Shown here: piece by piece, positions 1 through 64,000 of the stretch
Layout: each line of letters begins with the position of its first letter
Numbering within the stretch: the stretch's first letter is position 1
Origin: Aeromonas tecta
GTDB taxonomy: Bacteria > Pseudomonadota > Gammaproteobacteria > Enterobacterales > Aeromonadaceae
Assembly (NCBI RefSeq): GCF_000820185.1
Contig: NZ_CDCA01000028.1
Span: 1-64,000 of the forward strand
DNA length: 64,000 nucleotides
Direction of reading: 5' to 3'
Made by a program: the position numbers and the translations under genes
Notes under the pieces: generated by a model
The model's input: the letters and a program-made list of their open reading frames with translations, nothing else
Told to the model about the DNA's origin: nothing
The model's database searches: none

Positions 1-119
1 CTTTTTTATTGGCTGAAATTCGTGCGTTCATCATCGGTAGCTTTCCCACTTTTTAGTCCTTCCTCATCCATCAGAACCCCTGTCAGCCTGCAATTAGGGT
101 TGTATCTGTACCATAACTC

Positions 120-154
120 GGTAGAGTAAAGAGCACTCTGGGTTTGCCTCTACC
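120..154. other. Inverted repeat in the region upstream of tmaR
   Basis: GGTAGAG at 120-126 is complementary to CTCTACC at 148-154, with a smaller AGAG/CTCT pairing inside. The 226 bases before tmaR hold no convincing gene. This hairpin could lie in the tmaR leader or belong to a small RNA or to the tail of an upstream transcript. There is no T-run, so it is not a classical terminator. Confidence 0.3.
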
Positions 155-226
155 ATGCCTTTAGTTCCTTTCTGGTATGAGAGTAACCCGACCTGTTTTC
201 ATTAACCTTCAGTCAGTGGTATCGAT

Positions 227-544
227 ATGGAACAAGTAAACAAGTCTACCTTCAACGACGTCTTGGAATATGTGCGCATGTCCCGTCGCCAGAACAAGCT
301 CAAGCGTGAGATTGTCGACAACGAGAAGAAGATCCGTGACAACCAGAAACGGGTGCTGCTGCTCGATAACCTGAGTGATTACATCAAACCGGGTATGAGC
401 ATTGATGATGTGCAGGCCATCATCGCTAACATGCGCGCCGATTATGAAGAGCGGGTTGATGACCACATCATCAAGAATGCCGAGCTCTCCAAGGAGCGCA
501 AGGAGCTGAGCACCAAGCTGAAAGGCATGAGCTCCAGCAAGTAA
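227..544 (+). CDS. tmaR: TmaR (YeeX), DUF496 pole-localizing protein
   Basis: A 105-residue acidic/basic helical protein of the DUF496 family. In E. coli the homologue TmaR forms polar clusters that sequester and regulate PTS enzyme I. The sequence is rich in charged heptad-like stretches (residues 20-45 and 75-100) consistent with coiled coil, and has no signal peptide or membrane segment. The length matches the family (about 105-110 aa). It is monocistronic and followed by a strong terminator. Family assignment is confident; the PtsI role is transferred from E. coli. Confidence 0.9.
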
Positions 545-564
545 GATTGTAGCCCAGTTATTCT

Positions 565-593
565 AAAACACCGGCCAGAGGCCGGTGTTTTGC
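565..593 (+). terminator. Rho-independent terminator of tmaR
   Basis: Perfect hairpin AAAACACCGGCC / GGCCGGTGTTTT with a 3-4 nt loop starting 20 bases after the tmaR stop codon, ending in a T-run. Confidence 0.9.
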
Positions 594-688
594 TTCTGTT
601 CATCAGCTCGGATCTCTCGCCTCACTGCAACAATCGGCTCCCATTTTCACAATCGCCCTGTTAACATCGCATCAAAGCAGTCAATAGT

Positions 689-709
689 TTTCAAGCCTTT
701 GACTTGAAA
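689..709. promoter_or_regulatory. Inverted repeat upstream of the penicillin-binding protein gene
   Basis: TTTCAAG (689-695) and CTTGAAA (703-709) form a perfect 7-bp dyad with a 7-base spacer, about 50 bases before the likely start codon at 762. The size and placement suit a protein operator, but no known consensus was recognised. Confidence 0.3.
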
Positions 710-761
710 CGACTAAGCTTGAGTGAAATACAATAAATTGCGCAACCATGGTGGGGCTAAT

Positions 762-3700
762 ATGGGCGCATCAAAACAGACGGATTTGAATAAAGTGGCA
801 TCTCAGGATTCATCCGTACCACATGTGGACGGGCAACATAAGCGCAAGCGTCGTCCCTGGTGGCGGTGGTTGTTCTGTTTCATCTTTTTGCTTTGCCTAG
901 CTGCCGCGATCGCCCTGCTTGGCTATGAAATGAAGACCTCGCGGCTGCAGTCGCAAGAGATCTCTCATTATGCGGCCAAGTTGACCTATCAACTCGAGCC
1001 CGGCCCTAGCAAGCAGATCACCTTCCCGGAAGATGGCCCGTTTGATAAACGACTCGGGTATGTTCTGCTGCCCATGATTCAGGAGCGGCTGATCCAGCGT
1101 GGCTACCAGGTCAGCGAGCAGGTGCACTTCTCCGATGCGCTGTACAACTACGCCAGCAAGGGCTTCTTTGTCCCTTATACCGAGAAGGTGCAAGCCGGGC
1201 TGACACTGCACGACTGTCGCGCCGAGCCTTTCTACCAGTACAAGTATCCAACCCACTACTATCCGGACTTCAAGTCCATTCCCCCTCTGGTCATTCAGTC
1301 GCTGTTGTACATTGAGAACCGTGACTTGCTGAGCAATGAGCAGCCGCTGGCCAACCCTGCGGTGGATTGGCCTCGTTTCGCCAAGGCAGCACTTTCCCAG
1401 GTGGGCAAGGCGTTGGACATGCAAGATCAATCTGCCGGCGGCAGTACGCTTGCCACCCAGGTCGAGAAGTATCGCCACTCTCCCGATGGGCTGACCCTGT
1501 CTCCCACCGAGAAGATCCGCCAGATGGCGTCAGCCAGCGTGCGTGCCTATCGATTGGGGCCAGAGACGCTGGAAGCGCGCAAGCTGGTCGCCTGGGCTTA
1601 CCTCAACTCGGTGCCGCTCTCTGCTGCGCCGGGCTACGGTGAAGTGCATGGCCTGGGGGATGGTCTCTGGGTCTGGTTCGGCGCCAATGTGGATGAGGTC
1701 AATCGTCTGCTGGATCCCGCCCGTAATCAGGATGCAACGCTAGCCGAACAGGGTTTGGCACTGCGCCAGGTTGTCTCTTTGATGATTGCGCACCGTCGTC
1801 CCTCCTATTATCTGGCACAGGGGCGTGAGGCGCTGTCGACCCTGACAGACAGCTATCTGCGTTTGTTCGTTCAGGAAGGGATGATTGCACCGCCGCTGAT
1901 GGAGTCTGCGCTCAAGGCCAAGCTGGGTTTCCGCGATTTCCTGCAGTCCCCGGCGATTACCCGAGTCAATAACAACAAGGGCTTGCAGGTAGCGCGTACT
2001 CGCCTCAGTCGCCAGCTCGGGGTGCAGCTGTACGATCTGGATCGGATGGATCTGACCGCCGATACCACGCTCAACATGCCATTGCAGAATGACATTTCCC
2101 GCTATCTGCAGCAGTTGGCCGATCCAACATTCGCCTCCCAGGTGGGTCTGTTTGGTGAGCGTTTGCTATCGCCGGAGAAGACGGGAGACGTGAAATATAG
2201 CTTCACCCTGTTCGAGAAAACCCCGGAAGGGGTCAAGGTGAGGGTGCAGACCGACAACACGGATCAGCCGTTCGATATCAACGAAGGCAGCAAGCTGGAG
2301 CTGGGCTCTACCGCCAAGCTGCGGGTGTTGACCACCTATCTGGAAATTGTCTCCGAACTGCACGAGAGCTATGCGGACATGCCCGCCGAGAGCCTGCGCA
2401 AGATCGAAGTCTCCAATCAGGACAACATCAGCCGTTGGGCTATTTCCTACCTGATGACCGCGAAGGACAAGAGCCTGCCTGTCATGCTGGAAGCGGCGCT
2501 GGATCGCAAATACTCCGCCAGCCCCTATGAAGGCTTCTTCACCGGCGGCGGCATGCATACCTTCAACAACTTCCGCAAGGAAGATAACGGTCGTATCCCG
2601 CCGATCCGCGACGCGCTGCGCGAGTCCATCAACTTGCCATTCGTGCGGCTGATGCGTGACATAGTGCGCTACAGCCTCTACAAGGAGGGCAACCGGGCCC
2701 AGTTGCTCAAAGATGATCGGGATCCGCGTCGGACCGAGTACCTCGCCAAGTTTGCCGATAAAGAGGGTCAGACCTATCTGCTGCGTTTCTGGCGCAAGTA
2801 TCGTGGCAAGACCACCGACGAGCAGCTCGATACCTTCCTCGATGGTCTCAAGCCCAGCGCGGTCCGTTTGGCGGCGGTCCATCGCTATCTGATGCCGGAA
2901 GCCTCACAGGTAGACTTTGCCGCCTTCCTTGCCAAGCGGCTACCTAGGGAGAAATTGAGCGACAAGCGCATCGAGCAGCTCTACACCAGCTATGGCCCAG
3001 GTAAGTATTCACTGCCGGATCAGGGCTATATCGCACGGGTTCACCCGTTGGAGCTGTGGCTGCTTTCCTACCTCAAGGAGTTTGACAAGGCGACCTTTGC
3101 CGATGCGGTTGCGGCCAGCCGGGACGAACGCCAGGAAGTCTACAGCTGGCTGTTCAAGACTCGTCATCGCAGCGCTCGTGATAGTCGCATCCGTACCATG
3201 CTGGAGGTCGAGGCCTTCCTCGATATCCATCAACGCTGGGCACGGCTGGGCTATCCATTCGATCACCTGGTGCCTTCCTTGGCGACCGCACTTGGTAGCT
3301 CGGGTGACAGACCCGCGGCGCTGGCGGAATTGATGGGGATCATTCAGAACGGCGGTGTGAGGGCGCCGACCCTGCGCATCGAGCACCTCTCGTTTGCCAA
3401 GGACACGCCCTTTGCCACCGGGTTTGAACCGGCCAATACCCAGGGTACCCGGGTGCTGCCTGTCGAAGTGGCCAATGCCTTGCGCAATGCGCTGTCGAAG
3501 GTAGTGGAAGGGGGGACGGCGCGGCGTATCGCCGGAGCCTTCGCCCTGCCGGATGGCACAGTGTTGCCGATGGGGGGGAAAACGGGGACAGGGGACAACC
3601 GGATTGAGACTGTCGGGCGCTATGGCAATGTGACCAGCTCGCTGGCACGCAATAGAACCGCGACCTTTGTCTTCTACATTGGCGCCGATCACTTCGGTAC

Positions 3701-3845
3701 CCTGACGGCCTATGTACCGGGCAGTCAGTCCGACACGTTCCGTTTCACCTCGGCGCTGCCGGTGCAGGTGCTCAAGGGAATGGCGCCGTTGCTGATGCCT
3801 TATCTGGAACCTGGCACTCATACCCAGTGCATGGCCGGGAGCTAG
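762..3845 (+). CDS. Atypical class A penicillin-binding protein (GT51 transglycosylase plus transpeptidase)
   Basis: A 1027-residue bifunctional peptidoglycan synthase anchored by one N-terminal membrane helix (about residues 33-54). The GT51 domain (about 165-310) shows a divergent catalytic motif around E185 (IENRDLL rather than the usual EDxxFxxHxG), then GGSTLATQ at 226-233 and the KLVAWAYLNSVPL element. The transpeptidase domain has all three signature motifs: STAK (S516, K519), SIN (622-624) and KTG (940-942). About 315 residues separate SxN from KTG, far more than in PBP1a/1b, implying a large insert. ATG 762 has GGGG 8 bases upstream and is preferred over GTG 723. It is monocistronic. 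It is not PBP1a, 1b or 1c by these features; the exact subfamily is unknown. Confidence 0.85.
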   Translation: MGASKQTDLNKVASQDSSVPHVDGQHKRKRRPWWRWLFCFIFLLCLAAAIALLGYEMKTSRLQSQEISHYAAKLTYQLEPGPSKQITFPEDGPFDKRLGYVLLPMIQERLIQRGYQVSEQVHFSDALYNYASKGFFVPYTEKVQAGLTLHDCRAEPFYQYKYPTHYYPDFKSIPPLVIQSLLYIENRDLLSNEQPLANPAVDWPRFAKAALSQVGKALDMQDQSAGGSTLATQVEKYRHSPDGLTLSPTEKIRQMASASVRAYRLGPETLEARKLVAWAYLNSVPLSAAPGYGEVHGLGDGLWVWFGANVDEVNRLLDPARNQDATLAEQGLALRQVVSLMIAHRRPSYYLAQGREALSTLTDSYLRLFVQEGMIAPPLMESALKAKLGFRDFLQSPAITRVNNNKGLQVARTRLSRQLGVQLYDLDRMDLTADTTLNMPLQNDISRYLQQLADPTFASQVGLFGERLLSPEKTGDVKYSFTLFEKTPEGVKVRVQTDNTDQPFDINEGSKLELGSTAKLRVLTTYLEIVSELHESYADMPAESLRKIEVSNQDNISRWAISYLMTAKDKSLPVMLEAALDRKYSASPYEGFFTGGGMHTFNNFRKEDNGRIPPIRDALRESINLPFVRLMRDIVRYSLYKEGNRAQLLKDDRDPRRTEYLAKFADKEGQTYLLRFWRKYRGKTTDEQLDTFLDGLKPSAVRLAAVHRYLMPEASQVDFAAFLAKRLPREKLSDKRIEQLYTSYGPGKYSLPDQGYIARVHPLELWLLSYLKEFDKATFADAVAASRDERQEVYSWLFKTRHRSARDSRIRTMLEVEAFLDIHQRWARLGYPFDHLVPSLATALGSSGDRPAALAELMGIIQNGGVRAPTLRIEHLSFAKDTPFATGFEPANTQGTRVLPVEVANALRNALSKVVEGGTARRIAGAFALPDGTVLPMGGKTGTGDNRIETVGRYGNVTSSLARNRTATFVFYIGADHFGTLTAYVPGSQSDTFRFTSALPVQVLKGMAPLLMPYLEPGTHTQCMAGS

Positions 3846-3861
3846 TGTCTGACCTGCCAAA

Positions 3862-3895
3862 TAAAACGGGGCCATAGTGGCCCCGTTTTATTTTG
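3862..3895. terminator. Bidirectional terminator between the PBP gene and darP
   Basis: Perfect stem TAAAACGGGGCCA / TGGCCCCGTTTTA with T-runs in both directions, between two convergent genes. Confidence 0.9.
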
Positions 3896-3931
3896 CCCCG
3901 CAGTGCATTGGACTGGCGGTAACCTCAGCGG

Positions 3932-4456
3932 TTACAGCAGATCTTCAATCTCGCCACGCAGATACTGGTAGATCTCGCGGAAGGCTACCGGCGGTTTATT
4001 GAGCTCTCGCTCCTTGTTGGCCGTGCGGATCAGCTGGCGCAACTTCTGGCGATCCAGCCCATGGAACTGGGCCATCAACTCGTTGAGGGCACTGTCACCT
4101 TCGGTGATCAACCGCTCACGCCACTGCTCCAGCCGATGCAGGCGGGCATTCACGGTAGAGTGACGGTTCTTGAAGATGGAGAGAGCCTGCTCAATCGGCT
4201 CAATGTCCCGGCTGCGCATCAGGCGGCCGATGAACTGCAGGTGGCGGCGGAAGGATTCATCCTTTTTGGGCTTGAGCTTGCGGCCCAGCTCGATGGCCTC
4301 GGCCAGCTCTTCATCCAACGGGATTTTTTCCAGCTCGCTATGGCTCAGGGAAACGATCTCTGCCCCCAGCTTTTGCAGTGCTTCGGCGTCGCGCTTGAGC
4401 TGGCTCTTGCTGGGACCCCAATCGTCCATTTCGTTGTCGTCTTGATACTGACTCAT
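3932..4456 (-). CDS. darP: DarP (YjgA), ribosome-associated protein, DUF615
   Basis: A 174-residue highly charged helical protein of the DUF615/YjgA family, which binds the 50S subunit and assists late maturation of the 23S peptidyl-transferase centre in E. coli. The N-terminal segment with DDWGPSKSQLKRDA and the central FIGRLMR element are family hallmarks. No signal peptide or membrane segment. It is close to pmbA, as in E. coli where yjgA and pmbA are divergent neighbours; here extra small genes lie between them. Confidence 0.92.
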   Translation of the reverse strand: MSQYQDDNEMDDWGPSKSQLKRDAEALQKLGAEIVSLSHSELEKIPLDEELAEAIELGRKLKPKKDESFRRHLQFIGRLMRSRDIEPIEQALSIFKNRHSTVNARLHRLEQWRERLITEGDSALNELMAQFHGLDRQKLRQLIRTANKERELNKPPVAFREIYQYLRGEIEDLL

Positions 4457-4517
4457 CGGTCTCTGATTCCTGTCATTCGTCTTGGTGTATATGTTACCAG
4501 CTTCTCCCGCCGGGCGC

Positions 4518-4542
4518 AGGGGTCTGATCTGTCAGGCCCCTT
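4518..4542. other. Hairpin upstream of darP
   Basis: AGGGGTCTGA pairs with TCAGGCCCCT around a 4-base loop (one mismatch), followed by TTTCC on the plus strand. It lies about 60 bases before the darP start codon, so on the minus strand it would be in the darP promoter or leader; on the plus strand it looks like a weak terminator. The direction cannot be decided. Confidence 0.35.
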
Positions 4543-4567
4543 TCCTTGGGGCATTTAGAGGTGAGTT

Positions 4568-4633
4568 ATGGCTCAGGCAGAGCAGAACCGCCAGGAGACG
4601 GGTAGCTCTTCATTAACTCCTCTATGGCACTAG
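4568..4633 (+). CDS. Possible 21-residue small protein
   Basis: An ATG preceded by AGAGGTGAG at good spacing opens a 21-codon frame ending in TAG (begins MAQAEQNRQE, ends TPLWH). Hydrophilic, no recognised family. The main support is the ribosome binding site; the frame may be accidental. Confidence 0.2.
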   Translation: MAQAEQNRQETGSSSLTPLWH

Positions 4634-4842
4634 ATGTGAGAGAGCAGGACGGCTACCAACAGGCATGATGGGAAGAGGGTAGGCAGGCGATGGGCTTTAT
4701 ACCGCAGGGCCCGTGCCTGACGAGGGAGGTGGCCGAGCCGTGACCATACCTGCTTACCGCTAGCGTGTTCTTTCAGCAGATGGGATAGGTTCTTGCTGCG
4801 CAGCCCTAAGGCGTTGCTAGGGTCGTCGCAGCTTGGTGTCAT
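4630..4842 (-). CDS. Possible small basic protein downstream of the secreted hypothetical gene
   Basis: A 70-codon frame starting 6 bases after the stop of the preceding minus-strand gene, with GAG about 5 bases before ATG. The product is basic, has a hydrophobic C-terminus (LFPSCLLVAVLLSHI) and matches no family I recognise. It could be a translationally coupled partner or degraded remains; low confidence. Confidence 0.25.
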   Translation of the reverse strand: MTPSCDDPSNALGLRSKNLSHLLKEHASGKQVWSRLGHLPRQARALRYKAHRLPTLFPSCLLVAVLLSHI

Positions 4843-4848
4843 TGCAGC

Positions 4849-5157
4849 TCAATGATCTGCCGTGCTGGAGGTGAGACAGGCGTTGATGGCCTCGTCCAGA
4901 TAGTGTCCCTGCACCTTGGCTCGCAGGGGTTGATGGCGCTGTGCTGGGCTCACCGTTTTGCCTTCTCGTATCCGCTGACCGAGCCGGATCTCCAGTAACC
5001 GAGACTCTTCATAGAGTGCGTCACGCCGGATCGTCATCTTCTGCACGTTGGCGGCACTGCAAGCATCGGCGGCGGGTTGCTGGCTGGAGGCCACCGCCAG
5101 GGTCGCGGTCGAGATGATCAGCTGGGTAGTCAGCGCTAGCTTGATTGTGCTGTTCAT
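4849..5157 (-). CDS. Small secreted protein of unknown function
   Basis: A 102-residue protein. From the ATG at 5157 it begins with a plausible Sec signal peptide (MNSTIKLALTTQLIISTATLAVASS, cut about residue 22-27). The mature part is hydrophilic with two cysteines, one near its N-terminus (DACSAANV) and one near the C-terminus (NACLTSS), which could form a disulfide in the periplasm. An upstream in-frame ATG (5253) would bury the signal peptide, so it was not chosen. I do not recognise the family. It lies between darP and pmbA. Confidence 0.55.
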   Translation of the reverse strand: MNSTIKLALTTQLIISTATLAVASSQQPAADACSAANVQKMTIRRDALYEESRLLEIRLGQRIREGKTVSPAQRHQPLRAKVQGHYLDEAINACLTSSTADH

Positions 5158-5534
5158 GACGATCTTTCGGCTAAGCTGCGATTTGCTATTGTCAGCAAGA
5201 TACCCGAGGCGCACTGAATGGCGGCTTGACTGGTTCAATGGCCATGATGTCACCCTGAGCTGCTATCTCATGGAGGACAAACCTGCTCTGGGGCCATGCA
5301 ACAATCTGGCAATCGTGGCTTGCTGGGACCTGGCTGCCGGCTGACAACATCACTCTGCGAGTGAGCACCCGCTCTTTTGTCATGGCTGGCTTGCCGTGAG
5401 CGGTGCGGATGGCGGCCGGAGTGGCGACTATCAGGGAACTATGCTGTAGAATCACCGCTGCCATTGGGTCTGTCTCATGGTACGAAAGCACGATGAGTAA
5501 CAGCGCAACTGACTGAATTTTAAGGTGTATATAA
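5158..5534. other. Intergenic region between the secreted hypothetical gene and pmbA
   Basis: These 377 bases separate two divergent genes and should contain both promoters. I see no coding frame with family resemblance and no RNA gene. AAGGTG before the pmbA ATG is its ribosome binding site. Confidence 0.5.
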
Positions 5535-6884
5535 ATGGCTCACGACCAGCAAGACCAAATCCGCCAGGATCAAGCCCACCTCGAGGCCGTCGTCGCCGAG
5601 GCGTTGGAGATAGCCAAAGGGCTGGGCGCCGGGCTTGCCGAAGTCTCCATCAGCAAGCAGACCGGGCTGTCGGTGAACACCCGGGGCTGTGAACTGGAAA
5701 GCATCGAATTCAACAAGGATGGGGCGCTCGGTATCGCCGTCTACCGCGATGGTTGCAAGGGCTCCTCCTCGACCACCGATCTGAGCAAACCGGCCATTCG
5801 TGCCGCTGTCGAGGCCGCGATGGAGATTGCCCGCCATACCTCACCAGACAACTGTGCCGGTCTGGCGGATGCCGACTTGCTGGCCTGGGATGCCCCGGAT
5901 CTGCAGCTGTGCCACCCCATCGAACTGGATCCCCAACGTGGTATCGAGCTGGCCATCGAGTGTGAACGGTTGGCGCTGGGCCGCGATGCCCGCATCAAGC
6001 ATTCCGATGGTGGCAGCTTCTCCAGCCATCTGGGGGTCAAGGTCTATGGTAACAGCCACGGCTTCGTCAAAGGCTACGCGGCGTCGCGCAACTCCCTGAG
6101 CTGTGTGCTGATCGGCGAGCAGGATGGCGACATGCAGCGTGACTATGGCTACTCCTCCAGTCGGGATCTGGCCGGGTTGTGGAGTCCGCAGCGCATCGCA
6201 GATGAGGCGGTGGAACGTACCCTTTCTCGGCTCGGTGCCCGCAAGATCTCCACCCGTCACGCGCCCGTGATGTTCCACCCGGACACTGCTGCCGGCCTGT
6301 GGGGCCATCTGGTGATGGCCATCAGCGGGGGCAACCTCTATCGCAAGTCGAGCTTCCTGCTCGATAAACTGGGCGAGCAGGTGCTGCCGGAGTGGCTGAA
6401 TATTCAGGAGTTCCCGCATTTGCTAGGCGGCCTGGCCAGTACCCCATTCGATGGTGAAGGGGTGCGTACCCGCGACATGGACATCGTCCGTGACGGTCGC
6501 CTGATGAGTTGGTTGCTCACCTCCTACTCGGCGCGCAAGCTGGGGCTGACCAGCACGGGTCATGCTGGCGGCATTCATAACTGGCAGGTGTCAAACACCG
6601 GTCAGGACTTCCAGGGCATGCTTAAGACGATGGGCACCGGTTTGCTAGTGACCGAGCTGATGGGGCAGGGCGTCAACATCGTCAATGGTGACTACTCCCG
6701 CGGCGCCGCCGGTTTTTGGGTAGAGAATGGTGAAATTGCTTATCCTGTGGAAGAAATCACTGTTGCAGGCAATCTATCCGATATGTTCCGCAACCTGGTC
6801 GCAGTGGGAACGGATGAAGATGAGCGCTCCAGCCTCAAGACCGGCTCGGTACTGGTCGAGCAGATGAAGCTGGCGGGGCACTGA
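5535..6884 (+). CDS. pmbA: PmbA (TldE), TldD/PmbA metalloprotease subunit
   Basis: A 449-residue cytoplasmic protein matching PmbA/TldE in length and content. With TldD it forms a heterodimeric protease; TldD carries the HExxxH zinc site and the PmbA subunit shapes the substrate tunnel. In E. coli the pair matures microcin B17 and degrades the CcdA antitoxin. Family-typical segments include [20 protein letters not shown] near the N-terminus and the C-terminal glycine-rich stretch [18 protein letters not shown]. As expected for PmbA, no metal-binding HExxH is present. tldD is not in this window. Start chosen by AAGGTG 8-9 bases upstream. Confidence 0.95.
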
Positions 6885-6917
6885 GTTCACCTCCTGCCGA
6901 CCCTGAGCACATGCCAT

Positions 6918-6950
6918 GAAAAAGGCCCCCGCAATGCGAGGGCCTTTTTC
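6918..6950. terminator. Bidirectional terminator between pmbA and murA
   Basis: GAAAAAGGCCC / GGGCCTTTTTC stem around CCCGCAATGCGA, located between convergent pmbA and murA, with a T-run on each strand. Confidence 0.88.
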
Positions 6951-6987
6951 GTCATGAGCCGTGTTTAGCACTGCGTCAAACGGGGCA

Positions 6988-8524
<1,537 letters not shown>

Positions 8525-8525
<1 letters not shown>

Positions 8526-8797
8526 TATGCGTCCTCAGTGTTGGGCGGGGTTGATTGAAACAAATCGGCCACCCCGTACAGGTTGGCCAAGGTATGAAAG
8601 TCATGAGAGGCGCCGACCAGTTGTGGTGTGGCGCCTCGTGCCAGGGTGGCCTTGGCCCATTTGACCAACAGCGCCAACCCGGCGGAATCCAGTGAGGTGA
8701 CATTGCTCAGTTCGAGTTCATCATCATGCCACCACTCTGCCCGGCGTAACCACAGCTCATTGACCTGTGGTGCCTGCAGCTCACCGCTCAGTGTCAT
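8525..8797 (-). CDS. mlaB: MlaB, STAS-domain subunit of the Mla transporter
   Basis: 90 residues with a STAS fold; [14 protein letters not shown] contains the conserved serine/threonine segment. Binds MlaF in the cytoplasm and is needed for assembly and ATPase activity of the MlaFEDB complex, which moves phospholipids between the inner and outer membranes. The chosen ATG overlaps the mlaC stop by four bases (ATGA); longer in-frame extensions would run deep into mlaC and were rejected. Confidence 0.9.
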
Positions 8798-9423
8798 GAC
8801 TTGATGACCAGCGGTTTGGCATTGTGCTCGCGCAGCTGGGCGATCACCGCATCGATACCGTTCTGGCGAATGAGGCCACCCAGCTCGCTCTGCTTGGCAG
8901 AGAGCAGGCTGATGCCTTCGGCGACCATGTCGAAGGCCTTCCACTCACCGGTCTTGTTGTTCTTGCGCAGCTTGAACTCGAGGAAGATGTCCGGCTTGCC
9001 GGCCTCTTTCACACTGACGCTGACGGCGGTGATGTTGCTGTCTCCCGGTGTCTTGCCCGGCTCGACCTTGACGGTCTGTTTGTCGAAGTGGGCAAGGGCA
9101 TCGGCATAGGAACTCACCATGTACTCGGTGAACACCTCGACGAAGGCATCACGCTGGGCCGGGGTGGTCTCCTTGATCTGGTTGCCAAGCACCTTGTAGG
9201 CGGCGAAGCGGTTATCCACATAAGGCAGTAGCTCTTCGCGGATGATCACGCGCAGGTGATCCGGGTTGCTCTTGACCTGGGCCTGGTCTGACTTGAGACG
9301 GGCAAAGGTCTGCTGGGCGGCCTGATCCACCAAGGCATAAGGATCCGAGGTGGTGGCCAGGGTGGCGGCAGAGAATAACATGCTGGTCATCAGACCCAGC
9401 AGCAGGGTGATCTTCTTGAACAT
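8794..9423 (-). CDS. mlaC: MlaC, periplasmic phospholipid-binding protein
   Basis: 209 residues with a clear signal peptide (MFKKITLLLGLMTSMLFSAATLA). The MlaC/Tol-Tol fold carries phospholipid across the periplasm between the OmpC-MlaA complex and inner-membrane MlaD. The start lies two bases from the mlaD stop, within the mlaFEDCB operon. Confidence 0.93.
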   Translation of the reverse strand: MFKKITLLLGLMTSMLFSAATLATTSDPYALVDQAAQQTFARLKSDQAQVKSNPDHLRVIIREELLPYVDNRFAAYKVLGNQIKETTPAQRDAFVEVFTEYMVSSYADALAHFDKQTVKVEPGKTPGDSNITAVSVSVKEAGKPDIFLEFKLRKNNKTGEWKAFDMVAEGISLLSAKQSELGGLIRQNGIDAVIAQLREHNAKPLVIKS

Positions 9424-9425
9424 GG

Positions 9426-9926
9426 TTACTCCTTGGTTGCTGGCGGATTGGTGGCTGGCGCGGATTGGCTATAGAGGAATTTGCCAATCAGATCCTCCAG
9501 CACGATGGCGGATTTGGTGTCTTCGATCATGTCGCCATCCTTGAGCATGTTGGTGCCCATCTCTTCGTCGGTAAAACCGGGCGCCAGACCCACGTATTGC
9601 TCGCCAAGCAGACCCGAGGTCAGGATGGAGAGGCTACTGGTTTCGGAAAACTCGCCGGCACTTTTTTGCATTTGCAGGGAGACGATGGGCACTTGGCTCT
9701 TGGCATCCAAGGTGATGTCACTGACCCGACCGACTACCACGCCACCGACCTTGACCGGTGAGCGTACTTTCAGGCCGCCGATATTATCGAAATGGGCGCG
9801 CAGGGTATAGGTTTCTCCTTCCGGTTTGAAGCTCAAACCCGCCACTTGCAGTGCCAATGCCAGAATGGCTGCGATGCCGGCCAGCATGAAGGCGCCAACC
9901 AGGAATTCTACTTTGCTGAACTTCAT
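9426..9926 (-). CDS. mlaD: MlaD, MCE-domain subunit of the Mla transporter
   Basis: 166 residues from the ATG giving MKFSKVEFLVG; N-terminal membrane helix (about 7-29) then an MCE domain (about 38-120) containing FDNIGGLKVRSPVKVGG. Forms the periplasmic hexameric lipid-binding ring on MlaE. An upstream in-frame ATG would add 47 residues overlapping mlaE and lacks family support. Located 7 bases after mlaE. Confidence 0.94.
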   Translation of the reverse strand: MKFSKVEFLVGAFMLAGIAAILALALQVAGLSFKPEGETYTLRAHFDNIGGLKVRSPVKVGGVVVGRVSDITLDAKSQVPIVSLQMQKSAGEFSETSSLSILTSGLLGEQYVGLAPGFTDEEMGTNMLKDGDMIEDTKSAIVLEDLIGKFLYSQSAPATNPPATKE

Positions 9927-9933
9927 CTTTACC

Positions 9934-10716
9934 TTATCCAAACATGACTGCGGTGAGTATAAAATCCAGACCGAGCACGGCCAGGGATGAGTGGACCACG
10001 GTGCGGGTCGTCGCCTGACTGATCCCGGCCGAAGTCGGTTTGGCATCATAGCCATTAAAGAGTGCAATCCAGGTGACCACCAGGGCGAAGATCACGCTCT
10101 TGATGGCCCCTTGCATGATGTCATCCTGCCAATCGACGGAGGCCTGCATGGCGGACCAGAAACTGCCCTCGTCCACCCCCAGCAAGTCGACGCCAACCAG
10201 CTTGCCACCGAAGATGCCGATCAGGCTGAACATGAAGGCCAGCAGCGGCATGCTGATGACCCCGGCCCAGAAGCGGGGCGCCACGACCCGGCGCAGCGGA
10301 TCCACCGCCATCATCTCCAAGCTAGAAAGCTGCTCGGTGGCCTTCATCAGGCCAATTTCGGCGGTCAGCGCGGAACCGGCCCGGCCGGCAAACAGCAGGG
10401 CGGTGACTACGGGCCCGAGTTCGCGCAGCAAAGAGAGCGAGACCAGCGGCCCCAGACTCTGCTCGGCGCCGAAGTCTTTCAATACGTTGTAGCCCTGCAA
10501 AGAGAGCACCATGCCGATGAAGAGTCCCGACACCAGTATGATGGCGACCGATTGAACCCCCACCACATAGAGCTGTTGTACCAGCAGGGGAAAGTGCTTG
10601 CGCGGCTGGGGGCGACCCGCCAGCGCGTGAAACAGCATAACGGTGGCGCGGCCGATGGCGTTGATGAAACGCACCCCCACCTGACCCAGCTTGCTTACTT
10701 GGCTTATCAACATCAC
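9934..10716 (-). CDS. mlaE: MlaE, permease of the Mla phospholipid transporter
   Basis: 260 residues with five to six hydrophobic segments; the central [19 protein letters not shown] block is the hallmark of the MlaE/YrbE permease family. Forms the membrane dimer of the MlaFEDB ABC complex. Overlaps the mlaF stop by four bases, indicating coupling. Confidence 0.95.
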
Positions 10717-11513
10717 AGATCCTGTAGCAGATCGCCTGCCGGAAAATGAAACGGAACAGGACCGTCGGGCAATCCCTGCAGGAATTGTTCGACTTCCGGA
10801 TTGTGCTCCTTGCGCAGCTGATCCGGAGTGCCATGGGCCACCACCTTGCGGTTGGCGATGATATAGGCATAGTCGGCGATACTCAGCACTTCCTTCACAT
10901 CGTGGGTGACGATGACGGAGGTGATGCCAAGGGCACTGTTGAGCTCCTTGATGAGCTTGACCAGCACCGCCATGGTGATGGGGTCCTGACCGACGAACGG
11001 CTCGTCATACATGATGAGATCCGGATCCAGGGCGATGGATCTGGCCAACGCGGCGCGCCGGGCCATGCCGCCGGAGAGCTCGGATGGCATCAGCTTGGCA
11101 GCGCCACGCAGTCCCACGGCCTGCAGCTTCATCATGACGATGGTGTGGATCAGCTCCTCCGGCAGGCCGGAGTGCTCGCGTAGCGGGAAGGCCACGTTGT
11201 CAAATACCGTCATGCCGGTAAACAGGGCGCCACTCTGGAACAGCATGCTCATCCGTTTGCGAACTTCATACAGACGGGAGCGGGAGAGGGTGGGGATGTC
11301 TTCCCCATCAAACAGGATATGACCCGACTCAGGTTTCAGCTGGCCACCGATCAGACGCAGCAAGGTAGTCTTGCCGATGCCGCTCGGCCCCATGACGGCG
11401 GTGACCTTGCCTCGGGGAATGGTCAGGTTGATCCTGTCGTACAGCAACCGATCTCCGTGACTGAACGACAGGTCGGAGATGGTGATCAGGTCATTGTTCA
11501 AACAATTGTCCAT
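10713..11513 (-). CDS. mlaF: MlaF, ATPase of the Mla phospholipid transporter
   Basis: 266-residue ABC ATPase. Walker A GPSGIGKT at 42-49, signature LSGGM, Walker B LIMYDEPF, then the switch histidine in VTHD. The methionine in the signature is usual for MlaF. First gene of the minus-strand operon, divergent from kdsD; the intergenic region holds both promoters. Confidence 0.95.
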
Positions 11514-11656
11514 CCGGTATAAAAGAAGAGCGAATTTTATGGGCTAGTCTAGGTCTAAGCAACAGCAAGGAACAACTATTGAGCGTGCTTCCCCCCCAAA
11601 TGCACGACAGTTTTATGTAACAACTTGCGTCAGCAGGACGACAGCCCCGCATCAGA

Positions 11657-11686
11657 TTCGCTTATCTCGGCAGACTTTTTTATAAT
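11657..11686 (+). promoter_or_regulatory. Candidate sigma-70 promoter for kdsD-kdsC-lptCAB
   Basis: Perfect TATAAT at 11681-11686 with a weak -35 (TTCGCT, 18-base spacer), 34 bases before the kdsD ATG. Plausible by position; the -35 match is poor. Confidence 0.5.
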
Positions 11687-11720
11687 CCCGCAGCAAATTT
11701 CAGCCCGGAGCTGTGCCTTT

Positions 11721-12716
11721 ATGTCTGTAAAGCCTGAAAAAGTGTCTGAACTGTTCGATTTTCGTCGCAGTGCCCGCGCGGTGCTGGACATTGAAAAACA
11801 AGCCATTGATGGGCTCTACCAGTACCTTGACGAGACCTTTGATCGGGCCTGCGAGATGGTGCTGCGTTGCGCCGGCAAGATAGTGGTGACGGGCATGGGC
11901 AAGTCGGGTCATGTCGGCAACAAGATTGCAGCGACTCTGGCCAGCACCGGTACTCCCGCCTTCTTCCTGCATCCGGGCGAAGCCAGCCACGGCGATCTGG
12001 GGATGATCTCCGCAGGGGATCTCATCATCGCCATCTCCAATTCTGGCGAGAGTGACGAGATCCTGGCCCTGCTGCCGGTGCTCAAGCGCCGCGGTATCCA
12101 GCTCATCTGCATGACCGGCAACCCGGAATCGACCATGGCCAAGGAGGCCAATGTGCATCTGTGCATCAAGGTCGATAAAGAGGCCTGCCCGCTCGGTCTG
12201 GCTCCGACCTCCAGCACCACGGCGACCCTGGTAATGGGTGATGCGCTGGCGGTGGCCCTGCTGGAAGCGCGCGGCTTCACCGCCGACGACTTCGCGCTCT
12301 CTCATCCGGGTGGTTCCCTCGGCAAGCGGCTGTTGCTGCGGGTCGGCGATCTGATGCACAGCGGCGAGCTGTTGCCCCGGGTAGGGATAGATGCCACCAT
12401 CAGCCAGGCGCTGCTGGAAGTGAGCCGCAAAGGGCTCGGCATGACGGCGGTGGTGGACGAGCAGGGTGTGCTGGCGGGTCTGTTCACCGACGGTGACCTG
12501 CGCCGGATCCTGGACTTGCGGGTGGACATTCATCTCACCTCGATCGCCAAGGTAATGACGACCAACTGTGTTACCGTAGGACCTGAGATGATGGCGGCCG
12601 AGGCCGTCAAACTGATGGAAACCAGGAAGATTAACGGATTGCTGGTGGTGGATGGGGAACGGCGACCACTGGGTGCCTTCAACATGCACGATCTGCTGAA
12701 AGCCGGGGTGATTTGA
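11721..12716 (+). CDS. kdsD: KdsD, D-arabinose 5-phosphate isomerase
   Basis: 331 residues: N-terminal SIS domain (about 40-175, with GMGKSGHVGNKIAATLASTGTPAF and SNSGESDE) and two C-terminal CBS domains. Converts ribulose 5-phosphate to arabinose 5-phosphate, the first step of Kdo synthesis for LPS. The ATG giving MSVKPEKV fits the family length; the longer in-frame start would include the promoter. Stop codon overlaps the kdsC start (TGATG). Confidence 0.95.
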   Translation: MSVKPEKVSELFDFRRSARAVLDIEKQAIDGLYQYLDETFDRACEMVLRCAGKIVVTGMGKSGHVGNKIAATLASTGTPAFFLHPGEASHGDLGMISAGDLIIAISNSGESDEILALLPVLKRRGIQLICMTGNPESTMAKEANVHLCIKVDKEACPLGLAPTSSTTATLVMGDALAVALLEARGFTADDFALSHPGGSLGKRLLLRVGDLMHSGELLPRVGIDATISQALLEVSRKGLGMTAVVDEQGVLAGLFTDGDLRRILDLRVDIHLTSIAKVMTTNCVTVGPEMMAAEAVKLMETRKINGLLVVDGERRPLGAFNMHDLLKAGVI

Positions 12717-13270
12717 TGCAAGACGTACCGACCCTCTATGGTCCGGTGACGCGCCGCCAGTATGACAAGGCGGCGCAGATCCGCTTGCTGGTGTGCGATG
12801 TGGATGGGGTGCTCTCAAATGGCTTCATCTACATGGGCAACAACGGCGAAGAGCTCAAGACTTTCTGCACCCGTGACGGGGCGGGCATGCGTGCCCTGCT
12901 CAATGCCGGGCTGGAGATCGCCATCATCACTGGGCGCAACTCCCGCATCGTCAGCGATCGGATGAAGGGCCTTGGTGTGCAACATCTGGTGCAGGGGGCG
13001 GATCAGAAGCTGCCCCACTTCGAGGCCTTGTTGACCAAGCTCGGACTGGATGCATCGCAGGCGGCCTACATGGGAGATGACACCATCGATCTGCCGGTGA
13101 TGCAGGCCTGTGGCCTCGGCATCGCGGTGGCGGATGCCCACCCGCTGGTGTTGGCGAAGGCTGATCTGATTACTCGGCTGGGGGGCGGCGTCGGCGCGGT
13201 GCGTGAAGTGTGCGATCTCATCTTGCAGGCGCAGGGGCTCGGTGATTACCAGCCTGAGGCGTCCGTATGA
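12716..13270 (+). CDS. kdsC: KdsC, Kdo-8-phosphate phosphatase
   Basis: 184-residue HAD phosphatase of the tetrameric C0 type with no cap. DVDGVLSNG gives the nucleophile D28 and acid/base D30, and MGDDTIDLPVM is the metal-binding motif. Removes phosphate from Kdo-8-P. Overlaps kdsD by one base and lptC by four, indicating tight coupling between Kdo synthesis and LPS export genes. Confidence 0.95.
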   Translation: MQDVPTLYGPVTRRQYDKAAQIRLLVCDVDGVLSNGFIYMGNNGEELKTFCTRDGAGMRALLNAGLEIAIITGRNSRIVSDRMKGLGVQHLVQGADQKLPHFEALLTKLGLDASQAAYMGDDTIDLPVMQACGLGIAVADAHPLVLAKADLITRLGGGVGAVREVCDLILQAQGLGDYQPEASV

Positions 13271-13827
13271 ACAAACAGACACTGCTGTTCGGCCTGCTGT
13301 TTCTGGTGGCGCTGGCGGCCTGGCAGCTCGGGGATATCGAGCTGGCCCCCGAGCAGCCCACCAAGGTGGAGAATTATCAGCCCGATTTCACCGCCAAGAA
13401 CCTAGTCACTACCCGCTTCAATGAGCAGGGCAAGCGGACCGAGCGGTTGGAGTCGGAGTTTGCCGAGTATTTCCAGATCCTCGAGCAGGCGACCTTCGAC
13501 AAGCCGGTGATCTACCTGTTTGACGAGAAGGGGGAGGCCGAGTGGAAAGTCACCGCCGAGACCGGGGTGCTCAACACCGATGACAACGTGATCCTGCGCG
13601 ATAAGGTGCATCTGGATGGGTTGCTGCCAGCTTCCTTCATTTCCACCCTGGATACGCCTTATCTGGAGATGGACCTGGTGACCCAGGACGTGAGAAGCAA
13701 TCAGCACATCAGTATCGTCGGTCAGGAATTCCAGACCGAGGGCGTGGGCCTCAAGGGCCACCTGGATCGTAAATATTTCGAATTACTGGATAAAGGCCAT
13801 GCCACTTATTTCAATGAAAAACGCTAA
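13267..13827 (+). CDS. lptC: LptC, LPS export bitopic protein
   Basis: 186 residues with one N-terminal membrane helix (about 5-22) and a periplasmic beta-jellyroll. Receives LPS from LptB2FG and hands it to LptA. Its 3' end overlaps the start of lptA by 29 bases. LptF and LptG are not in the window, as usual. Confidence 0.93.
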   Translation: MNKQTLLFGLLFLVALAAWQLGDIELAPEQPTKVENYQPDFTAKNLVTTRFNEQGKRTERLESEFAEYFQILEQATFDKPVIYLFDEKGEAEWKVTAETGVLNTDDNVILRDKVHLDGLLPASFISTLDTPYLEMDLVTQDVRSNQHISIVGQEFQTEGVGLKGHLDRKYFELLDKGHATYFNEKR

Positions 13828-14335
13828 TCTGGCCCTTGCCGCGCTGCTGTTGTGCAGCACTGTGAGCGCCAAAGAATCTGATTTTGCCGAGAAGGTCTAT
13901 GTGGATGCGGTCAAGCAAGTGGCCGAGATGCAGGACAATCGCGTCACCTTCAGCGAGGATGTGATCATCACTCAGGGCACCATCAAGATTAAGGCCGACA
14001 AGGTCGTGGTGATCCGATCCGGTGACAAGGGCGCCGAGGTGATGACCGCCTATGGCAACCCGGCCACCTTCTTCCAGATCCTGGATAACGGCAAGCCGGT
14101 CAATGCCCACGGCAACAGCATTCGCTATGAACTGAAAAACCGGCTGGTCACCATCACCGGCAACGGTCAGCTCAAGCAGGAAGACAGCCAGGTGACCGGC
14201 GATCTGATCCGCTATGACATCGTCAAACAGAAGATGATCGCCGAGAGCAAAGGCCCCACCCAGCGCGTCAAGACAGTGTTCCTGCCGGATCAGGTAGAAA
14301 ACTTCGACAAGCCCGCCGATCAGAAGAAGAAGTAG
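13799..14335 (+). CDS. lptA: LptA, periplasmic LPS bridge protein
   Basis: 178 residues: signal peptide ([16 protein letters not shown]) and a beta-jellyroll OstA-like domain that polymerises into the LPS bridge between LptC and LptD. The ATG at 13799 is chosen because AAAGG precedes it; the internal ATG at 13814 has no visible ribosome binding site, though it would give a more standard signal peptide. Both starts lie inside lptC. Confidence 0.92.
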
Positions 14336-14345
14336 GAAACCAGTC

Positions 14346-15071
14346 ATGGCAGTGTTAAAAGCAGTCGGCCTGCAGAAGAGCTACAAGCGCCGCATGGTGG
14401 TCAGCGATGTGAGTCTGGAAGTGGGCACCGGCCAGATCGTGGGGCTGCTCGGCCCGAACGGTGCCGGCAAGACCACCTCCTTCTACATGATTGTGGGCCT
14501 GGTGCAGCGGGATGCCGGTCTCATCACCATCGACGATCAGGACATCAGCCTGCAGCCCATGCACATCCGTGCGCGCAACGGCATCGGCTATCTGCCGCAG
14601 GAAGCCTCAATCTTCCGCCGGTTGTCGGTATTCGACAACCTGATGGGGGTCATGCAGACCCGTAAGGGCCTGAGCCGCGAAGAGCGGGAAGACAAGGTCG
14701 AGCAACTGCTGGAAGAGTTCAACATCACCCACATTCGCGACAGCCTGGGACAGAGCCTCTCGGGCGGGGAGCGACGCCGGGTCGAGATTGCCCGGGCTCT
14801 GGCGGCAGAACCGAGATTTATTCTGCTGGATGAGCCATTTGCAGGGGTTGATCCTATTTCCGTCATAGATATCAAGAAGATCATCCAGCATCTGAAAGAG
14901 CGGGGGCTGGGCGTGCTGATCACCGATCACAACGTCAGGGAGACCCTGGACGTGTGCGAGAAGGCCTATATCGTCAGCCATGGCAAGATGATTGCCGAGG
15001 GCGCACCGGTCGATATCCTCGCTGATGAGCAGGTCAAGCGCGTCTATTTGGGCGATCAATTCAGTCTATAG
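14346..15071 (+). CDS. lptB: LptB, ATPase of the LPS exporter
   Basis: 241-residue ABC ATPase. Walker A GPNGAGKT at 36-43, signature LSGGE, Walker [14 protein letters not shown] and switch histidine in TDHN. Powers LPS extraction with LptF and LptG. Ten bases after lptA. Confidence 0.96.
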
Positions 15072-15137
15072 TAAGGGGGCATCCCTCATTTTTTGTTGGG
15101 TGACTGCCTCGCTGAACATAAGGATATCCCGACGTAG

Positions 15138-16577
15138 ATGAAGCCGACATTACAGTTGCGTCTCGGTCAGTCCCTGACCATGACGCCACAATTACAACAA
15201 GCGATTCGTCTGCTCCAGCTCTCCACGCTGGAACTCCAGCAGGAAATTCAGCAAGCGCTCGACAATAACCCCTTGCTGGAGCAAGAGGAGAGCGAGGCGC
15301 AGGAAACCCATCCGGAAGAGACGCTCGACGCCAGCCAACTCGACTCCAGCGATGCCATGGCCCAGGACAAGATGCCGGACGAGTTGCCGGTAGATACCAC
15401 CTGGGACGAGGTCTATTCGGCCGGTACGGCCCAGAGCGCAGGCCCCATCCACGATGGGGAGGACAGCGTCTATCAGGGGGAAACCACCGAAAGCCTGCAG
15501 GACTATCTGCTGTGGCAGATGCGCCTGACCCCGTTCAGTGATCTGGATGCCGCCATTGCCCTCGCCATCATCGATGCCATCGACGAATCTGGCTATCTGA
15601 CCGTTTCCCTCGACGATATTCAGGTTGCAGTCAGCAGTGATGAGGTAGAAGTCGAATTAGATGAAGTCGAAGCCGTGCTCAAGCGGGTGCAACATTTCGA
15701 TCCGGTCGGCATCGCTGCCCGCTCGGTACAGGAGTGTTTGCTGATCCAGCTCGGCCAGTATTCGCCCGAGCAGCCCTGGCTCAAAGAAGCGAGGGAGGTG
15801 ATCGTTGAGCACATGGATTTGCTCGGCAATCGGGATTACCGGACGCTGGCGCGCAAGACCCGGCTCAAGGAGAGCGATCTCAAGGAGGTGCTGGATCTCA
15901 TTCAGCAACTGGAGCCGAGACCGGGCAACGGTATCATCCAGAGCGAGTCGCAATATGTGATCCCGGATGTGTCCGTGGTCAAGAAGGGTCACAAATGGGT
16001 GGTGGAGCTCAATCCGGATTCGGCGCCGCGCATCAGGGTCAATGAGACGTATGCGGCTATGGCCAGACAGGCCAAGACCAGTCAGGACTCGCAGTTTATC
16101 CGCTCCCATTTGCAGGAAGCCAAGTGGTTCATCAAGAGCCTTGAGAGTCGTAACGACACCCTGCTCAAGGTCGCCAGCTGCATCGTCGAGCAGCAGCAGG
16201 GCTTTTTCGAATACGGTGAAGAGGCCATGAAACCCATGGTACTCAACGACATCGCTGAGGCGGTGGAGATGCACGAGTCGACGATTTCGCGGGTGACGAC
16301 CCAGAAGTACATGCACACGCCTCGTGGCATTTTTGAACTGAAGTTTTTCTTCTCCAGTCATGTCAATACGGAGGGAGGAGGGGAGTGCTCATCGACCGCA
16401 ATTCGTGCTCTGATCAAGAAGCTGGTGACGGCGGAGAACCCTGCCAAGCCGCTTAGTGATAGCAAGATCGCGGATTTGCTGGCCGAACAGGGTATTATGG
16501 TGGCGAGACGCACGATCGCGAAGTACCGTGAATCCTTGTTGATCCCGCCATCCAATCAGCGCAAACGCCTGGTTTAG
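15138..16577 (+). CDS. rpoN: RpoN, RNA polymerase sigma-54 factor
   Basis: 479 residues. Glutamine/leucine-rich region I ([23 protein letters not shown]) that contacts the bacterial enhancer-binding activator, an acidic region II, core-binding and HTH segments, and a C-terminal RpoN box ARRTIAKYR (about 456-464; the usual valine is isoleucine). Directs -24/-12 promoters, including those of flagellar genes activated by FlrA/LafK-type proteins. Downstream order hpf-ptsN-rapZ-ptsO is the standard rpoN neighbourhood. Confidence 0.97.
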
Positions 16578-16597
16578 GCAAACAAAAGGAAGACGTT

Positions 16598-16885
16598 ATG
16601 CAAATTAACCTGACCGGACACCATGTCGAGATTACCGAAGCTCTGCGTGATTATGTGAATAACAAATTTGCCAAACTCGAGCGTCACTTTGACCATATCA
16701 ACAACGTACACGTGGTGTTGAGCGTCGAAAAACTGAACCAGATTGCCGAAGCCAAGCTGCACGTCAGCGGGGGTGAGGTGTTCGCCAATTCGGAGCATAC
16801 CGACATGTATGCTGCGATTGATACCCTGCTGGATAAACTGGATCGGCAGATCATCAAGCACAAAGATAAGTTAAATCAAAAATAA
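16598..16885 (+). CDS. hpf: HPF, short ribosome hibernation-promoting factor
   Basis: 95 residues, the short gammaproteobacterial form without the C-terminal dimerisation domain. Contains the N-terminal MQINLTGHHVEITEALRDYV and YAAIDTLLDKLDRQI blocks. Promotes 100S ribosome formation in stationary phase with RMF. Twenty bases after rpoN. Confidence 0.95.
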   Translation: MQINLTGHHVEITEALRDYVNNKFAKLERHFDHINNVHVVLSVEKLNQIAEAKLHVSGGEVFANSEHTDMYAAIDTLLDKLDRQIIKHKDKLNQK

Positions 16886-16887
16886 CT

Positions 16888-17334
16888 ATGCAACTTGAAC
16901 ACATACTGAGTCGGGACTGCACCAAGAGTGCGGTCCCTTGTACCAGCAAGAAACGCGCCCTCGAGATCATCAGTGAATTGGCCGCAGAGCGTCTGGGCAC
17001 CTCCCGTCAGGTGCTGTTCGAAAGCCTGCTGGCGCGGGAAAAAATGGGCAGTACCGGGATCGGTGCCGGTATTGCCATTCCCCACGGTCGGATCGACGAT
17101 GCCTTTGTGCCGACCGCCGTACTGATGACCTTCTCCGAACCTATTCCGTTCGATTCCATCGACAATCAACCGGTTGACCTGCTCTTTGCATTGCTGGTGC
17201 CGGAAAGCGAGTGCAAGCAGCACCTCAAGACCCTTTCCCTGATGGCATCCAAGCTGGGTGACAAGGCCGTCTGCCGCCAGTTGCGCCAGGCGACCAGCGA
17301 CGAAGAACTCTACCAGATCATGACCTCGGCCTGA
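16888..17334 (+). CDS. ptsN: PtsN, EIIA-Ntr of the nitrogen PTS
   Basis: 148-residue EIIA domain of the fructose/mannitol type. H66 in AIPHGRID is the phosphorylated histidine. Receives phosphate from PtsP through NPr and regulates potassium transport and other targets rather than sugar uptake. Two bases after hpf. Confidence 0.95.
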   Translation: MQLEHILSRDCTKSAVPCTSKKRALEIISELAAERLGTSRQVLFESLLAREKMGSTGIGAGIAIPHGRIDDAFVPTAVLMTFSEPIPFDSIDNQPVDLLFALLVPESECKQHLKTLSLMASKLGDKAVCRQLRQATSDEELYQIMTSA

Positions 17335-17374
17335 TGCCGGTCATGATACAGCCACGTTGGCGTGAGGGGACAAG

Positions 17375-18241
17375 ATGCAGTTAATAGTGGTAAGTGGCCG
17401 CTCGGGCTCCGGTAAAACCGTGGCCCTGAGGGTACTGGAGGATCTGGGGTATTACTGTGTGGATAACCTGCCGGTCAATCTGCTGCCCCAGCTGATCGTC
17501 TCGGTAGAGAGTCAGTATGACAAGCTAGCCGTCAGCATCGACGTGCGCAACCTGCCCGCCCAGTCTGACAAGCTGGACAACCTGCTGGCCCAGGTGCGCA
17601 ACGAGGGGCGGGTCGAGTTTTCCAGTTTCTTCTTCGATGCCGATAACTCCACCCTGCTCAAACGCTATGGCGAGAGCCGCCGATTGCATCCCCTGTCGCG
17701 CAACAAGCTGTCATTGGATGAGGCGATCCGGGAGGAGACCCACCTGTTGGCGCCGCTCTCTTCCACCGCCGATCTGCGCATCGACACCACCAGTCTCAGC
17801 ATCCACGACCTGAGTGAGCTCATCAAGACGCGCGTGCTCGGCAAGAAGGAGAACGAGCTGGTGCTGGTATTCGAGTCGTTCGGCTTCAAGTACGGGATCC
17901 CCAAGGATGCCGACTTCGTATTCGATGCCCGCTTCCTGCCCAACCCGCACTGGATCCCCGAGCTCAAGCCCTTTACTGGGCAGGACGAGCCGGTGGCCAA
18001 CTACCTCTCTGCCCAGCCTGACGTCATGCTGTTCACCCAGCAGATCGAGAACATGCTGGCGACCTGGTTGCCCCAGTTGGAGCGCAACAATCGCAGCTAT
18101 GTGACGGTCGGCATCGGCTGCACCGGTGGTCAGCATCGCTCGGTGTTTATCGCCGAACGGCTGGCCAGTGCGTTTCGCCTGCTCGGCAAGAACGTACAGA
18201 TCCGCCACCGCACCCTGGACAAGCGCTCACCGCAATCCTGA
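17375..18241 (+). CDS. rapZ: RapZ, RNase adapter protein
   Basis: 288 residues. N-terminal P-loop GRSGSGKT (8-15) and C-terminal RNA-binding domain with GCTGGQHRSVF. In E. coli it presents the sRNA GlmZ to RNase E and so controls glucosamine-6-phosphate synthase. Conserved between ptsN and ptsO. Confidence 0.95.
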   Translation: MQLIVVSGRSGSGKTVALRVLEDLGYYCVDNLPVNLLPQLIVSVESQYDKLAVSIDVRNLPAQSDKLDNLLAQVRNEGRVEFSSFFFDADNSTLLKRYGESRRLHPLSRNKLSLDEAIREETHLLAPLSSTADLRIDTTSLSIHDLSELIKTRVLGKKENELVLVFESFGFKYGIPKDADFVFDARFLPNPHWIPELKPFTGQDEPVANYLSAQPDVMLFTQQIENMLATWLPQLERNNRSYVTVGIGCTGGQHRSVFIAERLASAFRLLGKNVQIRHRTLDKRSPQS

Positions 18242-18257
18242 CTGATAGGACGCTACG

Positions 18258-18530
18258 ATGACTGTTTCCGCTTCGGTAGAAGTCAAAAACAAGCTGGGCA
18301 TTCATGCCCGGCCGGCCATGATGTTGTTCGAACTGGTACAGGGCTTCGATGCCCATGTCCTGCTGCGCAATGAGGATGGTGTCGAGGCCGATGCGGACAG
18401 TGTGATCGGTCTGCTGATGCTGGACTCGGCTCAGGGCAAGCAGGTGGAAGTGCAAGTTGAGGGGCCGGAAGAGGAAGAGGCACTGGCCGCCGTGGTGGCG
18501 CTGTTCACCTCGGGCTTCAACGAGGAGTAG
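18258..18530 (+). CDS. ptsO: PtsO, phosphocarrier NPr
   Basis: 90-residue HPr-like protein. H16 in GIHARPA is the phosphorylated residue. Carries phosphate from PtsP to PtsN. Last gene of the rpoN run; faces the accessory regulator gene with only 18 bases between stop codons and no terminator hairpin seen there. Confidence 0.95.
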
Positions 18531-18548
18531 CGTACTCCCTCTCCCTCA

Positions 18549-20453
18549 TCAGGAGCCGGAGCGTGCCAGCGCCTTGAAGCTGGCGAGATCCTGACAAGCC
18601 AGCAGATTCTTGCTGGCTTTTTCGTTCATCAGCGCCAGGAACAGATCGTAGAGTCCCATCGCCTCTTCATAGTCGGCCTTGGCGATGGCCAGCACGAAGA
18701 TGAGGGTCGCGGTCTCGCCATTGCCCCAGTCGATGCCCTGTGGCGCCAGCACCGTATAGACCAGGGTGCGGCGCGCCAGCAGGCCGAGGGAGTGGGGCAG
18801 GGCAATGCCATCTCCCAGCATGGTGGAGACGATGCGCTCCCGCTCCTGCAGTGATCCCCTGAATTCCTCCTCTACCAGACCCTCCGACTCCAGCTGATCG
18901 CAGATCCGGGCAAACAGCTGGTCCTGGCTGAGCGGCTCGCTGACCACCATGAAATGATCGGCATCGAAGTATTTGTCGAGCAGGTAGGGCCGCGTGCGAT
19001 CGATCAGCACCAGCTTGCCGAGCTGTTCCAGCTGGTACTGGGTCGGAAAGGGTGCGACCTGTACCACTGGGGTGTTCTTCTCGCTCACCTTGACCGTGCT
19101 GATGACAAAGTCCTGCGCTATCCGGTCCAGTCCCTCGTAATCTCGCACCGACTCCAGGCTGGTCAGCTGCAACTGGGGGTATTCCCGCTTGATGCGCGCC
19201 TCCAGCACCCGGAAGGTGGCGTTGCCGGCATCGCACAGCAGCAGCGCCTGGGGAGGACGGCTGTAGCCGATGTCGTAGTGACGCTCCAGCCCGACTCCGA
19301 TATGGATCACCAGATAACCTATCTCGTGATGGGTCAGGTGATAGGGCGTCTGTTTGATCCACTCCGAGATGGCGGCCAGGGTGATGTCGTAGGCGAGCGG
19401 ATAGTACTGCTTGATGTGATCCGCCAGCGGATTGTGGCTGCCTATCTGGTATTTGATGCGCAGCAGCATGGCGCTGATATGGGTCAGCAGATCGGAATGC
19501 AGCTGGCTGTCGTGGCGCAGATCATAGGGGTAGTGCTGGTGGATGTAATCCAGCAGGTGCGCGACCAGCCGGGCACTCTCGGCGGCCATGACCGGGCTGA
19601 GGTGCGGAGTATCGGCGATGAGACGGGCCTGGATCTGGATGGCGAGGCAGATGACCTCGGGCTCACCCGGCGGGATCAGGGTTGGCAACTCGTCATAGAT
19701 GTCTCTGGCTACAGCCGCCAGGGGAGCGGTGAGATCGTCATGGCTGAATGCCAGCAGTTCATGCCCTGCTGCCTGGCGCAGCAGGGCGACGGCGCAGTAG
19801 ATGGTGAGTTGTTGCAGGCTCTCGTCCGCCAGTCGCAGCTGATGGTGACCGAGTTGGGCGTGAATGTGATTGCCTATCACCTCCAGTGTCTTGCTGGGGC
19901 AGAGATTCGGCAGCAGGCCCTGCAGCGGGTTGTTGCGCACCTGTTCCCGATAGAGCAGCTGGGTGAGGCAGGCCCGGATCGCCGTCTCATCCCCCAGAAT
20001 GCGCATGCCGAGCCGTGGCTTGCTGTCGATACCGAGTCCGAAATGGGCGAGTCGCTCCCTCACTTCTGCCATGTCACCCTGCAGCGCCGCCCGGCTCAGA
20101 TACCAGGTATCTGCCAGATCTTCGAGCTTGATCCCCTGCTCCGCGGTGAGCAGCAGGAGCTGCAGGTGCAGCACGCGCTCACGGCTGGTGCGGGGCAGGC
20201 CGCTCTCCTGCTCCTGCGCCGCCAGCAACTCATCAAACAGCCCCTGATTGTAGATCTTGAGCTGGTAGCCGCTACCACGCTGGTGGATCAGGTGACCGCC
20301 ATGGGTGGCAATCAGCTCATTCAGGGTCGCCACGTCGGTGCGCACCGTGCGGGTGGAGACATTCAGGCGGCGCGCCAGCTCCTCCTGTGGCAGAGGTTCG
20401 GCATGGAGCAGGGTCAGCAGTTGATGGAGTCTGGGGTGGGGCAGCTTGAGCAT
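18549..20453 (-). CDS. PTS-regulated transcriptional regulator (HTH, two PRDs, EIIB-like, EIIA)
   Basis: 634 residues from the ATG giving MLKLPHPRLH. Domains: N-terminal winged HTH (about 5-55), linker, PRD1 (about 190-290), PRD2 (about 300-395, histidines near 319/325 and 375/384), an EIIB-like domain with C407 in LLLCDAGN, and a C-terminal EIIA domain with H554 in IALPHSLG. This is MtlR/LicR-type architecture, where phosphorylation by HPr and EII proteins sets DNA-binding activity. It is the last gene of the accessory minus-strand cluster, after a hairpin, and probably controls it. The upstream in-frame start would read through the hairpin region. Target and inducer are unknown. Confidence 0.85.
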   Translation of the reverse strand: MLKLPHPRLHQLLTLLHAEPLPQEELARRLNVSTRTVRTDVATLNELIATHGGHLIHQRGSGYQLKIYNQGLFDELLAAQEQESGLPRTSRERVLHLQLLLLTAEQGIKLEDLADTWYLSRAALQGDMAEVRERLAHFGLGIDSKPRLGMRILGDETAIRACLTQLLYREQVRNNPLQGLLPNLCPSKTLEVIGNHIHAQLGHHQLRLADESLQQLTIYCAVALLRQAAGHELLAFSHDDLTAPLAAVARDIYDELPTLIPPGEPEVICLAIQIQARLIADTPHLSPVMAAESARLVAHLLDYIHQHYPYDLRHDSQLHSDLLTHISAMLLRIKYQIGSHNPLADHIKQYYPLAYDITLAAISEWIKQTPYHLTHHEIGYLVIHIGVGLERHYDIGYSRPPQALLLCDAGNATFRVLEARIKREYPQLQLTSLESVRDYEGLDRIAQDFVISTVKVSEKNTPVVQVAPFPTQYQLEQLGKLVLIDRTRPYLLDKYFDADHFMVVSEPLSQDQLFARICDQLESEGLVEEEFRGSLQERERIVSTMLGDGIALPHSLGLLARRTLVYTVLAPQGIDWGNGETATLIFVLAIAKADYEEAMGLYDLFLALMNEKASKNLLACQDLASFKALARSGS

Positions 20454-20517
20454 GGGGGATATGTGACTCCTGTCGTGAGAGAAGGGATCGATGTTAACAA
20501 CTGGGTCAGCAACAAGC

Positions 20518-20550
20518 CAGGCACCGGCCAGAGGTTGGACCGGTGCCTGC
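20518..20550 (-). terminator. Hairpin between dgaF-like gene and the regulator gene
   Basis: Perfect 10-bp stem CAGGCACCGG / CCGGTGCCTG, 8 bases after the dgaF-like stop on the minus strand. The following T-run is poor, so this may be a partial terminator that lowers regulator expression relative to the enzymes. Confidence 0.65.
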
Positions 20551-20557
20551 TTTGTCG

Positions 20558-21298
20558 TCACATCAGCAGCTGTTTCACCGTCTCGAGCAGGGTACGCACA
20601 TCAGCGGGGCGGGTCTGACCGCTCGCGCTGTCGATGATGGAACTGTAGATGTGGGGGATCACCTTCTCGACCCCGGCATCCAGCGCAATGCGTACTATCT
20701 CCTCGAAGTTGTCGAGATCGATGCCACCGGTGGGCTCCAGCCAGAAACCGTGGCGGGCGCAGGCCTCGGCCACTGCCTGATACTCGTCGCGACAGGCCAG
20801 GCCACCCATGGGGAAGAACTTGACCGAGCTGCCACCCATATCTTTGAGCAGGGCGATGGCGGTATCGATGGGCACAATGCCATCGGCCTGCCCGGCACTG
20901 AGCGGGCCGGTGGAGATCTTCACCATGCCGGGGGTACCGGTGGGGGAGATGAGGCCATTCACCAGGCTGTGAGGCTGACCGAGCAGCGCCCGGCTAGCGC
21001 CGACCCCGGTGAACACCTGGTTGACGTGTTGCGGCTGCAACTGGCGCGCCAGCTCGGCCACCATGCCAGATTGCCTGGGATCGCCGGCACCCAGGCCGAT
21101 GGAGAGGGCGTTGTCGATCAGTGCCGCATACTCCCTCATGTCGGCGACGGCAGAGGGCACATCCGGATAGTTTTTGGAGAGCACACCGACCAGGACATGG
21201 CCTTCGGCGGCCTCATAAATGTCGACGGCATTCTGTTTGGATCCTGCCAGCACGTTGAGGCAGACACGGTCACGGTAGTAATTAGGAATAAGGGACAT
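20558..21298 (-). CDS. dgaF: DgaF-like 2-dehydro-3-deoxy-phosphogluconate aldolase
   Basis: 246-residue TIM-barrel aldolase of the KDGP-aldolase family associated with DgaF (EF_0839-like). K160 in SSVKFFPMGG fits the Schiff-base lysine. Expected reaction: KDGP to pyruvate and glyceraldehyde 3-phosphate, completing amino-sugar-acid breakdown after the DgaE step. Its start shares a base with the dgaE-like stop. The true substrate is not shown by sequence. Confidence 0.8.
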   Translation of the reverse strand: MSLIPNYYRDRVCLNVLAGSKQNAVDIYEAAEGHVLVGVLSKNYPDVPSAVADMREYAALIDNALSIGLGAGDPRQSGMVAELARQLQPQHVNQVFTGVGASRALLGQPHSLVNGLISPTGTPGMVKISTGPLSAGQADGIVPIDTAIALLKDMGGSSVKFFPMGGLACRDEYQAVAEACARHGFWLEPTGGIDLDNFEEIVRIALDAGVEKVIPHIYSSIIDSASGQTRPADVRTLLETVKQLLM

Positions 21299-22413
21299 CA
21301 GCGGTTCTCCGAAGCGAGTTGGGCAATGGCAGCATGGATCTGGTCGAGTTGGGCCGGGCTGACGCTGCGCACATCGATCTCGATGTGACCTTCGTTGGCC
21401 TTGTAACCACGGCAGTAGATGGCAGGATTGCCCTGTTGCAGGCGGTCCACCACCTGCACAGTGGTCATACCCAGACGCTCATGGTCGAAGGCGATGTCGG
21501 TGCGGGCGATGTCGCGTCCGGCGCTGTCCCACACCACTTGGGCCTTGACGCCCGTCAGTTGGTTGAGGCGCTCGATGAAGGAACTCATCTTGGCGACCAT
21601 GGCGGCGCCGCTCTCTTTTTCTTTGACCAGGTAGCGTTCGATGGCATGGGTCAGGCCGAGGATCCCCTCCTTGCCCACCTTCATGGCGCGGCCGATGCCG
21701 TTCGCCTGCTGTTTGACCCAGGCCACATACTGGCGCTTGCCGAGTACCAGACCGCTAGTGGGCCCTTCGATGGCCTTGGCACCGCTGTAGATGACCAGAT
21801 CCGCCCCCTGTTGGTAGTAGAGGCGCAAGTCTTCTTCCGCGGCCGCATCGACGATGAGCGGCAGCTGGTGGGTCTTGGCCACCTCGGCGGCCTGAGCTAC
21901 CGATAGAATGCTCTTCTGCACGCAGTGGTGGGATTTGATGTAGAGAATGGCGGCGGTATTGGGATTGATGGCGGCGGCCAGCTGGGCGGGGGAGCACTCG
22001 TTTGCGTAGCCTGCCTCCACTACCTTGCCGCCACCCAGATTGACCATGGTGCCTACCGGCGCCCCGAAGTTCACGTTGTGGCCCTTGGGCAGCACTATCT
22101 CGCTCGGTACCCCGTGGGCATGGGCGTGCAGTTGCTCCAGCCGATAGGCGTCACCGCGTACTATCACGGCGGCCACCGATTGAGCGATGCCGGCGCTGGC
22201 GCAAGAGACCACGACCGCATCCTCCACCTCGAGCAAGTTGGCGAGGTAGGCGCCGGTCTTGTTGACCAGATCCTTCACCTCGAAGTAGTGGCCCAGGCCG
22301 AAATTGACCGCCTCGATCACCTCGGGTTCCGGGGTAGAGACGCCGAGGATGGTCATGCGGCCGGAGGCGTTGATCACCGGCTTGAGCTGATATTTCTCAT
22401 ACACAGAAGACAT
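21298..22413 (-). CDS. dgaE: DgaE-like PLP-dependent ammonia-lyase
   Basis: 371-residue fold-type I PLP enzyme related to D-glucosaminate-6-phosphate ammonia-lyase and to the SelA-like MJ0158 group. K213 in SGAKAIEGP is the likely PLP lysine, with D189 in IVDAAAEED nearby. It would release ammonia from a 2-amino-sugar-acid phosphate to give KDGP. The ATG at 22413 has GGGAA 8 bases upstream; the in-frame ATG at 22428 lacks one. Overlaps the amidohydrolase 3' end by 17 bases. Confidence 0.8.
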   Translation of the reverse strand: MSSVYEKYQLKPVINASGRMTILGVSTPEPEVIEAVNFGLGHYFEVKDLVNKTGAYLANLLEVEDAVVVSCASAGIAQSVAAVIVRGDAYRLEQLHAHAHGVPSEIVLPKGHNVNFGAPVGTMVNLGGGKVVEAGYANECSPAQLAAAINPNTAAILYIKSHHCVQKSILSVAQAAEVAKTHQLPLIVDAAAEEDLRLYYQQGADLVIYSGAKAIEGPTSGLVLGKRQYVAWVKQQANGIGRAMKVGKEGILGLTHAIERYLVKEKESGAAMVAKMSSFIERLNQLTGVKAQVVWDSAGRDIARTDIAFDHERLGMTTVQVVDRLQQGNPAIYCRGYKANEGHIEIDVRSVSPAQLDQIHAAIAQLASENR

Positions 22414-23536
22414 GGTGCGATTTCCCATAGTGAGTCAAAACCAGGTCACCGCCCACCAGGGCGGCGAGGGGAAGCAGTTGCTGGTCACCGGCGCGAGATT
22501 GCGCCTCGGTATCCATAAACAGGGTCGGGCCGCTGGCCAATTCGAAAAGCGTCAGGTCGGCATCGGCGCCCACCTCGAGCCGTCCCTTGCCCGGTAGGCG
22601 CAGGGCATCGGCCGCCTGATGAGTGACGCAGGCGAGTACCTGTTCAAGGCTCATGCCGATGACGAAAAACTTGGACATCACATGAGCCAGGCTATAGACG
22701 GGCCCCTTGATGCGGTTCTTGCAGTAGATGTCGGAGCTGATGGTGTGGGGCAAGATGCCTTGGCGGATGGCGTGCTCCGCCACCTCGAAGCTGAAGCTGG
22801 CACCGCCGTGGCCGATGTCGAGCCGCAGGCCCCGTTGCATCGCCTCACGCACCGCTACTCTCAGTTCACCGGCTGGCGTCAGGATGCGGTTGGGTTTGCC
22901 GTTGAAGCAGTGGGTCAGCAGATCACCGTCCCCCAGCAGGGCGGCGATTTCGTCCAGATCTGGCGGGGTGTTGCCGACGTGCACCATCAGCGGCAGGCTG
23001 CCGTTATCGCGCTGGATCTGCTTGGCGATACGCAGCGGTTGCAAGCCATTCTCTCCGACTACGCTGCCACTCATGCGTGCCTTGATGCCGACGATGAACG
23101 AGGGGTGGCGGCGAATGGCCGCCTGGGCCAGCGCCGGGTCTATGTCGGCCGGATTGGCCAGCTCGTTCTGGCGCAACAGGCCGATGCGGGAGATGTTGAG
23201 CAGGGCGTGCACCCGGGTCTTGCAGCCAGCCGCCAGCCGCTGGAACGCATCCACGTCGTCGGCGCCGGTGCTACCTGCATCGATGACGGTGGTGACTCCC
23301 GCTTCCACCCCGACCTTGTCTGGCTCATCCTGATAGATGGGGGAGGCGGGATAGCAGTGGGTGTGGCCGTCGATCCAGCCGGCACTGACCCAGACCTCGC
23401 CTGCCAGAGTGAGGGTTTGCTTCGCCTCGGCCGCCGCAGGCAGCTGGCCGAGGGCCGCTATCTTGCCATCCACAATGGCGATATCGATGAGCTCACCGTT
23501 TCCCTGGCGCCCCGCTCTGATGATCATGTCGTACAT
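22397..23536 (-). CDS. Amidohydrolase/deacetylase-family metalloenzyme (EF_0837/AHA_3915 type)
   Basis: 379 residues, amidohydrolase superfamily. H58 and H60 in DGHTH bind metal, K152 in VGIKARMSGS is the candidate carboxylated bridging lysine, and further histidines occur in MVHVGN and LTHCFNG, with an aspartate in SSDIYC. Predicted to hydrolyse an N-acyl or cyclic amide bond, supplying the free amine that the DgaE-like enzyme needs. AGAGGGA precedes the chosen ATG. Substrate unknown. Confidence 0.78.
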   Translation of the reverse strand: MYDMIIRAGRQGNGELIDIAIVDGKIAALGQLPAAAEAKQTLTLAGEVWVSAGWIDGHTHCYPASPIYQDEPDKVGVEAGVTTVIDAGSTGADDVDAFQRLAAGCKTRVHALLNISRIGLLRQNELANPADIDPALAQAAIRRHPSFIVGIKARMSGSVVGENGLQPLRIAKQIQRDNGSLPLMVHVGNTPPDLDEIAALLGDGDLLTHCFNGKPNRILTPAGELRVAVREAMQRGLRLDIGHGGASFSFEVAEHAIRQGILPHTISSDIYCKNRIKGPVYSLAHVMSKFFVIGMSLEQVLACVTHQAADALRLPGKGRLEVGADADLTLFELASGPTLFMDTEAQSRAGDQQLLPLAALVGGDLVLTHYGKSHHVFCV

Positions 23537-23697
23537 GCTGATATCCCTCTTGGAACCTGCTTGCGCTCTTACTGCGAGGCCGTGATCAAGGCTCATGTGC
23601 TGCTCGGAATCCTCACGTATATCTATACGCTCCGGTTCCTGCGCTGCTCTTCACCTTGCTGACGACCTCTCGCAACAGATCGCAAACAGGTTCTTAA

Positions 23698-23716
23698 ATG
23701 CCGTCCGAGAGACGGC
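23698..23716 (-). other. Intra-operon hairpin between DUF4310 and amidohydrolase genes
   Basis: On the minus strand GCCGTC-TCTCG-GACGGC forms a 6-bp stem with a 5-base loop shortly after the DUF4310 stop, within a 186-base gap. There is no T-run; it may be an mRNA-processing or stability element that separates transporter-gene and enzyme-gene expression. Confidence 0.4.
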
Positions 23717-23722
23717 CTGTGA

Positions 23723-24373
23723 TTAAGCCAGGGCGACCGGGAAGAAGGTGCCGAGCAGCATGGCCCCCAGGATGGCACCGCCGGTGATGGGCTTGTTCCA
23801 GATGTAGAACAGCAGTGCACCCAGCAGGGAACCCAGCCCGATGGGGATGGAGGCGCCCATGGCGGAGAGGATGATCAAGGGGCCGAGGAAGCGACCCGAG
23901 CTGTTGCCAGCCCCCATCATCACATCCGCACCGTAGGTGGAGTTGCTCTGGTTGATGGTGAACTTGCGCGCCAGGATGATCACATAGCCGATGGCCAGAC
24001 CAATCCCCATGCCCGTCGCCAGCGAGGCGCCGAAGTTCTCCACCGGATAGAGGATGCCGGCCCCCAGCAGCAGGGCGGGCACACCAAGGCCGACCCCGGT
24101 CTGGATGGCGCCGCCGATATCCAGGATCCCCACCAGGGAACCCTCGATGATGCGGGCGAACAGGAAGCTGGCACCGAAGGCTGCGACCGCGCCGTAGGCA
24201 CCGGTGTCCATGCCGGCTTTCAGCATGGCGACGAAGGCCACCTCGTTGAAGGCGCCGACACCGTACAGGTAAAACATATGGGTACCGGCGAAGACCCCGG
24301 CCGACAGCAGGCCGACGAAGATGGGGAAGGACCAGTCCGCATACCAGAAGTTGTTTCTCAATTTCTCATCCAT
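23723..24373 (-). CDS. DUF4310 membrane protein (EF_0833/AHA_3914 family)
   Basis: 216 residues, glycine-rich with about six hydrophobic segments. N-terminal FWYADWSFPIFVGLLSAGVF and central GGAIQTGVGLGVPALLLGAGI are typical of this uncharacterised family. Always found with DUF4311, DUF4312 and the SFCGS protein, so probably half of a two-component permease in the inner membrane. Starts 11 bases after the DUF4311 stop. Function is inferred only from context. Confidence 0.8.
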   Translation of the reverse strand: MDEKLRNNFWYADWSFPIFVGLLSAGVFAGTHMFYLYGVGAFNEVAFVAMLKAGMDTGAYGAVAAFGASFLFARIIEGSLVGILDIGGAIQTGVGLGVPALLLGAGILYPVENFGASLATGMGIGLAIGYVIILARKFTINQSNSTYGADVMMGAGNSSGRFLGPLIILSAMGASIPIGLGSLLGALLFYIWNKPITGGAILGAMLLGTFFPVALA

Positions 24374-24384
24374 GGATTGGTCCC

Positions 24385-25161
24385 TTATTTACCGCTTATC
24401 AGGTTATGGACATTTTCCAGCCACAGGGGGATCCCCAGGTGGAAGGACTCGATCAGTTTCATGTCAAAGCCACGGAAGAATCCGCTCAACACGAACAGCA
24501 GTACGATGGCCGCCATCATCACCTTGGTGACGTGGTTCCAGCCGCTCTCTTCCACACCCTTGCCGATCAGGATGCCGAGTACCAGACCCGGTACGGCGTT
24601 GCCCATGATGAGCTGCGCCAGACCGCCGAAGATGGTGGCCCAGAAGCCGGATTTTTTGCCCGCCTCGATGGCAGCCAGCCAGAAGATCACCGGCATGACG
24701 GTGTTGACCAGCAGGTTGGCGGCAGGCACCAGCACCTTGACGGCGGTGACTTGCAGGGCGGCCGGAACGGCGGCGGCCGTGCTGTTGAGGAAGGCGACGA
24801 CGATGGCACCTATGATGCCGCCGGCGATGGCCATCTTCTTGGGATCGTGCAGGGTGCTGGTGATATCCCGGTTCTTGACCAGCAGCGCGGCCGTGGCCCA
24901 GTGCGGGATGATGCGGTGGTCCACATCCTGGGTGAAGGCACCGGCCGCGACGGTCGAGGCCCAGGCGTTGAAAAAGAAGCCAAGACCGAAGGAGAAGTGG
25001 GACGCGGGATCTCCTTCACAGGAATTGAGCTCCCCCAGGGTACGGAAGGCACCCATGCCCTGCACGGTCGGGGCGTGGAACATCCGCGCCGCACCGACCC
25101 CCACCCCGACGCCGACCAGGCCGCCGATGATCAATGATTTGAAAAGAATGATTAGAAACAT
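24385..25161 (-). CDS. DUF4311 membrane protein (EF_0832/AHA_3913 family)
   Basis: 258 residues from the ATG giving MFLIILFKSL, with about seven hydrophobic segments and a cytoplasm- or periplasm-exposed loop holding ELNSCEGDPASHF. The pattern of glycine-rich helices resembles a transporter. The upstream in-frame ATG (25215) would overlap DUF4312 and place a hydrophilic stretch before the first helix, so it was rejected; AAAGGAC precedes the chosen start. Likely partner of DUF4310. Confidence 0.8.
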   Translation of the reverse strand: MFLIILFKSLIIGGLVGVGVGVGAARMFHAPTVQGMGAFRTLGELNSCEGDPASHFSFGLGFFFNAWASTVAAGAFTQDVDHRIIPHWATAALLVKNRDITSTLHDPKKMAIAGGIIGAIVVAFLNSTAAAVPAALQVTAVKVLVPAANLLVNTVMPVIFWLAAIEAGKKSGFWATIFGGLAQLIMGNAVPGLVLGILIGKGVEESGWNHVTKVMMAAIVLLFVLSGFFRGFDMKLIESFHLGIPLWLENVHNLISGK

Positions 25162-25183
25162 CCAACATGTCCTTTTTGTGGGG

Positions 25184-25480
25184 CTACACCAGGGTGAAAG
25201 CGACCTTGTCGGCATCCAGGCTGGCGACCTTGACCGTGATCTCCAGCTGGACGCGGAATTCGCGACGTTGGCGCGGCAGGAAGAAGAACAGGAACTTCTC
25301 CACCCGGACCGATTCCTCGGCCTTGAGCACCTGCACCTCGACCGGCTCGATGCGCAGCATCACGCGCGGGTTGTCCTTGAGCAGCGTGGGCTGCACCTGG
25401 CTGAGGGCGGAGGCGAACGCCTGCTGGCGAGTCGCCCCCTTGCCATTGACGATGACCTGGGTGGTGAAGTGTTCGTTCAT
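25184..25480 (-). CDS. DUF4312 protein (EF_0831/AHA_3912 family)
   Basis: 98-residue soluble protein (begins MNEHFTTQVIV), alternating hydrophobic/charged beta-rich pattern, no signal or membrane segment. Family of unknown function, known only with the DUF4310/4311 transporter genes; probably a cytoplasmic subunit. Start overlaps the SFCGS stop (ATGA). Confidence 0.78.
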   Translation of the reverse strand: MNEHFTTQVIVNGKGATRQQAFASALSQVQPTLLKDNPRVMLRIEPVEVQVLKAEESVRVEKFLFFFLPRQRREFRVQLEITVKVASLDADKVAFTLV

Positions 25481-25845
25481 CAGACGCGACCGTGCTTCTT
25501 GGCGAAGGCTTCGATCAGCTTCTGACCCAGCTCTTCCTTGTCATTGAAGCCAAAGCCCAGCACCACGCAGCCGTCGTTGATGGCGGTGACGCCCTCTTCG
25601 ACCGAGCGCATGCCGTAGCGGCACTTGTAGCCGTACTTGGTTTGGGCGGTGATGGCGCCAGCGCCGCCGCTGCCGCAGAAGGAGATGCCAAGATCCGCCT
25701 GCTCCTTGTTCATCACATCACCGAGCTTCATGTCGGCGGCCATGCCGGGGATCACTGTCACGCTGGCACCGGCGGCTTCTGCCCCCGCACCGACTTTCTG
25801 ACCCTTGCCGAGACGATCTCCGATTACGAGTTTGATAGCTGACAT
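25480..25845 (-). CDS. SFCGS-family glycine-rich protein (EF_0830/AHA_3911 family)
   Basis: 121-residue soluble protein named for its SFCGSGGAGA motif (C57-C60 region), with a second cysteine in YKCRYG. A cysteine in a small glycine-rich loop at this place in a transporter operon recalls PTS EIIB domains, but I cannot show homology. The ATG follows the PRD-protein stop directly, with GGAG upstream. Confidence 0.78.
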   Translation of the reverse strand: MSAIKLVIGDRLGKGQKVGAGAEAAGASVTVIPGMAADMKLGDVMNKEQADLGISFCGSGGAGAITAQTKYGYKCRYGMRSVEEGVTAINDGCVVLGFGFNDKEELGQKLIEAFAKKHGRV

Positions 25846-26208
25846 TTAGATATCTCCTTTGATGACACTGAGTTCATTTTCTTTGGCCACTTCGAAGTGG
25901 ACGGATAACAGGTGGGCTTCTTCATAGGCCAGCTTGTCCAGCCAGGCGACGACCTGCTCGGCCAGTCGCAGGGAGAGCGGTGAGATCTCATCAAACAGGC
26001 TGAGGTCGACTTCCGGCAGGGATTCACCGCTGTAGGATCGCCACACCATGGCTTTGACATGGGAGGCCAGCATCTGGATCTGGACGTCATTGGGGATAAT
26101 CCCCTGCTCGCCCAGCAGCGCATGGATGCGTGCCAGGGTAAGGTCGGTCTTGCGCAGCAATGCCGGGCTATCCGGGGTCAGGGCGGTGTCATGGGTGTCG
26201 GTAGTCAA
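25846..26208 (-). CDS. Small PRD-domain protein (EF_0829/AHA_3910 family)
   Basis: 120-residue stand-alone PTS-regulation domain without a DNA-binding part. Conserved histidines occur in MLASHVKAMV and LLSVHFEVAKENE. Probably senses PTS phosphorylation state or binds the transporter or regulator. First gene of the accessory operon, so the main promoter should lie upstream in 26209-26526. Confidence 0.78.
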   Translation of the reverse strand: MTTDTHDTALTPDSPALLRKTDLTLARIHALLGEQGIIPNDVQIQMLASHVKAMVWRSYSGESLPEVDLSLFDEISPLSLRLAEQVVAWLDKLAYEEAHLLSVHFEVAKENELSVIKGDI

Positions 26209-26434
26209 GGTCTGCTCTCCAAGGCTGGCAGAAGGGATGGGACTACCCTAAGGCTGCAAGGAGGCGCGGAGGAGGCAGGTTTTTTCCGATTCGAAGCGGA
26301 AATCCGGCAATCCGGGGGCTCGAAAACGGTTTTTTTGTGCGGCTGGGGCAGAAAAAGGTTTGAATGGGACTGATGTTGTGTGATCGATGCCGCACTTTGT
26401 CGATGGCGGTGGCATGGGCAGCATGAGTGGAAAC

Positions 26435-26450
26435 TGTGAGTGATCTCACG
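26435..26450 (-). promoter_or_regulatory. Candidate CRP-binding site for the accessory operon
   Basis: TGTGA-GTGATC-TCACG matches the CRP consensus TGTGA-N6-TCACA at nine of ten half-site positions. It lies 227 bases upstream of the first gene (PRD protein), which is far but possible with a long leader. Fits carbon-catabolite control of a catabolic operon. Confidence 0.6.
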
Positions 26451-26481
26451 GACGGCGGAGGGATTCACAAGGCGTGGGCAA

Positions 26482-26511
26482 CAAAAAGGGGCACCTTGGT
26501 GCCCCTTTTGT
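26482..26511 (-). terminator. Terminator of degS
   Basis: CAAAAAGGGGCACC / GGTGCCCCTTTTG hairpin about 16 bases after the degS stop, with a T-run on the minus strand. Confidence 0.9.
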
Positions 26512-26526
26512 ACAACAGTGTCTGCG

Positions 26527-27648
26527 CTAGCTGGCGGAAGCGGCGCTGGTGGCCGGCAGGTTCTGGTAACGCACGTCTTCCTCGATGATGACCTCGACGT
26601 CCAGCGGCTTGCCATTGCGGATCACCGAGATGGTGAGTTTGGTGCCGGGGCGGCTCTCGACGATCTTGTCCATAACGGCTCTCACCCCGCTGATGGCCTC
26701 GCCGTTGACCTTGATGAGCACATCCCCGCGCTTGAGGCCCGCCTTGCTGGCCGGCCCTGCCGGATCCAGGCTCTCCACCACCAGGCCTTGCAAGTCACCT
26801 AAGTTCATCATGCGGGCGACTATGGGGTTGATCTCGACGCTGGAGATGCCGAGGTAGCCGCGAATGACCCGGCCGTTGGCGATCAGCTCGTCCATGATGC
26901 GTTTAGCCAGCTTGTAGGGGATGGCGAAGCTGATGCCGTAGCTCTCTTGATTGCCGTTGAGGTGATAGGCGGCGGTGTTGATGCCCACCAGATCGCCGCG
27001 ACCGTTGACCAGGGCGCCGCCCGAGTTGCCCTCGTTGATGGCGGCGTCGGTCTGCAGCAGATCCTGCCGGCCATTGCTGTCTGGCCCCATGCTGGACAGA
27101 CCGATGCGCCCGGTGGCGCTGATGATGCCCTGGGTGATGGTCTGACCGACGTTGTAGGGGTTGCCGATGGCGAGTACCACATCGCCTACATCCGGCAGCC
27201 GGTCAGGATCTTGCGGGATCACCGGCAGGTTGTCCGATTCGATGTAGAGCACCGCCAGATCGGTCAGCTTGTCGGAGCCGACCAGCTCGGCGCTGAATAC
27301 CCGGCCATCTTGCAGTGCGACGATGATCTGGTCCGCATCGGCGATGACGTGATAGTTGGTCAGCACATGGCCACGGGAGCTCATTATGACCCCAGAGCCC
27401 AGCCCTTGCGGTCTGAGTTCAGCTTTCTCGCCACGATTGCCGGCGAAACTGCGGGTGTAGATGTTGACGACGGCAGGGCCGGCGCGATGTGCGGCGTAGG
27501 AGAAACTCAGTTCACGGGCATTGGTGATGAGGCCTGGCAGAGGGGCGCCGCCACGAAAATTGGGGAACAGCAACAACAAGAGCGCCGCAACGGTGAGGCC
27601 GAAGCCGACAGACTTGCCCAAGTAGCTGATCAAAGGTGGGATTTTCAT
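26527..27648 (-). CDS. degS: DegS, site-1 protease of the sigma-E stress response
   Basis: 373 residues: membrane anchor (about 13-31), trypsin-like domain with triad H100 (TNYHV), D130 (LTDLA) and S209 (EGNSGG), then one PDZ domain (about 265-355). Misfolded outer-membrane protein C-termini bind the PDZ and trigger cleavage of RseA. One PDZ plus an anchor separates it from DegP/DegQ. Adjacent to degQ as in E. coli. Confidence 0.95.
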   Translation of the reverse strand: MKIPPLISYLGKSVGFGLTVAALLLLLFPNFRGGAPLPGLITNARELSFSYAAHRAGPAVVNIYTRSFAGNRGEKAELRPQGLGSGVIMSSRGHVLTNYHVIADADQIIVALQDGRVFSAELVGSDKLTDLAVLYIESDNLPVIPQDPDRLPDVGDVVLAIGNPYNVGQTITQGIISATGRIGLSSMGPDSNGRQDLLQTDAAINEGNSGGALVNGRGDLVGINTAAYHLNGNQESYGISFAIPYKLAKRIMDELIANGRVIRGYLGISSVEINPIVARMMNLGDLQGLVVESLDPAGPASKAGLKRGDVLIKVNGEAISGVRAVMDKIVESRPGTKLTISVIRNGKPLDVEVIIEEDVRYQNLPATSAASAS

Positions 27649-27706
27649 GTCATTCTCATCCGTACATGCTGCGCGCAGAGAATAACACTATCGGTGGATA
27701 AAAATC

Positions 27707-27733
27707 ACCCGCGGCGGTTGCCGCGGGTGTGAG
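27707..27733 (-). terminator. Terminator of degQ
   Basis: CACCCGCGGC / GCCGCGGGTG hairpin directly after the degQ stop, followed on the minus strand by ATTTTTAT. Confidence 0.9.
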
Positions 27734-27737
27734 GGAC

Positions 27738-29096
27738 TTAACGGATCACCAAATAGAGCGAGGAGTCGCCGCGCTGGATGTTCAGCGCCAGCACTTCCGG
27801 CTTATCTTTCAACGCCTTGGTCAGTTCCCCTAAGGAGTTGATGCGCAGGCGGTTGACCCCGATGATGATGTCGCCCTTCTGCAGGCCAGAGGCGGCGGCA
27901 GGGGAGCGCGGATCGATATCGGAGACTGCCACGCCGCTCACTGGCTCTGTGGTGGTGCTGAGCTTGGCTCCTTCCAGTGCCGGGTGCAGGGCGCTGGCGA
28001 GGATCTCGCTGTCATCGGCCTTCTTCAGAGTGACCTTGACGCTCTGCTCCTTGCCATCACGGATCAGGCCGAGTGCTACCTGCTTGTCGGCACCCATGGT
28101 CGCAATCTTGGCACGCAACTCACCAAACGAGCGGATGGGTTTGCCATCGATGCTGATGATGATGTCGCCCGCCTTGATCCCGGCCTTGTCGGCAGCGGAG
28201 TCAGGCATGACCTGGTTGACGAAGGCGCCATCCTTCTTGTTGTAGCCGAAGGACTTGGCGATATCGGTGGTCAGCTCGGTGCCGGTGATCCCCAACTGGC
28301 CACGGCGTACTTCACCGTATTTGACGATCTGATCGGACAGATCGCGCACCATGTTGGACGGAATGGCGAAGCCGATACCGATGTTGCCGCCGTTCGGACC
28401 CAGGATGGCGGTGTTGATGCCGATCAGCTCGCCGCGTAGGTTGAGCAGGGCACCACCGGAGTTACCCGAGTTGATGGCCGCGTCGGTCTGAATGAAGTTT
28501 TCCAGATTCTCGATGTTGAGACCGCTACGGCCCAGGGCACTGACGATGCCCGAGGTCACTGTCTGGCCTAGACCGAAGGGGTTGCCGATGGCCAGCGCGT
28601 AGTCACCGACCCGCAGGTCGTCTGAGTCAGCGAACTTGATCTGCACCAGGTCCTCGGCCTTGATCTGCAGCAGGGCGATATCGGACTGCTTGTCCTCACC
28701 AATCTTCTTGGCGGCGTATTCACGGCCGTCTTTCAGATTGACCTTGATCTCGTCCGCCTCGTGGACCACGTGGGCGTTGGTGATCACATAGCCTTTCTTC
28801 GCATCGATGATGACGCCGGAGCCCAGCGCCTGGAAGGGCTGCTCGCTCACTTGCTCGTCCGGCATATTGGGGCCGAAGAAGAAGCGGAATTGCTCCGGCA
28901 AGCGCTGGCGGGTGATCTTCTTGCCAGAGACGGAAATATTGACCACGGCAGGGGTGACCTGCTCGAGGACCGGGGCCAGGCTCGGCATCTCCTGGTTGTT
29001 CGCCAGCAAGGGCAGAGCAGCTTGCGCTGGCGCCGCAGACAGGGCGATACCGACACTGAGGGCTAATACACTGAATACAGAAAGAGATTTACGCAT
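27738..29096 (-). CDS. degQ: DegQ/DegP periplasmic serine protease
   Basis: 452 residues. Signal peptide MRKSLSVFSVLALSVGIALSAAPAQA, trypsin-like domain with H109 (TNAHVV), D139 (QSDIALL) and S213 (NSGNSGG), and two PDZ domains (about 275-355 and 375-445). Degrades and chaperones misfolded periplasmic proteins. Length and degS adjacency fit DegQ better than DegP. The start was placed at the signal peptide; an upstream in-frame ATG would precede it with 25 extra residues. Confidence 0.93.
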   Translation of the reverse strand: MRKSLSVFSVLALSVGIALSAAPAQAALPLLANNQEMPSLAPVLEQVTPAVVNISVSGKKITRQRLPEQFRFFFGPNMPDEQVSEQPFQALGSGVIIDAKKGYVITNAHVVHEADEIKVNLKDGREYAAKKIGEDKQSDIALLQIKAEDLVQIKFADSDDLRVGDYALAIGNPFGLGQTVTSGIVSALGRSGLNIENLENFIQTDAAINSGNSGGALLNLRGELIGINTAILGPNGGNIGIGFAIPSNMVRDLSDQIVKYGEVRRGQLGITGTELTTDIAKSFGYNKKDGAFVNQVMPDSAADKAGIKAGDIIISIDGKPIRSFGELRAKIATMGADKQVALGLIRDGKEQSVKVTLKKADDSEILASALHPALEGAKLSTTTEPVSGVAVSDIDPRSPAAASGLQKGDIIIGVNRLRINSLGELTKALKDKPEVLALNIQRGDSSLYLVIR

Positions 29097-29177
29097 ATGA
29101 GAAACAGCTCCCAGAAAAAGTTGCAATGCAATCGTCAAGGTCTGACCACGATAAGGCGTAATAAGTTCCACTAGGGA

Positions 29178-29558
29178 CTAGCTGGATTGTTTGAGCAGAC
29201 CGGACGCACCCGCATAGTCGCGCGGCGGCAGACCCGGTTCCTCGTTGGCAGACTCATCTTTCCCTTCTTCAACCTGGGCTTCGCGGAACAGCGGTTCCTG
29301 AACCTTGGCCAGGAATTTGCTCTGCTCGGCCATGTGGCGATAGAGGGTCTGGTATTGCTCGGCCAGTTGTTCCATCAGCGCGGCGCTGTCGGCAAAGTGG
29401 GTATTGATCTGGCCCTGATAGCTTTCCAGTTCCTTGTGGGCCTTTTTCAGCTCCTGTTCCAGGCGTCCGGCATCCCGGCTGCGAACCGTGAAACGACCGA
29501 CCAGAACGCCGATGATCAGAGCGGCTACCGCCAGCAGGATCCCGTTTAACAGAGTCAT
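29178..29558 (-). CDS. zapG: ZapG (YhcB), DUF1043 division-associated membrane protein
   Basis: 126 residues: N-terminal membrane helix (about 4-22, LNGILLAVAALIIGVLVGRF) followed by a long coiled coil (about 30-85) and a disordered tail. YhcB/ZapG links cell division and envelope synthesis in Gammaproteobacteria. Divergent from zapE, a typical arrangement beside degQ. Confidence 0.92.
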   Translation of the reverse strand: MTLLNGILLAVAALIIGVLVGRFTVRSRDAGRLEQELKKAHKELESYQGQINTHFADSAALMEQLAEQYQTLYRHMAEQSKFLAKVQEPLFREAQVEEGKDESANEEPGLPPRDYAGASGLLKQSS

Positions 29559-29698
29559 AGATGCTCCTTGTTACAGCTAAATCGATGAGTGTTGAGACGG
29601 CCAGATTGACCGCTATGCCTCGTGGGCACTATACCGTGCGCCCCGAGAGCGTGATACTATTTTGTCCTTCATTCAGGGACTTGGAGACGGTTGACAGG

Positions 29699-30793
29699 AT
29701 GACCCCGCAGCAAAAATATCAGCAGGATTTGCAGCGCCCCGGCTTTGTGGCCGACCCGGCTCAGGCGATGGCCGTGACCCACCTGGAACGACTCTATCAG
29801 GATTTGTGCGCCAACCCGACTCCGACCAGATCCCGTGGCCTGCTTGGCTGGCTGCAAAAGCCCAAGCAGCCAACCCCTGTCCTTGGACTCTATATGTGGG
29901 GCGGAGTGGGCAGAGGCAAGACCTGGCTGATGGATACTTTTTTCGAGAGCCTGCCGGGGGCGCGTAAATTACGCATTCATTTCCACCGCTTCATGCACCG
30001 GGTTCACGCCGAACTCAATGGGTTGAGCGGTCAGGAAGATCCCCTCAAACTCATCGCCAGCAAGCTTGCCGCCGAGACGGATGTCATCTGTTTCGATGAG
30101 TTTTTCGTCTCCGACATCACTGATGCCATGCTGCTGGGCACCCTGTTCCAGGCCTTGTTCGGCCACGGCGTGGTGCTGGTGGCCACCTCCAACATCCCGC
30201 CACAGGATCTTTATCGCAATGGGCTGCAACGAGCGCGTTTTCTCCCTGCCATCGCGCTGATCGAGCGTCATTGTGAGGTACTTAACGTGGATGGCGGCGT
30301 CGATTATCGGCTGCGCACCCTGGAGCAGGCGGAGATTTATCACTTCCCGCTGGATCAACAGGCAAAATCTAACCTAGATCGCTATTTCGGGCAATTGACC
30401 GGTCTGACGCAGGCCAGCGCCACCATGCTGGAGGTCAATCATCGCCAGCTCGGCGTGCTGGGGATGGGGGAAGGGGTGCTTTATATGGAGTTCGAACAAC
30501 TCTGTTGTACTCCGCGCTCACAGAGCGATTACATCGAGCTGGCCCGGGAGTTCCATACCGTGCTGCTGGCCAATGTTCAGCCAATGGGCACGGGCACAGA
30601 TGACGCTGCCCGCCGCTTCATCGCCATGGTGGATGAGTTCTACGAGCGGCATGTCAAACTCATCCTGTCGGCGGCGGTTCCCATGCAGGCGCTCTATGGT
30701 GATGGCCTGCTGAATTTCGAGTTCAAGCGTTGTCTTTCGCGGCTTCAGGAAATGCAATCGCACGAATACCTTGCCAGAGTGCACCTTCCTTAG
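29699..30793 (+). CDS. zapE: ZapE, cell division AAA+ ATPase
   Basis: 364-residue AFG1-like ATPase. Walker A GGVGRGKT at 68-75, Walker B VICFDEFFVSD. Associates with FtsZ at the late division stage in E. coli. The ATG giving MTPQQKYQQD matches the family start; longer in-frame versions add 46 unsupported residues. Divergent from zapG and upstream of rplM. Confidence 0.93.
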   Translation: MTPQQKYQQDLQRPGFVADPAQAMAVTHLERLYQDLCANPTPTRSRGLLGWLQKPKQPTPVLGLYMWGGVGRGKTWLMDTFFESLPGARKLRIHFHRFMHRVHAELNGLSGQEDPLKLIASKLAAETDVICFDEFFVSDITDAMLLGTLFQALFGHGVVLVATSNIPPQDLYRNGLQRARFLPAIALIERHCEVLNVDGGVDYRLRTLEQAEIYHFPLDQQAKSNLDRYFGQLTGLTQASATMLEVNHRQLGVLGMGEGVLYMEFEQLCCTPRSQSDYIELAREFHTVLLANVQPMGTGTDDAARRFIAMVDEFYERHVKLILSAAVPMQALYGDGLLNFEFKRCLSRLQEMQSHEYLARVHLP

Positions 30794-30906
30794 TCACAAT
30801 ACCCGAGCCTGCCAGTCGGATGGGCATCTGCGGCAGGTAGGGCCGGGCGACATTTGCTAGCTTCATGGCAGTGAAATTAGCAGGTGATATTTAAGGCAAC
30901 TTCACT

Positions 30907-30922
30907 TATAATCGCCCGGCCC
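30907..30922 (+). promoter_or_regulatory. -10 element and GC-rich discriminator of rplM-rpsI
   Basis: Perfect TATAAT (30907-30912) followed at once by CGCCCGGCCC, a GC-rich discriminator typical of stringently controlled ribosomal promoters. No good -35 seen. It leaves a leader of about 140 bases before rplM, where L13 is known to act as repressor in E. coli. Confidence 0.6.
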
Positions 30923-31060
30923 ACGTTACAGCTGTCGATAAGACAGCAACACTTTAAGCTTTACTTGTATTCGAAGGGGTACAGGTAGGCCATCGTTTGT
31001 TGTTTGTGGGAGAGCCCCCATAAGCAATTGGGTCTGTAACAGGTAATTGGGTTTAACTTA

Positions 31061-31489
31061 ATGAAAACTTTCGTTGCCAAGCCAGAAACCGTAAAACGTG
31101 ACTGGTACATTGTGGACGCAGAAGGTAAAACTCTGGGTCGTATCGCAACCGAGATCGCTGCTCGTCTGCGTGGTAAGCACAAAGCTGAGTACACTCCGCA
31201 CGTTGACACCGGTGATTACATCATCGTTGTAAACGCTGAGAAGGTACACGTTACCGGTAAGAAATTTACCGATAAAATCTACCATTCTCACTCCGGTTTC
31301 CCGGGTGGTATCAAGTCAATCAGCTTCGACAAGCTGATTCAGCGTAAACCGGAAATGGTTATCGAAGCTGCTATCAAAGGCATGCTGCCGAAGGGCCCAC
31401 TGGGCCGTGCCATGTTCCGTAAACTGAAAGTTTACGCAGGCGCCGAGCACGCTCATGCTGCTCAGCAACCTCAAGTACTGGATATCTAA
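31061..31489 (+). CDS. rplM: Ribosomal protein L13
   Basis: 142 residues, exact family length. [20 protein letters not shown] start and [10 protein letters not shown] motif are hallmarks. Component of the 50S subunit; codon use is strongly biased toward common codons. Fifteen bases before rpsI. Confidence 0.98.
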
Positions 31490-31504
31490 TCGGGAACTGG
31501 CAAC

Positions 31505-31897
31505 ATGGCAGAAAATCAATACTACGGTACCGGCCGTCGCAAAAGCTCCACTGCTCGCGTCTTTATCAAAGCGGGTAGCGGCAAAATCATCATCAACCAG
31601 CGCTCCCTGGAGCAGTACTTTGGCCGTCCGACTGCCCGCATGGTAGTTCGTCAGCCGCTGGAACTGGTTGAAATGACTGAGAAACTGGATCTGTACATCA
31701 CCGTTAACGGTGGCGGCATTTCTGGTCAAGCTGGTGCGATCCGCCACGGTATCACTCGTGCTCTGATGCAGTACGATGAAACCCTGCGCGGCGAACTGCG
31801 TAAAGCAGGCTTTGTTACTCGTGATGCCCGTAAGGTTGAGCGTAAGAAAGTCGGTCTGCACAAAGCTCGTAAGCGTCCGCAGTACTCCAAGCGTTAA
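31505..31897 (+). CDS. rpsI: Ribosomal protein S9
   Basis: 130 residues. [15 protein letters not shown] start and the conserved C-terminal [17 protein letters not shown] tail that reaches the P-site tRNA. Cotranscribed with rplM. Confidence 0.98.
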
Positions 31898-31928
31898 TTC
31901 GCTTTTGGTACGCACTCTCGCGAGTGTC

Positions 31929-31961
31929 AAAAAAGCCTGGCAACTGCCAGGCTTTTTTTAT
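31929..31961 (+). terminator. Terminator of rplM-rpsI
   Basis: AAAAAAGCCTGGCA / TGCCAGGCTTTTTTT hairpin about 32 bases after rpsI, with a seven-base T-run. Confidence 0.92.
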
Positions 31962-32049
31962 TGGTAATATTCCTTACGCCAATGCTAACCATACGTCACA
32001 AAAGACAAAAATTTGTGTATTTATTGTTTTTACCCATCGCTTCTCTTTC

Positions 32050-32078
32050 TTGTCAAATTGTTATCTTTTCTTTAAAAT
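32050..32078 (+). promoter_or_regulatory. Candidate sigma-70 promoter of petABC
   Basis: TTGTCA (32050-32055), 17-base spacer and TAAAAT (32073-32078) in an AT-rich stretch about 115 bases before petA. Confidence 0.65.
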
Positions 32079-32191
32079 TTCCATGGTCTTTCTGTGTCAA
32101 TTGCCATACGGCTTCCGTTGCAGTTGTCATCGGGAGAAGGGGAACGGGGACACTATAAGAATGAGCAGAGTCCACATGGGAGAGTTTTTGG

Positions 32192-32782
32192 ATGAGCAAT
32201 GCGCCAGTTGATACCGGTCGCCGCAGATTTCTTACCTGGTCAACGGTTGCCGTTGGGGGAGTAGGAGCTGCTTTTACCGCAGTGCCGTTTATAAAGTCAT
32301 GGAACCCGAGTGCCAAAGCCAAAGCGGCTGGGGCTCCGGTCGAAGTGGATATCAGCAAGTTGGAACCGGGTCAGTTGATTCGTGTCGAGTGGCGCGGCAA
32401 GCCGGTCTGGGTGGTGAAACGCACCAAGCAGACGCTAGATGCCCTGGCCACGCACGATGACAAGCTGCGCGATCCTGCCTCCGACGAGCCGCAACAACCG
32501 GACTACGCCCACAACGGCTACAGATCCATCAAGCCGGAGATCTTCGTCGCCGTTGGTATCTGTACTCATCTGGGTTGCTCTCCTTCATACCTGCCGGACA
32601 GCTTCGGCGAGCAGGTACAGGGGGTCGCCTCCGGCTTCTTCTGCCCGTGCCATGGCTCCAAGTTCGACATGGCTGGCCGAGTATTCCAGGGGGTGCCTGC
32701 ACCGCTAAACCTGGTCATTCCGCCCTATCAATTTCTTAGCGACACCACCATCTTGGTCGGTGCCGATGGCAAGGAGGCCTGA
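32192..32782 (+). CDS. petA: PetA, Rieske iron-sulfur subunit of cytochrome bc1
   Basis: 196 residues. N-terminal twin-arginine signal (GRRRFLTW) with uncleaved membrane helix, then the Rieske fold with CTHLGC (C124, H126, C129) and CPCHG (C151, C153, H154) binding the 2Fe-2S cluster and the disulfide. Transfers electrons from ubiquinol to cytochrome c1. First gene of petABC. Confidence 0.97.
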   Translation: MSNAPVDTGRRRFLTWSTVAVGGVGAAFTAVPFIKSWNPSAKAKAAGAPVEVDISKLEPGQLIRVEWRGKPVWVVKRTKQTLDALATHDDKLRDPASDEPQQPDYAHNGYRSIKPEIFVAVGICTHLGCSPSYLPDSFGEQVQGVASGFFCPCHGSKFDMAGRVFQGVPAPLNLVIPPYQFLSDTTILVGADGKEA

Positions 32783-32784
32783 TC

Positions 32785-34002
32785 ATGTTTGCCAAACTCA
32801 TGGGCTGGATTGATGATCGTTTCCCGCTCACGGCCATGTACAACGACCACATGGCCAAGTACCCGGCCCCCAAGAACCTGAACTTCTGGTACTTCTTCGG
32901 CTCCCTCGCCATGTTGGTGCTGGTTAACCAGATCATCACCGGTATCTGGCTGACCATGAACTACAACCCGTCGGCAGAGGGCGCCTTTGCCTCCGTGGAA
33001 TACATCATGCGGGATGTGGATTACGGCTGGCTGCTGCGCTACATGCACTCCACTGGTGCCTCCGCCTTCTTCGTGGTGGTCTATCTGCACATGTTCCGCG
33101 GCATGATCTACGGCTCTTACCAGAAGCCGCGTGAGCTGCTGTGGATCTTCGGCATGCTGATCTTCCTGGTGTTGATGGCGGAAGCCTTCATGGGCTACCT
33201 GCTGCCCTGGGGGCAGATGTCCTTCTGGGGTGCTCAGGTCATCATCTCGCTGTTTGGTGCCATCCCGGTCATCGGTGACGATCTGACCCTGTGGATCCGG
33301 GGCGACTACGTCATCTCGGGCGCGACCCTGAACCGCTTCTTCGCGCTGCATGTCATCGCGCTGCCGCTGGTGCTGGTGATGCTGGTCGCCATGCACATCC
33401 TGGCGTTGCACGAGGTGGGTTCCAACAACCCGGACGGCATCGATATCAAGAAGCACAAGGACGAGAAAGGCTGGCCGCTGGATGCGGTGGCGTTCCACCC
33501 TTACTTCACCGTCAAGGACATGATCGGGGTCGCGGGCTTCCTGTTCCTGTTCTGCGCCATCATCTTCTTCAAGCCGGACATGTGGGGTTACTTCCTCGAG
33601 AAGCCGAACTTTGAAGTGGCGAACGGTCTGAAGACCCCGGAGCACATAGCCCCAGTCTGGTACTTCACCCCCTTCTACGCCATCTTGCGGGCGGTACCGG
33701 ACAAGCTGCTGGGGGTCATCATGATGGGCCTCTCCATCGTGGTGCTGTTCCTGTTGCCCTGGCTGGATCGCTGCAAGGTACGCTCAGTGCGCTATCGCAG
33801 CACCCTACACAAGCTGAACATCGCCCAGTTCGTGGTCTGCTTCGTCATTCTGGGCGTGCTGGGTGTGTTGCCTTCGACCCCGACGCTGACGCTGATCGCA
33901 CAGATCTGTTCACTGGGCTATTTCGGGTTCTTCGTCCTGTTGTTCTTCTACAGCAAGAATGAAAATACCAAGCCGCTGCCGGAGAGGGTGACATTCAAAT
34001 GA
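32785..34002 (+). CDS. petB: PetB, cytochrome b of the bc1 complex
   Basis: 405 residues with about eight membrane helices. Likely heme ligands H88/H102 and H189/H204 on helices B and D; the Qo-site PEWY-like motif is seen as PVWYF after TPEHIA. Two bases after petA and overlapping petC by four. Confidence 0.97.
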   Translation: MFAKLMGWIDDRFPLTAMYNDHMAKYPAPKNLNFWYFFGSLAMLVLVNQIITGIWLTMNYNPSAEGAFASVEYIMRDVDYGWLLRYMHSTGASAFFVVVYLHMFRGMIYGSYQKPRELLWIFGMLIFLVLMAEAFMGYLLPWGQMSFWGAQVIISLFGAIPVIGDDLTLWIRGDYVISGATLNRFFALHVIALPLVLVMLVAMHILALHEVGSNNPDGIDIKKHKDEKGWPLDAVAFHPYFTVKDMIGVAGFLFLFCAIIFFKPDMWGYFLEKPNFEVANGLKTPEHIAPVWYFTPFYAILRAVPDKLLGVIMMGLSIVVLFLLPWLDRCKVRSVRYRSTLHKLNIAQFVVCFVILGVLGVLPSTPTLTLIAQICSLGYFGFFVLLFFYSKNENTKPLPERVTFK

Positions 34003-34733
34003 AAAGAATAATTTTTGCGATGCTTGCCTTGTTGCCCAGCCTGGCGCTGGCGTCTGGCAGCGGCTTCCCGCTCGACAAGGCTAACTATGACCTGAATGAC
34101 AAGGTCTCCTTGCAGCGTGGCGCGACCACCTTCATGAACTACTGCGCCGGTTGCCATTCCACCCAGTATCAGCGCTATAACCGGGTGGCTGCCGACATCG
34201 GTATCCCGGAAGATCTGATGCGGGAGAACCTGGTCTTCACCGGCGCCAAGATAGGCGACCTGATGAAGAGTGCCATGTCCGAGAAGGATGCGGCGCGCTG
34301 GTTCGGCGCGCCGCCGCCGGACCTGACCCTGGTGGCGCGGGTGCGTGGCGCGGACTGGATCTACACCTATCTGCGCTCGTTCTACGTGGATGAGACCCGC
34401 CCGTTCGGGGTGAACAATGCGGTGTTCCCGTCCGTGGGCATGCCCCATGTACTGGAGCCATTGCAGGGGACACCCCGCGCCGAACTTGGCACTCATGAGG
34501 TCGATGGGCAGTCAGTTCAGCGCGTCGTTGGCATCAAATCTGACGGCAACGGTGAAATGAATAACGAAGAGTATGATCAGACGGTACTGGATCTGGTAAA
34601 CTTCTTGGTCTACTCGGCTGAGCCGGTACAGCAGGAGCGCGAACGCATGGGCTTCTGGGTGCTTGGTTTCATCGTTATCTTCTTCATCTTCACTGTGCTG
34701 TTGAAGAAGGAATTCTGGCGCGACGTTCACTAA
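33999..34733 (+). CDS. petC: PetC, cytochrome c1 of the bc1 complex
   Basis: 244 residues. Signal peptide MKRIIFAMLALLPSLALASG, heme motif CAGCH (C49, C52, H53), C-terminal membrane anchor (about 218-236). Passes electrons to soluble or membrane cytochrome c. Overlaps petB, indicating coupling. Confidence 0.97.
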   Translation: MKRIIFAMLALLPSLALASGSGFPLDKANYDLNDKVSLQRGATTFMNYCAGCHSTQYQRYNRVAADIGIPEDLMRENLVFTGAKIGDLMKSAMSEKDAARWFGAPPPDLTLVARVRGADWIYTYLRSFYVDETRPFGVNNAVFPSVGMPHVLEPLQGTPRAELGTHEVDGQSVQRVVGIKSDGNGEMNNEEYDQTVLDLVNFLVYSAEPVQQERERMGFWVLGFIVIFFIFTVLLKKEFWRDVH

Positions 34734-34759
34734 GCGACCGGATCCGGGTAATATGACGC

Positions 34760-34800
34760 ACGGCAATGAGGATAGAAATGCTTCATTGCCGTTTCTGCTT
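34760..34800 (+). terminator. Terminator after petABC
   Basis: ACGGCAATGA (34760-34769) pairs with TCATTGCCGT (34782-34791), followed by TTCTGCTTTTT. It sits between petC and sspA and may only partly separate the two transcripts. Confidence 0.75.
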
Positions 34801-34820
34801 TTTAATGACGGGAGGGTTCA

Positions 34821-35450
34821 ATGGCTGTAGCTGCCAATAAGCGTTCGGTAATGACGCTGTTTTCCGGTGCCAACGATATGTTCAGCCATCAGGTGCGCAT
34901 TGTCCTGGCGGAGAAGGGTGTTAGCGTGGATATCTGCCAGGTTGACCCGAGCAACCTGCCGGATGAGCTGGCCGAGCTGAACCCGTACAACACTGTACCG
35001 ACCCTGGTCGATCGTGAGCTGGCCTTGTACACCTCGCGCATCATCATGGAATACTTGGACGAGCGCTTCCCGCACCCGCCGTTGATGCCGGTCTATCCAG
35101 TGGCCCGTGGCAACAGCCGTCTGATGATGCATCGCATCGAGCTGGACTGGTATTCGCTGTCCGACAAGATCATGGCGGGTACCGATGTCGATGCGGCCCG
35201 TAACGAGCTGCGTGACAACCTGCTGGCCATAGCGCCTATCTTCGGCGAAATGCCTTACTTCATGAGTGAAGAGTTCGGTCTGGTCGACTGCTACATGGCC
35301 CCGCTGCTGTGGCGTCTGCCGAGCCTTGGCATCGACTTCACCGGTCGTGGCGCCAAAGAGCTGAAGGCTTACATGATCCGTCTGTTCGAGCGTGAATCCT
35401 TCCAGGCTTCCCTGACCGAGGCCGAGCGCGAGATCCGTGCCGGCGTATGA
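34821..35450 (+). CDS. sspA: SspA, stringent starvation protein A
   Basis: 209 residues, GST-like fold without a catalytic cysteine/serine. RNA-polymerase-associated regulator in stationary phase and virulence gene control. The segment PYNTVPTLVDRELALY is typical. Operon with sspB, whose start overlaps its stop by four bases. Confidence 0.95.
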   Translation: MAVAANKRSVMTLFSGANDMFSHQVRIVLAEKGVSVDICQVDPSNLPDELAELNPYNTVPTLVDRELALYTSRIIMEYLDERFPHPPLMPVYPVARGNSRLMMHRIELDWYSLSDKIMAGTDVDAARNELRDNLLAIAPIFGEMPYFMSEEFGLVDCYMAPLLWRLPSLGIDFTGRGAKELKAYMIRLFERESFQASLTEAEREIRAGV

Positions 35451-35872
35451 GTATGGAACCGACCATGACACCCAGTCGCCCGTATCTGTTGCGGGCGTTC
35501 TTTGACTGGCTGCTGGATAACGAGTTGACTCCGCATCTGGTGGTCAACGTCAATATCCCCCACGTGATGGTACCGATGCAGTTTGTACAGGACGGCCAGA
35601 TCGTCCTGAACATAGCGCCACGGGCCGTGGGGCAGTTCCACATGGACAATGAGGCTGTCAGCTTCAGCGCCCGCTTCGGCGGCGTGTCCCAGCAGGTCTA
35701 TATCCCCATGGCGGCCATCCTGGCCATCCATGCCCGGGAGAACGGGGTAGGCACCCTGTTTCCGCCGGAGCCGGGCTATGATCTCTGGCTGGAGCAGGCC
35801 GAGGCACCCGCAGAGCCTGAGCCGGAACCACCGCGCCCAAGCGGACGTCCGACGCTGAAAGTCATTAAATAA
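35447..35872 (+). CDS. sspB: SspB, ClpXP adaptor for ssrA-tagged proteins
   Basis: 141 residues. N-terminal tag-binding domain (RPYLLRAFFDWLLDNELTPHLVV) and C-terminal acidic linker ending in the ClpX-binding RPTLKVIK module. Delivers ssrA-tagged substrates to ClpXP. Starts at 35447, 35453 or 35465 are all possible; the first overlaps sspA by ATGA. Confidence 0.95.
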   Translation: MSMEPTMTPSRPYLLRAFFDWLLDNELTPHLVVNVNIPHVMVPMQFVQDGQIVLNIAPRAVGQFHMDNEAVSFSARFGGVSQQVYIPMAAILAIHARENGVGTLFPPEPGYDLWLEQAEAPAEPEPEPPRPSGRPTLKVIK

Positions 35873-35900
35873 AAAACGCAGCCAACTGGCTGCGTTTTTT
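35871..35900. terminator. Bidirectional terminator between sspB and dolP
   Basis: AAAAAACGCAGCCA / TGGCTGCGTTTTTT hairpin between convergent genes. Confidence 0.92.
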
Positions 35901-35921
35901 ATTGTGCAATGTTACCCAAAA

Positions 35922-36500
35922 TCAGTTCTGGGCAAACTCGAACGCCTTGATGACCTGCTTCACGCCGCTGACGTGGCGGGCGATCTCGACCGCCTGATCC
36001 CCTTCCTGGCGGGTCACCAGACCAATCAGGAACACCTCGCTGTTTTCGGTCACGACCTTGACCTTGGCGCTGTCAAAGTTCTTGGCCGCCAGCATGTCGG
36101 CGCGCACCTTGGAGGTGATCCAGGAGTCATTGCTGCGTACCCCTATGCTGACCGGCTTGCCGAGGCGCAGCTCGTTGTAGACATGGCGCACCCCTTCAAT
36201 ACGACCCACTATCTTGCCCGCTTCCTGCTTGTAGGCGTCAGAAGGTGTCTGACCGACCAGCAGCACCCGGCCGTTGTTGCTGTAGACGCTGATCTTGCTG
36301 GCGGCATTCAGCTGCTTGCTGTCGGCCAGCAGGTTAGCGGCTTTCAGCTCGATGGTCTGATCGTCCCACTGGGCACCCAGAGTGCGACGATCGCCGGTCG
36401 CCTTGGCGGTCCCTGCCGCGCCACCCACTACCACGGCGGCGCAGCCTTGCAGCAGCAGGGAGCCGGCCAGCAGGCCAAGTACGAGAATATTCTTGTTCAT
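35922..36500 (-). CDS. dolP: DolP (YraP), dual-BON-domain outer-membrane lipoprotein
   Basis: 192 residues. Lipobox LLQGC with lipidated C20 after MNKNILVLGLLAGSLLLQG, and two BON domains (about 50-115 and 130-190). Binds anionic phospholipid at division sites and supports outer-membrane integrity and BAM function; a sigma-E target in E. coli. Start placed at the lipoprotein signal. Gene order lpoA-yraN-diaA-dolP is conserved with E. coli. Confidence 0.95.
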   Translation of the reverse strand: MNKNILVLGLLAGSLLLQGCAAVVVGGAAGTAKATGDRRTLGAQWDDQTIELKAANLLADSKQLNAASKISVYSNNGRVLLVGQTPSDAYKQEAGKIVGRIEGVRHVYNELRLGKPVSIGVRSNDSWITSKVRADMLAAKNFDSAKVKVVTENSEVFLIGLVTRQEGDQAVEIARHVSGVKQVIKAFEFAQN

Positions 36501-36504
36501 GGTT

Positions 36505-37095
36505 TCAGTCTTCCTGTTGCGGGAAAAGAGTCTGATCGATGAGATCACAGAGGCAGTGCAGGGTCAACAGGTTCACTTCCAGAATGCGAGGACGACGGGC
36601 GGATGGCACCCGGATCTCGACATCGTTGGGTCCAAGCAAACCGGCGATCTCGCCGCCGTCGCCACCACCGAGCACTATGATGGTCATGTCGCGAGACAGG
36701 GCGGCCTCGGCGGCCTTGATCAGGCTGCGGCTGTTACCCGTGGTGGTGATGACCACCAGGATGTCGCCGGGCTGGCCCAGGGCGCGGATCTGTTTGGCAT
36801 AGACTTCTTCGAAGCCATGATCGGTGGCGATGGCACTGATGGTCGCCATGTCGGGGGTCAGCGCCATGCCGGGCAGGGAGGGGCGCTCGGTTTCGTAGCA
36901 GTTCACCAGTTCGGAGATGAACAGTTGAGCCAGCGCCGCGGAAGGGCCATTACCGCATGCCATCACCTTGTGGCCATTGAGCAGGCAGATGGTCAACATC
37001 TGGGCCGCAGTATGGATGGCATCCGGCAGCGCCTCGGCGGCGGCTATCTTGGTCTGGATGCTTTCGGTGTAATTCTCTTTGATGGGATCAGTCAT
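36505..37095 (-). CDS. diaA: DiaA, DnaA-initiator-associating protein
   Basis: 196-residue single SIS domain ([26 protein letters not shown]). Promotes DnaA assembly at oriC. Close relative of GmhA, but the lpoA-yraN-diaA-dolP context supports DiaA. Four bases before dolP. Confidence 0.92.
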
Positions 37096-37104
37096 GGGGT
37101 CCTC

Positions 37105-37500
37105 TTAAAATGCGTTCTGGATCCAGTCTGGCTGGTCGCCCTCGAACGCGATCACATCGAATCGGCAGGCCTGGCTGGCCTCGTTGATGGCATGTTGCTT
37201 GAAATAGTGGCGCGCGGCCAGCACGATCTTGTGCTGTTTGCGCCGGGTGACCGAACTGGCGGCCCCGCCATGGCTGGCGTGAGCACGATATCTGACCTCG
37301 ACAAACACCAGGGTCTCCCCCTGGCGCATGACCAGATCTATTTCACCACCCCGGCAGCGGTAGTTGCGGGTCACGGGTTGCAGGCCCCTGGCCTGCAACC
37401 AACGTTCCGCTACTTGCTCAAAGTGCTGTCCCTTGCTCGTCGCTGCCGACGGCAACAGGTTCAACCACTGCTGGTGCAGTTGTGCCAGTAGCCTCTTCAT
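37105..37500 (-). CDS. yraN: YraN, UPF0102 nuclease-fold protein
   Basis: 131 residues with a Holliday-junction-resolvase-like fold: ARGLQPVTRNYRCRGGEIDLVM and FVEVRYRAH contain the E...D...ExK-like residues (the usual lysine of EVK is arginine here). Function not established. The ATG inside the lpoA 3' end gives MKRLLAQLHQ; overlap 83 bases. Confidence 0.88.
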   Translation of the reverse strand: MKRLLAQLHQQWLNLLPSAATSKGQHFEQVAERWLQARGLQPVTRNYRCRGGEIDLVMRQGETLVFVEVRYRAHASHGGAASSVTRRKQHKIVLAARHYFKQHAINEASQACRFDVIAFEGDQPDWIQNAF

Positions 37501-39328
37501 GGGAGTTGTCCTCAAGCGGGGGCACGGCGCTGTCGCTGACCAGCTTGCCATTCTGGTAGATGGCCCAATCCAGCACACGCACGACATTGCCCTGGGGATC
37601 CACACTCAGTTGCCCGGTCATGCCGGGTTGCTGCATGGCATTGACCTTGCGCATCTGCTGCAGGTTGCCAGCCAGGCTGACCGCGTCGTAACCGAGCGCA
37701 AACAGGCGCAGCAGGTCACCCTGGGTCTGCGGCCAGAGCAGGGCAATCTGTTCCCGCTGCTTCTCGTAGCCACCCAGCAGCAGCGGCATGTCGGAGATGT
37801 GCATGCCATCGAGCTCGGAGGCGACTTCGGTCGCCGCGCTATCATAGCCCCTTGAGCTGCTGTAGATGGGCAGGCTGCCCATGGGCTCGACCGAGATGTC
37901 CACGTAGGGCTTGATCATCCGGGTTTCCAGGCTGTTGGCCACCACGTAGACCGCGTCTATGCTGCGTGGCGCGGCATCGGACAGCTGGACGATTTCCCCG
38001 GCGCGGGCGCTGGAGCGACCACTCAGGGCGTTCTTGACCATGCCCTGCACCTCGTTGCGCGCCCCGAAGGTCGCGACCACGGGTTTCTCCTGGCTCACCC
38101 CGGCCCAGGCCTGTTCGAACGCCTTGATGCTGCTGTAGCCGATACGACCTTGCGCCGCGATCAACAGCGGCTTGCGGTAGCCCTGACCATAGAGGTACTG
38201 GGCGGCCTGGCTCGCGTCGGCGGCGGCGGAGAGGGAGAAGTAGTAGGTGTTGTCGTTGACGATCGGCTTGTCCAGCTCATTGAGCGCCAGCACCGGCACG
38301 GTCGGGTTGGACTTGAGCAACTCTTCGACCCTGTCCTTGAGCAGCGGGCCGATGATCATGTTGGCCCCCTCCTGGACAGCCTGCTTGTAGAGTTCTCCCA
38401 TCGCCTTGCTCTGGGTGTCGTAGAAGTTCAGGGTGAATGGGCTCTGATTCTCCTTGTAGGACATCAGCATGCCGTTACGGATCGCCGCGCCTTGCGCTTC
38501 CAGGTTACCGGAGAGAGGCAGGAAGACCGCGACCTGCTGCAACGCGCCGGCATCGCTGGCGGCCAGATCACCGAGGCCTGCCGGCATGTCGGTCTGGGCT
38601 GGGTGGTTCGGGAAGCTCTGCTTCCAGCCCGCCAGTTGACGCGCGAGCTGGCTGGGCTGGGCGCCGAACTCATTCACCAGCGCGGCCAGGCGCAGCCAGC
38701 CTGTGGTCACGTCCGGGGCCGGGGCCTCTTCCAGTGCCTGCAGGGTCGACGGCGTCATGCTTTTGAGCAGGGACCAGATCTGTTGGTGATTGGTCGAAAG
38801 CTCCGTCTTGGCCAGGTAGGGCTCCAGCAGGATCAGCGACTTGGCGGCACCAAACTTATTGTTGATGTCCAGTTGCAGCACCACCCGCTGGCGATACCAG
38901 TCTTTCTGGGTATCGGCATCGAGCGCCACATCCGGCTTGCCCTCCAGCAGGATCAGCGCCTGATTGGCGTTGCCCTGGGCCAGCAACAGGTGCGCCTGCA
39001 ACAGTTGCAATTGCGCCTGCTGCACCGGGCTTTGACCCTGTTTCTGCAGTTGCTGATAGAGCGCTGCCGCCGGTTTGGCCTGGCCGAGTGCCAGGTAGCT
39101 GCGCGCCGCCATCACCTGCCAGGTGAAGGCCTCGGCCGGTTTGGCGGGGTCCACTTGCTCCAGATACCACTGGGCATTCTTGGTCAGATCCGAGAAAGCC
39201 GATGGCATGCCAGGCTGTCCGGAAGATGGGTTGGGCTCCGACGCACAGGCGGCAAGCAAGAGCGCCGCGAGTAGGATGCCGAAGAGTCGTGATACACTTA
39301 GCTGCTTTGTAACCCGGTTCAAGTTCAT
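37418..39328 (-). CDS. lpoA: LpoA, outer-membrane lipoprotein activator of PBP1a
   Basis: 636 residues. Lipobox LLAAC with C28, an N-terminal TPR-like helical domain (about 40-260) and a C-terminal periplasmic-binding-protein-like domain (about 270-600) of the LppC family. Reaches through the periplasm to stimulate PBP1a. Divergent from rsmI as in E. coli. A start 9 residues upstream (MENFNTGRG) is also possible. Confidence 0.94.
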   Translation of the reverse strand: MNLNRVTKQLSVSRLFGILLAALLLAACASEPNPSSGQPGMPSAFSDLTKNAQWYLEQVDPAKPAEAFTWQVMAARSYLALGQAKPAAALYQQLQKQGQSPVQQAQLQLLQAHLLLAQGNANQALILLEGKPDVALDADTQKDWYRQRVVLQLDINNKFGAAKSLILLEPYLAKTELSTNHQQIWSLLKSMTPSTLQALEEAPAPDVTTGWLRLAALVNEFGAQPSQLARQLAGWKQSFPNHPAQTDMPAGLGDLAASDAGALQQVAVFLPLSGNLEAQGAAIRNGMLMSYKENQSPFTLNFYDTQSKAMGELYKQAVQEGANMIIGPLLKDRVEELLKSNPTVPVLALNELDKPIVNDNTYYFSLSAAADASQAAQYLYGQGYRKPLLIAAQGRIGYSSIKAFEQAWAGVSQEKPVVATFGARNEVQGMVKNALSGRSSARAGEIVQLSDAAPRSIDAVYVVANSLETRMIKPYVDISVEPMGSLPIYSSSRGYDSAATEVASELDGMHISDMPLLLGGYEKQREQIALLWPQTQGDLLRLFALGYDAVSLAGNLQQMRKVNAMQQPGMTGQLSVDPQGNVVRVLDWAIYQNGKLVSDSAVPPLEDNSHEEATGTTAPAVVEPVAVGSDEQGTAL

Positions 39329-39407
39329 TCCCCGACCAGTGTTGAAGTTCTCCATAGTGTAAACGGGCCAATATGGCGACACAATTGTCGGGACACTCGG
39401 AGATCCC

Positions 39408-40241
39408 ATGAGTGACATCCCAACCCTGTATATAGTCCCCACTCCCATCGGTAATTTGGCGGATATCACCCAGCGTGCATTGAACATTTTACGCAGCGTC
39501 GATCTGGTGGCCGCCGAGGATACGCGTCATACCGGTATCCTGCTCAGCCACTACCAGATCTCGGTACCGACCTTCGCCCTGCATGACCACAACGAGCAGC
39601 AGAAGGCCGATGTGTTGATAGGCCGGATCAAGGAAGGCAAGAGCGTGGCGCTGGTGTCGGACGCCGGTACGCCGCTCATCAGCGACCCTGGCTATCACTT
39701 GGTCACCCGCTGTCGCGAAGCCGGGGTCAAGGTAGTGCCGCTGCCGGGTCCCTGCGCCGCCATTACCGCGCTCTCTGCCGCTGGCCTACCCACCGACCGT
39801 TTCGCCTTCGAGGGATTCTTGCCGGCGAAAGCCAAGGGCCGTGACGACCGGCTGCAGGCGGTGATTGAAGATACCCGCTCGCTGGTGTTCTACGAATCCC
39901 CCCGTCGGGTGCAGGACACGGTAGAAGCGATCGCCCGCATTCTGGGGGAGCGCCAGGTGGTGGTGTGCCGCGAGCTGACCAAGACCTTCGAGTCCATCCA
40001 TGGTCTGCCTGCCTCCGAGATGCTGATCTGGCTCGGCGAGGACGATAATCGCTGCCGTGGCGAGATCGTGCTGGTGGTGGCCGGTGCCGGCAAGGTCGAT
40101 GAAGAGCTGCCCGCCGAGGCGCTGCGCACCCTGGGTCTGTTGGTGGCCGAGTTGCCGCTGAAGAAAGCGGCGGCGCTCACCGCCGAGATCCATGGCGTGA
40201 AGAAAAATGCCCTCTACAAATATGGCCTAGAGCACTATTGA
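39408..40241 (+). CDS. rsmI: RsmI, 16S rRNA 2'-O-methyltransferase (C1402)
   Basis: 277-residue tetrapyrrole-methylase-fold enzyme. [31 protein letters not shown] and PLPGPCA are the family motifs. Methylates C1402 in the ribosomal P-site region. Located between lpoA and rnpB. Confidence 0.96.
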
Positions 40242-40370
40242 GTCATCAAAGTGCGCAGATGACAGGCTTGATGGCAGTGAAACTGGCTGCTTGGTATGCA
40301 AAAACCAGCATGAATCTCTGCTGAAATGTGACGGATAGCACCGTGAATCGACGCAAACGGCAATTGTCGG

Positions 40371-40400
40371 TTTACCCGGGGCGACGGACAAGGCTATAAT
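40371..40400 (+). promoter_or_regulatory. rnpB promoter
   Basis: TTTACC (40371-40376), 18-base spacer, TATAAT (40395-40400), then a GC-rich discriminator CCGCGCCCGG directly before the RNA. This is the expected architecture for a stable, stringently controlled RNA. Confidence 0.8.
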
Positions 40401-40406
40401 CCGCGC

Positions 40407-40794
<388 letters not shown>

Positions 40795-40816
40795 TATTCA
40801 GGGTACGCAAGTACCT

Positions 40817-40852
40817 TAAAATCCCGGCACCTTTCAGGTGCCGGGATTTTTA
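40817..40852 (+). terminator. rnpB terminator
   Basis: AAAATCCCGGCACC / GGTGCCGGGATTTTT hairpin with T-run about 25 bases after the RNA 3' end. Confidence 0.93.
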
Positions 40853-41021
40853 TTTCTGGCTTGCGGACTGCCGCGTGGCACCTTTTAAAATTTTGTAATA
40901 AAGTTCTCGCCCTTTTCGGTCGCTCTATGTCGGCTGGACTATGTGTATCGATCACGCGGCTGGCCTGATGGATGTCTTTTTGGCAGTAGGGCGAGATAAA
41001 AATGGCTAAGGTGGATTTGTA

Positions 41022-41897
41022 ATGTCATCAAGCGGCGCAATGCTCACCCCTTCTCGGCTACTCTGCGCTGAGCGAGGCAAAACCCTTCCTCATTATGATT
41101 TGCTGGGCGTCGAACGAGCCAATGTGGCGCGACTCAAGCAGCTCAATTCCCAACTGGGATCCTTCTCATTACAGGCATCGGGCTGCATGGCCCAGCTATT
41201 CAATGCCGCAGACTGCGATCTGACCTACCAGGATTTTGTTTCCACCCAGCCTCAGGAACGGGATGACCGACTGATCTGGGTCGAGGCCCGTACCCCGCTC
41301 GATGCGCAGCGGATTGCCTACTTCTCCATCGCACCTTCGGTGATTTACCGGCTTGCTGTGCTGTTTTTCGGCGGCTCCCTGCAACATAAGGGCGCCGAGG
41401 TGGCACATGGCAAAGGGCTGACCGATACGGAGCAACGGCTGCTGCTGCGGTTGTGTCAGTACCAGATAGACATCTGGTCTGCCTGCCTTGGCCAGGGGGA
41501 TCTCGAGTGGCAGCTGAACCTGATCACCCGGGATGCGGTGCCTGCATCACGGCTCTGGGTCGCGGAGGCGAACCTGGTGGCGGGAGGCAGTACTCACGAT
41601 TGGCAGTTCTGGCTTGAGCCACCGAAGGAGGCCCTCAGCATCACGGCGGGCCACCGGGTGCAGGCGGCACAACTGGAGCAGGCGCTGACGCAAGTTACGG
41701 TCTGCCTGCGGGTGGTCATGGGACAGCTGTCCATGACGCTAGCGGATCTGGAATGCCTCAAGGTGGGGGATGTGCTCTCACTGGAATTACCCGAAGTCGT
41801 ACCGGCACTGATCGGTAACCGCCCCTGCTTTAACGGACGCATTGCTGAACATAAAGGCAGCCTGGTGTATCAGGTTGCAACTGTGGTAGAGGAGTAG
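41022..41897 (+). CDS. fliM: Lateral flagellar switch protein FliM
   Basis: 291-residue C-ring protein: CheC-like middle domain (about 40-220) and C-terminal SpoA domain (about 235-285, LADLECLKVGDVLSLELPE). The N-terminus (MSSSGAMLTPSRLLCAERG) lacks the CheY-binding EIDALL peptide usual in polar FliM. AAGGTGG precedes the ATG. First gene of fliMNPQR-flhBA; with lafK downstream this order matches lateral, not polar, clusters of Aeromonas and Vibrio. Confidence 0.88.
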   Translation: MSSSGAMLTPSRLLCAERGKTLPHYDLLGVERANVARLKQLNSQLGSFSLQASGCMAQLFNAADCDLTYQDFVSTQPQERDDRLIWVEARTPLDAQRIAYFSIAPSVIYRLAVLFFGGSLQHKGAEVAHGKGLTDTEQRLLLRLCQYQIDIWSACLGQGDLEWQLNLITRDAVPASRLWVAEANLVAGGSTHDWQFWLEPPKEALSITAGHRVQAAQLEQALTQVTVCLRVVMGQLSMTLADLECLKVGDVLSLELPEVVPALIGNRPCFNGRIAEHKGSLVYQVATVVEE

Positions 41898-41904
41898 TCG
41901 AAGC

Positions 41905-42282
41905 ATGAACGAACACAATTTGAATGACCCGCTGGATCTGGACGGCCTGGATCAACTGTTTGGTGATGATATCAGCATGCCGAGTGCGGCCGACTACATG
42001 GCCCCCACCAGTAGCAGCAAGCAGCGCGATCTCTCCTTCTTCCATCAAATCCCGGTCAAGGTGACCCTGGAAGTCGCCAGCACCGAGGTGGCGCTGGGTG
42101 AGTTGATGCGTGTCGAGGAAGGCGCCGTCATCGAGCTGGACAAGCTGGCAGGCGAACCGCTGGACGTGCGCGTCAATGGCCGCTTGCTGGCCCGGGGTGA
42201 GGTGGTGGTGGTCAATGGCAAATATGGCCTACGTCTGGTCGATGTGGTCGATACCAACCTGCTGGGCGGCATGAACGACTGA
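41905..42282 (+). CDS. fliN: Lateral flagellar switch protein FliN
   Basis: 125 residues; acidic N-terminus and C-terminal SpoA domain (about 48-118, VKVTLEVASTEVALGELMRVEEGAVIELD). Forms the lower C-ring with FliM and contacts FliH for export. Its stop overlaps the fliP start. Confidence 0.93.
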   Translation: MNEHNLNDPLDLDGLDQLFGDDISMPSAADYMAPTSSSKQRDLSFFHQIPVKVTLEVASTEVALGELMRVEEGAVIELDKLAGEPLDVRVNGRLLARGEVVVVNGKYGLRLVDVVDTNLLGGMND

Positions 42283-43019
42283 TGCGTTACCTGCTGCTTG
42301 CGCTGTTGCTGTTCTCGTTGCCCAGTTGGGCGGCGGCGGATATGACGCTGTTCTCGGTCTCACCCGGTGCCGCAGGGGGCGAGGATTACAGCATCAAGCT
42401 GCAGATCCTGTTCTTCATGACCCTGCTGGGTCTGTTGCCGACCCTGTTGCTGATGATGACCAGTTTCACCCGGATCATCATAGTGCTGGCGATCTTGCGT
42501 CAGGCCCTGGGCCTGCAGCAGAGCCCGCCCAACCGGGTGTTGATTGGCATCAGCCTGATCCTGACCCTGGTGATCATGAGGCCGGTCTGGACCGACATGT
42601 ATCAGCATGCCTTCGTGCCTTATGACCAGAACGAGATCACTCTGACGGAAGGCCTGGCCAGAGCCGAGAAGCCGCTGCGCCAGTTCATGCTGGCCCAGAC
42701 CCGGGAGCCGGATCTGGAGCAGATGCTGCGCATCTCGGGGGAACCCACCACGCTGGCCAAGAGCGATGTGCCCTTTGGCGTGCTCCTGCCGGCCTTCGTG
42801 CTGAGTGAGTTGAACACCGCTTTCCAGATAGGCTTCATGCTGTTTATCCCCTTCCTGGTCATCGATCTGGTGGTCGCCAGCGTGCTGATGGCGATGGGGA
42901 TGATGATGCTGTCACCGCTGATCATCTCGCTGCCATTCAAGCTGATGGTGTTCGTGCTGGTGGATGGCTGGTCCATGACGGTGGGCACTCTGGCCGCCAG
43001 TTTCGGCGGCGGAGGCTGA
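42282..43019 (+). CDS. fliP: Lateral flagellar export gate protein FliP
   Basis: 245 residues with a cleavable signal peptide (MRYLLLALLLFSLPSWAAA) and four further hydrophobic segments; MMTSFTRIIIVLAILRQALG and the QQSPPN motif are FliP hallmarks. Forms the FliPQR export pore. No fliO is seen before it. Confidence 0.96.
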   Translation: MRYLLLALLLFSLPSWAAADMTLFSVSPGAAGGEDYSIKLQILFFMTLLGLLPTLLLMMTSFTRIIIVLAILRQALGLQQSPPNRVLIGISLILTLVIMRPVWTDMYQHAFVPYDQNEITLTEGLARAEKPLRQFMLAQTREPDLEQMLRISGEPTTLAKSDVPFGVLLPAFVLSELNTAFQIGFMLFIPFLVIDLVVASVLMAMGMMMLSPLIISLPFKLMVFVLVDGWSMTVGTLAASFGGGG

Positions 43020-43020
43020 C

Positions 43021-43290
43021 GTGACTCCAGAGCAGAGTGTGGCCCTGGTAGGGGGGGCCGTGAATCTGGTGGTGGTCATGGTCTCGGTGCTGATCGTGCC
43101 GGGCCTCATCGTCGGGCTGGTGGTCAGTATTTTTCAAGCCGCGACCCAGATCCAGGAGCAGACCCTCAGCTTCCTGCCTCGCTTCATCGTCACCCTGATG
43201 ACGCTTATCTTCACGGGCAACTGGCTGTTGTCGCAGATCACCACCCTGTTCGCCGACCTGTTCCAGAAGATCCCCGGACTGATCGGATGA
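43021..43290 (+). CDS. fliQ: Lateral flagellar export gate protein FliQ
   Basis: 89 residues, two membrane helices; IFQAATQIQEQTLSFLPR is the family core. Starts with GTG one base after fliP stop. Four copies join the FliP5FliR1 gate. Confidence 0.95.
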   Translation: MTPEQSVALVGGAVNLVVVMVSVLIVPGLIVGLVVSIFQAATQIQEQTLSFLPRFIVTLMTLIFTGNWLLSQITTLFADLFQKIPGLIG

Positions 43291-44069
43291 ACTCCCTGCT
43301 GTCGCTCAGTGCGGCCGAGCTGACCGCTTGGCTGGGGCAGTGGTGGTGGCCTTTCGTGCGTATCGCCGCGGCCTTCTGGGTGATGCCGGTGTTTGGTGAT
43401 GGCCGCATTCCGGTACAGGTTCGCCTCTTTCTCGCTTTTGTCATCAGCCTGCTGATCGCCCCCATGTTGAAAGGGATGCCGCTGCTCGATCCCTTCAGTG
43501 CCGGTGCCCTGGTGCTGACCCTGGAGCAGCTGCTGTTCGGGCTGCTGTTCGGACTCTGCATCCAGATGCTGTTCATGGTGATGACCATGGCGGGGCAGAT
43601 CCTCTCCATGCAGATGGGCCTGGCGATGGCGGTGATGAATGACCCTTCCAACGGGGATACCGCCCCCATCGTCAGCCAGCTGATGCTGGTCTTCTGCTCG
43701 CTGCTGTTCCTTGGCCTCAATGGCCATCTGGTGACGCTGGATGTGCTGGTGCAGAGTCTGCGCAGCTGGCCACCGGGATCGTCGCTCTATGCCCTGGACG
43801 TGAAGGGGGTGATAGGTCTGTTCGGCTGGAGCATAGGCGCGGCGCTGATCCTGACCCTGCCCGCCGTGGTGGCCATGCTGATGGTCAACCTCACCTTCGG
43901 GGTGCTCAACCGCACCGCCCCCTCCCTGAATATCTTCTCCCTTGGCTTCCCCATGACCCTGTTGCTGGGCTTGCTGACCATGGCCATCTCCATCAGCGGT
44001 GTACCGGCTCGTTATCTGGATCTGGTCACGCACGTGCTGACCCAGCTCAGGATGCTGACACCGGCATGA
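43287..44069 (+). CDS. fliR: Lateral flagellar export gate protein FliR
   Basis: 260 residues with about six membrane helices; FVRIAAAFWVMPVFG and GQILSMQMGLAMA are typical. Single copy in the gate complex. Overlaps fliQ and flhB by four bases each. Confidence 0.95.
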   Translation: MNSLLSLSAAELTAWLGQWWWPFVRIAAAFWVMPVFGDGRIPVQVRLFLAFVISLLIAPMLKGMPLLDPFSAGALVLTLEQLLFGLLFGLCIQMLFMVMTMAGQILSMQMGLAMAVMNDPSNGDTAPIVSQLMLVFCSLLFLGLNGHLVTLDVLVQSLRSWPPGSSLYALDVKGVIGLFGWSIGAALILTLPAVVAMLMVNLTFGVLNRTAPSLNIFSLGFPMTLLLGLLTMAISISGVPARYLDLVTHVLTQLRMLTPA

Positions 44070-45202
44070 GCCAGAACAGCGCCCAGGACAAAACCGAAGA
44101 GGCCTCTTCCCAGAAACGGCGCAAGGCGAGGGAAGAGGGACAGATAGCGCGTTCCAAGGAGCTGAGCTCGGCTGGCCTGCTGCTGCTTGGGGGGCTGGCC
44201 ATGCAATGGATGGTGCCCAGTTTCGGGTTGTTCTTCGCCGAACTGATGAAGCGTCCCCAGCGTTTCGACTGGCAGGGGGCGCGGGATCCCCAGATGATGA
44301 TCCATTGGACGGCGGAGGCCCTGCTCGGCATGTTGTGGGTGCTGTTGCCGCTGTTCGGTTTTCTGGGTTTGCTGCTGATCCTGCTCAGCATAGTGCCGGG
44401 TGGCATGGTGCTTGCCTGGAAGAAGCTGATGCCGAGCGGCGAGAAGCTCAATCCGCTCAAAGGCCTGAAGCGGATGTTCTCGACCCAGAGCCTGATGGAG
44501 CTGCTGAAATCCATTCTCAAGGTGCTGCTGATCGGCGGAACCCTGGCCCTGATGCTCAAGCATCAATGGCCCTTGTTGATGATGATGAACCGCATGCCAC
44601 CCCAGGCCGCCATGGAGCAGGCGCTGCGGATCCTCTCCCAGGCATTTATCTTGCTAGGCAGTGTGCAGATGCTGATCGCCGTGCTGGATGTGCCTTATCA
44701 GCGCTGGTCTTTGAACAAGCAGCTGAAGATGACCAAGCAGGAGGTCAAGGACGAGCACAAGAACAGTGAGGGTCGTCCGGAGATCAAGGCCAAGATCCGT
44801 CAGGTGCAAGGCATGCTGGCACGGGCTCGGATCGAACAGCGGGTGCCGCAGGCGGATGTGATCATCGTCAACCCGACCCACTATGCGGTGGCCATCAAAT
44901 ATGACCCCGAGCGCGCCAATGCCCCCTATGTGATCGCCAAGGGGGTCGACAGCATGGCGGAGCGGATCCGTCAGGTGGCAAAGCAGCACGACAAGATGGT
45001 GATGAGCCTGCCGGAGCTGACCCGGGCCATCTACCACTCCACTCGGGTGGATCAGGAAGTACCGGCTGGCCTCTACACCGCAGTCGCCTATGTATTGAAT
45101 CACGTATTGCAGCTACGGGCCTATGAGGCAGGTAAGGGCAAGAAACCCTATCCCCTTGCTCCTTTGCATGTGCCGCCCGAGTTACGTCAACCTGAGAGGT
45201 AA
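44066..45202 (+). CDS. flhB: Lateral flagellar export switch protein FlhB
   Basis: 378 residues: charged N-terminus (DKTEEASSQKRRKAREEGQ), four membrane helices, and a cytoplasmic domain with the autocleavage motif NPTH (N269-H272). Cleavage between N and P switches export specificity from hook to filament. Confidence 0.97.
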   Translation: MSQNSAQDKTEEASSQKRRKAREEGQIARSKELSSAGLLLLGGLAMQWMVPSFGLFFAELMKRPQRFDWQGARDPQMMIHWTAEALLGMLWVLLPLFGFLGLLLILLSIVPGGMVLAWKKLMPSGEKLNPLKGLKRMFSTQSLMELLKSILKVLLIGGTLALMLKHQWPLLMMMNRMPPQAAMEQALRILSQAFILLGSVQMLIAVLDVPYQRWSLNKQLKMTKQEVKDEHKNSEGRPEIKAKIRQVQGMLARARIEQRVPQADVIIVNPTHYAVAIKYDPERANAPYVIAKGVDSMAERIRQVAKQHDKMVMSLPELTRAIYHSTRVDQEVPAGLYTAVAYVLNHVLQLRAYEAGKGKKPYPLAPLHVPPELRQPER

Positions 45203-45205
45203 GTT

Positions 45206-47281
45206 GTGAACTGGCGTGTATTGACCCAATCCTATACCGCGATCCCACTGATGTTATTGGCCATTCTGGCCATGATGATCCTGCCCCTGCCCGGTTGGCT
45301 GCTGGATGCGCTGTTTACCTTCAACATAGTGTTGGCGGTGCTGGTGCTGCTGGTGTCGGTCTCGGCTCGCCGTCCGCTCGATTTCTCCGTGTTCCCGACC
45401 GTACTGCTGGTCGCGACCCTGATGCGGCTGTCACTCAACGTCGCCTCGACCCGGGTCGTGTTGTTGCATGGTCATGAGGGCAATGAGGCGGCCGGTAAGG
45501 TCATCCAGGCGTTCGGTGAAGTGGTCATCGGTGGCAACTACGTGGTGGGTCTGGTGGTCTTCGTGATCCTGATGATCATCAACTTCGTGGTCATCACCAA
45601 GGGGGGGGAGCGGATCTCCGAAGTGTCCGCTCGCTTCACCCTGGACGCCATGCCGGGCAAGCAGATGGCCATCGATGCCGATCTCAATGCCGGCACACTG
45701 GATCAGCACCAGGCCCGGGCCCGTCGGGAGGAGATCTCCAAAGAGGCCGACTTCTATGGCGCCATGGACGGGGCCTCCAAGTTTGTGCGAGGGGATGCTA
45801 TCGCCGGCCTGCTGGTGCTGATCATCAACCTGGTCGGTGGCCTCGCAATCGGTATCTTCCAGCACTCGCTGCCGGTGTCAGACGCCTTCCGGATCTACGC
45901 GTTGCTCACCATAGGTGACGGTCTGGTCGCCCAGATCCCCTCCCTGCTGATGTCCACCGCGGCGGCCATCATAGTGACCCGGGTCAGCGACGAAGGGGAG
46001 ATGTCGGATCAGGTTGGCCAGCAGATCCTGGCGTCGCCTCGGGTCATCTACACGGCCGCGACTATCATGCTGATCCTGGGCCTGGTGCCCGGCATGCCCA
46101 TGCTGGCGTTCCTCAGCTTCGCCGCCGTACTGGCCTGGACCGGCTGGAGCGTCAGCAAGCGCAGGGTCAAGGATCCGGAGCTGGATGCCGCCCAGGCACT
46201 GACCCGGCAGATGACGCAGCCCGAGCCCCAGGGGCTGGAGTGGCAGGATCTGCCACCGGTGGACTCCGTTGCCATCGAACTCGGCTACCGGCTGGTGCCG
46301 CTGGCGGAGGCGGAAAAGGGGGCCGAGCTGCTGGCCAGGGTGCGGGGTATCCGCAAGACCCTCTCCGAGCAATATGGTTTCTTGCTGCCGGAGATCCGGG
46401 TGCGCGACAACCTGCAACTGCAGCCCGACCAGTATCGGATCAAGCTGTCCGGCATTGCGCTCGCCATGGGGAACGTGGATTGCCAGCGCTTGATGGCCAT
46501 CAGCAGCGGAGAAACCTACGGTACGCTGGACGGTGAGCTGACCCAGGATCCGGCCTATGGCATGAATGCGGTCTGGATCTCGCCGGACCACAAGGCAAAG
46601 GCCCTTAACCTGGGTTATTCTGTAGTTGATTCCGCTACTGTTATCGCAACTCACACCAGTAAAATGCTGAGAGAGCAGCTTGATGTGCTGTTTGGTCATG
46701 ACGAAGTCGGCAAGCTCGGCCAGTATCTGGCGGTTCAGTCTCCCCGTCTGGCGGAAGAGCTCAACGCGGCGCTGACCCAGATGCAACAGCTACGGGTGTT
46801 CCGCCAGCTGCTCAAGGAGCAGATCAGCCTGACCGATATCCGGACCATAGCGACGACCCTGCTGGATGCGAGTGAGTTGACCAAGGATCCGGTCTTGCTG
46901 GCATCGGATGTGCGTTGCGCCCTGAAACGCCAGATCGTCCGGCAGGCCATCGGCTCGCGCGACATTCTGGCGGCCTTCACCCTGGACGATCGCCTGGAGC
47001 AGACCCTGCTGACGGCGATGAGCCAGTCACAGCAGCAGGGCAAAATCCAGCTGGACAGCTTCCCGGTCGATCCTCAATTGCTGGCGCAATTACAACAGAA
47101 CATGCCGTTGGTGAAGGAGCAGTTGCAACAGCAGGGATATGCCCCCGTATTGGTGGTCATGCCCCAGCTGAGGCCGCTGATCGCCCGTTATGCCCGCTCT
47201 TTCTCAAAAGGTCTCAAAGTGCTCTCTTATAATGAAATACCGGAAGACTTGAGGGTGGAAGTAATTGGCACCCTGGGCTGA
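45206..47281 (+). CDS. flhA: Lateral flagellar export protein FlhA
   Basis: 691 residues: about eight N-terminal membrane helices, the FHIPEP-type block (DFSVFPTVLLVATLMRLSLNVASTR) and a cytoplasmic nonameric ring domain that docks chaperone-substrate complexes. GTG start 3 bases after flhB stop. End of the fliM-to-flhA run. Confidence 0.96.
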   Translation: MNWRVLTQSYTAIPLMLLAILAMMILPLPGWLLDALFTFNIVLAVLVLLVSVSARRPLDFSVFPTVLLVATLMRLSLNVASTRVVLLHGHEGNEAAGKVIQAFGEVVIGGNYVVGLVVFVILMIINFVVITKGGERISEVSARFTLDAMPGKQMAIDADLNAGTLDQHQARARREEISKEADFYGAMDGASKFVRGDAIAGLLVLIINLVGGLAIGIFQHSLPVSDAFRIYALLTIGDGLVAQIPSLLMSTAAAIIVTRVSDEGEMSDQVGQQILASPRVIYTAATIMLILGLVPGMPMLAFLSFAAVLAWTGWSVSKRRVKDPELDAAQALTRQMTQPEPQGLEWQDLPPVDSVAIELGYRLVPLAEAEKGAELLARVRGIRKTLSEQYGFLLPEIRVRDNLQLQPDQYRIKLSGIALAMGNVDCQRLMAISSGETYGTLDGELTQDPAYGMNAVWISPDHKAKALNLGYSVVDSATVIATHTSKMLREQLDVLFGHDEVGKLGQYLAVQSPRLAEELNAALTQMQQLRVFRQLLKEQISLTDIRTIATTLLDASELTKDPVLLASDVRCALKRQIVRQAIGSRDILAAFTLDDRLEQTLLTAMSQSQQQGKIQLDSFPVDPQLLAQLQQNMPLVKEQLQQQGYAPVLVVMPQLRPLIARYARSFSKGLKVLSYNEIPEDLRVEVIGTLG

Positions 47282-47335
47282 AGTTGAATTGCCAGGCTGG
47301 TATGTTGACAGGAAGAAGGTATTCCGCATATCTGC

Positions 47336-47363
47336 TTGAATTGTCATATAAAGCCGTTATGAT
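47336..47363 (+). promoter_or_regulatory. Candidate sigma-70 promoter for the lafK leader
   Basis: TTGAAT (47336-47341), 16-base spacer, TATGAT (47358-47363). Transcription from here would give a leader of about 345 bases including the hairpin and the riboswitch. An alternative TTGACG at 47374 has a poorer -10. Confidence 0.4.
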
Positions 47364-47439
47364 GTGACGGTTTTTGACGCAATTTTATGTTAAGAGAAAA
47401 ATAAAACAATATTACAAAAAATAACAAACTACATGTGTC

Positions 47440-47468
47440 ACATGGCTTTAGGGACAACAAAGCCATGT
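47440..47468 (+). other. Strong hairpin in the lafK leader
   Basis: ACATGGCTTT (47440-47449) pairs perfectly with AAAGCCATGT (47459-47468) around a 9-base loop. No T-run follows (CATCCTATTTAC), so it is not a good terminator for flhA; it may stabilise the leader or bind a regulator. Confidence 0.55.
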
Positions 47469-47491
47469 CATCCTATTTACGGGTCGCCGCA

Positions 47492-47580
47492 TGATAAAGG
47501 CAAACTGCACTGAAAAGTCAGGACGCAAAGCCTCCGGTCTAAAGCATTGATGCTAATGATAGCGGGGTTACCAAGGCTAT
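47492..47580 (+). promoter_or_regulatory. Cyclic di-GMP-I (GEMM-I) riboswitch upstream of lafK
   Basis: The aptamer core is recognisable: AAGGCAAACTGCAC, an ACT-GAAA-AGT tetraloop hairpin, GGACGCAAAGCCTCCGGTCT, TAAAGCATTGATGC, and GATAGCGGGGTTACC, in the same order as the Vibrio cholerae Vc2 aptamer. The GNRA tetraloop and its receptor half, and the conserved GGACGCAAAGCCTCCGG three-way-junction segment, are intact. It ends about 135 bases before the lafK start, leaving room for an expression platform. Confidence 0.93.
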
Positions 47581-47616
47581 GATTCCTGCCTTGTTTCCAT
47601 ACCGAATATAGACAAA

Positions 47617-47670
47617 ACGCTCAATTAAGAAGCGTGGTTTCTGTCATGGTGCGTTTATATTTTTGAGCGT
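47617..47670 (+). promoter_or_regulatory. Candidate riboswitch expression platform
   Basis: ACGCTCAA (47617-47624) can pair with TTGAGCGT (47663-47670), or its first five bases with AGCGT (47631-47635). The two hairpins exclude each other. No strong U-tract terminator follows, so control could act on translation or RNA stability. Inference from base pairing only. Confidence 0.4.
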
Positions 47671-47715
47671 CAGTTCTGTTGATTGATTCATGTACAATCA
47701 CAGGTTCGGGTTTAT

Positions 47716-49095
47716 ATGCTTTCTGATTTATCTATCAAGGAAAATTCAATACCGCTCGGTATTGAAGCTAAGCCGCATCTATTATTTGTCTCTCCGTCGT
47801 TATCAAATGGAAACGATATTGAGGCAATATTGCAGAGCTCCGGTTATCGGGTCTCCTGCCAGGATTCCCTCCCCAAGGCGAAACGATTTCTCTCACAAAA
47901 CAGCGTCGATCTGATCTTGCTCGACATGGCGGCCATGACCGAAGCGGGCCCCGTCATGATTCATCAGCTGGACGGCGCCGATAGCATCATCATGGTCAAC
48001 GAGCATCAGGCTTGTCTGGCGGCAGAAGCCATGCGCGCCGGTGCCATCGATTACATCATCAAGCCTTTCAGCCCACGGCAGATGATCGAGGTGGTCAGGG
48101 GCGCATTGCGTCTGCGCCAGGCCATCCCCAACCTGATCGCGGCCTCCCCCCTGAGCCTGCAAGTACTGCAACTCGCCCGGCGTGCTGCCAAGACCTCGGC
48201 CACCATCCTTATTGGCGGCGAGTCGGGCACGGGCAAGGAGCGTCTGGCGCGCTATGTCCACGACATGTCCAGCCGGGCGGGCAAACCCTTCGTGGCGATC
48301 AACTGCGCCGCCATTCCTGAGGCCATGCTCGAATCCATTTTATTCGGACACAACAAGGGCGCCTTTACGGGGGCGACGACCAGCCAACAGGGCAAGTTTG
48401 AACTGGCACAGGGTGGCACCTTGTTGCTCGATGAGATCTCCGAGTTGCCGCTGGCGCTGCAGGCCAAGTTGCTGCGGGTACTGCAAGAGAAAGAAGTGGA
48501 GCGACTGGGCAGCCATCAGGTGATCGCGCTGGATGTGCGGATCATCGCCGCCAGCAACCGGGACCTGCGGGATCTGGTCGCCCAGGGCGAGTTTCGCGAG
48601 GACTTGTTCTATCGGCTCGATGTGTTGCCCATGAGCTGGCCCGCGTTGCGGGAGCGCCAGGACGATATCCTGCCGCTTGCCGACTACTTCATCGAGCGTT
48701 ACGCCGCCCAGCAGGGCTATCGCCTGAGTGAGGGCGCTCGCCAACAATTGCTTGGCTATGACTGGCCGGGCAATGTCCGTGAGCTGGATAACGTCATTCA
48801 GCGGGCCTTAATTATGGCTCGCGGATTGCATATTCAGGCCGTCGATTTGATGTTGCCTCATTACAACAGCGTTGAAATCGACAACCTGTTACCGGAAACA
48901 CTCGCGGCGCCGGAAGGGCTCAGCGAGACACGCCGGTATGCTGAATTTCAATTTGTACTAGAGACCTTGCGTCGTTTCCGTGGTCATCGGACTCGTACGG
49001 CTGAGGCCCTTGGGATGACGACCCGGGCGCTGAGATACAAGCTGGCAGCCATGCGAGAGCAGGGCATCAATGTCGAGCAGCAGATTCAAAACTAA
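47716..49095 (+). CDS. lafK: LafK, sigma-54-dependent activator of lateral flagellar genes
   Basis: 459 residues. Degenerate receiver-like N-terminus (about 20-130) retaining D70 and K116 but with FVSPS in place of the acidic pair; AAA+ domain with Walker A GESGTGKE (168-175), sigma-54 contact loop GAFTGA (215-220) and Walker B LLLDE; C-terminal Fis-type HTH (RTRTAEALGMTTRALRYKL). FlrA/FleQ relative; in Vibrio and Aeromonas LafK turns on early lateral flagellar operons. The ATG at 47716 has a weak binding site; a TTG at 47683 is possible. Confidence 0.92.
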   Translation: MLSDLSIKENSIPLGIEAKPHLLFVSPSLSNGNDIEAILQSSGYRVSCQDSLPKAKRFLSQNSVDLILLDMAAMTEAGPVMIHQLDGADSIIMVNEHQACLAAEAMRAGAIDYIIKPFSPRQMIEVVRGALRLRQAIPNLIAASPLSLQVLQLARRAAKTSATILIGGESGTGKERLARYVHDMSSRAGKPFVAINCAAIPEAMLESILFGHNKGAFTGATTSQQGKFELAQGGTLLLDEISELPLALQAKLLRVLQEKEVERLGSHQVIALDVRIIAASNRDLRDLVAQGEFREDLFYRLDVLPMSWPALRERQDDILPLADYFIERYAAQQGYRLSEGARQQLLGYDWPGNVRELDNVIQRALIMARGLHIQAVDLMLPHYNSVEIDNLLPETLAAPEGLSETRRYAEFQFVLETLRRFRGHRTRTAEALGMTTRALRYKLAAMREQGINVEQQIQN

Positions 49096-49106
49096 GGGAT
49101 AACCGA

Positions 49107-49433
49107 GTGAAGATTGAAATGATGTCATCACAGGTGACGCTACTGCAGCAGATGCAGGAAATGCAGCGGGTCGCCAATCAACCCCCTTCCATCGAGCCGA
49201 ATGACACATCGGCCGTTTCGTTCAGCGATGCGATGCGCGACGTCGTCGGGCGAGTCAACGAGCAGCAGAATATTGCGTCCACCCTGATGACCGCGGTCGA
49301 TGCGGGTCAGAGTGACGATCTGGTCGGCGCCATGGTGGCCAGCCAGAAAGCCGGTCTCAGTTTTTCCGCCCTGATGCAGGTGCGCAACAAACTGATGACG
49401 GGTTTTGATGACATCATGCGCATGCCGCTCTGA
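49107..49433 (+). CDS. fliE: Lateral flagellar hook-basal body protein FliE
   Basis: 108 residues, mostly helical; C-terminal LSFSALMQVRNKLMTGFDDIMRMPL is the family signature. Joins the MS ring to the rod. GTG start with AAGGGA upstream; an ATG four codons later is possible. Twelve bases after lafK. Confidence 0.94.
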   Translation: MKIEMMSSQVTLLQQMQEMQRVANQPPSIEPNDTSAVSFSDAMRDVVGRVNEQQNIASTLMTAVDAGQSDDLVGAMVASQKAGLSFSALMQVRNKLMTGFDDIMRMPL

Positions 49434-49441
49434 GGTTGGTA

Positions 49442-51193
49442 ATGACTGAACTGGTATCGTCCTCCCAAGGGTCTTCCGACTCTTTCATGACCCGGGTCCA
49501 GGAAGGGATGCGCAACTGGCGCACCCTGTCTCGTGACAACAAATCCATTCTGACCATTGCCCTGCTGGCCGCGATCGTCGCAGGCACCATAGTGGTGATC
49601 CTGTGGACCTCCAGCAAGAATTACGTCCCTCTCTACGGCAAACAAGAACTCTACGACACGGCCAACATCATGGAGATGCTGGAGAAGGAGCAGGTGCCCT
49701 TCCGGCTGGAGAAGAGTACCGGCCAGATCCTGGTGCCAGAGGGTCAGCTGGCGCACGTGCGGATGGCGCTGGCGGCGCGGGGCGTCAGAGCCGCCATGCC
49801 GGCCGGCTTGGAAGGGCTGGACACCGTGACCGGCCTCGGCACCAGTGAATTCATGGAAGGGGCGCGTTATCGCCATGCGCTGGAAGGGGAATTGGCCAGG
49901 ACCATCATCTCGCTGGACGCGGTACGCAGCGCCCGGGTGCACCTGGCTATCCCCAAGCGGACTCTGTTTGTCGGCCGCGATGAAGAGAAACCCAGCGCCT
50001 CGGTGATGCTGGATCTGCAACCGGGTCAGTCGATGGAACCCGGGCAGGTCGAGGCGATCGCCAACCTGGTGGCGGGCAGCATCTCCGGCATGAAGCCGGG
50101 TGCCGTGACCATAGTGGATCAGGCTGGCCAACTGCTGAGCGCCGAGCTGGGTGACAGGGCGGGCTTTGGCAAACAGAGCGTCCAGCAGATGGAGTATGTC
50201 CGCAAGCTGGAGCAGTACATCCGCCAGCGCGCCAACGACATGCTCTACCCCATGCTGGGCACGGGCAATTTCCGGGTGCAGATCGCCGCAGACGTCAACT
50301 TCAATGCGGTGGAAGAGACCCAGCAGCAGCTGGATCCGCAAGGGGTCGTCACCAAGGAATCCAGCAAATCCGACAAGACCATAGATGCGCTGGCCCTCGG
50401 TATCCCGGGTGCGCTCTCCAACCGTCCTCCCGAGACGGCGCCTCAGGCTGACCAGGCCGCTCAGCCCAATCCGGCAACGCCGGAGCCTGCCAAGAATGAC
50501 AGCCGGACCGAGCGTCAGGAGGTCAATAAGCAGTACGAAAGCAGCCGCACCATAGTACATACCCGCTATCAGCAGGGACGTCTGGAGCGCATGAATGTCT
50601 CCATTTTGCTGAACCAGCAGAGTGGCCCCAAGGAGGGCTGGAATACCGAGCAGCTGGAGCAGATCCGGCAGATGGTCGAACGTTCGGTCGGATTTGATAC
50701 CGCCCGTGGCGATCAGATAAGCCTGCAGGTGTTCGACTTTACCGGCGCCGTACCAATTGCCCCACCTGAGTCGAGCTGGCTGGAGACGCCGTACTGGCAG
50801 GACTCCTTGCGTTACCTGGTGGGTGGGCTCTTGGGTCTGACCCTGGTGTTCTTCGGCATTCGCCCCTTGGTGAAGCACCTGGTGCGTACCCAGCAATATC
50901 CCGAGGCCGAGCCGTCGGAAGAGCAGGATGATGAGCCGCAGGAGCCGACCGTGGGTCTGTCCATGCGTCGGGATGCCGATGCCCTGCTGGAAGGGACTTC
51001 AGCCAGCAATGGCCTGATCCATGCCGAGCACAAGATGGAGCCCCAGTTCTCTTCCCTGGATCTGGAAGCATTGCCGGAGCCCGGCTCCGAGCTGGAAGTC
51101 CAGCTCAAGCATCTGCAGCTGCTGGTGGAGAAAGATACGGCCCGCGTGGCGGAAGTGGTCAGAGCATGGGTGAGTGGCAATGAACAACGCTAA
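49442..51193 (+). CDS. fliF: Lateral flagellar MS-ring protein FliF
   Basis: 583 residues: two membrane helices (about 36-56 and 450-470) flanking the ring-building motifs; C-terminal tail binds FliG. KNYVPLYGKQELYDTANIMEML is typical of the N-terminal domain. ATG 49442 follows GAGG. Its 3' end overlaps fliG. Confidence 0.96.
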   Translation: MTELVSSSQGSSDSFMTRVQEGMRNWRTLSRDNKSILTIALLAAIVAGTIVVILWTSSKNYVPLYGKQELYDTANIMEMLEKEQVPFRLEKSTGQILVPEGQLAHVRMALAARGVRAAMPAGLEGLDTVTGLGTSEFMEGARYRHALEGELARTIISLDAVRSARVHLAIPKRTLFVGRDEEKPSASVMLDLQPGQSMEPGQVEAIANLVAGSISGMKPGAVTIVDQAGQLLSAELGDRAGFGKQSVQQMEYVRKLEQYIRQRANDMLYPMLGTGNFRVQIAADVNFNAVEETQQQLDPQGVVTKESSKSDKTIDALALGIPGALSNRPPETAPQADQAAQPNPATPEPAKNDSRTERQEVNKQYESSRTIVHTRYQQGRLERMNVSILLNQQSGPKEGWNTEQLEQIRQMVERSVGFDTARGDQISLQVFDFTGAVPIAPPESSWLETPYWQDSLRYLVGGLLGLTLVFFGIRPLVKHLVRTQQYPEAEPSEEQDDEPQEPTVGLSMRRDADALLEGTSASNGLIHAEHKMEPQFSSLDLEALPEPGSELEVQLKHLQLLVEKDTARVAEVVRAWVSGNEQR

Positions 51194-52208
51194 TTTGAAT
51201 CAGAATGCGGTCGATATCGACATCGACAACCTTGAGAAAGCCGCCATCCTGCTGCTGAGCATGGGGACGGAAGCCGCCGCCAAGGTGATGCAGAAACTCT
51301 CGCGAGATGAGGTACAGAGCCTGATCTCCAGGATGGCAGGCCTATCAGGGGTGACCTCGATCGAGGCAAAGTGGACGCTGCAGCAGTTCTTCAACCAATA
51401 CCGTGAGCAGAGCGGCATTGGCAGCGCCTCGCGGGAATATCTGGAACAGACGCTGGATCTGGCGCTGGGGCAACGCCTCTCCCGCAGCCTGCTCGACAGC
51501 CTCTATGGCGATGTCATGAGTCAGGATATCCAGCGCCTGCAGTGGGTGCCTGCCGATGTCCTCGCCCGTTTCTTCCGCAATGAACACCCGCAGATGCAGG
51601 CGGTATTGCTCGCTTTCCTGCCCCCGCAGACGGCATCGGCGGTACTGGACGCATTGCCAGGCTCGGTACACGACGACCTGTTGGTGCGGGTTGCCAGTCT
51701 CAGCAGCGTCAGTGAGCACGTCCTTGCCGAGCTGAGGCTGACGCTGGATCGCTGCCTCGCCTATGTGGCCGATCAATCTGGGGCCAAGGTGAACGGGGTC
51801 CGTCAGGTCGCCGATATCCTGAATCGCTATCAGGGCAACAAGGAGCAGATGCTCTCCTTACTGCGGGAACATGATGGCGAGATGGCGCTCGCGATAGAGA
51901 AGAACATGTTCGACTTCATGGCCCTGCGTCGCCAGAGCGATGACACCTTGCAACGCCTGGTGCAGGAGCTGCCGGCGGATCTGCTGGCACTGGCACTGAA
52001 AAATACCGAGGCCGGTTTCCGCAAGGTGGTACTGGGGGCCATGCCAAAACGGATGGCACAGTCACTGGAGGCCCAGATCCAGGATCAGGGCAGCGTTTCC
52101 TTGCGCAAGGTAGAGCAGGCGCGAGAAGAGGTGATGCAGCTGGTGCGGGAGCTGGTGGAGCAGGGCGAAGTCGAGTTCCAGCTGTTCGAAGAGCCGACCG
52201 TCAACTAA
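51180..52208 (+). CDS. fliG: Lateral flagellar motor switch protein FliG
   Basis: 342 residues: N-terminal FliF-binding, middle (FFRNEHPQMQAVLLAFLPP, the EHPQ motif contacting FliM) and C-terminal torque domain with the charged segment. ATG 51180 lies inside the fliF end; a GTG two codons earlier is also possible. Confidence 0.96.
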   Translation: MNNANLNQNAVDIDIDNLEKAAILLLSMGTEAAAKVMQKLSRDEVQSLISRMAGLSGVTSIEAKWTLQQFFNQYREQSGIGSASREYLEQTLDLALGQRLSRSLLDSLYGDVMSQDIQRLQWVPADVLARFFRNEHPQMQAVLLAFLPPQTASAVLDALPGSVHDDLLVRVASLSSVSEHVLAELRLTLDRCLAYVADQSGAKVNGVRQVADILNRYQGNKEQMLSLLREHDGEMALAIEKNMFDFMALRRQSDDTLQRLVQELPADLLALALKNTEAGFRKVVLGAMPKRMAQSLEAQIQDQGSVSLRKVEQAREEVMQLVRELVEQGEVEFQLFEEPTVN

Positions 52209-52220
52209 CAGGAGACAGGC

Positions 52221-52910
52221 ATGAGTCAGCATGTACGCAAACTGGCGGCCGGTGCCACCCGTCTCTACCGTTTCCCTACCCTTGGGCAGAGTGGAGAGGA
52301 GGCCCAGAGTCAGCAAGAGCAATTTGAGTACGGTTATCAGCAAGGACTGGAGCAGGGGCAAGGTGAAGGCTATCAGGCCGGTTACCAGCAGGGGCTGACC
52401 AGTGGCTTGATCGAGGGAGAGGCCAAAGGGCTGCAACAGGGCCAGGTGCGTGGTCTGGCACAGGGGCTGGCCGAAGGCCGGGCCTCCTTCGATCAGGCCA
52501 TGCTTCCCTTCGCCAAGCTGCAGCGGCAGTGGGAATCCCTGAGCCGGGCCCGCATGGAGGAGCAGAAGGCGCTGATCGCCCAGCTGGTTGCCCAGGTCGC
52601 CAAACGGGTGATCCAGGCCGAATTTACCCTCAACCCGCAACAGGTGCTCCATCAGGTCGAACAGGCCCTGACCACCCTGCCGAATGATGCCGAGGACCTG
52701 GTCATCTATCTCAGCACCGGAGATCGTCAGCGGTTGGCCGAGCAGGGGGTGACCCGCTGCGAGAAGTGGCCGTTGCAGGTGGATGGGGCGCTGGGCGTCG
52801 GGGACGCCAGGATCGAGACCCGCGCGGCTGTGATCGAAATCAACACTGGGGAGCGCCTCGAGCATTGCCTCGAACAGCTCAACACCACCCTGGCGTTGCC
52901 GGATGCATGA
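52221..52910 (+). CDS. fliH: Lateral flagellar export ATPase regulator FliH
   Basis: 229 residues. Residues 35-90 hold many GxxxG/QG repeats (YQQGLEQGQGEGYQAGYQQG), which give FliH its unusual glycine-packed helix dimer; the C-terminus binds FliI. Overlaps fliI by eight bases. Confidence 0.93.
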   Translation: MSQHVRKLAAGATRLYRFPTLGQSGEEAQSQQEQFEYGYQQGLEQGQGEGYQAGYQQGLTSGLIEGEAKGLQQGQVRGLAQGLAEGRASFDQAMLPFAKLQRQWESLSRARMEEQKALIAQLVAQVAKRVIQAEFTLNPQQVLHQVEQALTTLPNDAEDLVIYLSTGDRQRLAEQGVTRCEKWPLQVDGALGVGDARIETRAAVIEINTGERLEHCLEQLNTTLALPDA

Positions 52911-54234
52911 TGTCCTGCAGCAGGCGCTGACTTCCGCCCTGGACAACCTTGACGAGATCCCCGGCTTTCGTCGCTACGGCCGCTTGGTGCGCGTCACCGG
53001 ATTGACCCTGGAAGTGGTGGGCTGTCAGCTGGTGATGGGACAACGCTGCCGGGTGGACTCGGCGACGGGGGAGTCCTTGCTGGCAGAGGTGGTTGGCTTT
53101 AATCGTGACGTCTCCTATCTGATGCCACTGCAGCCCATGAGCGGTCTCTATGCCGGTGCCCGCGTGCTGCCCATCGATGGGGAAGAGACCATTCTGGTCG
53201 GCGATCATCTGCTTGGCCGTGTGCTCAATGGCCTGCTGCAACCTCTCGATGGTCGCCCCCTGCCAGAAGAGGGTGAACGGGTTCCCCTGTTTGCCTCCCC
53301 TCCCAATCCGTTGCTGCGCACCCCGGTACGCGAGCCATTGGATGTCGGCATCCGCGCCATCAATGGCCTGTTGACCGTCGGCAAGGGCCAGCGGCTAGGG
53401 CTGTTTGCCGGTTCCGGGGTCGGCAAGAGCATGCTGCTCGGGATGATGACCCGCAACACCAGCGCCCAGATAGTGGTGGTGGGGCTCATCGGCGAACGGG
53501 GTCGTGAGGTGCGGGAGTTCATCGAGCACAGTCTGGGGGCCGAGGGATTGGCCCGCGCCGTGGTGATTGCCGCCCCCGCGGATCAATCGCCGCTGATGCG
53601 ACTGCGTGCCGCCCAGCTGTGCCACCGCATTGCCGAATACTTCCGCGAGCAGGGGCAGGACGTGCTGCTGCTGATGGACTCCCTGACCCGTTATGCCCAG
53701 GCCCAGCGCGAGATCGCACTGGCGATCGGGGAGCCTCCCGCCACCCGCGGCTATCCACCCTCGGTGTTCAGCATGCTGACCCAGCTGGTGGAGCGGGCGG
53801 GTAACGGCACTCGCACCGACGGTAGCCTGAGCGCCTTCTATACCGTGCTGGCGGAGGGGGACGATCAACAGGATCCCGTGGTCGATGCGGCCAGAGCCAT
53901 CCTCGATGGCCATATTGTGCTGACACGCCGGTTGGCGGAAGAGGGGCACTATCCTGCGATCGACATAGGTGCGTCGGTGAGTCGGGTGATGCCACAAGTA
54001 GTCCCGTCCGACTGGCAGGCCCTGGCCGTGAACCTGCGCCAACTCTGGGGCCGCTATCAACAGGTCCGCGAGCTGCTGCCGCTGGGCGGCTATCAGCCGG
54101 GCGCCGATCCCCAGATGGATGAAGCGGTGCAGCGCTATCCCGCCATTGCGAACTTCTTGCAGCAGGGCATCCATGAGGAGACCCCCATCCTCCAGGTGGT
54201 GAACGGCCTCAAGCAGGTGCTGGGCAGGGGATAA
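52903..54234 (+). CDS. fliI: Lateral flagellar export ATPase FliI
   Basis: 443 residues, F1-beta-like. P-loop AGSGVGKS (169-176), Walker B VLLLMDSLTRYAQ. Hexamer that unfolds or releases export substrates with FliH and FliJ. Confidence 0.97.
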   Translation: MHDVLQQALTSALDNLDEIPGFRRYGRLVRVTGLTLEVVGCQLVMGQRCRVDSATGESLLAEVVGFNRDVSYLMPLQPMSGLYAGARVLPIDGEETILVGDHLLGRVLNGLLQPLDGRPLPEEGERVPLFASPPNPLLRTPVREPLDVGIRAINGLLTVGKGQRLGLFAGSGVGKSMLLGMMTRNTSAQIVVVGLIGERGREVREFIEHSLGAEGLARAVVIAAPADQSPLMRLRAAQLCHRIAEYFREQGQDVLLLMDSLTRYAQAQREIALAIGEPPATRGYPPSVFSMLTQLVERAGNGTRTDGSLSAFYTVLAEGDDQQDPVVDAARAILDGHIVLTRRLAEEGHYPAIDIGASVSRVMPQVVPSDWQALAVNLRQLWGRYQQVRELLPLGGYQPGADPQMDEAVQRYPAIANFLQQGIHEETPILQVVNGLKQVLGRG

Positions 54235-54243
54235 GGAGCCAAG

Positions 54244-54660
54244 ATGCTGAAATCCTACCTCGGGTTGCAACAGGATGCGCTTGATGCCATGGGCAAGGAG
54301 CGGCAACGGCTGCGCGATACTGCACTGCGCGAGGAGCGCCGCTCACTGAAGTTGCAGGAGGTGATCGATACCCTGCAGCCCGGCTCGGCCAGCTTTCATC
54401 CCCTGCTCTGGCAGAACAAACAACAAATGCAGGGCCAACTGCGTCACCTGCTCGTACACCAGCTGCAACAATCCGCTACGGCCACCCTGGATCTGGAGCG
54501 CCACGAGGGCGAGCTGATCAGGCAGTTTGGTCGGGTCAAGGGGCTGGAACTGTTACTGGACAAGCGGGAGCTGGCGGCGCGCCAACGGCGGGAACTGGGA
54601 GAACAGCGTCAACTGGACGAGCTGGCCAGTTTGCGGCATCGCGCCCTGCAGGGACGCTGA
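54244..54660 (+). CDS. fliJ: Lateral flagellar export protein FliJ
   Basis: 138-residue charged two-helix coiled coil, resembling the F1 gamma stalk that inserts in the FliI ring. Identity rests on length, coiled-coil character and position after fliI; sequence conservation in the family is low. Confidence 0.88.
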   Translation: MLKSYLGLQQDALDAMGKERQRLRDTALREERRSLKLQEVIDTLQPGSASFHPLLWQNKQQMQGQLRHLLVHQLQQSATATLDLERHEGELIRQFGRVKGLELLLDKRELAARQRRELGEQRQLDELASLRHRALQGR

Positions 54661-54665
54661 ACCGC

Positions 54666-55109
54666 TCAATCGGGGAAGCGTTCTTGCTGGCCGTAGGAGG
54701 ACTCCTGACCCAGCAGGGTATTGATCGTCTCTATCTGCCCGGCCAGCAGTCGGCCATTGCGCTCGTTCTGGCACTGACATAGCAACAGCATTTGCTCGAG
54801 TTGCTGCCACTGGCCAGAGACACTCTGTTGCAGTGGGGTGGGCAGCTTGTCGATGAGTGCCGCCATGCCCTTCTCATCGGGCTTGAGGCCCAATGCAAGC
54901 AGGTGCTGACAGCGTTGCTGCGCCTGCTGCTGGATATCGGCCATCAGCCGGGTCTGCTGCAGATTGTGTTGGCTCAGTCCATCGACGTCGTGGCTGGCCA
55001 GCAGACCATGCTGGTTACGCAGCAGTTGCTGCAACTCGGCATAACGAGCGCAGTCTTGCTGGATCCCGATGATCAACTGCTTGACCCTCAACTTGGGCGC
55101 CATGCTCAT
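54666..55109 (-). CDS. flgN: Lateral flagellar chaperone FlgN
   Basis: 147-residue all-helical protein with repeated glutamine-rich heptads; NERNGRLLAGQIETINTLLG near the C-terminus is typical of FlgN, which escorts hook-filament junction proteins FlgK and FlgL. Convergent with fliJ, 5 bases apart. Overlaps flgM by four bases. A start two codons later (MAPKLR) is possible. Confidence 0.9.
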   Translation of the reverse strand: MSMAPKLRVKQLIIGIQQDCARYAELQQLLRNQHGLLASHDVDGLSQHNLQQTRLMADIQQQAQQRCQHLLALGLKPDEKGMAALIDKLPTPLQQSVSGQWQQLEQMLLLCQCQNERNGRLLAGQIETINTLLGQESSYGQQERFPD

Positions 55110-55381
55110 CGACGGTGCATGTCCAAAATGGCCTGGCTCAGCGCATCCATATCGAGTTCGAGCTTGCCTTCACTGATGGCCTGCCGGATCTGGTTCACCT
55201 TCTCCATATCCACATCCGAGGTGGAGGCCAGCTGGCTTCTCGCCTGATTGATGGTCTGTGCCGTGGTGCTGATCCTGGCATCGCCCTGGCTTGGCTTGGG
55301 CTGTGACTGAGCAGGCACGCCATCTTGCTTGCGTTGCAGCGAAGTCTGGACATAGAGCGGATCGGTGCGGGTGATTTTCAT
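55106..55381 (-). CDS. flgM: Lateral anti-sigma-28 factor FlgM
   Basis: 91 residues; disordered N-terminal half and C-terminal sigma-binding helices (VDMEKVNQIRQAISEGKLELDMDALSQAIL). Expected to hold the lateral sigma factor LafS until the hook is done, then be exported. AGGAAA precedes the ATG; longer in-frame starts overlap flgA and were rejected. Confidence 0.92.
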   Translation of the reverse strand: MKITRTDPLYVQTSLQRKQDGVPAQSQPKPSQGDARISTTAQTINQARSQLASTSDVDMEKVNQIRQAISEGKLELDMDALSQAILDMHRR

Positions 55382-55457
55382 AACGTCATTTCCTGATGGT
55401 CTATCTGTAACAGGCGACCCGAGCGCGCCGGAACTTGAATCAAACTCGCCTGACGGG

Positions 55458-56249
55458 TCAAAAACGGGTTTCGACTTCGCCCTTTGCGATGACCCATGCC
55501 TGGATCTCCTTGCCGGACTGGGCATTGCGGACCCGGATCCCGTCACCTATGGTGCCGCTCTCCAGCGCCTTGCCACGGGTGGTTGCCGAGAAACCTGGCT
55601 GGCCTGCCCGGATCAATACCCCTTCCCCTTCCTGTACCGCCCAGCTCTTTTGCAGATCCAGTTCACCGAACAGCTGACCCATTCTGAGGTGGCGATTGCT
55701 CTTGCTGCCTGCCAGCGAGGTGTTGCTGGGAATGAAGCCCCGTTGCAGCCGGCTGACGTCCAGCTCCTTCTCGACCAGGTCTGCGGGCTGAATTGCCGCT
55801 CCTTTTTGTATCTCCCGCGCGGTAACCCAGACGGGCAGCATCAGCGTGACCTCGACTCTGGCTCGCAATTGCCAGGCCGGTTCGGTGCACTCGACCAGGT
55901 AGGGGCGCCGCCCCCATGGCTGGCGATACTGACCACCGGCTTGCAGCCGCACCGCCTGCTGACAGCTGGGCAGGTGTGCCGCGGCAGGGGAGAGCCAGAC
56001 CTGATAATCCCCCTCCCGGCTTGGCCAGCCCTGCTGCTCCAGATAGGTGATGAGGGCCTGTCTGGCATCGTCCTTGAGCAGGGCCTCCAACTGAGGCACC
56101 ACAAGGGTTGGGTCGGCCCGCAGTGGCAGGGCCAGTACGAGCAGGCCCAACAGGCTGACCCACTTCCATACGGGAAACCGTGCTTCCCCTTTCGTCAGCG
56201 TTATCAGCCACTGGCGATGCTGCAGCCAGCGAAAATAATGGGTTTTCAT
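55458..56249 (-). CDS. flgA: Lateral flagellar P-ring chaperone FlgA
   Basis: 263 residues with an unusually long polar stretch before the signal-peptide-like core (VSLLGLLVLALPLRA, about 32-46), then the SAF domain (about 135-200) with VWVTAREIQKGAAIQPADL. Helps FlgI assemble in the periplasm. The start is uncertain: ATG 56258 and 56312 are in frame but lack good binding sites. Divergent from flgB. Confidence 0.85.
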   Translation of the reverse strand: MKTHYFRWLQHRQWLITLTKGEARFPVWKWVSLLGLLVLALPLRADPTLVVPQLEALLKDDARQALITYLEQQGWPSREGDYQVWLSPAAAHLPSCQQAVRLQAGGQYRQPWGRRPYLVECTEPAWQLRARVEVTLMLPVWVTAREIQKGAAIQPADLVEKELDVSRLQRGFIPSNTSLAGSKSNRHLRMGQLFGELDLQKSWAVQEGEGVLIRAGQPGFSATTRGKALESGTIGDGIRVRNAQSGKEIQAWVIAKGEVETRF

Positions 56250-56252
56250 GAT

Positions 56253-56268
56253 TGGCATGAGTCTTGAT
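56253..56268 (+). promoter_or_regulatory. Candidate sigma-54 promoter for flgB
   Basis: TGGCATGAGTCTTGAT resembles the consensus TGGCACG-N4-TTGCA, with the invariant -24 GG but GA instead of GC at -12. It lies 43 bases before the flgB ATG, an appropriate distance, and fits LafK/RpoN control. Confidence 0.45.
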
Positions 56269-56310
56269 AAAGGATGCACCGGTCTGACTGGTTCATAAAA
56301 AGGATGAAGC

Positions 56311-56700
56311 ATGAGTATCTCATTTGACAGCGCTCTTGGCGTGCACCCTTATGCCCTCGATGTGCGGGCGGATCGGGCGCGTATTCTGGCAGGGAACCTG
56401 GCCAATGTGGATACCCCCGGCTATCTGGCCCGGGATGTGGATTATAAGGCGATCCTCGGTCGTGTCGCCAAGCAAGTTGCGGCAGGAGATCAGAGTGCAT
56501 CGATCAGCCAGGGCGCGATGAACAATGACCTGCAGCATCCTCTCTATCGCATTCCTTATCAGGTATCCATGGATGGCAACACGGCCGAGCTCAGTGTGGA
56601 GCAGAGCAAGTTTGCCAACAATGCGACCGACTTTCAGACCAGCCTCACCTTCTTGAATATGAAAATCACCGGGATCGCCAAGGCGATCGAGGGCCGTTAA
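56311..56700 (+). CDS. flgB: Lateral flagellar proximal rod protein FlgB
   Basis: 129 residues; N-terminal rod signature RARILAGNLANVDTPGYLARDVDY. AAAAGGATG precedes the ATG. First gene of the rod-hook operon flgBCDEFGHIJK. Confidence 0.95.
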   Translation: MSISFDSALGVHPYALDVRADRARILAGNLANVDTPGYLARDVDYKAILGRVAKQVAAGDQSASISQGAMNNDLQHPLYRIPYQVSMDGNTAELSVEQSKFANNATDFQTSLTFLNMKITGIAKAIEGR

Positions 56701-56702
56701 TC

Positions 56703-57128
56703 ATGTCGTTCAATCGAATCTATGACATCGCGGGCAGTGCCATGCGGGCACAGACCGTCCGCCTCGACACGGTGGCATCCAATCTGGCCAACGTCGACAG
56801 CGCCGCCGGCAGTGAAGATGCCGCTTTCCGGGCCATCAAGCCCGTCTTCTCCACCCTCTATCAGCGGGTGCAGGATGCCGACGGGCTCGGCGCCGCGCAG
56901 GTGCAGATTGCTGGGATCGTGCAGTCGGATCGCCAGGTTGAGAAGCGCCTCGAGCCGACTAATCCGCTGGCCGACGGGGATGGTTTTGTCTACTACTCCA
57001 ACGTCAATGCGGTCGAAGAGATGGCGGACATGATGAGCGCCTCGCGCGGCTTCGAGACCTCGGTCGAGGTGATCAATCGCATCAACAGCATGCAGCAAGG
57101 GCTGCTGCGTCTTGGACAGGGAGCGTAA
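56703..57128 (+). CDS. flgC: Lateral flagellar proximal rod protein FlgC
   Basis: 141 residues; N-terminal RLDTVASNLANVDSA and C-terminal VNAVEEMADMMSASRGFETSVE helices that pack in the rod core. Two bases after flgB. Confidence 0.95.
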   Translation: MSFNRIYDIAGSAMRAQTVRLDTVASNLANVDSAAGSEDAAFRAIKPVFSTLYQRVQDADGLGAAQVQIAGIVQSDRQVEKRLEPTNPLADGDGFVYYSNVNAVEEMADMMSASRGFETSVEVINRINSMQQGLLRLGQGA

Positions 57129-57812
57129 ATGAGCCTGCCCCAAGTCAGCGGTCTGGATACCGCCCGCAGCGCCAGCCAGCACTCTGCGACCCCGGATATT
57201 GCCAGTAACAACGCCTCTGCCAGTCAGGGCGTGCAGCTACGCAATGAATTTCTGCAGATGATGGTGGCGCAGATCCAGAACCAGGATCCCACCAACCCGC
57301 TGGACGGTGCCCAGTACGTCACCCAGCTGGCCCAGTTCAGCATGGTGGAAGGGGTCGAAGGCCTCAAAGTGCTGCAGCAGAAATCCATCAACATGATGGA
57401 TACCCAACAGGTGCTGCAGAGCACGGATTTGATCGACAAGGAAGTGATGGTGCCGAGCCAGACCCTGAGCCAGAAGGATGAACAGAGCATCCGTGGGCAA
57501 GTGGAACTGGGCGGGGCCGCCGATCAGGTCGAACTCAAGGTCTATGACAAGCATGGCACCCTGGTTGCGACCAAGAATTGGGGGGAGAGCAAGGCCGGTG
57601 CACTGGATTATGCCCTGCCGACCCTGCCCGCCGGCGAGTACAGCTTCGAGGTGAAGGCCTCCCTCGCCGGAGTCGCCACGACCACCAAGAATTACGTGGC
57701 CAGCAAGGTCGAGCGTGTCAACTTGCCGGGTACGGGCGAAATCATGTTGCAGGTAGCGGGGGTAGGGGATGTTCCTCTGTTCAGTGCTGTCCAGTTTGGT
57801 AAATCGGCGTAA
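57129..57812 (+). CDS. flgD: Lateral flagellar hook-cap protein FlgD
   Basis: 227 residues; LRNEFLQMMVAQIQNQDPTNPLDGAQYVTQLAQFS is the family core (about 37-70), followed by FlgD_ig/Tudor domains. Scaffold for hook growth. Starts directly after the flgC stop codon. Confidence 0.95.
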   Translation: MSLPQVSGLDTARSASQHSATPDIASNNASASQGVQLRNEFLQMMVAQIQNQDPTNPLDGAQYVTQLAQFSMVEGVEGLKVLQQKSINMMDTQQVLQSTDLIDKEVMVPSQTLSQKDEQSIRGQVELGGAADQVELKVYDKHGTLVATKNWGESKAGALDYALPTLPAGEYSFEVKASLAGVATTTKNYVASKVERVNLPGTGEIMLQVAGVGDVPLFSAVQFGKSA

Positions 57813-57830
57813 TAAGATAGGAGCGAAACT

Positions 57831-59024
57831 GTGTCTTTTAGTATCGGACTGAGCGGCCTGCGCGCCGTCAACCAAGAGTTGAGTGTCATCAGTAACAACG
57901 TCGCCAATGCGAGCACCGCGGGTTTCAAATCCAGCCGTGCCGAGTTCGCTGCCATCTACGGCGGTGGCCAGGCTGGCGGGGTCGAGATGAACAATGTTTC
58001 CCAGAACTTCGAACGCAACGGTGATGTGATGCGAACGGGCCGTGGGCTGGACCTGGCAATCTCCGGCAATGGCTTCTTCGTGCTCAAGGACAGCAACGGC
58101 CAGACCTCCTACACCCGGGCCGGCATGTTCCAGCGTGATGCCAGCAACTACCTGACCACCGCCAATGGCACTCGTCTGCAGGGCTACACCACCAATGAGG
58201 CGGGAGAGCTGCAGTCGGGCGTGGTGGGCGACATTCAGGTGAAGGCTGGCAACTTGCCCGCCAAGGCCTCCGACAGTCTGGAGTTCGTGGCCAATCTCAA
58301 GGCGGATGCCAGCGTGATCGATCAGACGGCGCACCCCTTCGATCCGACCAAGTCCGAGAGTTACAGCTACTCCCAGTCCAGCAAGGTCTATGACTCCCTC
58401 GGGGTTGAACACACTGTCACCCAGTACTTCGTGAAGACGGGTGATAACAGCTGGCAGGTCAATTACGCCTTCAATGGTGCCAAGACGGGTACTCCAGTGA
58501 CCATGGCGTTCAACACCAATGGCACCCTGAAGACGCCGACCACGGCTCCGGTGTTGAATCTTACCCCTGCAGGTGCAGAGCCCATTGCACTCAAGGCGGA
58601 TCTGGCCAAGGTCAGTCAGTATGCCTCTGATTTCAACGCGACTCGCAACCAGTCAAATGGTTACACCGCGGGCGACTTGACCGGGGTCCGGGTCGATGCC
58701 GATGGCGGTGTCTATGCCACCTTCACCAATGGACAGAGCCTGCGGCAGGGCCAGGTGGTGATGGCCAACTTCACCAACCCCAATGGTTTGCTGCAAACCA
58801 ATAACACCACCTGGCAACAGTCATTCAGCTCGGGTCAGCCCGTGCTGGGTGCGCCTGGAACCGGGACTCTTGGCAACCTGACGGCGGGCGCCTATGAAGG
58901 TTCCAACGTCGATCTGACGGGGGAGCTGGTCAGTCTGATGACCTCCCAGCGCAACTATCAGGCCAACGCCAAGACCATCAGCTCGGCCGACAAGATGACT
59001 CAGGTTCTCTTCAACTCCTTCTAA
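57831..59024 (+). CDS. flgE: Lateral flagellar hook protein FlgE
   Basis: 397 residues; SFSIGLSGLRAVNQELSVISNNVANASTAGFKSSRAEF at the N-terminus and the matching C-terminal helix (SSADKMTQVLFNSF). GTG start with AGGAG upstream. Polymerises into the universal joint. Confidence 0.95.
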   Translation: MSFSIGLSGLRAVNQELSVISNNVANASTAGFKSSRAEFAAIYGGGQAGGVEMNNVSQNFERNGDVMRTGRGLDLAISGNGFFVLKDSNGQTSYTRAGMFQRDASNYLTTANGTRLQGYTTNEAGELQSGVVGDIQVKAGNLPAKASDSLEFVANLKADASVIDQTAHPFDPTKSESYSYSQSSKVYDSLGVEHTVTQYFVKTGDNSWQVNYAFNGAKTGTPVTMAFNTNGTLKTPTTAPVLNLTPAGAEPIALKADLAKVSQYASDFNATRNQSNGYTAGDLTGVRVDADGGVYATFTNGQSLRQGQVVMANFTNPNGLLQTNNTTWQQSFSSGQPVLGAPGTGTLGNLTAGAYEGSNVDLTGELVSLMTSQRNYQANAKTISSADKMTQVLFNSF

Positions 59025-59034
59025 GGCGTGATGC

Positions 59035-59769
59035 GTGGAAAAGCTTATCTATACCGCCATGTCGGGGGCGCAACATACCCTGATGGCCCAGCAAATCCGG
59101 GCAAACAACCTGGCCAACGTCAACACCGCCGGTTTTCGGGCCGATTTCGAGCGGGCCTCCGCCTATGCCCTGACCGGTGATGGCTATCAGAGCCGGGTGA
59201 TGGCCCGTGAAGAGCTGGCTGGCACCAACTTCACGCCAGGGGCCCTGATGCAGACCGGCCGCAAGCTGGATGTGGCGGTGCGTGGAGAGGGGTTCATCAC
59301 GGTGCAGACGGACGATGGCAAGGAAGCCTACACCCGTGCCGGCAACCTGGAGGTGGATGGCGAAGGGCTGTTAACCCTCAATGGCCGTCCGGTGCTGGGG
59401 GATGGTGGGGAAATGGTGCTTCCTGCCTACCGTGACCTGAGTTTTGGCAAGGACGGCTCCCTCAGCATCACTCCACCGGGTGGTGGTGCCCGTCTGGACG
59501 TGGGTCGCCTCAAACTGGTCAATCCCGACCCGGCCGATCTGGTGAAGGGCCAGGATGGCCTGTTCCGGCAGCGCTTGGGGGGAGATGCCGAGATCAGCGA
59601 GCAAGTGGTGCTGGCCTCCGGCTTCCTCGAAGGGGCGAACGTGAATGCGGTGGATGAGCTGATCAGCAGTATGTCGCTGACCCGCAACTTCGAGTTGCAG
59701 GTCAAGCTGATGAAGACCGCCGATGATCAGGCCAGGCAGGGCGCCCGGCTGATCTCCGGCCAGGGCTGA
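59035..59769 (+). CDS. flgF: Lateral flagellar rod protein FlgF
   Basis: 244 residues, proximal rod; MEKLIYTAMSGAQHTLMAQQIRANNLANVNTAGFRADFE. GTG start. Followed by an 89-base gap before flgG, longer than elsewhere in the operon. Confidence 0.94.
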   Translation: MEKLIYTAMSGAQHTLMAQQIRANNLANVNTAGFRADFERASAYALTGDGYQSRVMAREELAGTNFTPGALMQTGRKLDVAVRGEGFITVQTDDGKEAYTRAGNLEVDGEGLLTLNGRPVLGDGGEMVLPAYRDLSFGKDGSLSITPPGGGARLDVGRLKLVNPDPADLVKGQDGLFRQRLGGDAEISEQVVLASGFLEGANVNAVDELISSMSLTRNFELQVKLMKTADDQARQGARLISGQG

Positions 59770-59858
59770 CAGTGTTGAATGCGCTGGCCCTGGCCGGGCA
59801 CTGAACAAGAGTTGATGGAGCGCGTGGCGCTCCCGAATGAATCGGTGGAGAGACGAAG

Positions 59859-60644
59859 ATGCACGCAGCATTGTGGGTGAGTAAAACGGGTCTGTCGGCA
59901 CAAGATGCCAAGATGGCCAGCATTTCCAACAACCTGGCCAACGTCAACACGGTCGGCTTCAAGCGCGATCGGGTTGCCTTCGAGGATCTGTTCTATCAGG
60001 TCCAGCGCCAGCCTGGCGCGCAGCAGGATCAGCAGAACCTGTCCCCCATCGGCATCCAGATGGGTAACGGGGTACGGGTCGTCGGCACCCAGAAGGTGTT
60101 TACTCCAGGCCAGTTCCAGAACACCAATCAGGAGCTGGACATGGCCGTGGTCGGGGCGGGCTTCTTCGGGGTCGAGCGCCCGGATGGCGAAACGGCTTAC
60201 ACCCGTAACGGCCAGTGGCACCGCAATGCGGAAGGTCTGCTGGTCAACTCCGATGGTCTGCCCATGCTGCCGCAGATCCAGATCCCGGACAACGCGACCA
60301 AGGTGGCCATCGGTACCGATGGTACCGTGAGTGCCACCCTGCCGGGCCAGCAGGAGAATGTGGAGCTGGGTCGTATCACCCTGACCAACTTCTCGAACCC
60401 GGCCGGGCTCGAGGCGCTGGGGGGCAACCTCTATCGTGCGACGGGTGCCTCCGGCGAGGCCATCGAAGGGGTGCCGGGGGAAGAGGCCATGGGTGCCATC
60501 AAGCAGTTCACCCTGGAGAGCTCCAACGTCAACGTGGTGGAAGAGATGGTCGACATGATCACCACCCAGCGTGCCTATGAGATGAATGCCAAGGTGGTCT
60601 CCGCCGCCGATCAGATGCTCAAGTTCGTGACCCAGGCACTGTGA
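59859..60644 (+). CDS. flgG: Lateral flagellar distal rod protein FlgG
   Basis: 261 residues; LWVSKTGLSAQDAKMASISNNLANVNTVGFKRDRVAFEDLFYQVQRQPG includes the FlgG-specific insert that stiffens the rod compared with the hook. Overlaps flgH by one base. Confidence 0.96.
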   Translation: MHAALWVSKTGLSAQDAKMASISNNLANVNTVGFKRDRVAFEDLFYQVQRQPGAQQDQQNLSPIGIQMGNGVRVVGTQKVFTPGQFQNTNQELDMAVVGAGFFGVERPDGETAYTRNGQWHRNAEGLLVNSDGLPMLPQIQIPDNATKVAIGTDGTVSATLPGQQENVELGRITLTNFSNPAGLEALGGNLYRATGASGEAIEGVPGEEAMGAIKQFTLESSNVNVVEEMVDMITTQRAYEMNAKVVSAADQMLKFVTQAL

Positions 60645-61315
60645 TGATGGGGGCGATGTGGCGTTGCTTTGGGTTGATCTTGCTGCTGGGGGGATGCTCC
60701 ACATATGAGCTGCAGGCTCCCGAGCCCGGCGATGAGAAATGGGCCCCGTCCCGTTCCCAGATGACGAGGACGGGGGTGGGGGAAGATGGCAGCCTCTACC
60801 GTGGCGATTACATGATGACGCTGTTCCAGGATCGCCGCGCCTATCGCATCGGCGATATCCTGACGGTGATGCTGGAAGAGCGGACCCAGTCCAGCAAGAA
60901 AGCCAACACCAGCATGAACAAGAACAACAGCATCAATGTGCCGGCGCCTTCCATTGGTGGCGTGTCGCGGCCTGACTGGGGCGCCTCGGTCAGTGCCGAT
61001 CGGGACTTTGATGGCGGCGCCACCTCCAGCCAGCAGAACACCCTGGCGGGGGCCATTACCGTCACGGTGGCGGAGGTGATGCCAAATGGGGTGCTGGGGA
61101 TCCGCGGTGAGAAGTGGATCCGCCTCAACCAGGGGGATGAATACATCCGTCTGGGGGGCATGGTGCGGGTCGAGGATATCGATCAGAGCAACCGCATCTC
61201 ATCCCAGCGCATCGCCGATGCCCGCATCACCTACGCCGGGCGCGGCGCCCTCGCCGATAGCAATCAGATGGGCTGGCTGGCGCGTTTCTTCAGCTCCGCC
61301 TTCGCTCCCCTGTGA
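60644..61315 (+). CDS. flgH: Lateral flagellar L-ring lipoprotein FlgH
   Basis: 223 residues; lipobox LLGGC with C18, then the L-ring domain ([27 protein letters not shown]). Anchored in the outer membrane as the rod bushing. Several start codons are clustered (60641-60656); ATG 60644 was used. Confidence 0.94.
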
Positions 61316-61323
61316 GGATCCAG

Positions 61324-62430
61324 ATGAAAAAATGGTGTATCGCCCTGATCTGCTTCGTCCTGCCGGGCGTGGCAGGGGCTGCCGCTCCCGCCAAACGGGC
61401 CTTGCTGGACATCGCCGACGTGCAGGGGATGAGAACCAACCAGCTGGTGGGCTATGGGCTGGTGGTCGGCCTCTCCGGTACCGGGGATCGCAGCCAGGTC
61501 AAGTTCACCGGCCAGTCCATGACCAACATGCTCAAGCAGTTTGGTGTGCAACTGCCCGATGATATCGATCCCAAGCTCAAGAACGTCGCCGCCGTGTCGG
61601 TGCAGGCGACCCTGCCGGCGCTGGCCGGCAAGGGGCAGCTGGTCGATGTGACCGTGACCTCTATCGGCGACGCCAAGAGTCTGCGGGGCGGTTCCTTGCT
61701 GCTGACTCCCATGCGTGGCATCGACGGTGAAGTCTACGCCGTTGCCCAGGGCAACCTGGTGGTGGCCGGGGTTAAGGCGGAGGGGCAGTCCGGCTCGTCT
61801 GTCACCATCAATGTGCCGACGGCGGGCATCATTCCCAATGGCGCCATCATCGAGCGGGAGGCGGCCAGCAGCTTTGCGGACAAGCCCGAGGTTGTCCTGA
61901 ATCTGCATCAGCCGAACTTCAAGACGGCGCGCAACGTGGAGCGGGAGATCAATCGCCAGCTGGGATCGGTTGCCAAGGCGGTCAGCGCCGGGCGCATCCA
62001 GATAGCGGCGCCCCGTGACGAGAGCCAGCGGATCTCCTTCATGGCCTTGCTGCAGGACATTCAGGTGGACATGGGCAATGAGCGGCCCAGGGTGGTCTTC
62101 AATAGCCGTACCGGCACAGTAGTGATGGGGCAAGGGGTCAAGGTGCGCAAGGCTGCCGTCAGTCATGGCAGCCTGACAGTGACCATAGGCGAGAGCCAGA
62201 CCGTCAGCCAGCCCAACGCCTTCTCCAACGGTCGCACCACCACCACCCCCAATTCGCAGGTCCAGGTTGATCGGGAACGCAACAACATGTTCGTCTGGCC
62301 GGAAGGCACCTCGCTGGAGGTGATCGTCAAGGCAGTGAATTCGCTGGGGGCGACCCCGGATGATGTCATGGCCATACTGCAAGCCCTCGATGAGGCGGGA
62401 GCCCTCGAGGGAGAGCTGGTGGTCATCTAA
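61324..62430 (+). CDS. flgI: Lateral flagellar P-ring protein FlgI
   Basis: 368 residues; signal peptide [21 protein letters not shown], then [29 protein letters not shown], the P-ring signature. The ATG preceded by GAGG is chosen over an in-frame GTG 12 bases upstream. Confidence 0.96.
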
Positions 62431-62440
62431 GGATATTGAT

Positions 62441-62839
62441 ATGACCAAGATAACGTCGGAGCCTGGTTTCTATCAGGATCTCAATGAACTGCAGCAGATA
62501 AAGAGCAACCCGGATCAGCGGGCGGCCTTGGAGGCGGCGGCTGGCCAATTTGAGGTGAGCTTCCTGCAGACCGTCCTCAAGCATATGCGCTCGGCCTCCG
62601 ATGCCATGCAGGATGAGGATGACAAGCTGATAAAGGGCCAGGAGCTGTATCGCGACATGTATGACAGCCAGCTGGCGATGAGTCTGGTGAAGCGTGGCGG
62701 CATGGGGCTCAAGGAGCAGATGGTCAATCAACTGGCACCCACATTAAAGAATGACGAGCCAGTGGTCGCTTCGGAACAGCAGACCCTGGCTGCCTTCAGT
62801 CAGCCTCTGAATTCGGCAAAAATGAGGAAAATTGACTGA
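62441..62839 (+). CDS. flgJ: Lateral rod-cap protein FlgJ, lacking the muramidase domain
   Basis: 132 residues, equal to the N-terminal rod-cap domain only (AAAGQFEVSFLQTVLKHMRSASDAM, SQLAMSLVKRGGMGLKEQMVNQL). Enterobacterial FlgJ has about 313 residues with a C-terminal glucosaminidase; here that domain is absent, so wall opening must use another hydrolase. Its stop overlaps the flgK start. Confidence 0.92.
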   Translation: MTKITSEPGFYQDLNELQQIKSNPDQRAALEAAAGQFEVSFLQTVLKHMRSASDAMQDEDDKLIKGQELYRDMYDSQLAMSLVKRGGMGLKEQMVNQLAPTLKNDEPVVASEQQTLAAFSQPLNSAKMRKID

Positions 62840-64000
62840 TGTCGCTGCTCAATATCGGTTTTAGCGGACTTAATGCGGCCCAGATCGCGCTCAACGTCAC
62901 CGCCCAGAATATCGCCAACGTCAATACCATCGGTTACAGCCGCCAGGAGGCCACCATGGGCAGCCTTGCCGGTTTTGGCCGACTGGATAACGGCATGGGC
63001 GTAGAAGTGAACGGGGTGCGCCGGATCACCGATGACTATCTGGTGTCCCAGCATTGGCGCAGCCGCTCCGCGACCGGTGCATCCTATGCGTTTCATCAGT
63101 ACATCAACACCACTGAGCAGTTGCTCGGCAGCGAGTCGATGAACATCACCAAGGGACTGGACAGCTTCTTCGCCTCCCTCAATGCCGCGCTCGACAGCCC
63201 GGAGACACCGGCCCAGCGCAGCCAGATCGTCAGCTCTGCCGGGGCGCTTGCCAACCGCTTCGGCCAGCTGAACGAGAGCCTGCTGACCCAGGAAAAGCAG
63301 ATCGACGATCAGCTCGGCAGCACCATTACTCAGGTCAACAGCTACCTGAAACAGGTGGCTGAACTCAATACCCAGATCAGCGAGCAGGCCTCCAAGGGGG
63401 TCAATACCTCGACCCTGGAGGACAGTCGCGAGCAGGTGGTGCGTGAGCTCTCGACCTTCATGGAGGTCAGGGTCAACCGGCAGAGTGACGGTTCCTTCTC
63501 GCTGAGCCTGCCACAAGGCCAACCGCTGGTACTGGCGGGGAGCAGCAGCACCCTCTCGCTGGCTGGCGATGCCCTGAATCTCAGTTTTGGCCCGCAAACC
63601 TTTGAGGTCCCCAAACTGCAAGGGGGCACCCTGGCAGGGGTGCTGGAGTATCGCACCACTGTGCTGCGTCCCTTGCGTGCTGAGCTCAATCAGATCGCGA
63701 AGAAGCTGGCGGATGATTTCAATGCCAAGCAGGGGGGCGGGATTGACTTGAACGGCGATCCGGGCAAACCGCTGTTCAGTTACGATCCTCTCAATCCGTC
63801 CGGCACTCTCACGGTGGCGGACGGTTTCACTGGCGATCATCTGGCCTTTGCCAAGGCAGGGGGCGGCACCGGGGATAACCGTAATTTGCAGGAGCTGTTG
63901 ACCATCAAGGACAGCCAGTATGACGCCTACAGTGCGCTGCTCGGCCGCATGGCGGTGCAGAGTGGCCAAGGCAAGGCGACCATGGAGGCAGACGCCAACA
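62839..64000 (+). CDS. flgK: Lateral hook-filament junction protein FlgK (5' part)
   Basis: The first 387 codons are present and the gene runs off the right edge. N-terminal MSLLNIGFSGLNAAQIALNVTAQNIANVNTIGYSRQEA matches HAP1. ATG overlaps flgJ stop (TGATG). Joins hook to filament and is a client of FlgN. Confidence 0.95.
   Translation, partial: MSLLNIGFSGLNAAQIALNVTAQNIANVNTIGYSRQEATMGSLAGFGRLDNGMGVEVNGVRRITDDYLVSQHWRSRSATGASYAFHQYINTTEQLLGSESMNITKGLDSFFASLNAALDSPETPAQRSQIVSSAGALANRFGQLNESLLTQEKQIDDQLGSTITQVNSYLKQVAELNTQISEQASKGVNTSTLEDSREQVVRELSTFMEVRVNRQSDGSFSLSLPQGQPLVLAGSSSTLSLAGDALNLSFGPQTFEVPKLQGGTLAGVLEYRTTVLRPLRAELNQIAKKLADDFNAKQGGGIDLNGDPGKPLFSYDPLNPSGTLTVADGFTGDHLAFAKAGGGTGDNRNLQELLTIKDSQYDAYSALLGRMAVQSGQGKATMEADAN

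Follow-up and report, generated by a model that had tools for sequence, protein, structure and literature searches.

A nine-gene Aeromonas tecta cassette for putative sugar-acid uptake and breakdown, with orphan membrane proteins

Gene content and conservation

The cassette described here comprises nine neighbouring minus-strand genes of Aeromonas tecta (assembly GCF_000820185.1, contig NZ_CDCA01000028.1), found within the first 64,000 nucleotides of the contig, the whole stretch of DNA analysed and referred to below as the window. It probably serves to import, phosphorylate and break down an acetylated sugar acid, perhaps the oxidised end that certain enzymes cut off chitin, using membrane proteins that match no transporter family we could find. 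The genes and their family assignments by Pfam and NCBIfam are listed in Table 1.

Table 1. Coordinates and assignments of the cassette genes; starts that differ from the longest open frame were inferred from alignment with relatives
Position	Strand	Product and families	Remarks
25846..26208	-	Stand-alone PRD protein (TIGR03582)	First gene of the operon; two His conserved in 4 of 4 copies aligned
25480..25845	-	SFCGS protein (PF14272/TIGR03577)	Predicted RpiB/LacAB fold; Cys57
25184..25480	-	DUF4312 small protein (PF14189/TIGR03578)	Predicted beta-alpha-beta-beta, dodecin-like arrangement (weak)
24385..25161	-	DUF4311 hydrophobic, presumably membrane protein (PF14188/TIGR03580)	Open frame begins 25215
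23723..24373	-	DUF4310 hydrophobic, presumably membrane protein (PF14187/TIGR03579)	
22397..23536	-	Amidohydrolase/deacetylase, EF_0837 type (TIGR03583)	Open frame begins 23596
21298..22428	-	DgaE-family PLP ammonia lyase (subfamily TIGR01437)	H167, H168, K218 and R309/R340/R354 correspond to DGL H162, H163, K213 and R301/R332/R346
20558..21298	-	KDGP/KDPG aldolase, DgaF-like (PF07071, TIGR03581, NF047796)	Passes equivalog NF047796 (384.6 bits against a cut-off of 300)
18549..20453	-	HTH-PRD-(EIIB-like Cys407)-EIIA (His554) regulator	Open frame begins 20561; residues numbered from the 20453 start

A preliminary description, made from the sequence alone, had reported nine contiguous minus-strand genes for two novel membrane proteins, two small soluble proteins, a stand-alone PRD, an amidohydrolase, DgaE-like and DgaF-like enzymes and a PRD/EIIB/EIIA regulator, and this observation is confirmed. 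Seven of the proteins pass the NCBIfam models named for the EF_/AHA_ cassette (TIGR03577, 03578, 03579, 03580, 03581, 03582 and 03583), the lyase passes the subfamily model TIGR01437 but lies below the DgaE equivalog cut-off (394.7 of 600 bits), and the regulator passes no NCBIfam cut-off. The three inferred starts in Table 1 are small corrections, each more likely than the longest-ORF start, and the EIIB part of the regulator is not a Pfam hit but rests on a Cys in a conserved stretch. The grouping is not due to chance: of the best 80 of 435 confirmed relatives from one scan, 74 carry all nine genes by tblastn, and in 74 of those 74 the first eight are in the same order (PRD, SFCGS, DUF4312, DUF4311, DUF4310, deacetylase, lyase, aldolase). 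None of 5426 E. coli genomes holds most of the Leclercia copy; 1421 have a small match, which spans 46-82 query bases in eight of them.

Enzymes

The catalytic residues that were checked are kept. The DGL catalytic His and Lys and three phosphate Arg are present in the window lyase and in 74 of 74 usable DgaE copies from the 80 loci, whereas Bartonella DgaE has Ala at the His162 position. The His and Arg residues are those named for DGL (PMC9529869); K213 is the PLP lysine. The three arginines argue for a 6-phosphate substrate, although R301 and R332 are also found in the alphaproteobacterial ABC-linked relatives, so that only R346, which is Cys in 3 of 3 of these, discriminates, and the P. 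megaterium lyase, which has a kinase beside it, keeps all three. No aldolase hit was found in the DNA retrieved for the ABC-linked relatives.

SFCGS, DUF4312 and the membrane proteins

SFCGS is predicted to have the ribose-5-phosphate isomerase B (RpiB) fold. In a comparison of the predicted model with known structures, the top 22 rows are all RpiB/LacAB entries (Z 12.3-8.7, 112-117 residues, rmsd 2.4-3.3), with the best unrelated row for this part at Z 7.7, and Foldseek alone gave one match at E <= 0.001, RpiB 6mu0. The claim rests on this predicted fold, as the sequence evidence is weak: RpiB is the first of two PDB profile hits (E 0.5); the Pfam score is 14.3 bits against a cut-off of 24.7, with DUF1685, another family of unknown function, scoring better (18.8 bits); and hhalign against RpiB gave only E 0.002, probability 13, while an unrelated pair, DUF4312 against RpiB, gave E 0.0055, probability 7 over 10 columns. 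In RpiB (E. coli numbering), Cys66 and His99 are catalytic and Arg133/137 bind phosphate. The cysteine is kept as Cys57, invariant in 61 of 61 aligned sequences and also in the six left out of that alignment, but the His99 position is N in 48, A in 8, Q in 4 and E in 1 of the 61 sequences, and SFCGS ends before the arginine region (alignment with 2vvr, an H99N mutant). A comparison of SFCGS with fructose-type EIIB returned nothing, although that set consisted mostly of whole fusion proteins and was a poor control. DUF4312 matched the dodecin 2cz8 at Z 7.9 over 67 residues, under the tool's reliability mark, with no Pfam dodecin hit and nothing by hhalign.

DUF4310 and DUF4311 gave no EII family in hmmscan at E<=1. 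By hhalign, run against EIIC-Sor and EIID-AGA only and with shallow DUF alignments (Neff about 1.7) that do not exclude a very remote link, the probability was 0.4-2.1; a short similarity to EIID (23 columns, 39% identity) is not significant, and a mannose-family EIIC/EIID identity was therefore rejected. An AlphaFold model of DUF4311-DUF4310 was unusable (pLDDT 51), and its Foldseek matches were disregarded. Of five sub-threshold matches of DUF4311 in other genomes, the two that were read fall on a DjlA-like glycine-rich helix and were judged to be chance; a signal also rang in the E. coli control.

Genomic context

Profiles for PfkB kinase, MupG, GntP, mannose- and lactose-type EIIC, EIID and fructose-type IIB, together with single IIA/IIB sequences, hit none of the 80 loci (flanks up to 10 kb, 12 loci shorter). 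Pfam searches with one member of each of the 30 flank-gene clusters seen in 3 or more loci likewise showed no sugar kinase and no sugar EII. A lactonase (PF10282) is linked in 32 of 80 loci. Elsewhere the enzymes occur in other company: in L. paracasei, a mannose-type IIA/B/C/D precedes DgaE and the aldolase, with no PfkB hit; in P. megaterium, the deacetylase, DgaE and aldolase accompany a KDG-kinase-like kinase and GntP, a gluconate:H+ symporter; and in C. difficile, a lactose-type PTS and MupG accompany the three enzymes and a kinase. E. faecalis has the SFCGS/DUF module together with a kinase and a normal EIIC, and its regulator lacks the EIIA site. Two near-identical Bartonella plasmids, which count as one event, carry the cassette with an HPr-EI fusion with intact sites right after the regulator, and no other EII is annotated or hit by these profiles on the HY406 plasmid. 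One 55% relative, the only one inspected, sits beside ptsG.

LPMO genes co-occur with the cassette in Aeromonas, being present in 27 of 28 carriers against 4 of 9 non-carriers, but in only 1 of 7 carriers outside the genus against 11 of 36 non-carriers; LPMO as a universal partner was therefore rejected. N-acetyl-D-glucosaminate (GlcNAc1A), the C1-oxidised end of LPMO-cut chitin, is deacetylated, deaminated and enters as KDG-6-P in Pseudoalteromonas (PMC9537276). A 2024 study sought this route in A. rivuli DSM 22539, which expresses an LPMO on chitin, found no close OngB/OngC and saw only traces of GlcNAc1A (PMC11653859); we find that this strain has all nine genes. Literature searches found no paper on DUF4310/4311/4312 or SFCGS, and none on PTS with GlcNAc1A or on chitobionic acid with E. 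faecalis; a search for N-acetylglucosaminate led nowhere, and searches with EF_ locus names and cog3964 gave Tn-seq remarks on EF0838/EF0839 (PMC7701990).

Interpretation

The preliminary description proposed deacylation, deamination and aldol cleavage of an N-acylated 2-amino-sugar acid, possibly as the 6-phosphate, to pyruvate and triose phosphate, with the four DUF/SFCGS families as the uptake system, and its interpretation is partly supported. The enzyme reading holds, and the residues favour the 6-phosphate it had left as possible; the uptake role is supported by context only. Two points are changed: SFCGS, there a small soluble protein, is predicted to have the RpiB/LacAB fold, and the module, whose mechanism was left open, probably phosphorylates as it imports. 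The likely natural source of the substrate in C1-oxidised chitin and the HPr-EI of Bartonella were not part of that description.

Our best explanation, held tentatively, is a PTS-linked uptake and catabolic system for an N-acetylated 2-amino-2-deoxy-D-gluconate, most likely GlcNAc1A, in which SFCGS, DUF4312, DUF4311 and DUF4310 stand in for a PTS permease. In this view, DUF4311 and DUF4310 would form the membrane part, and SFCGS would be the cytoplasmic phosphoryl carrier, using Cys57 on an RpiB-type fold and fed from EI/HPr through a histidine of the stand-alone PRD or of an EIIA domain, so that the substrate arrives as its 6-phosphate. The deacetylase would then remove acetate, the DgaE-like lyase would remove ammonia to give KDG-6-phosphate, and the aldolase would yield pyruvate and glyceraldehyde-3-phosphate, while the PRD regulator would sense the phosphorylation state; DUF4312 is probably an accessory of the membrane complex. 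The gene content, order, family memberships and conserved residues are shown by the analysis, and the enzyme steps are supported by family membership and residues; the substrate, the formation of a permease by DUF4310/DUF4311, the phosphorylation of SFCGS and the dependence of transport on EI and HPr are inferred. The reading draws on the enzyme residues, the absence of linked kinases and sugar EIIs in the loci searched, the exchange of contexts, the Bartonella HPr-EI, the invariant Cys57, the lactonase, the A. rivuli findings and the fact that PRD regulators normally answer to PTS permeases. Against it stand the lack of any sequence or fold link of DUF4310/DUF4311 to an EII, the isomerase-like rather than EIIB-like predicted fold of SFCGS, the E. 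faecalis arrangement, the presence of R301 and R332 in the ABC-linked relatives and of all three arginines beside a kinase in P. megaterium, the Ala at the His162 position of Bartonella DgaE, the presence of LPMO in only 1 of 7 carriers outside the genus, the mere traces of GlcNAc1A seen in the Aeromonas study, the action of OngB/OngC before phosphorylation and the possibility that HPr-EI in Bartonella serves only the regulator. Genera that carry the cassette (Vibrio, Klebsiella, Serratia) are also reported to carry ong clusters (PMC9537276) and may not need it for GlcNAc1A, which reduces our confidence.

Almost as likely is the same mechanism with another substrate, an N-acyl 2-amino sugar acid that does not come from chitin LPMOs, for example a host- or cell-wall-derived N-acetylglucosaminate or its 2-epimer, or one with another acyl group. 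The scarcity of LPMO in carriers outside Aeromonas, the presence of MupG, a 6-phospho-N-acetylmuramidase family, in the C. difficile and E. faecalis versions, the gut or insect sources of some carriers and the reported ong clusters in Klebsiella and Serratia favour this, while the LPMO association within Aeromonas does not, and no other source of such an acid turned up in the papers found. Less likely, DUF4311/DUF4310 are an ordinary (ion-coupled) permease, with the acid entering unphosphorylated, being deacetylated and deaminated to KDG and then phosphorylated by an unlinked KDG kinase as in the Ong pathway, and with SFCGS and DUF4312 as accessory or regulatory proteins. This agrees with the failure to find EII homology, with the catabolism of GlcNAc1A before phosphorylation in Pseudoalteromonas, with the KdgK and KdgA homologues reported for the two Aeromonas strains (PMC9537276, PMC11653859) and with the symporter and kinase of P. 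megaterium, but all three phosphate arginines are kept in 74 of 74 lyases, no linked kinase was found in 80 of 80 loci although the aldolase needs a 6-phosphate, and the regulator is of PTS type, with HPr-EI in Bartonella. That SFCGS is a working RpiB/LacAB-type isomerase, so that an imported amino sugar (or its phosphate) is first isomerised or epimerised and the four proteins are not one transport complex, is very unlikely despite the fold match and the kept catalytic Cys, as the His99 position is never His in 61 sequences, the arginine region is missing and the deacetylase-lyase-aldolase sequence needs no isomerase.

A further possibility, which we consider unlikely but not excluded, is that the module is a phosphotransferase permease of independent origin, in which a cysteine on a ribose-5-phosphate isomerase fold serves as the IIB phosphoryl carrier, the stand-alone PRD acts as its IIA-like donor and two orphan membrane families form the channel, giving chitin degraders such as Aeromonas a phosphorylating route for LPMO-made N-acetylglucosaminate. 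If true, a PTS-type permease with no detectable sequence relation to the mannose-family EII parts tested exists in many Gammaproteobacteria and in Enterococcus, and four orphan families gain a function at once. It would also answer how Aeromonas uses the oxidised sugar ends made by LPMOs, which the 2024 study left open.

Comparison with known systems

SFCGS shares with RpiB/LacAB the predicted fold and the position of the reactive cysteine, and differs in its sub-threshold Pfam score, in the His99 position and in the absence of the C-terminal region that would carry Arg133/137. The nine-gene set of the window is a member of the NCBIfam cassette EF_0829-EF_0839/AHA_3910-3917, whose hypothetical equivalogs were already modelled with shared locus names; the model descriptions seen give no function, and the predicted RpiB fold, the context swaps and the substrate proposal are new here. 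The ong pathway of oxidative chitin use (OngB, OngC, KdgK, OngIT; PMC9537276) has in common deacetylation, deamination, entry as KDG-6-P and the proposed substrate GlcNAc1A; it takes up its substrate through an SSS symporter and phosphorylates last with KdgK, and neither OngIT nor KdgK is present in the window cassette. By family description rather than sequence comparison, OngB is a subtype V D-aminoacylase-like enzyme with Cys/His/His zinc ligands (PMC12017989), and the window deacetylase belongs to the EF_0837 family with a conserved HxH-Lys-His-His-Asp set. The dga operon (DgaABCDEF), the D-glucosaminate PTS pathway of Salmonella, likewise combines a PLP ammonia lyase and a KDG-6-P aldolase fed by a phosphorylating permease (PMC9529869), and the L. 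paracasei plasmid copy shows the order IIA-IIB-IIC-IID-lyase-aldolase. In the window cassette, IIA/IIB/IIC/IID are replaced by SFCGS/DUF4312/DUF4311/DUF4310, an N-deacetylase is added, the regulator is of the PRD type and the lyase falls below the DgaE equivalog cut-off.

A block of nine minus-strand genes was found in the window (coordinates are in the table below), as the preliminary description had stated, and its observation holds. Seven of the proteins pass NCBIfam models named for the EF_0829-EF_0839/AHA_3910-3917 set, the lyase passes subfamily TIGR01437, and the ninth is an HTH-PRD-EIIA regulator. Start positions of three genes were inferred from relatives. A 12-pair GC-rich inverted repeat with a T-containing tail, a possible terminator or attenuator, lies between the aldolase gene and the likely regulator start.

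Coordinates of the cassette and of associated features in the window and in related loci
Sequence	Position	Strand	Feature
Window	18549-26208	minus	Nine-gene cassette
Window	near 20453		Regulator start, inferred from relatives
Window	near 23536		Deacetylase start, inferred from relatives
Window	near 25161		DUF4311 start, inferred from relatives
Window	20518-20549		12-pair GC-rich inverted repeat
Window	16598-18530		ptsN-rapZ-npr; the cassette ends convergently 18 bases from npr
L028	8047-10062		Bartonella plasmid, cassette with its own HPr-EI fusion
L031	15405-17420		Bartonella plasmid, cassette with its own HPr-EI fusion
L074	10710-11882		Locus titled Martelella alba, damaged copy
L035	15357-16039		A. 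salmonicida, regulator gene apparently split
L066	15269-16477		Enterovibrio coralii, regulator gene apparently split
L285	2513-10921		C. difficile plasmid, lactose-type PTS, MupG, deacetylase, DgaE, aldolase and kinase

DUF4311 occurs in 29 of 61 genomes of the relatives set, including 28 of 37 in the window's own genus, and SFCGS occurs in 7 of 299 genomes drawn from the phylum. A scan of species genomes confirmed at least 435 relatives, of which the best 80, all titled Proteobacteria, were kept; the relatives at 93-99% SFCGS identity are all Aeromonas species, so the host is very probably Aeromonas. Of these 80 loci, 74 hold all nine genes by tblastn, with the first eight in one order in 74 of 74. 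The regulator follows, except in the six Morganella and Providencia loci of this set, where it precedes. Loci L041, L080, L097 and L103 lack genes on short contig pieces, Aliivibrio sifiae (L055) keeps only PRD, SFCGS and the regulator, and an Arsenophonus (L084) keeps only PRD and SFCGS. In the locus titled Martelella alba (L074), DUF4310 appears to run out of frame and DUF4311 is incomplete, and in A. salmonicida (L035) and Enterovibrio coralii (L066) the regulator gene appears split into two tblastn pieces. Plasmid records add Bartonella, Klebsiella and Enterococcus copies.

The deacetylase keeps H58, H60, K152, H186, H209 and D269, which act as metal ligands, in 69 of 69 copies of the module-linked set. 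The nearest PDB entries are 8wzy and 2ics, called dihydroorotase and adenine deaminase by their depositors, while the EF_0837-like model of Pfam says deacetylase. For the lyase, His162/His163 and arginines 301/332/346 of DGL, next to which the phosphate was docked, are named in PMC9529869. Lys213 is the PLP lysine. All six positions are conserved in 74 of 74 usable loci, while Bartonella has Ala at the His162 position. In three alphaproteobacterial ABC-transporter-linked relatives Arg346 is Cys and the other two arginines stay, whereas a Streptomyces relative and the P. megaterium copy keep all three, so one arginine discriminates, and only modestly. Alphaproteobacterial ABC-transporter clusters with RidA and a DgaE-like enzyme with Cys at the Arg346 position (loci L290, L292 and L293, with the EF_0837-type deacetylase listed in two of the three) are perhaps a route for N-acyl D-amino acids. 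The aldolase passes the DgaF equivalog.

The aldolase, and probably the lyase, need a 6-phosphate. Profile searches of all ORFs of 60 aa or more in the 80 loci (up to 10 kb on each side, 12 loci shorter) found no PfkB-type kinase, MupG, GntP, mannose- or lactose-type EIIC, EIID or fructose-type EIIB at E 1e-5, with several profiles resting on one to three sequences and glucitol, galactitol and ascorbate EII not included. Weak HPr-EI hits in 14 of these loci match the HPr domain of npr genes, and only the Bartonella records have the true HPr-EI. Pfam searches with one member of each of the 30 flank clusters found in three or more loci showed npr, ptsN, rapZ, rpoN, housekeeping genes and a lactonase but no sugar kinase or sugar EII, and ten further ORFs from three loci gave none either.

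The same enzymes occur with other uptake parts: a mannose-family PTS in L. paracasei, without deacetylase in the listed genes and without a PfkB hit; a lactose-type PTS with MupG and kinase in C. difficile; and a GntP gluconate symporter with a KDG-kinase-like kinase in P. megaterium. The C. difficile genes lie on a plasmid (L285) and look like a route for a disaccharide that ends in an N-acetylamino sugar acid, such as chitobionate. E. faecalis has the DUF module plus EIIC, MupG and kinase, which fits two substrates but weakens the rule. The pattern suggests that the DUF module delivers a phosphorylated acid.

Two small (about 55 kb) plasmids of bat-derived Bartonella (L028 and L031) carry the whole cassette with an HPr-EI fusion, with intact phosphorylation sites, after the regulator; they are near-identical, so this is one event. 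On the HY406 plasmid, which also carries T6SS genes, no other PTS permease is annotated or hit by the profiles. A 55% relative in Caballeronia grimmiae, the only one inspected, sits beside ptsG. In the window the cassette lies beside ptsN-rapZ-npr; npr and rapZ lie within the fetched flank in 36 of 80 loci, including Serratia, Rahnella, Hafnia and others, so the site beside the nitrogen PTS genes recurs across families.

Weak NCBIfam hits of SFCGS to RpiB/LacB models and a Pfam hit to LacAB_rpiB prompted a test of its fold, although another unknown family, DUF1685, scored better in Pfam. In a PDB-wide profile search RpiB is the first of two hits, at E 0.5. The AlphaFold model (pLDDT 84.6) matches RpiB/LacAB structures in the first 22 rows (Z 12.3-8.7), with the best unrelated row for that part at Z 7.7, and the only Foldseek match below E 0.001 is an RpiB; the hhalign result is weak and its controls are close. 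Cys57 sits on the reactive cysteine of RpiB, the His99 position is never His in 61 sequences, and the protein ends before the phosphate-arginine region. We read this as a predicted isomerase fold re-used, possibly as a phosphoryl carrier. DUF4312 has a predicted dodecin-like arrangement at Z 7.9, below the reliability mark of the method.

The window DUF4311 and DUF4310 are 70-86% identical to the Bartonella, Klebsiella and Enterococcus copies, which we consider high for transporters. Invariant polar residues include H28, H54, H81, H104 and H251 in DUF4311 (numbered without the first Met, so one lower than in the protein) and H32, E44, E77, D85 and D150 in DUF4310. The searches made found no known family for these two proteins, and structure prediction gave no usable model.

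C1-oxidizing LPMOs leave GlcNAc1A on chitin, and Pseudoalteromonas deacetylates and deaminates it and enters at KDG-6-P with its ong genes (PMC9537276). The same paper reports ong clusters in Vibrio, Klebsiella and Serratia, genera that also hold this cassette, which weakens the case there. A. bestiarum and A. rivuli DSM 22539 have LPMOs expressed on chitin, but only distant or no OngB/OngC matches were found and only traces of GlcNAc1A were seen; the authors did not exclude other deacetylases and deaminases (PMC11653859). Locus L040, from A. rivuli DSM 22539, holds all nine genes, as does L033, from A. bestiarum CECT 4227. In the window's own genus LPMO_10 is found in 27 of 28 carriers and 4 of 9 non-carriers (Fisher p 0.0016, not corrected for kinship), and outside it in 1 of 7 carriers and 11 of 36 non-carriers. 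The lactonase is linked in 32 of 80 loci; in the Klebsiella copy its closest NCBIfam models are 6-phosphogluconolactonases, below cut-off. So GlcNAc1A is plausible for Aeromonas, while other carriers may scavenge it or use a different acid.

The reading of these genes in the preliminary description, as an uptake and catabolic system for an N-acylated 2-amino-sugar acid, is partly supported. Gene content, order, family membership and residue conservation were observed directly in the sequences, whereas phosphorylation by the orphan module, the carrier role of SFCGS and the identity of the substrate are inferred. We consider the three-enzyme route on a 6-phosphate likely, a PTS-type module as likely as not or slightly more so, and GlcNAc1A as the substrate about as likely as not. 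What is new here is the predicted RpiB fold of SFCGS, the argument that the orphan module phosphorylates, and the proposed link to oxidized chitin in a strain where that question is open. The families themselves were already modelled, and the enzyme logic follows that of dga.
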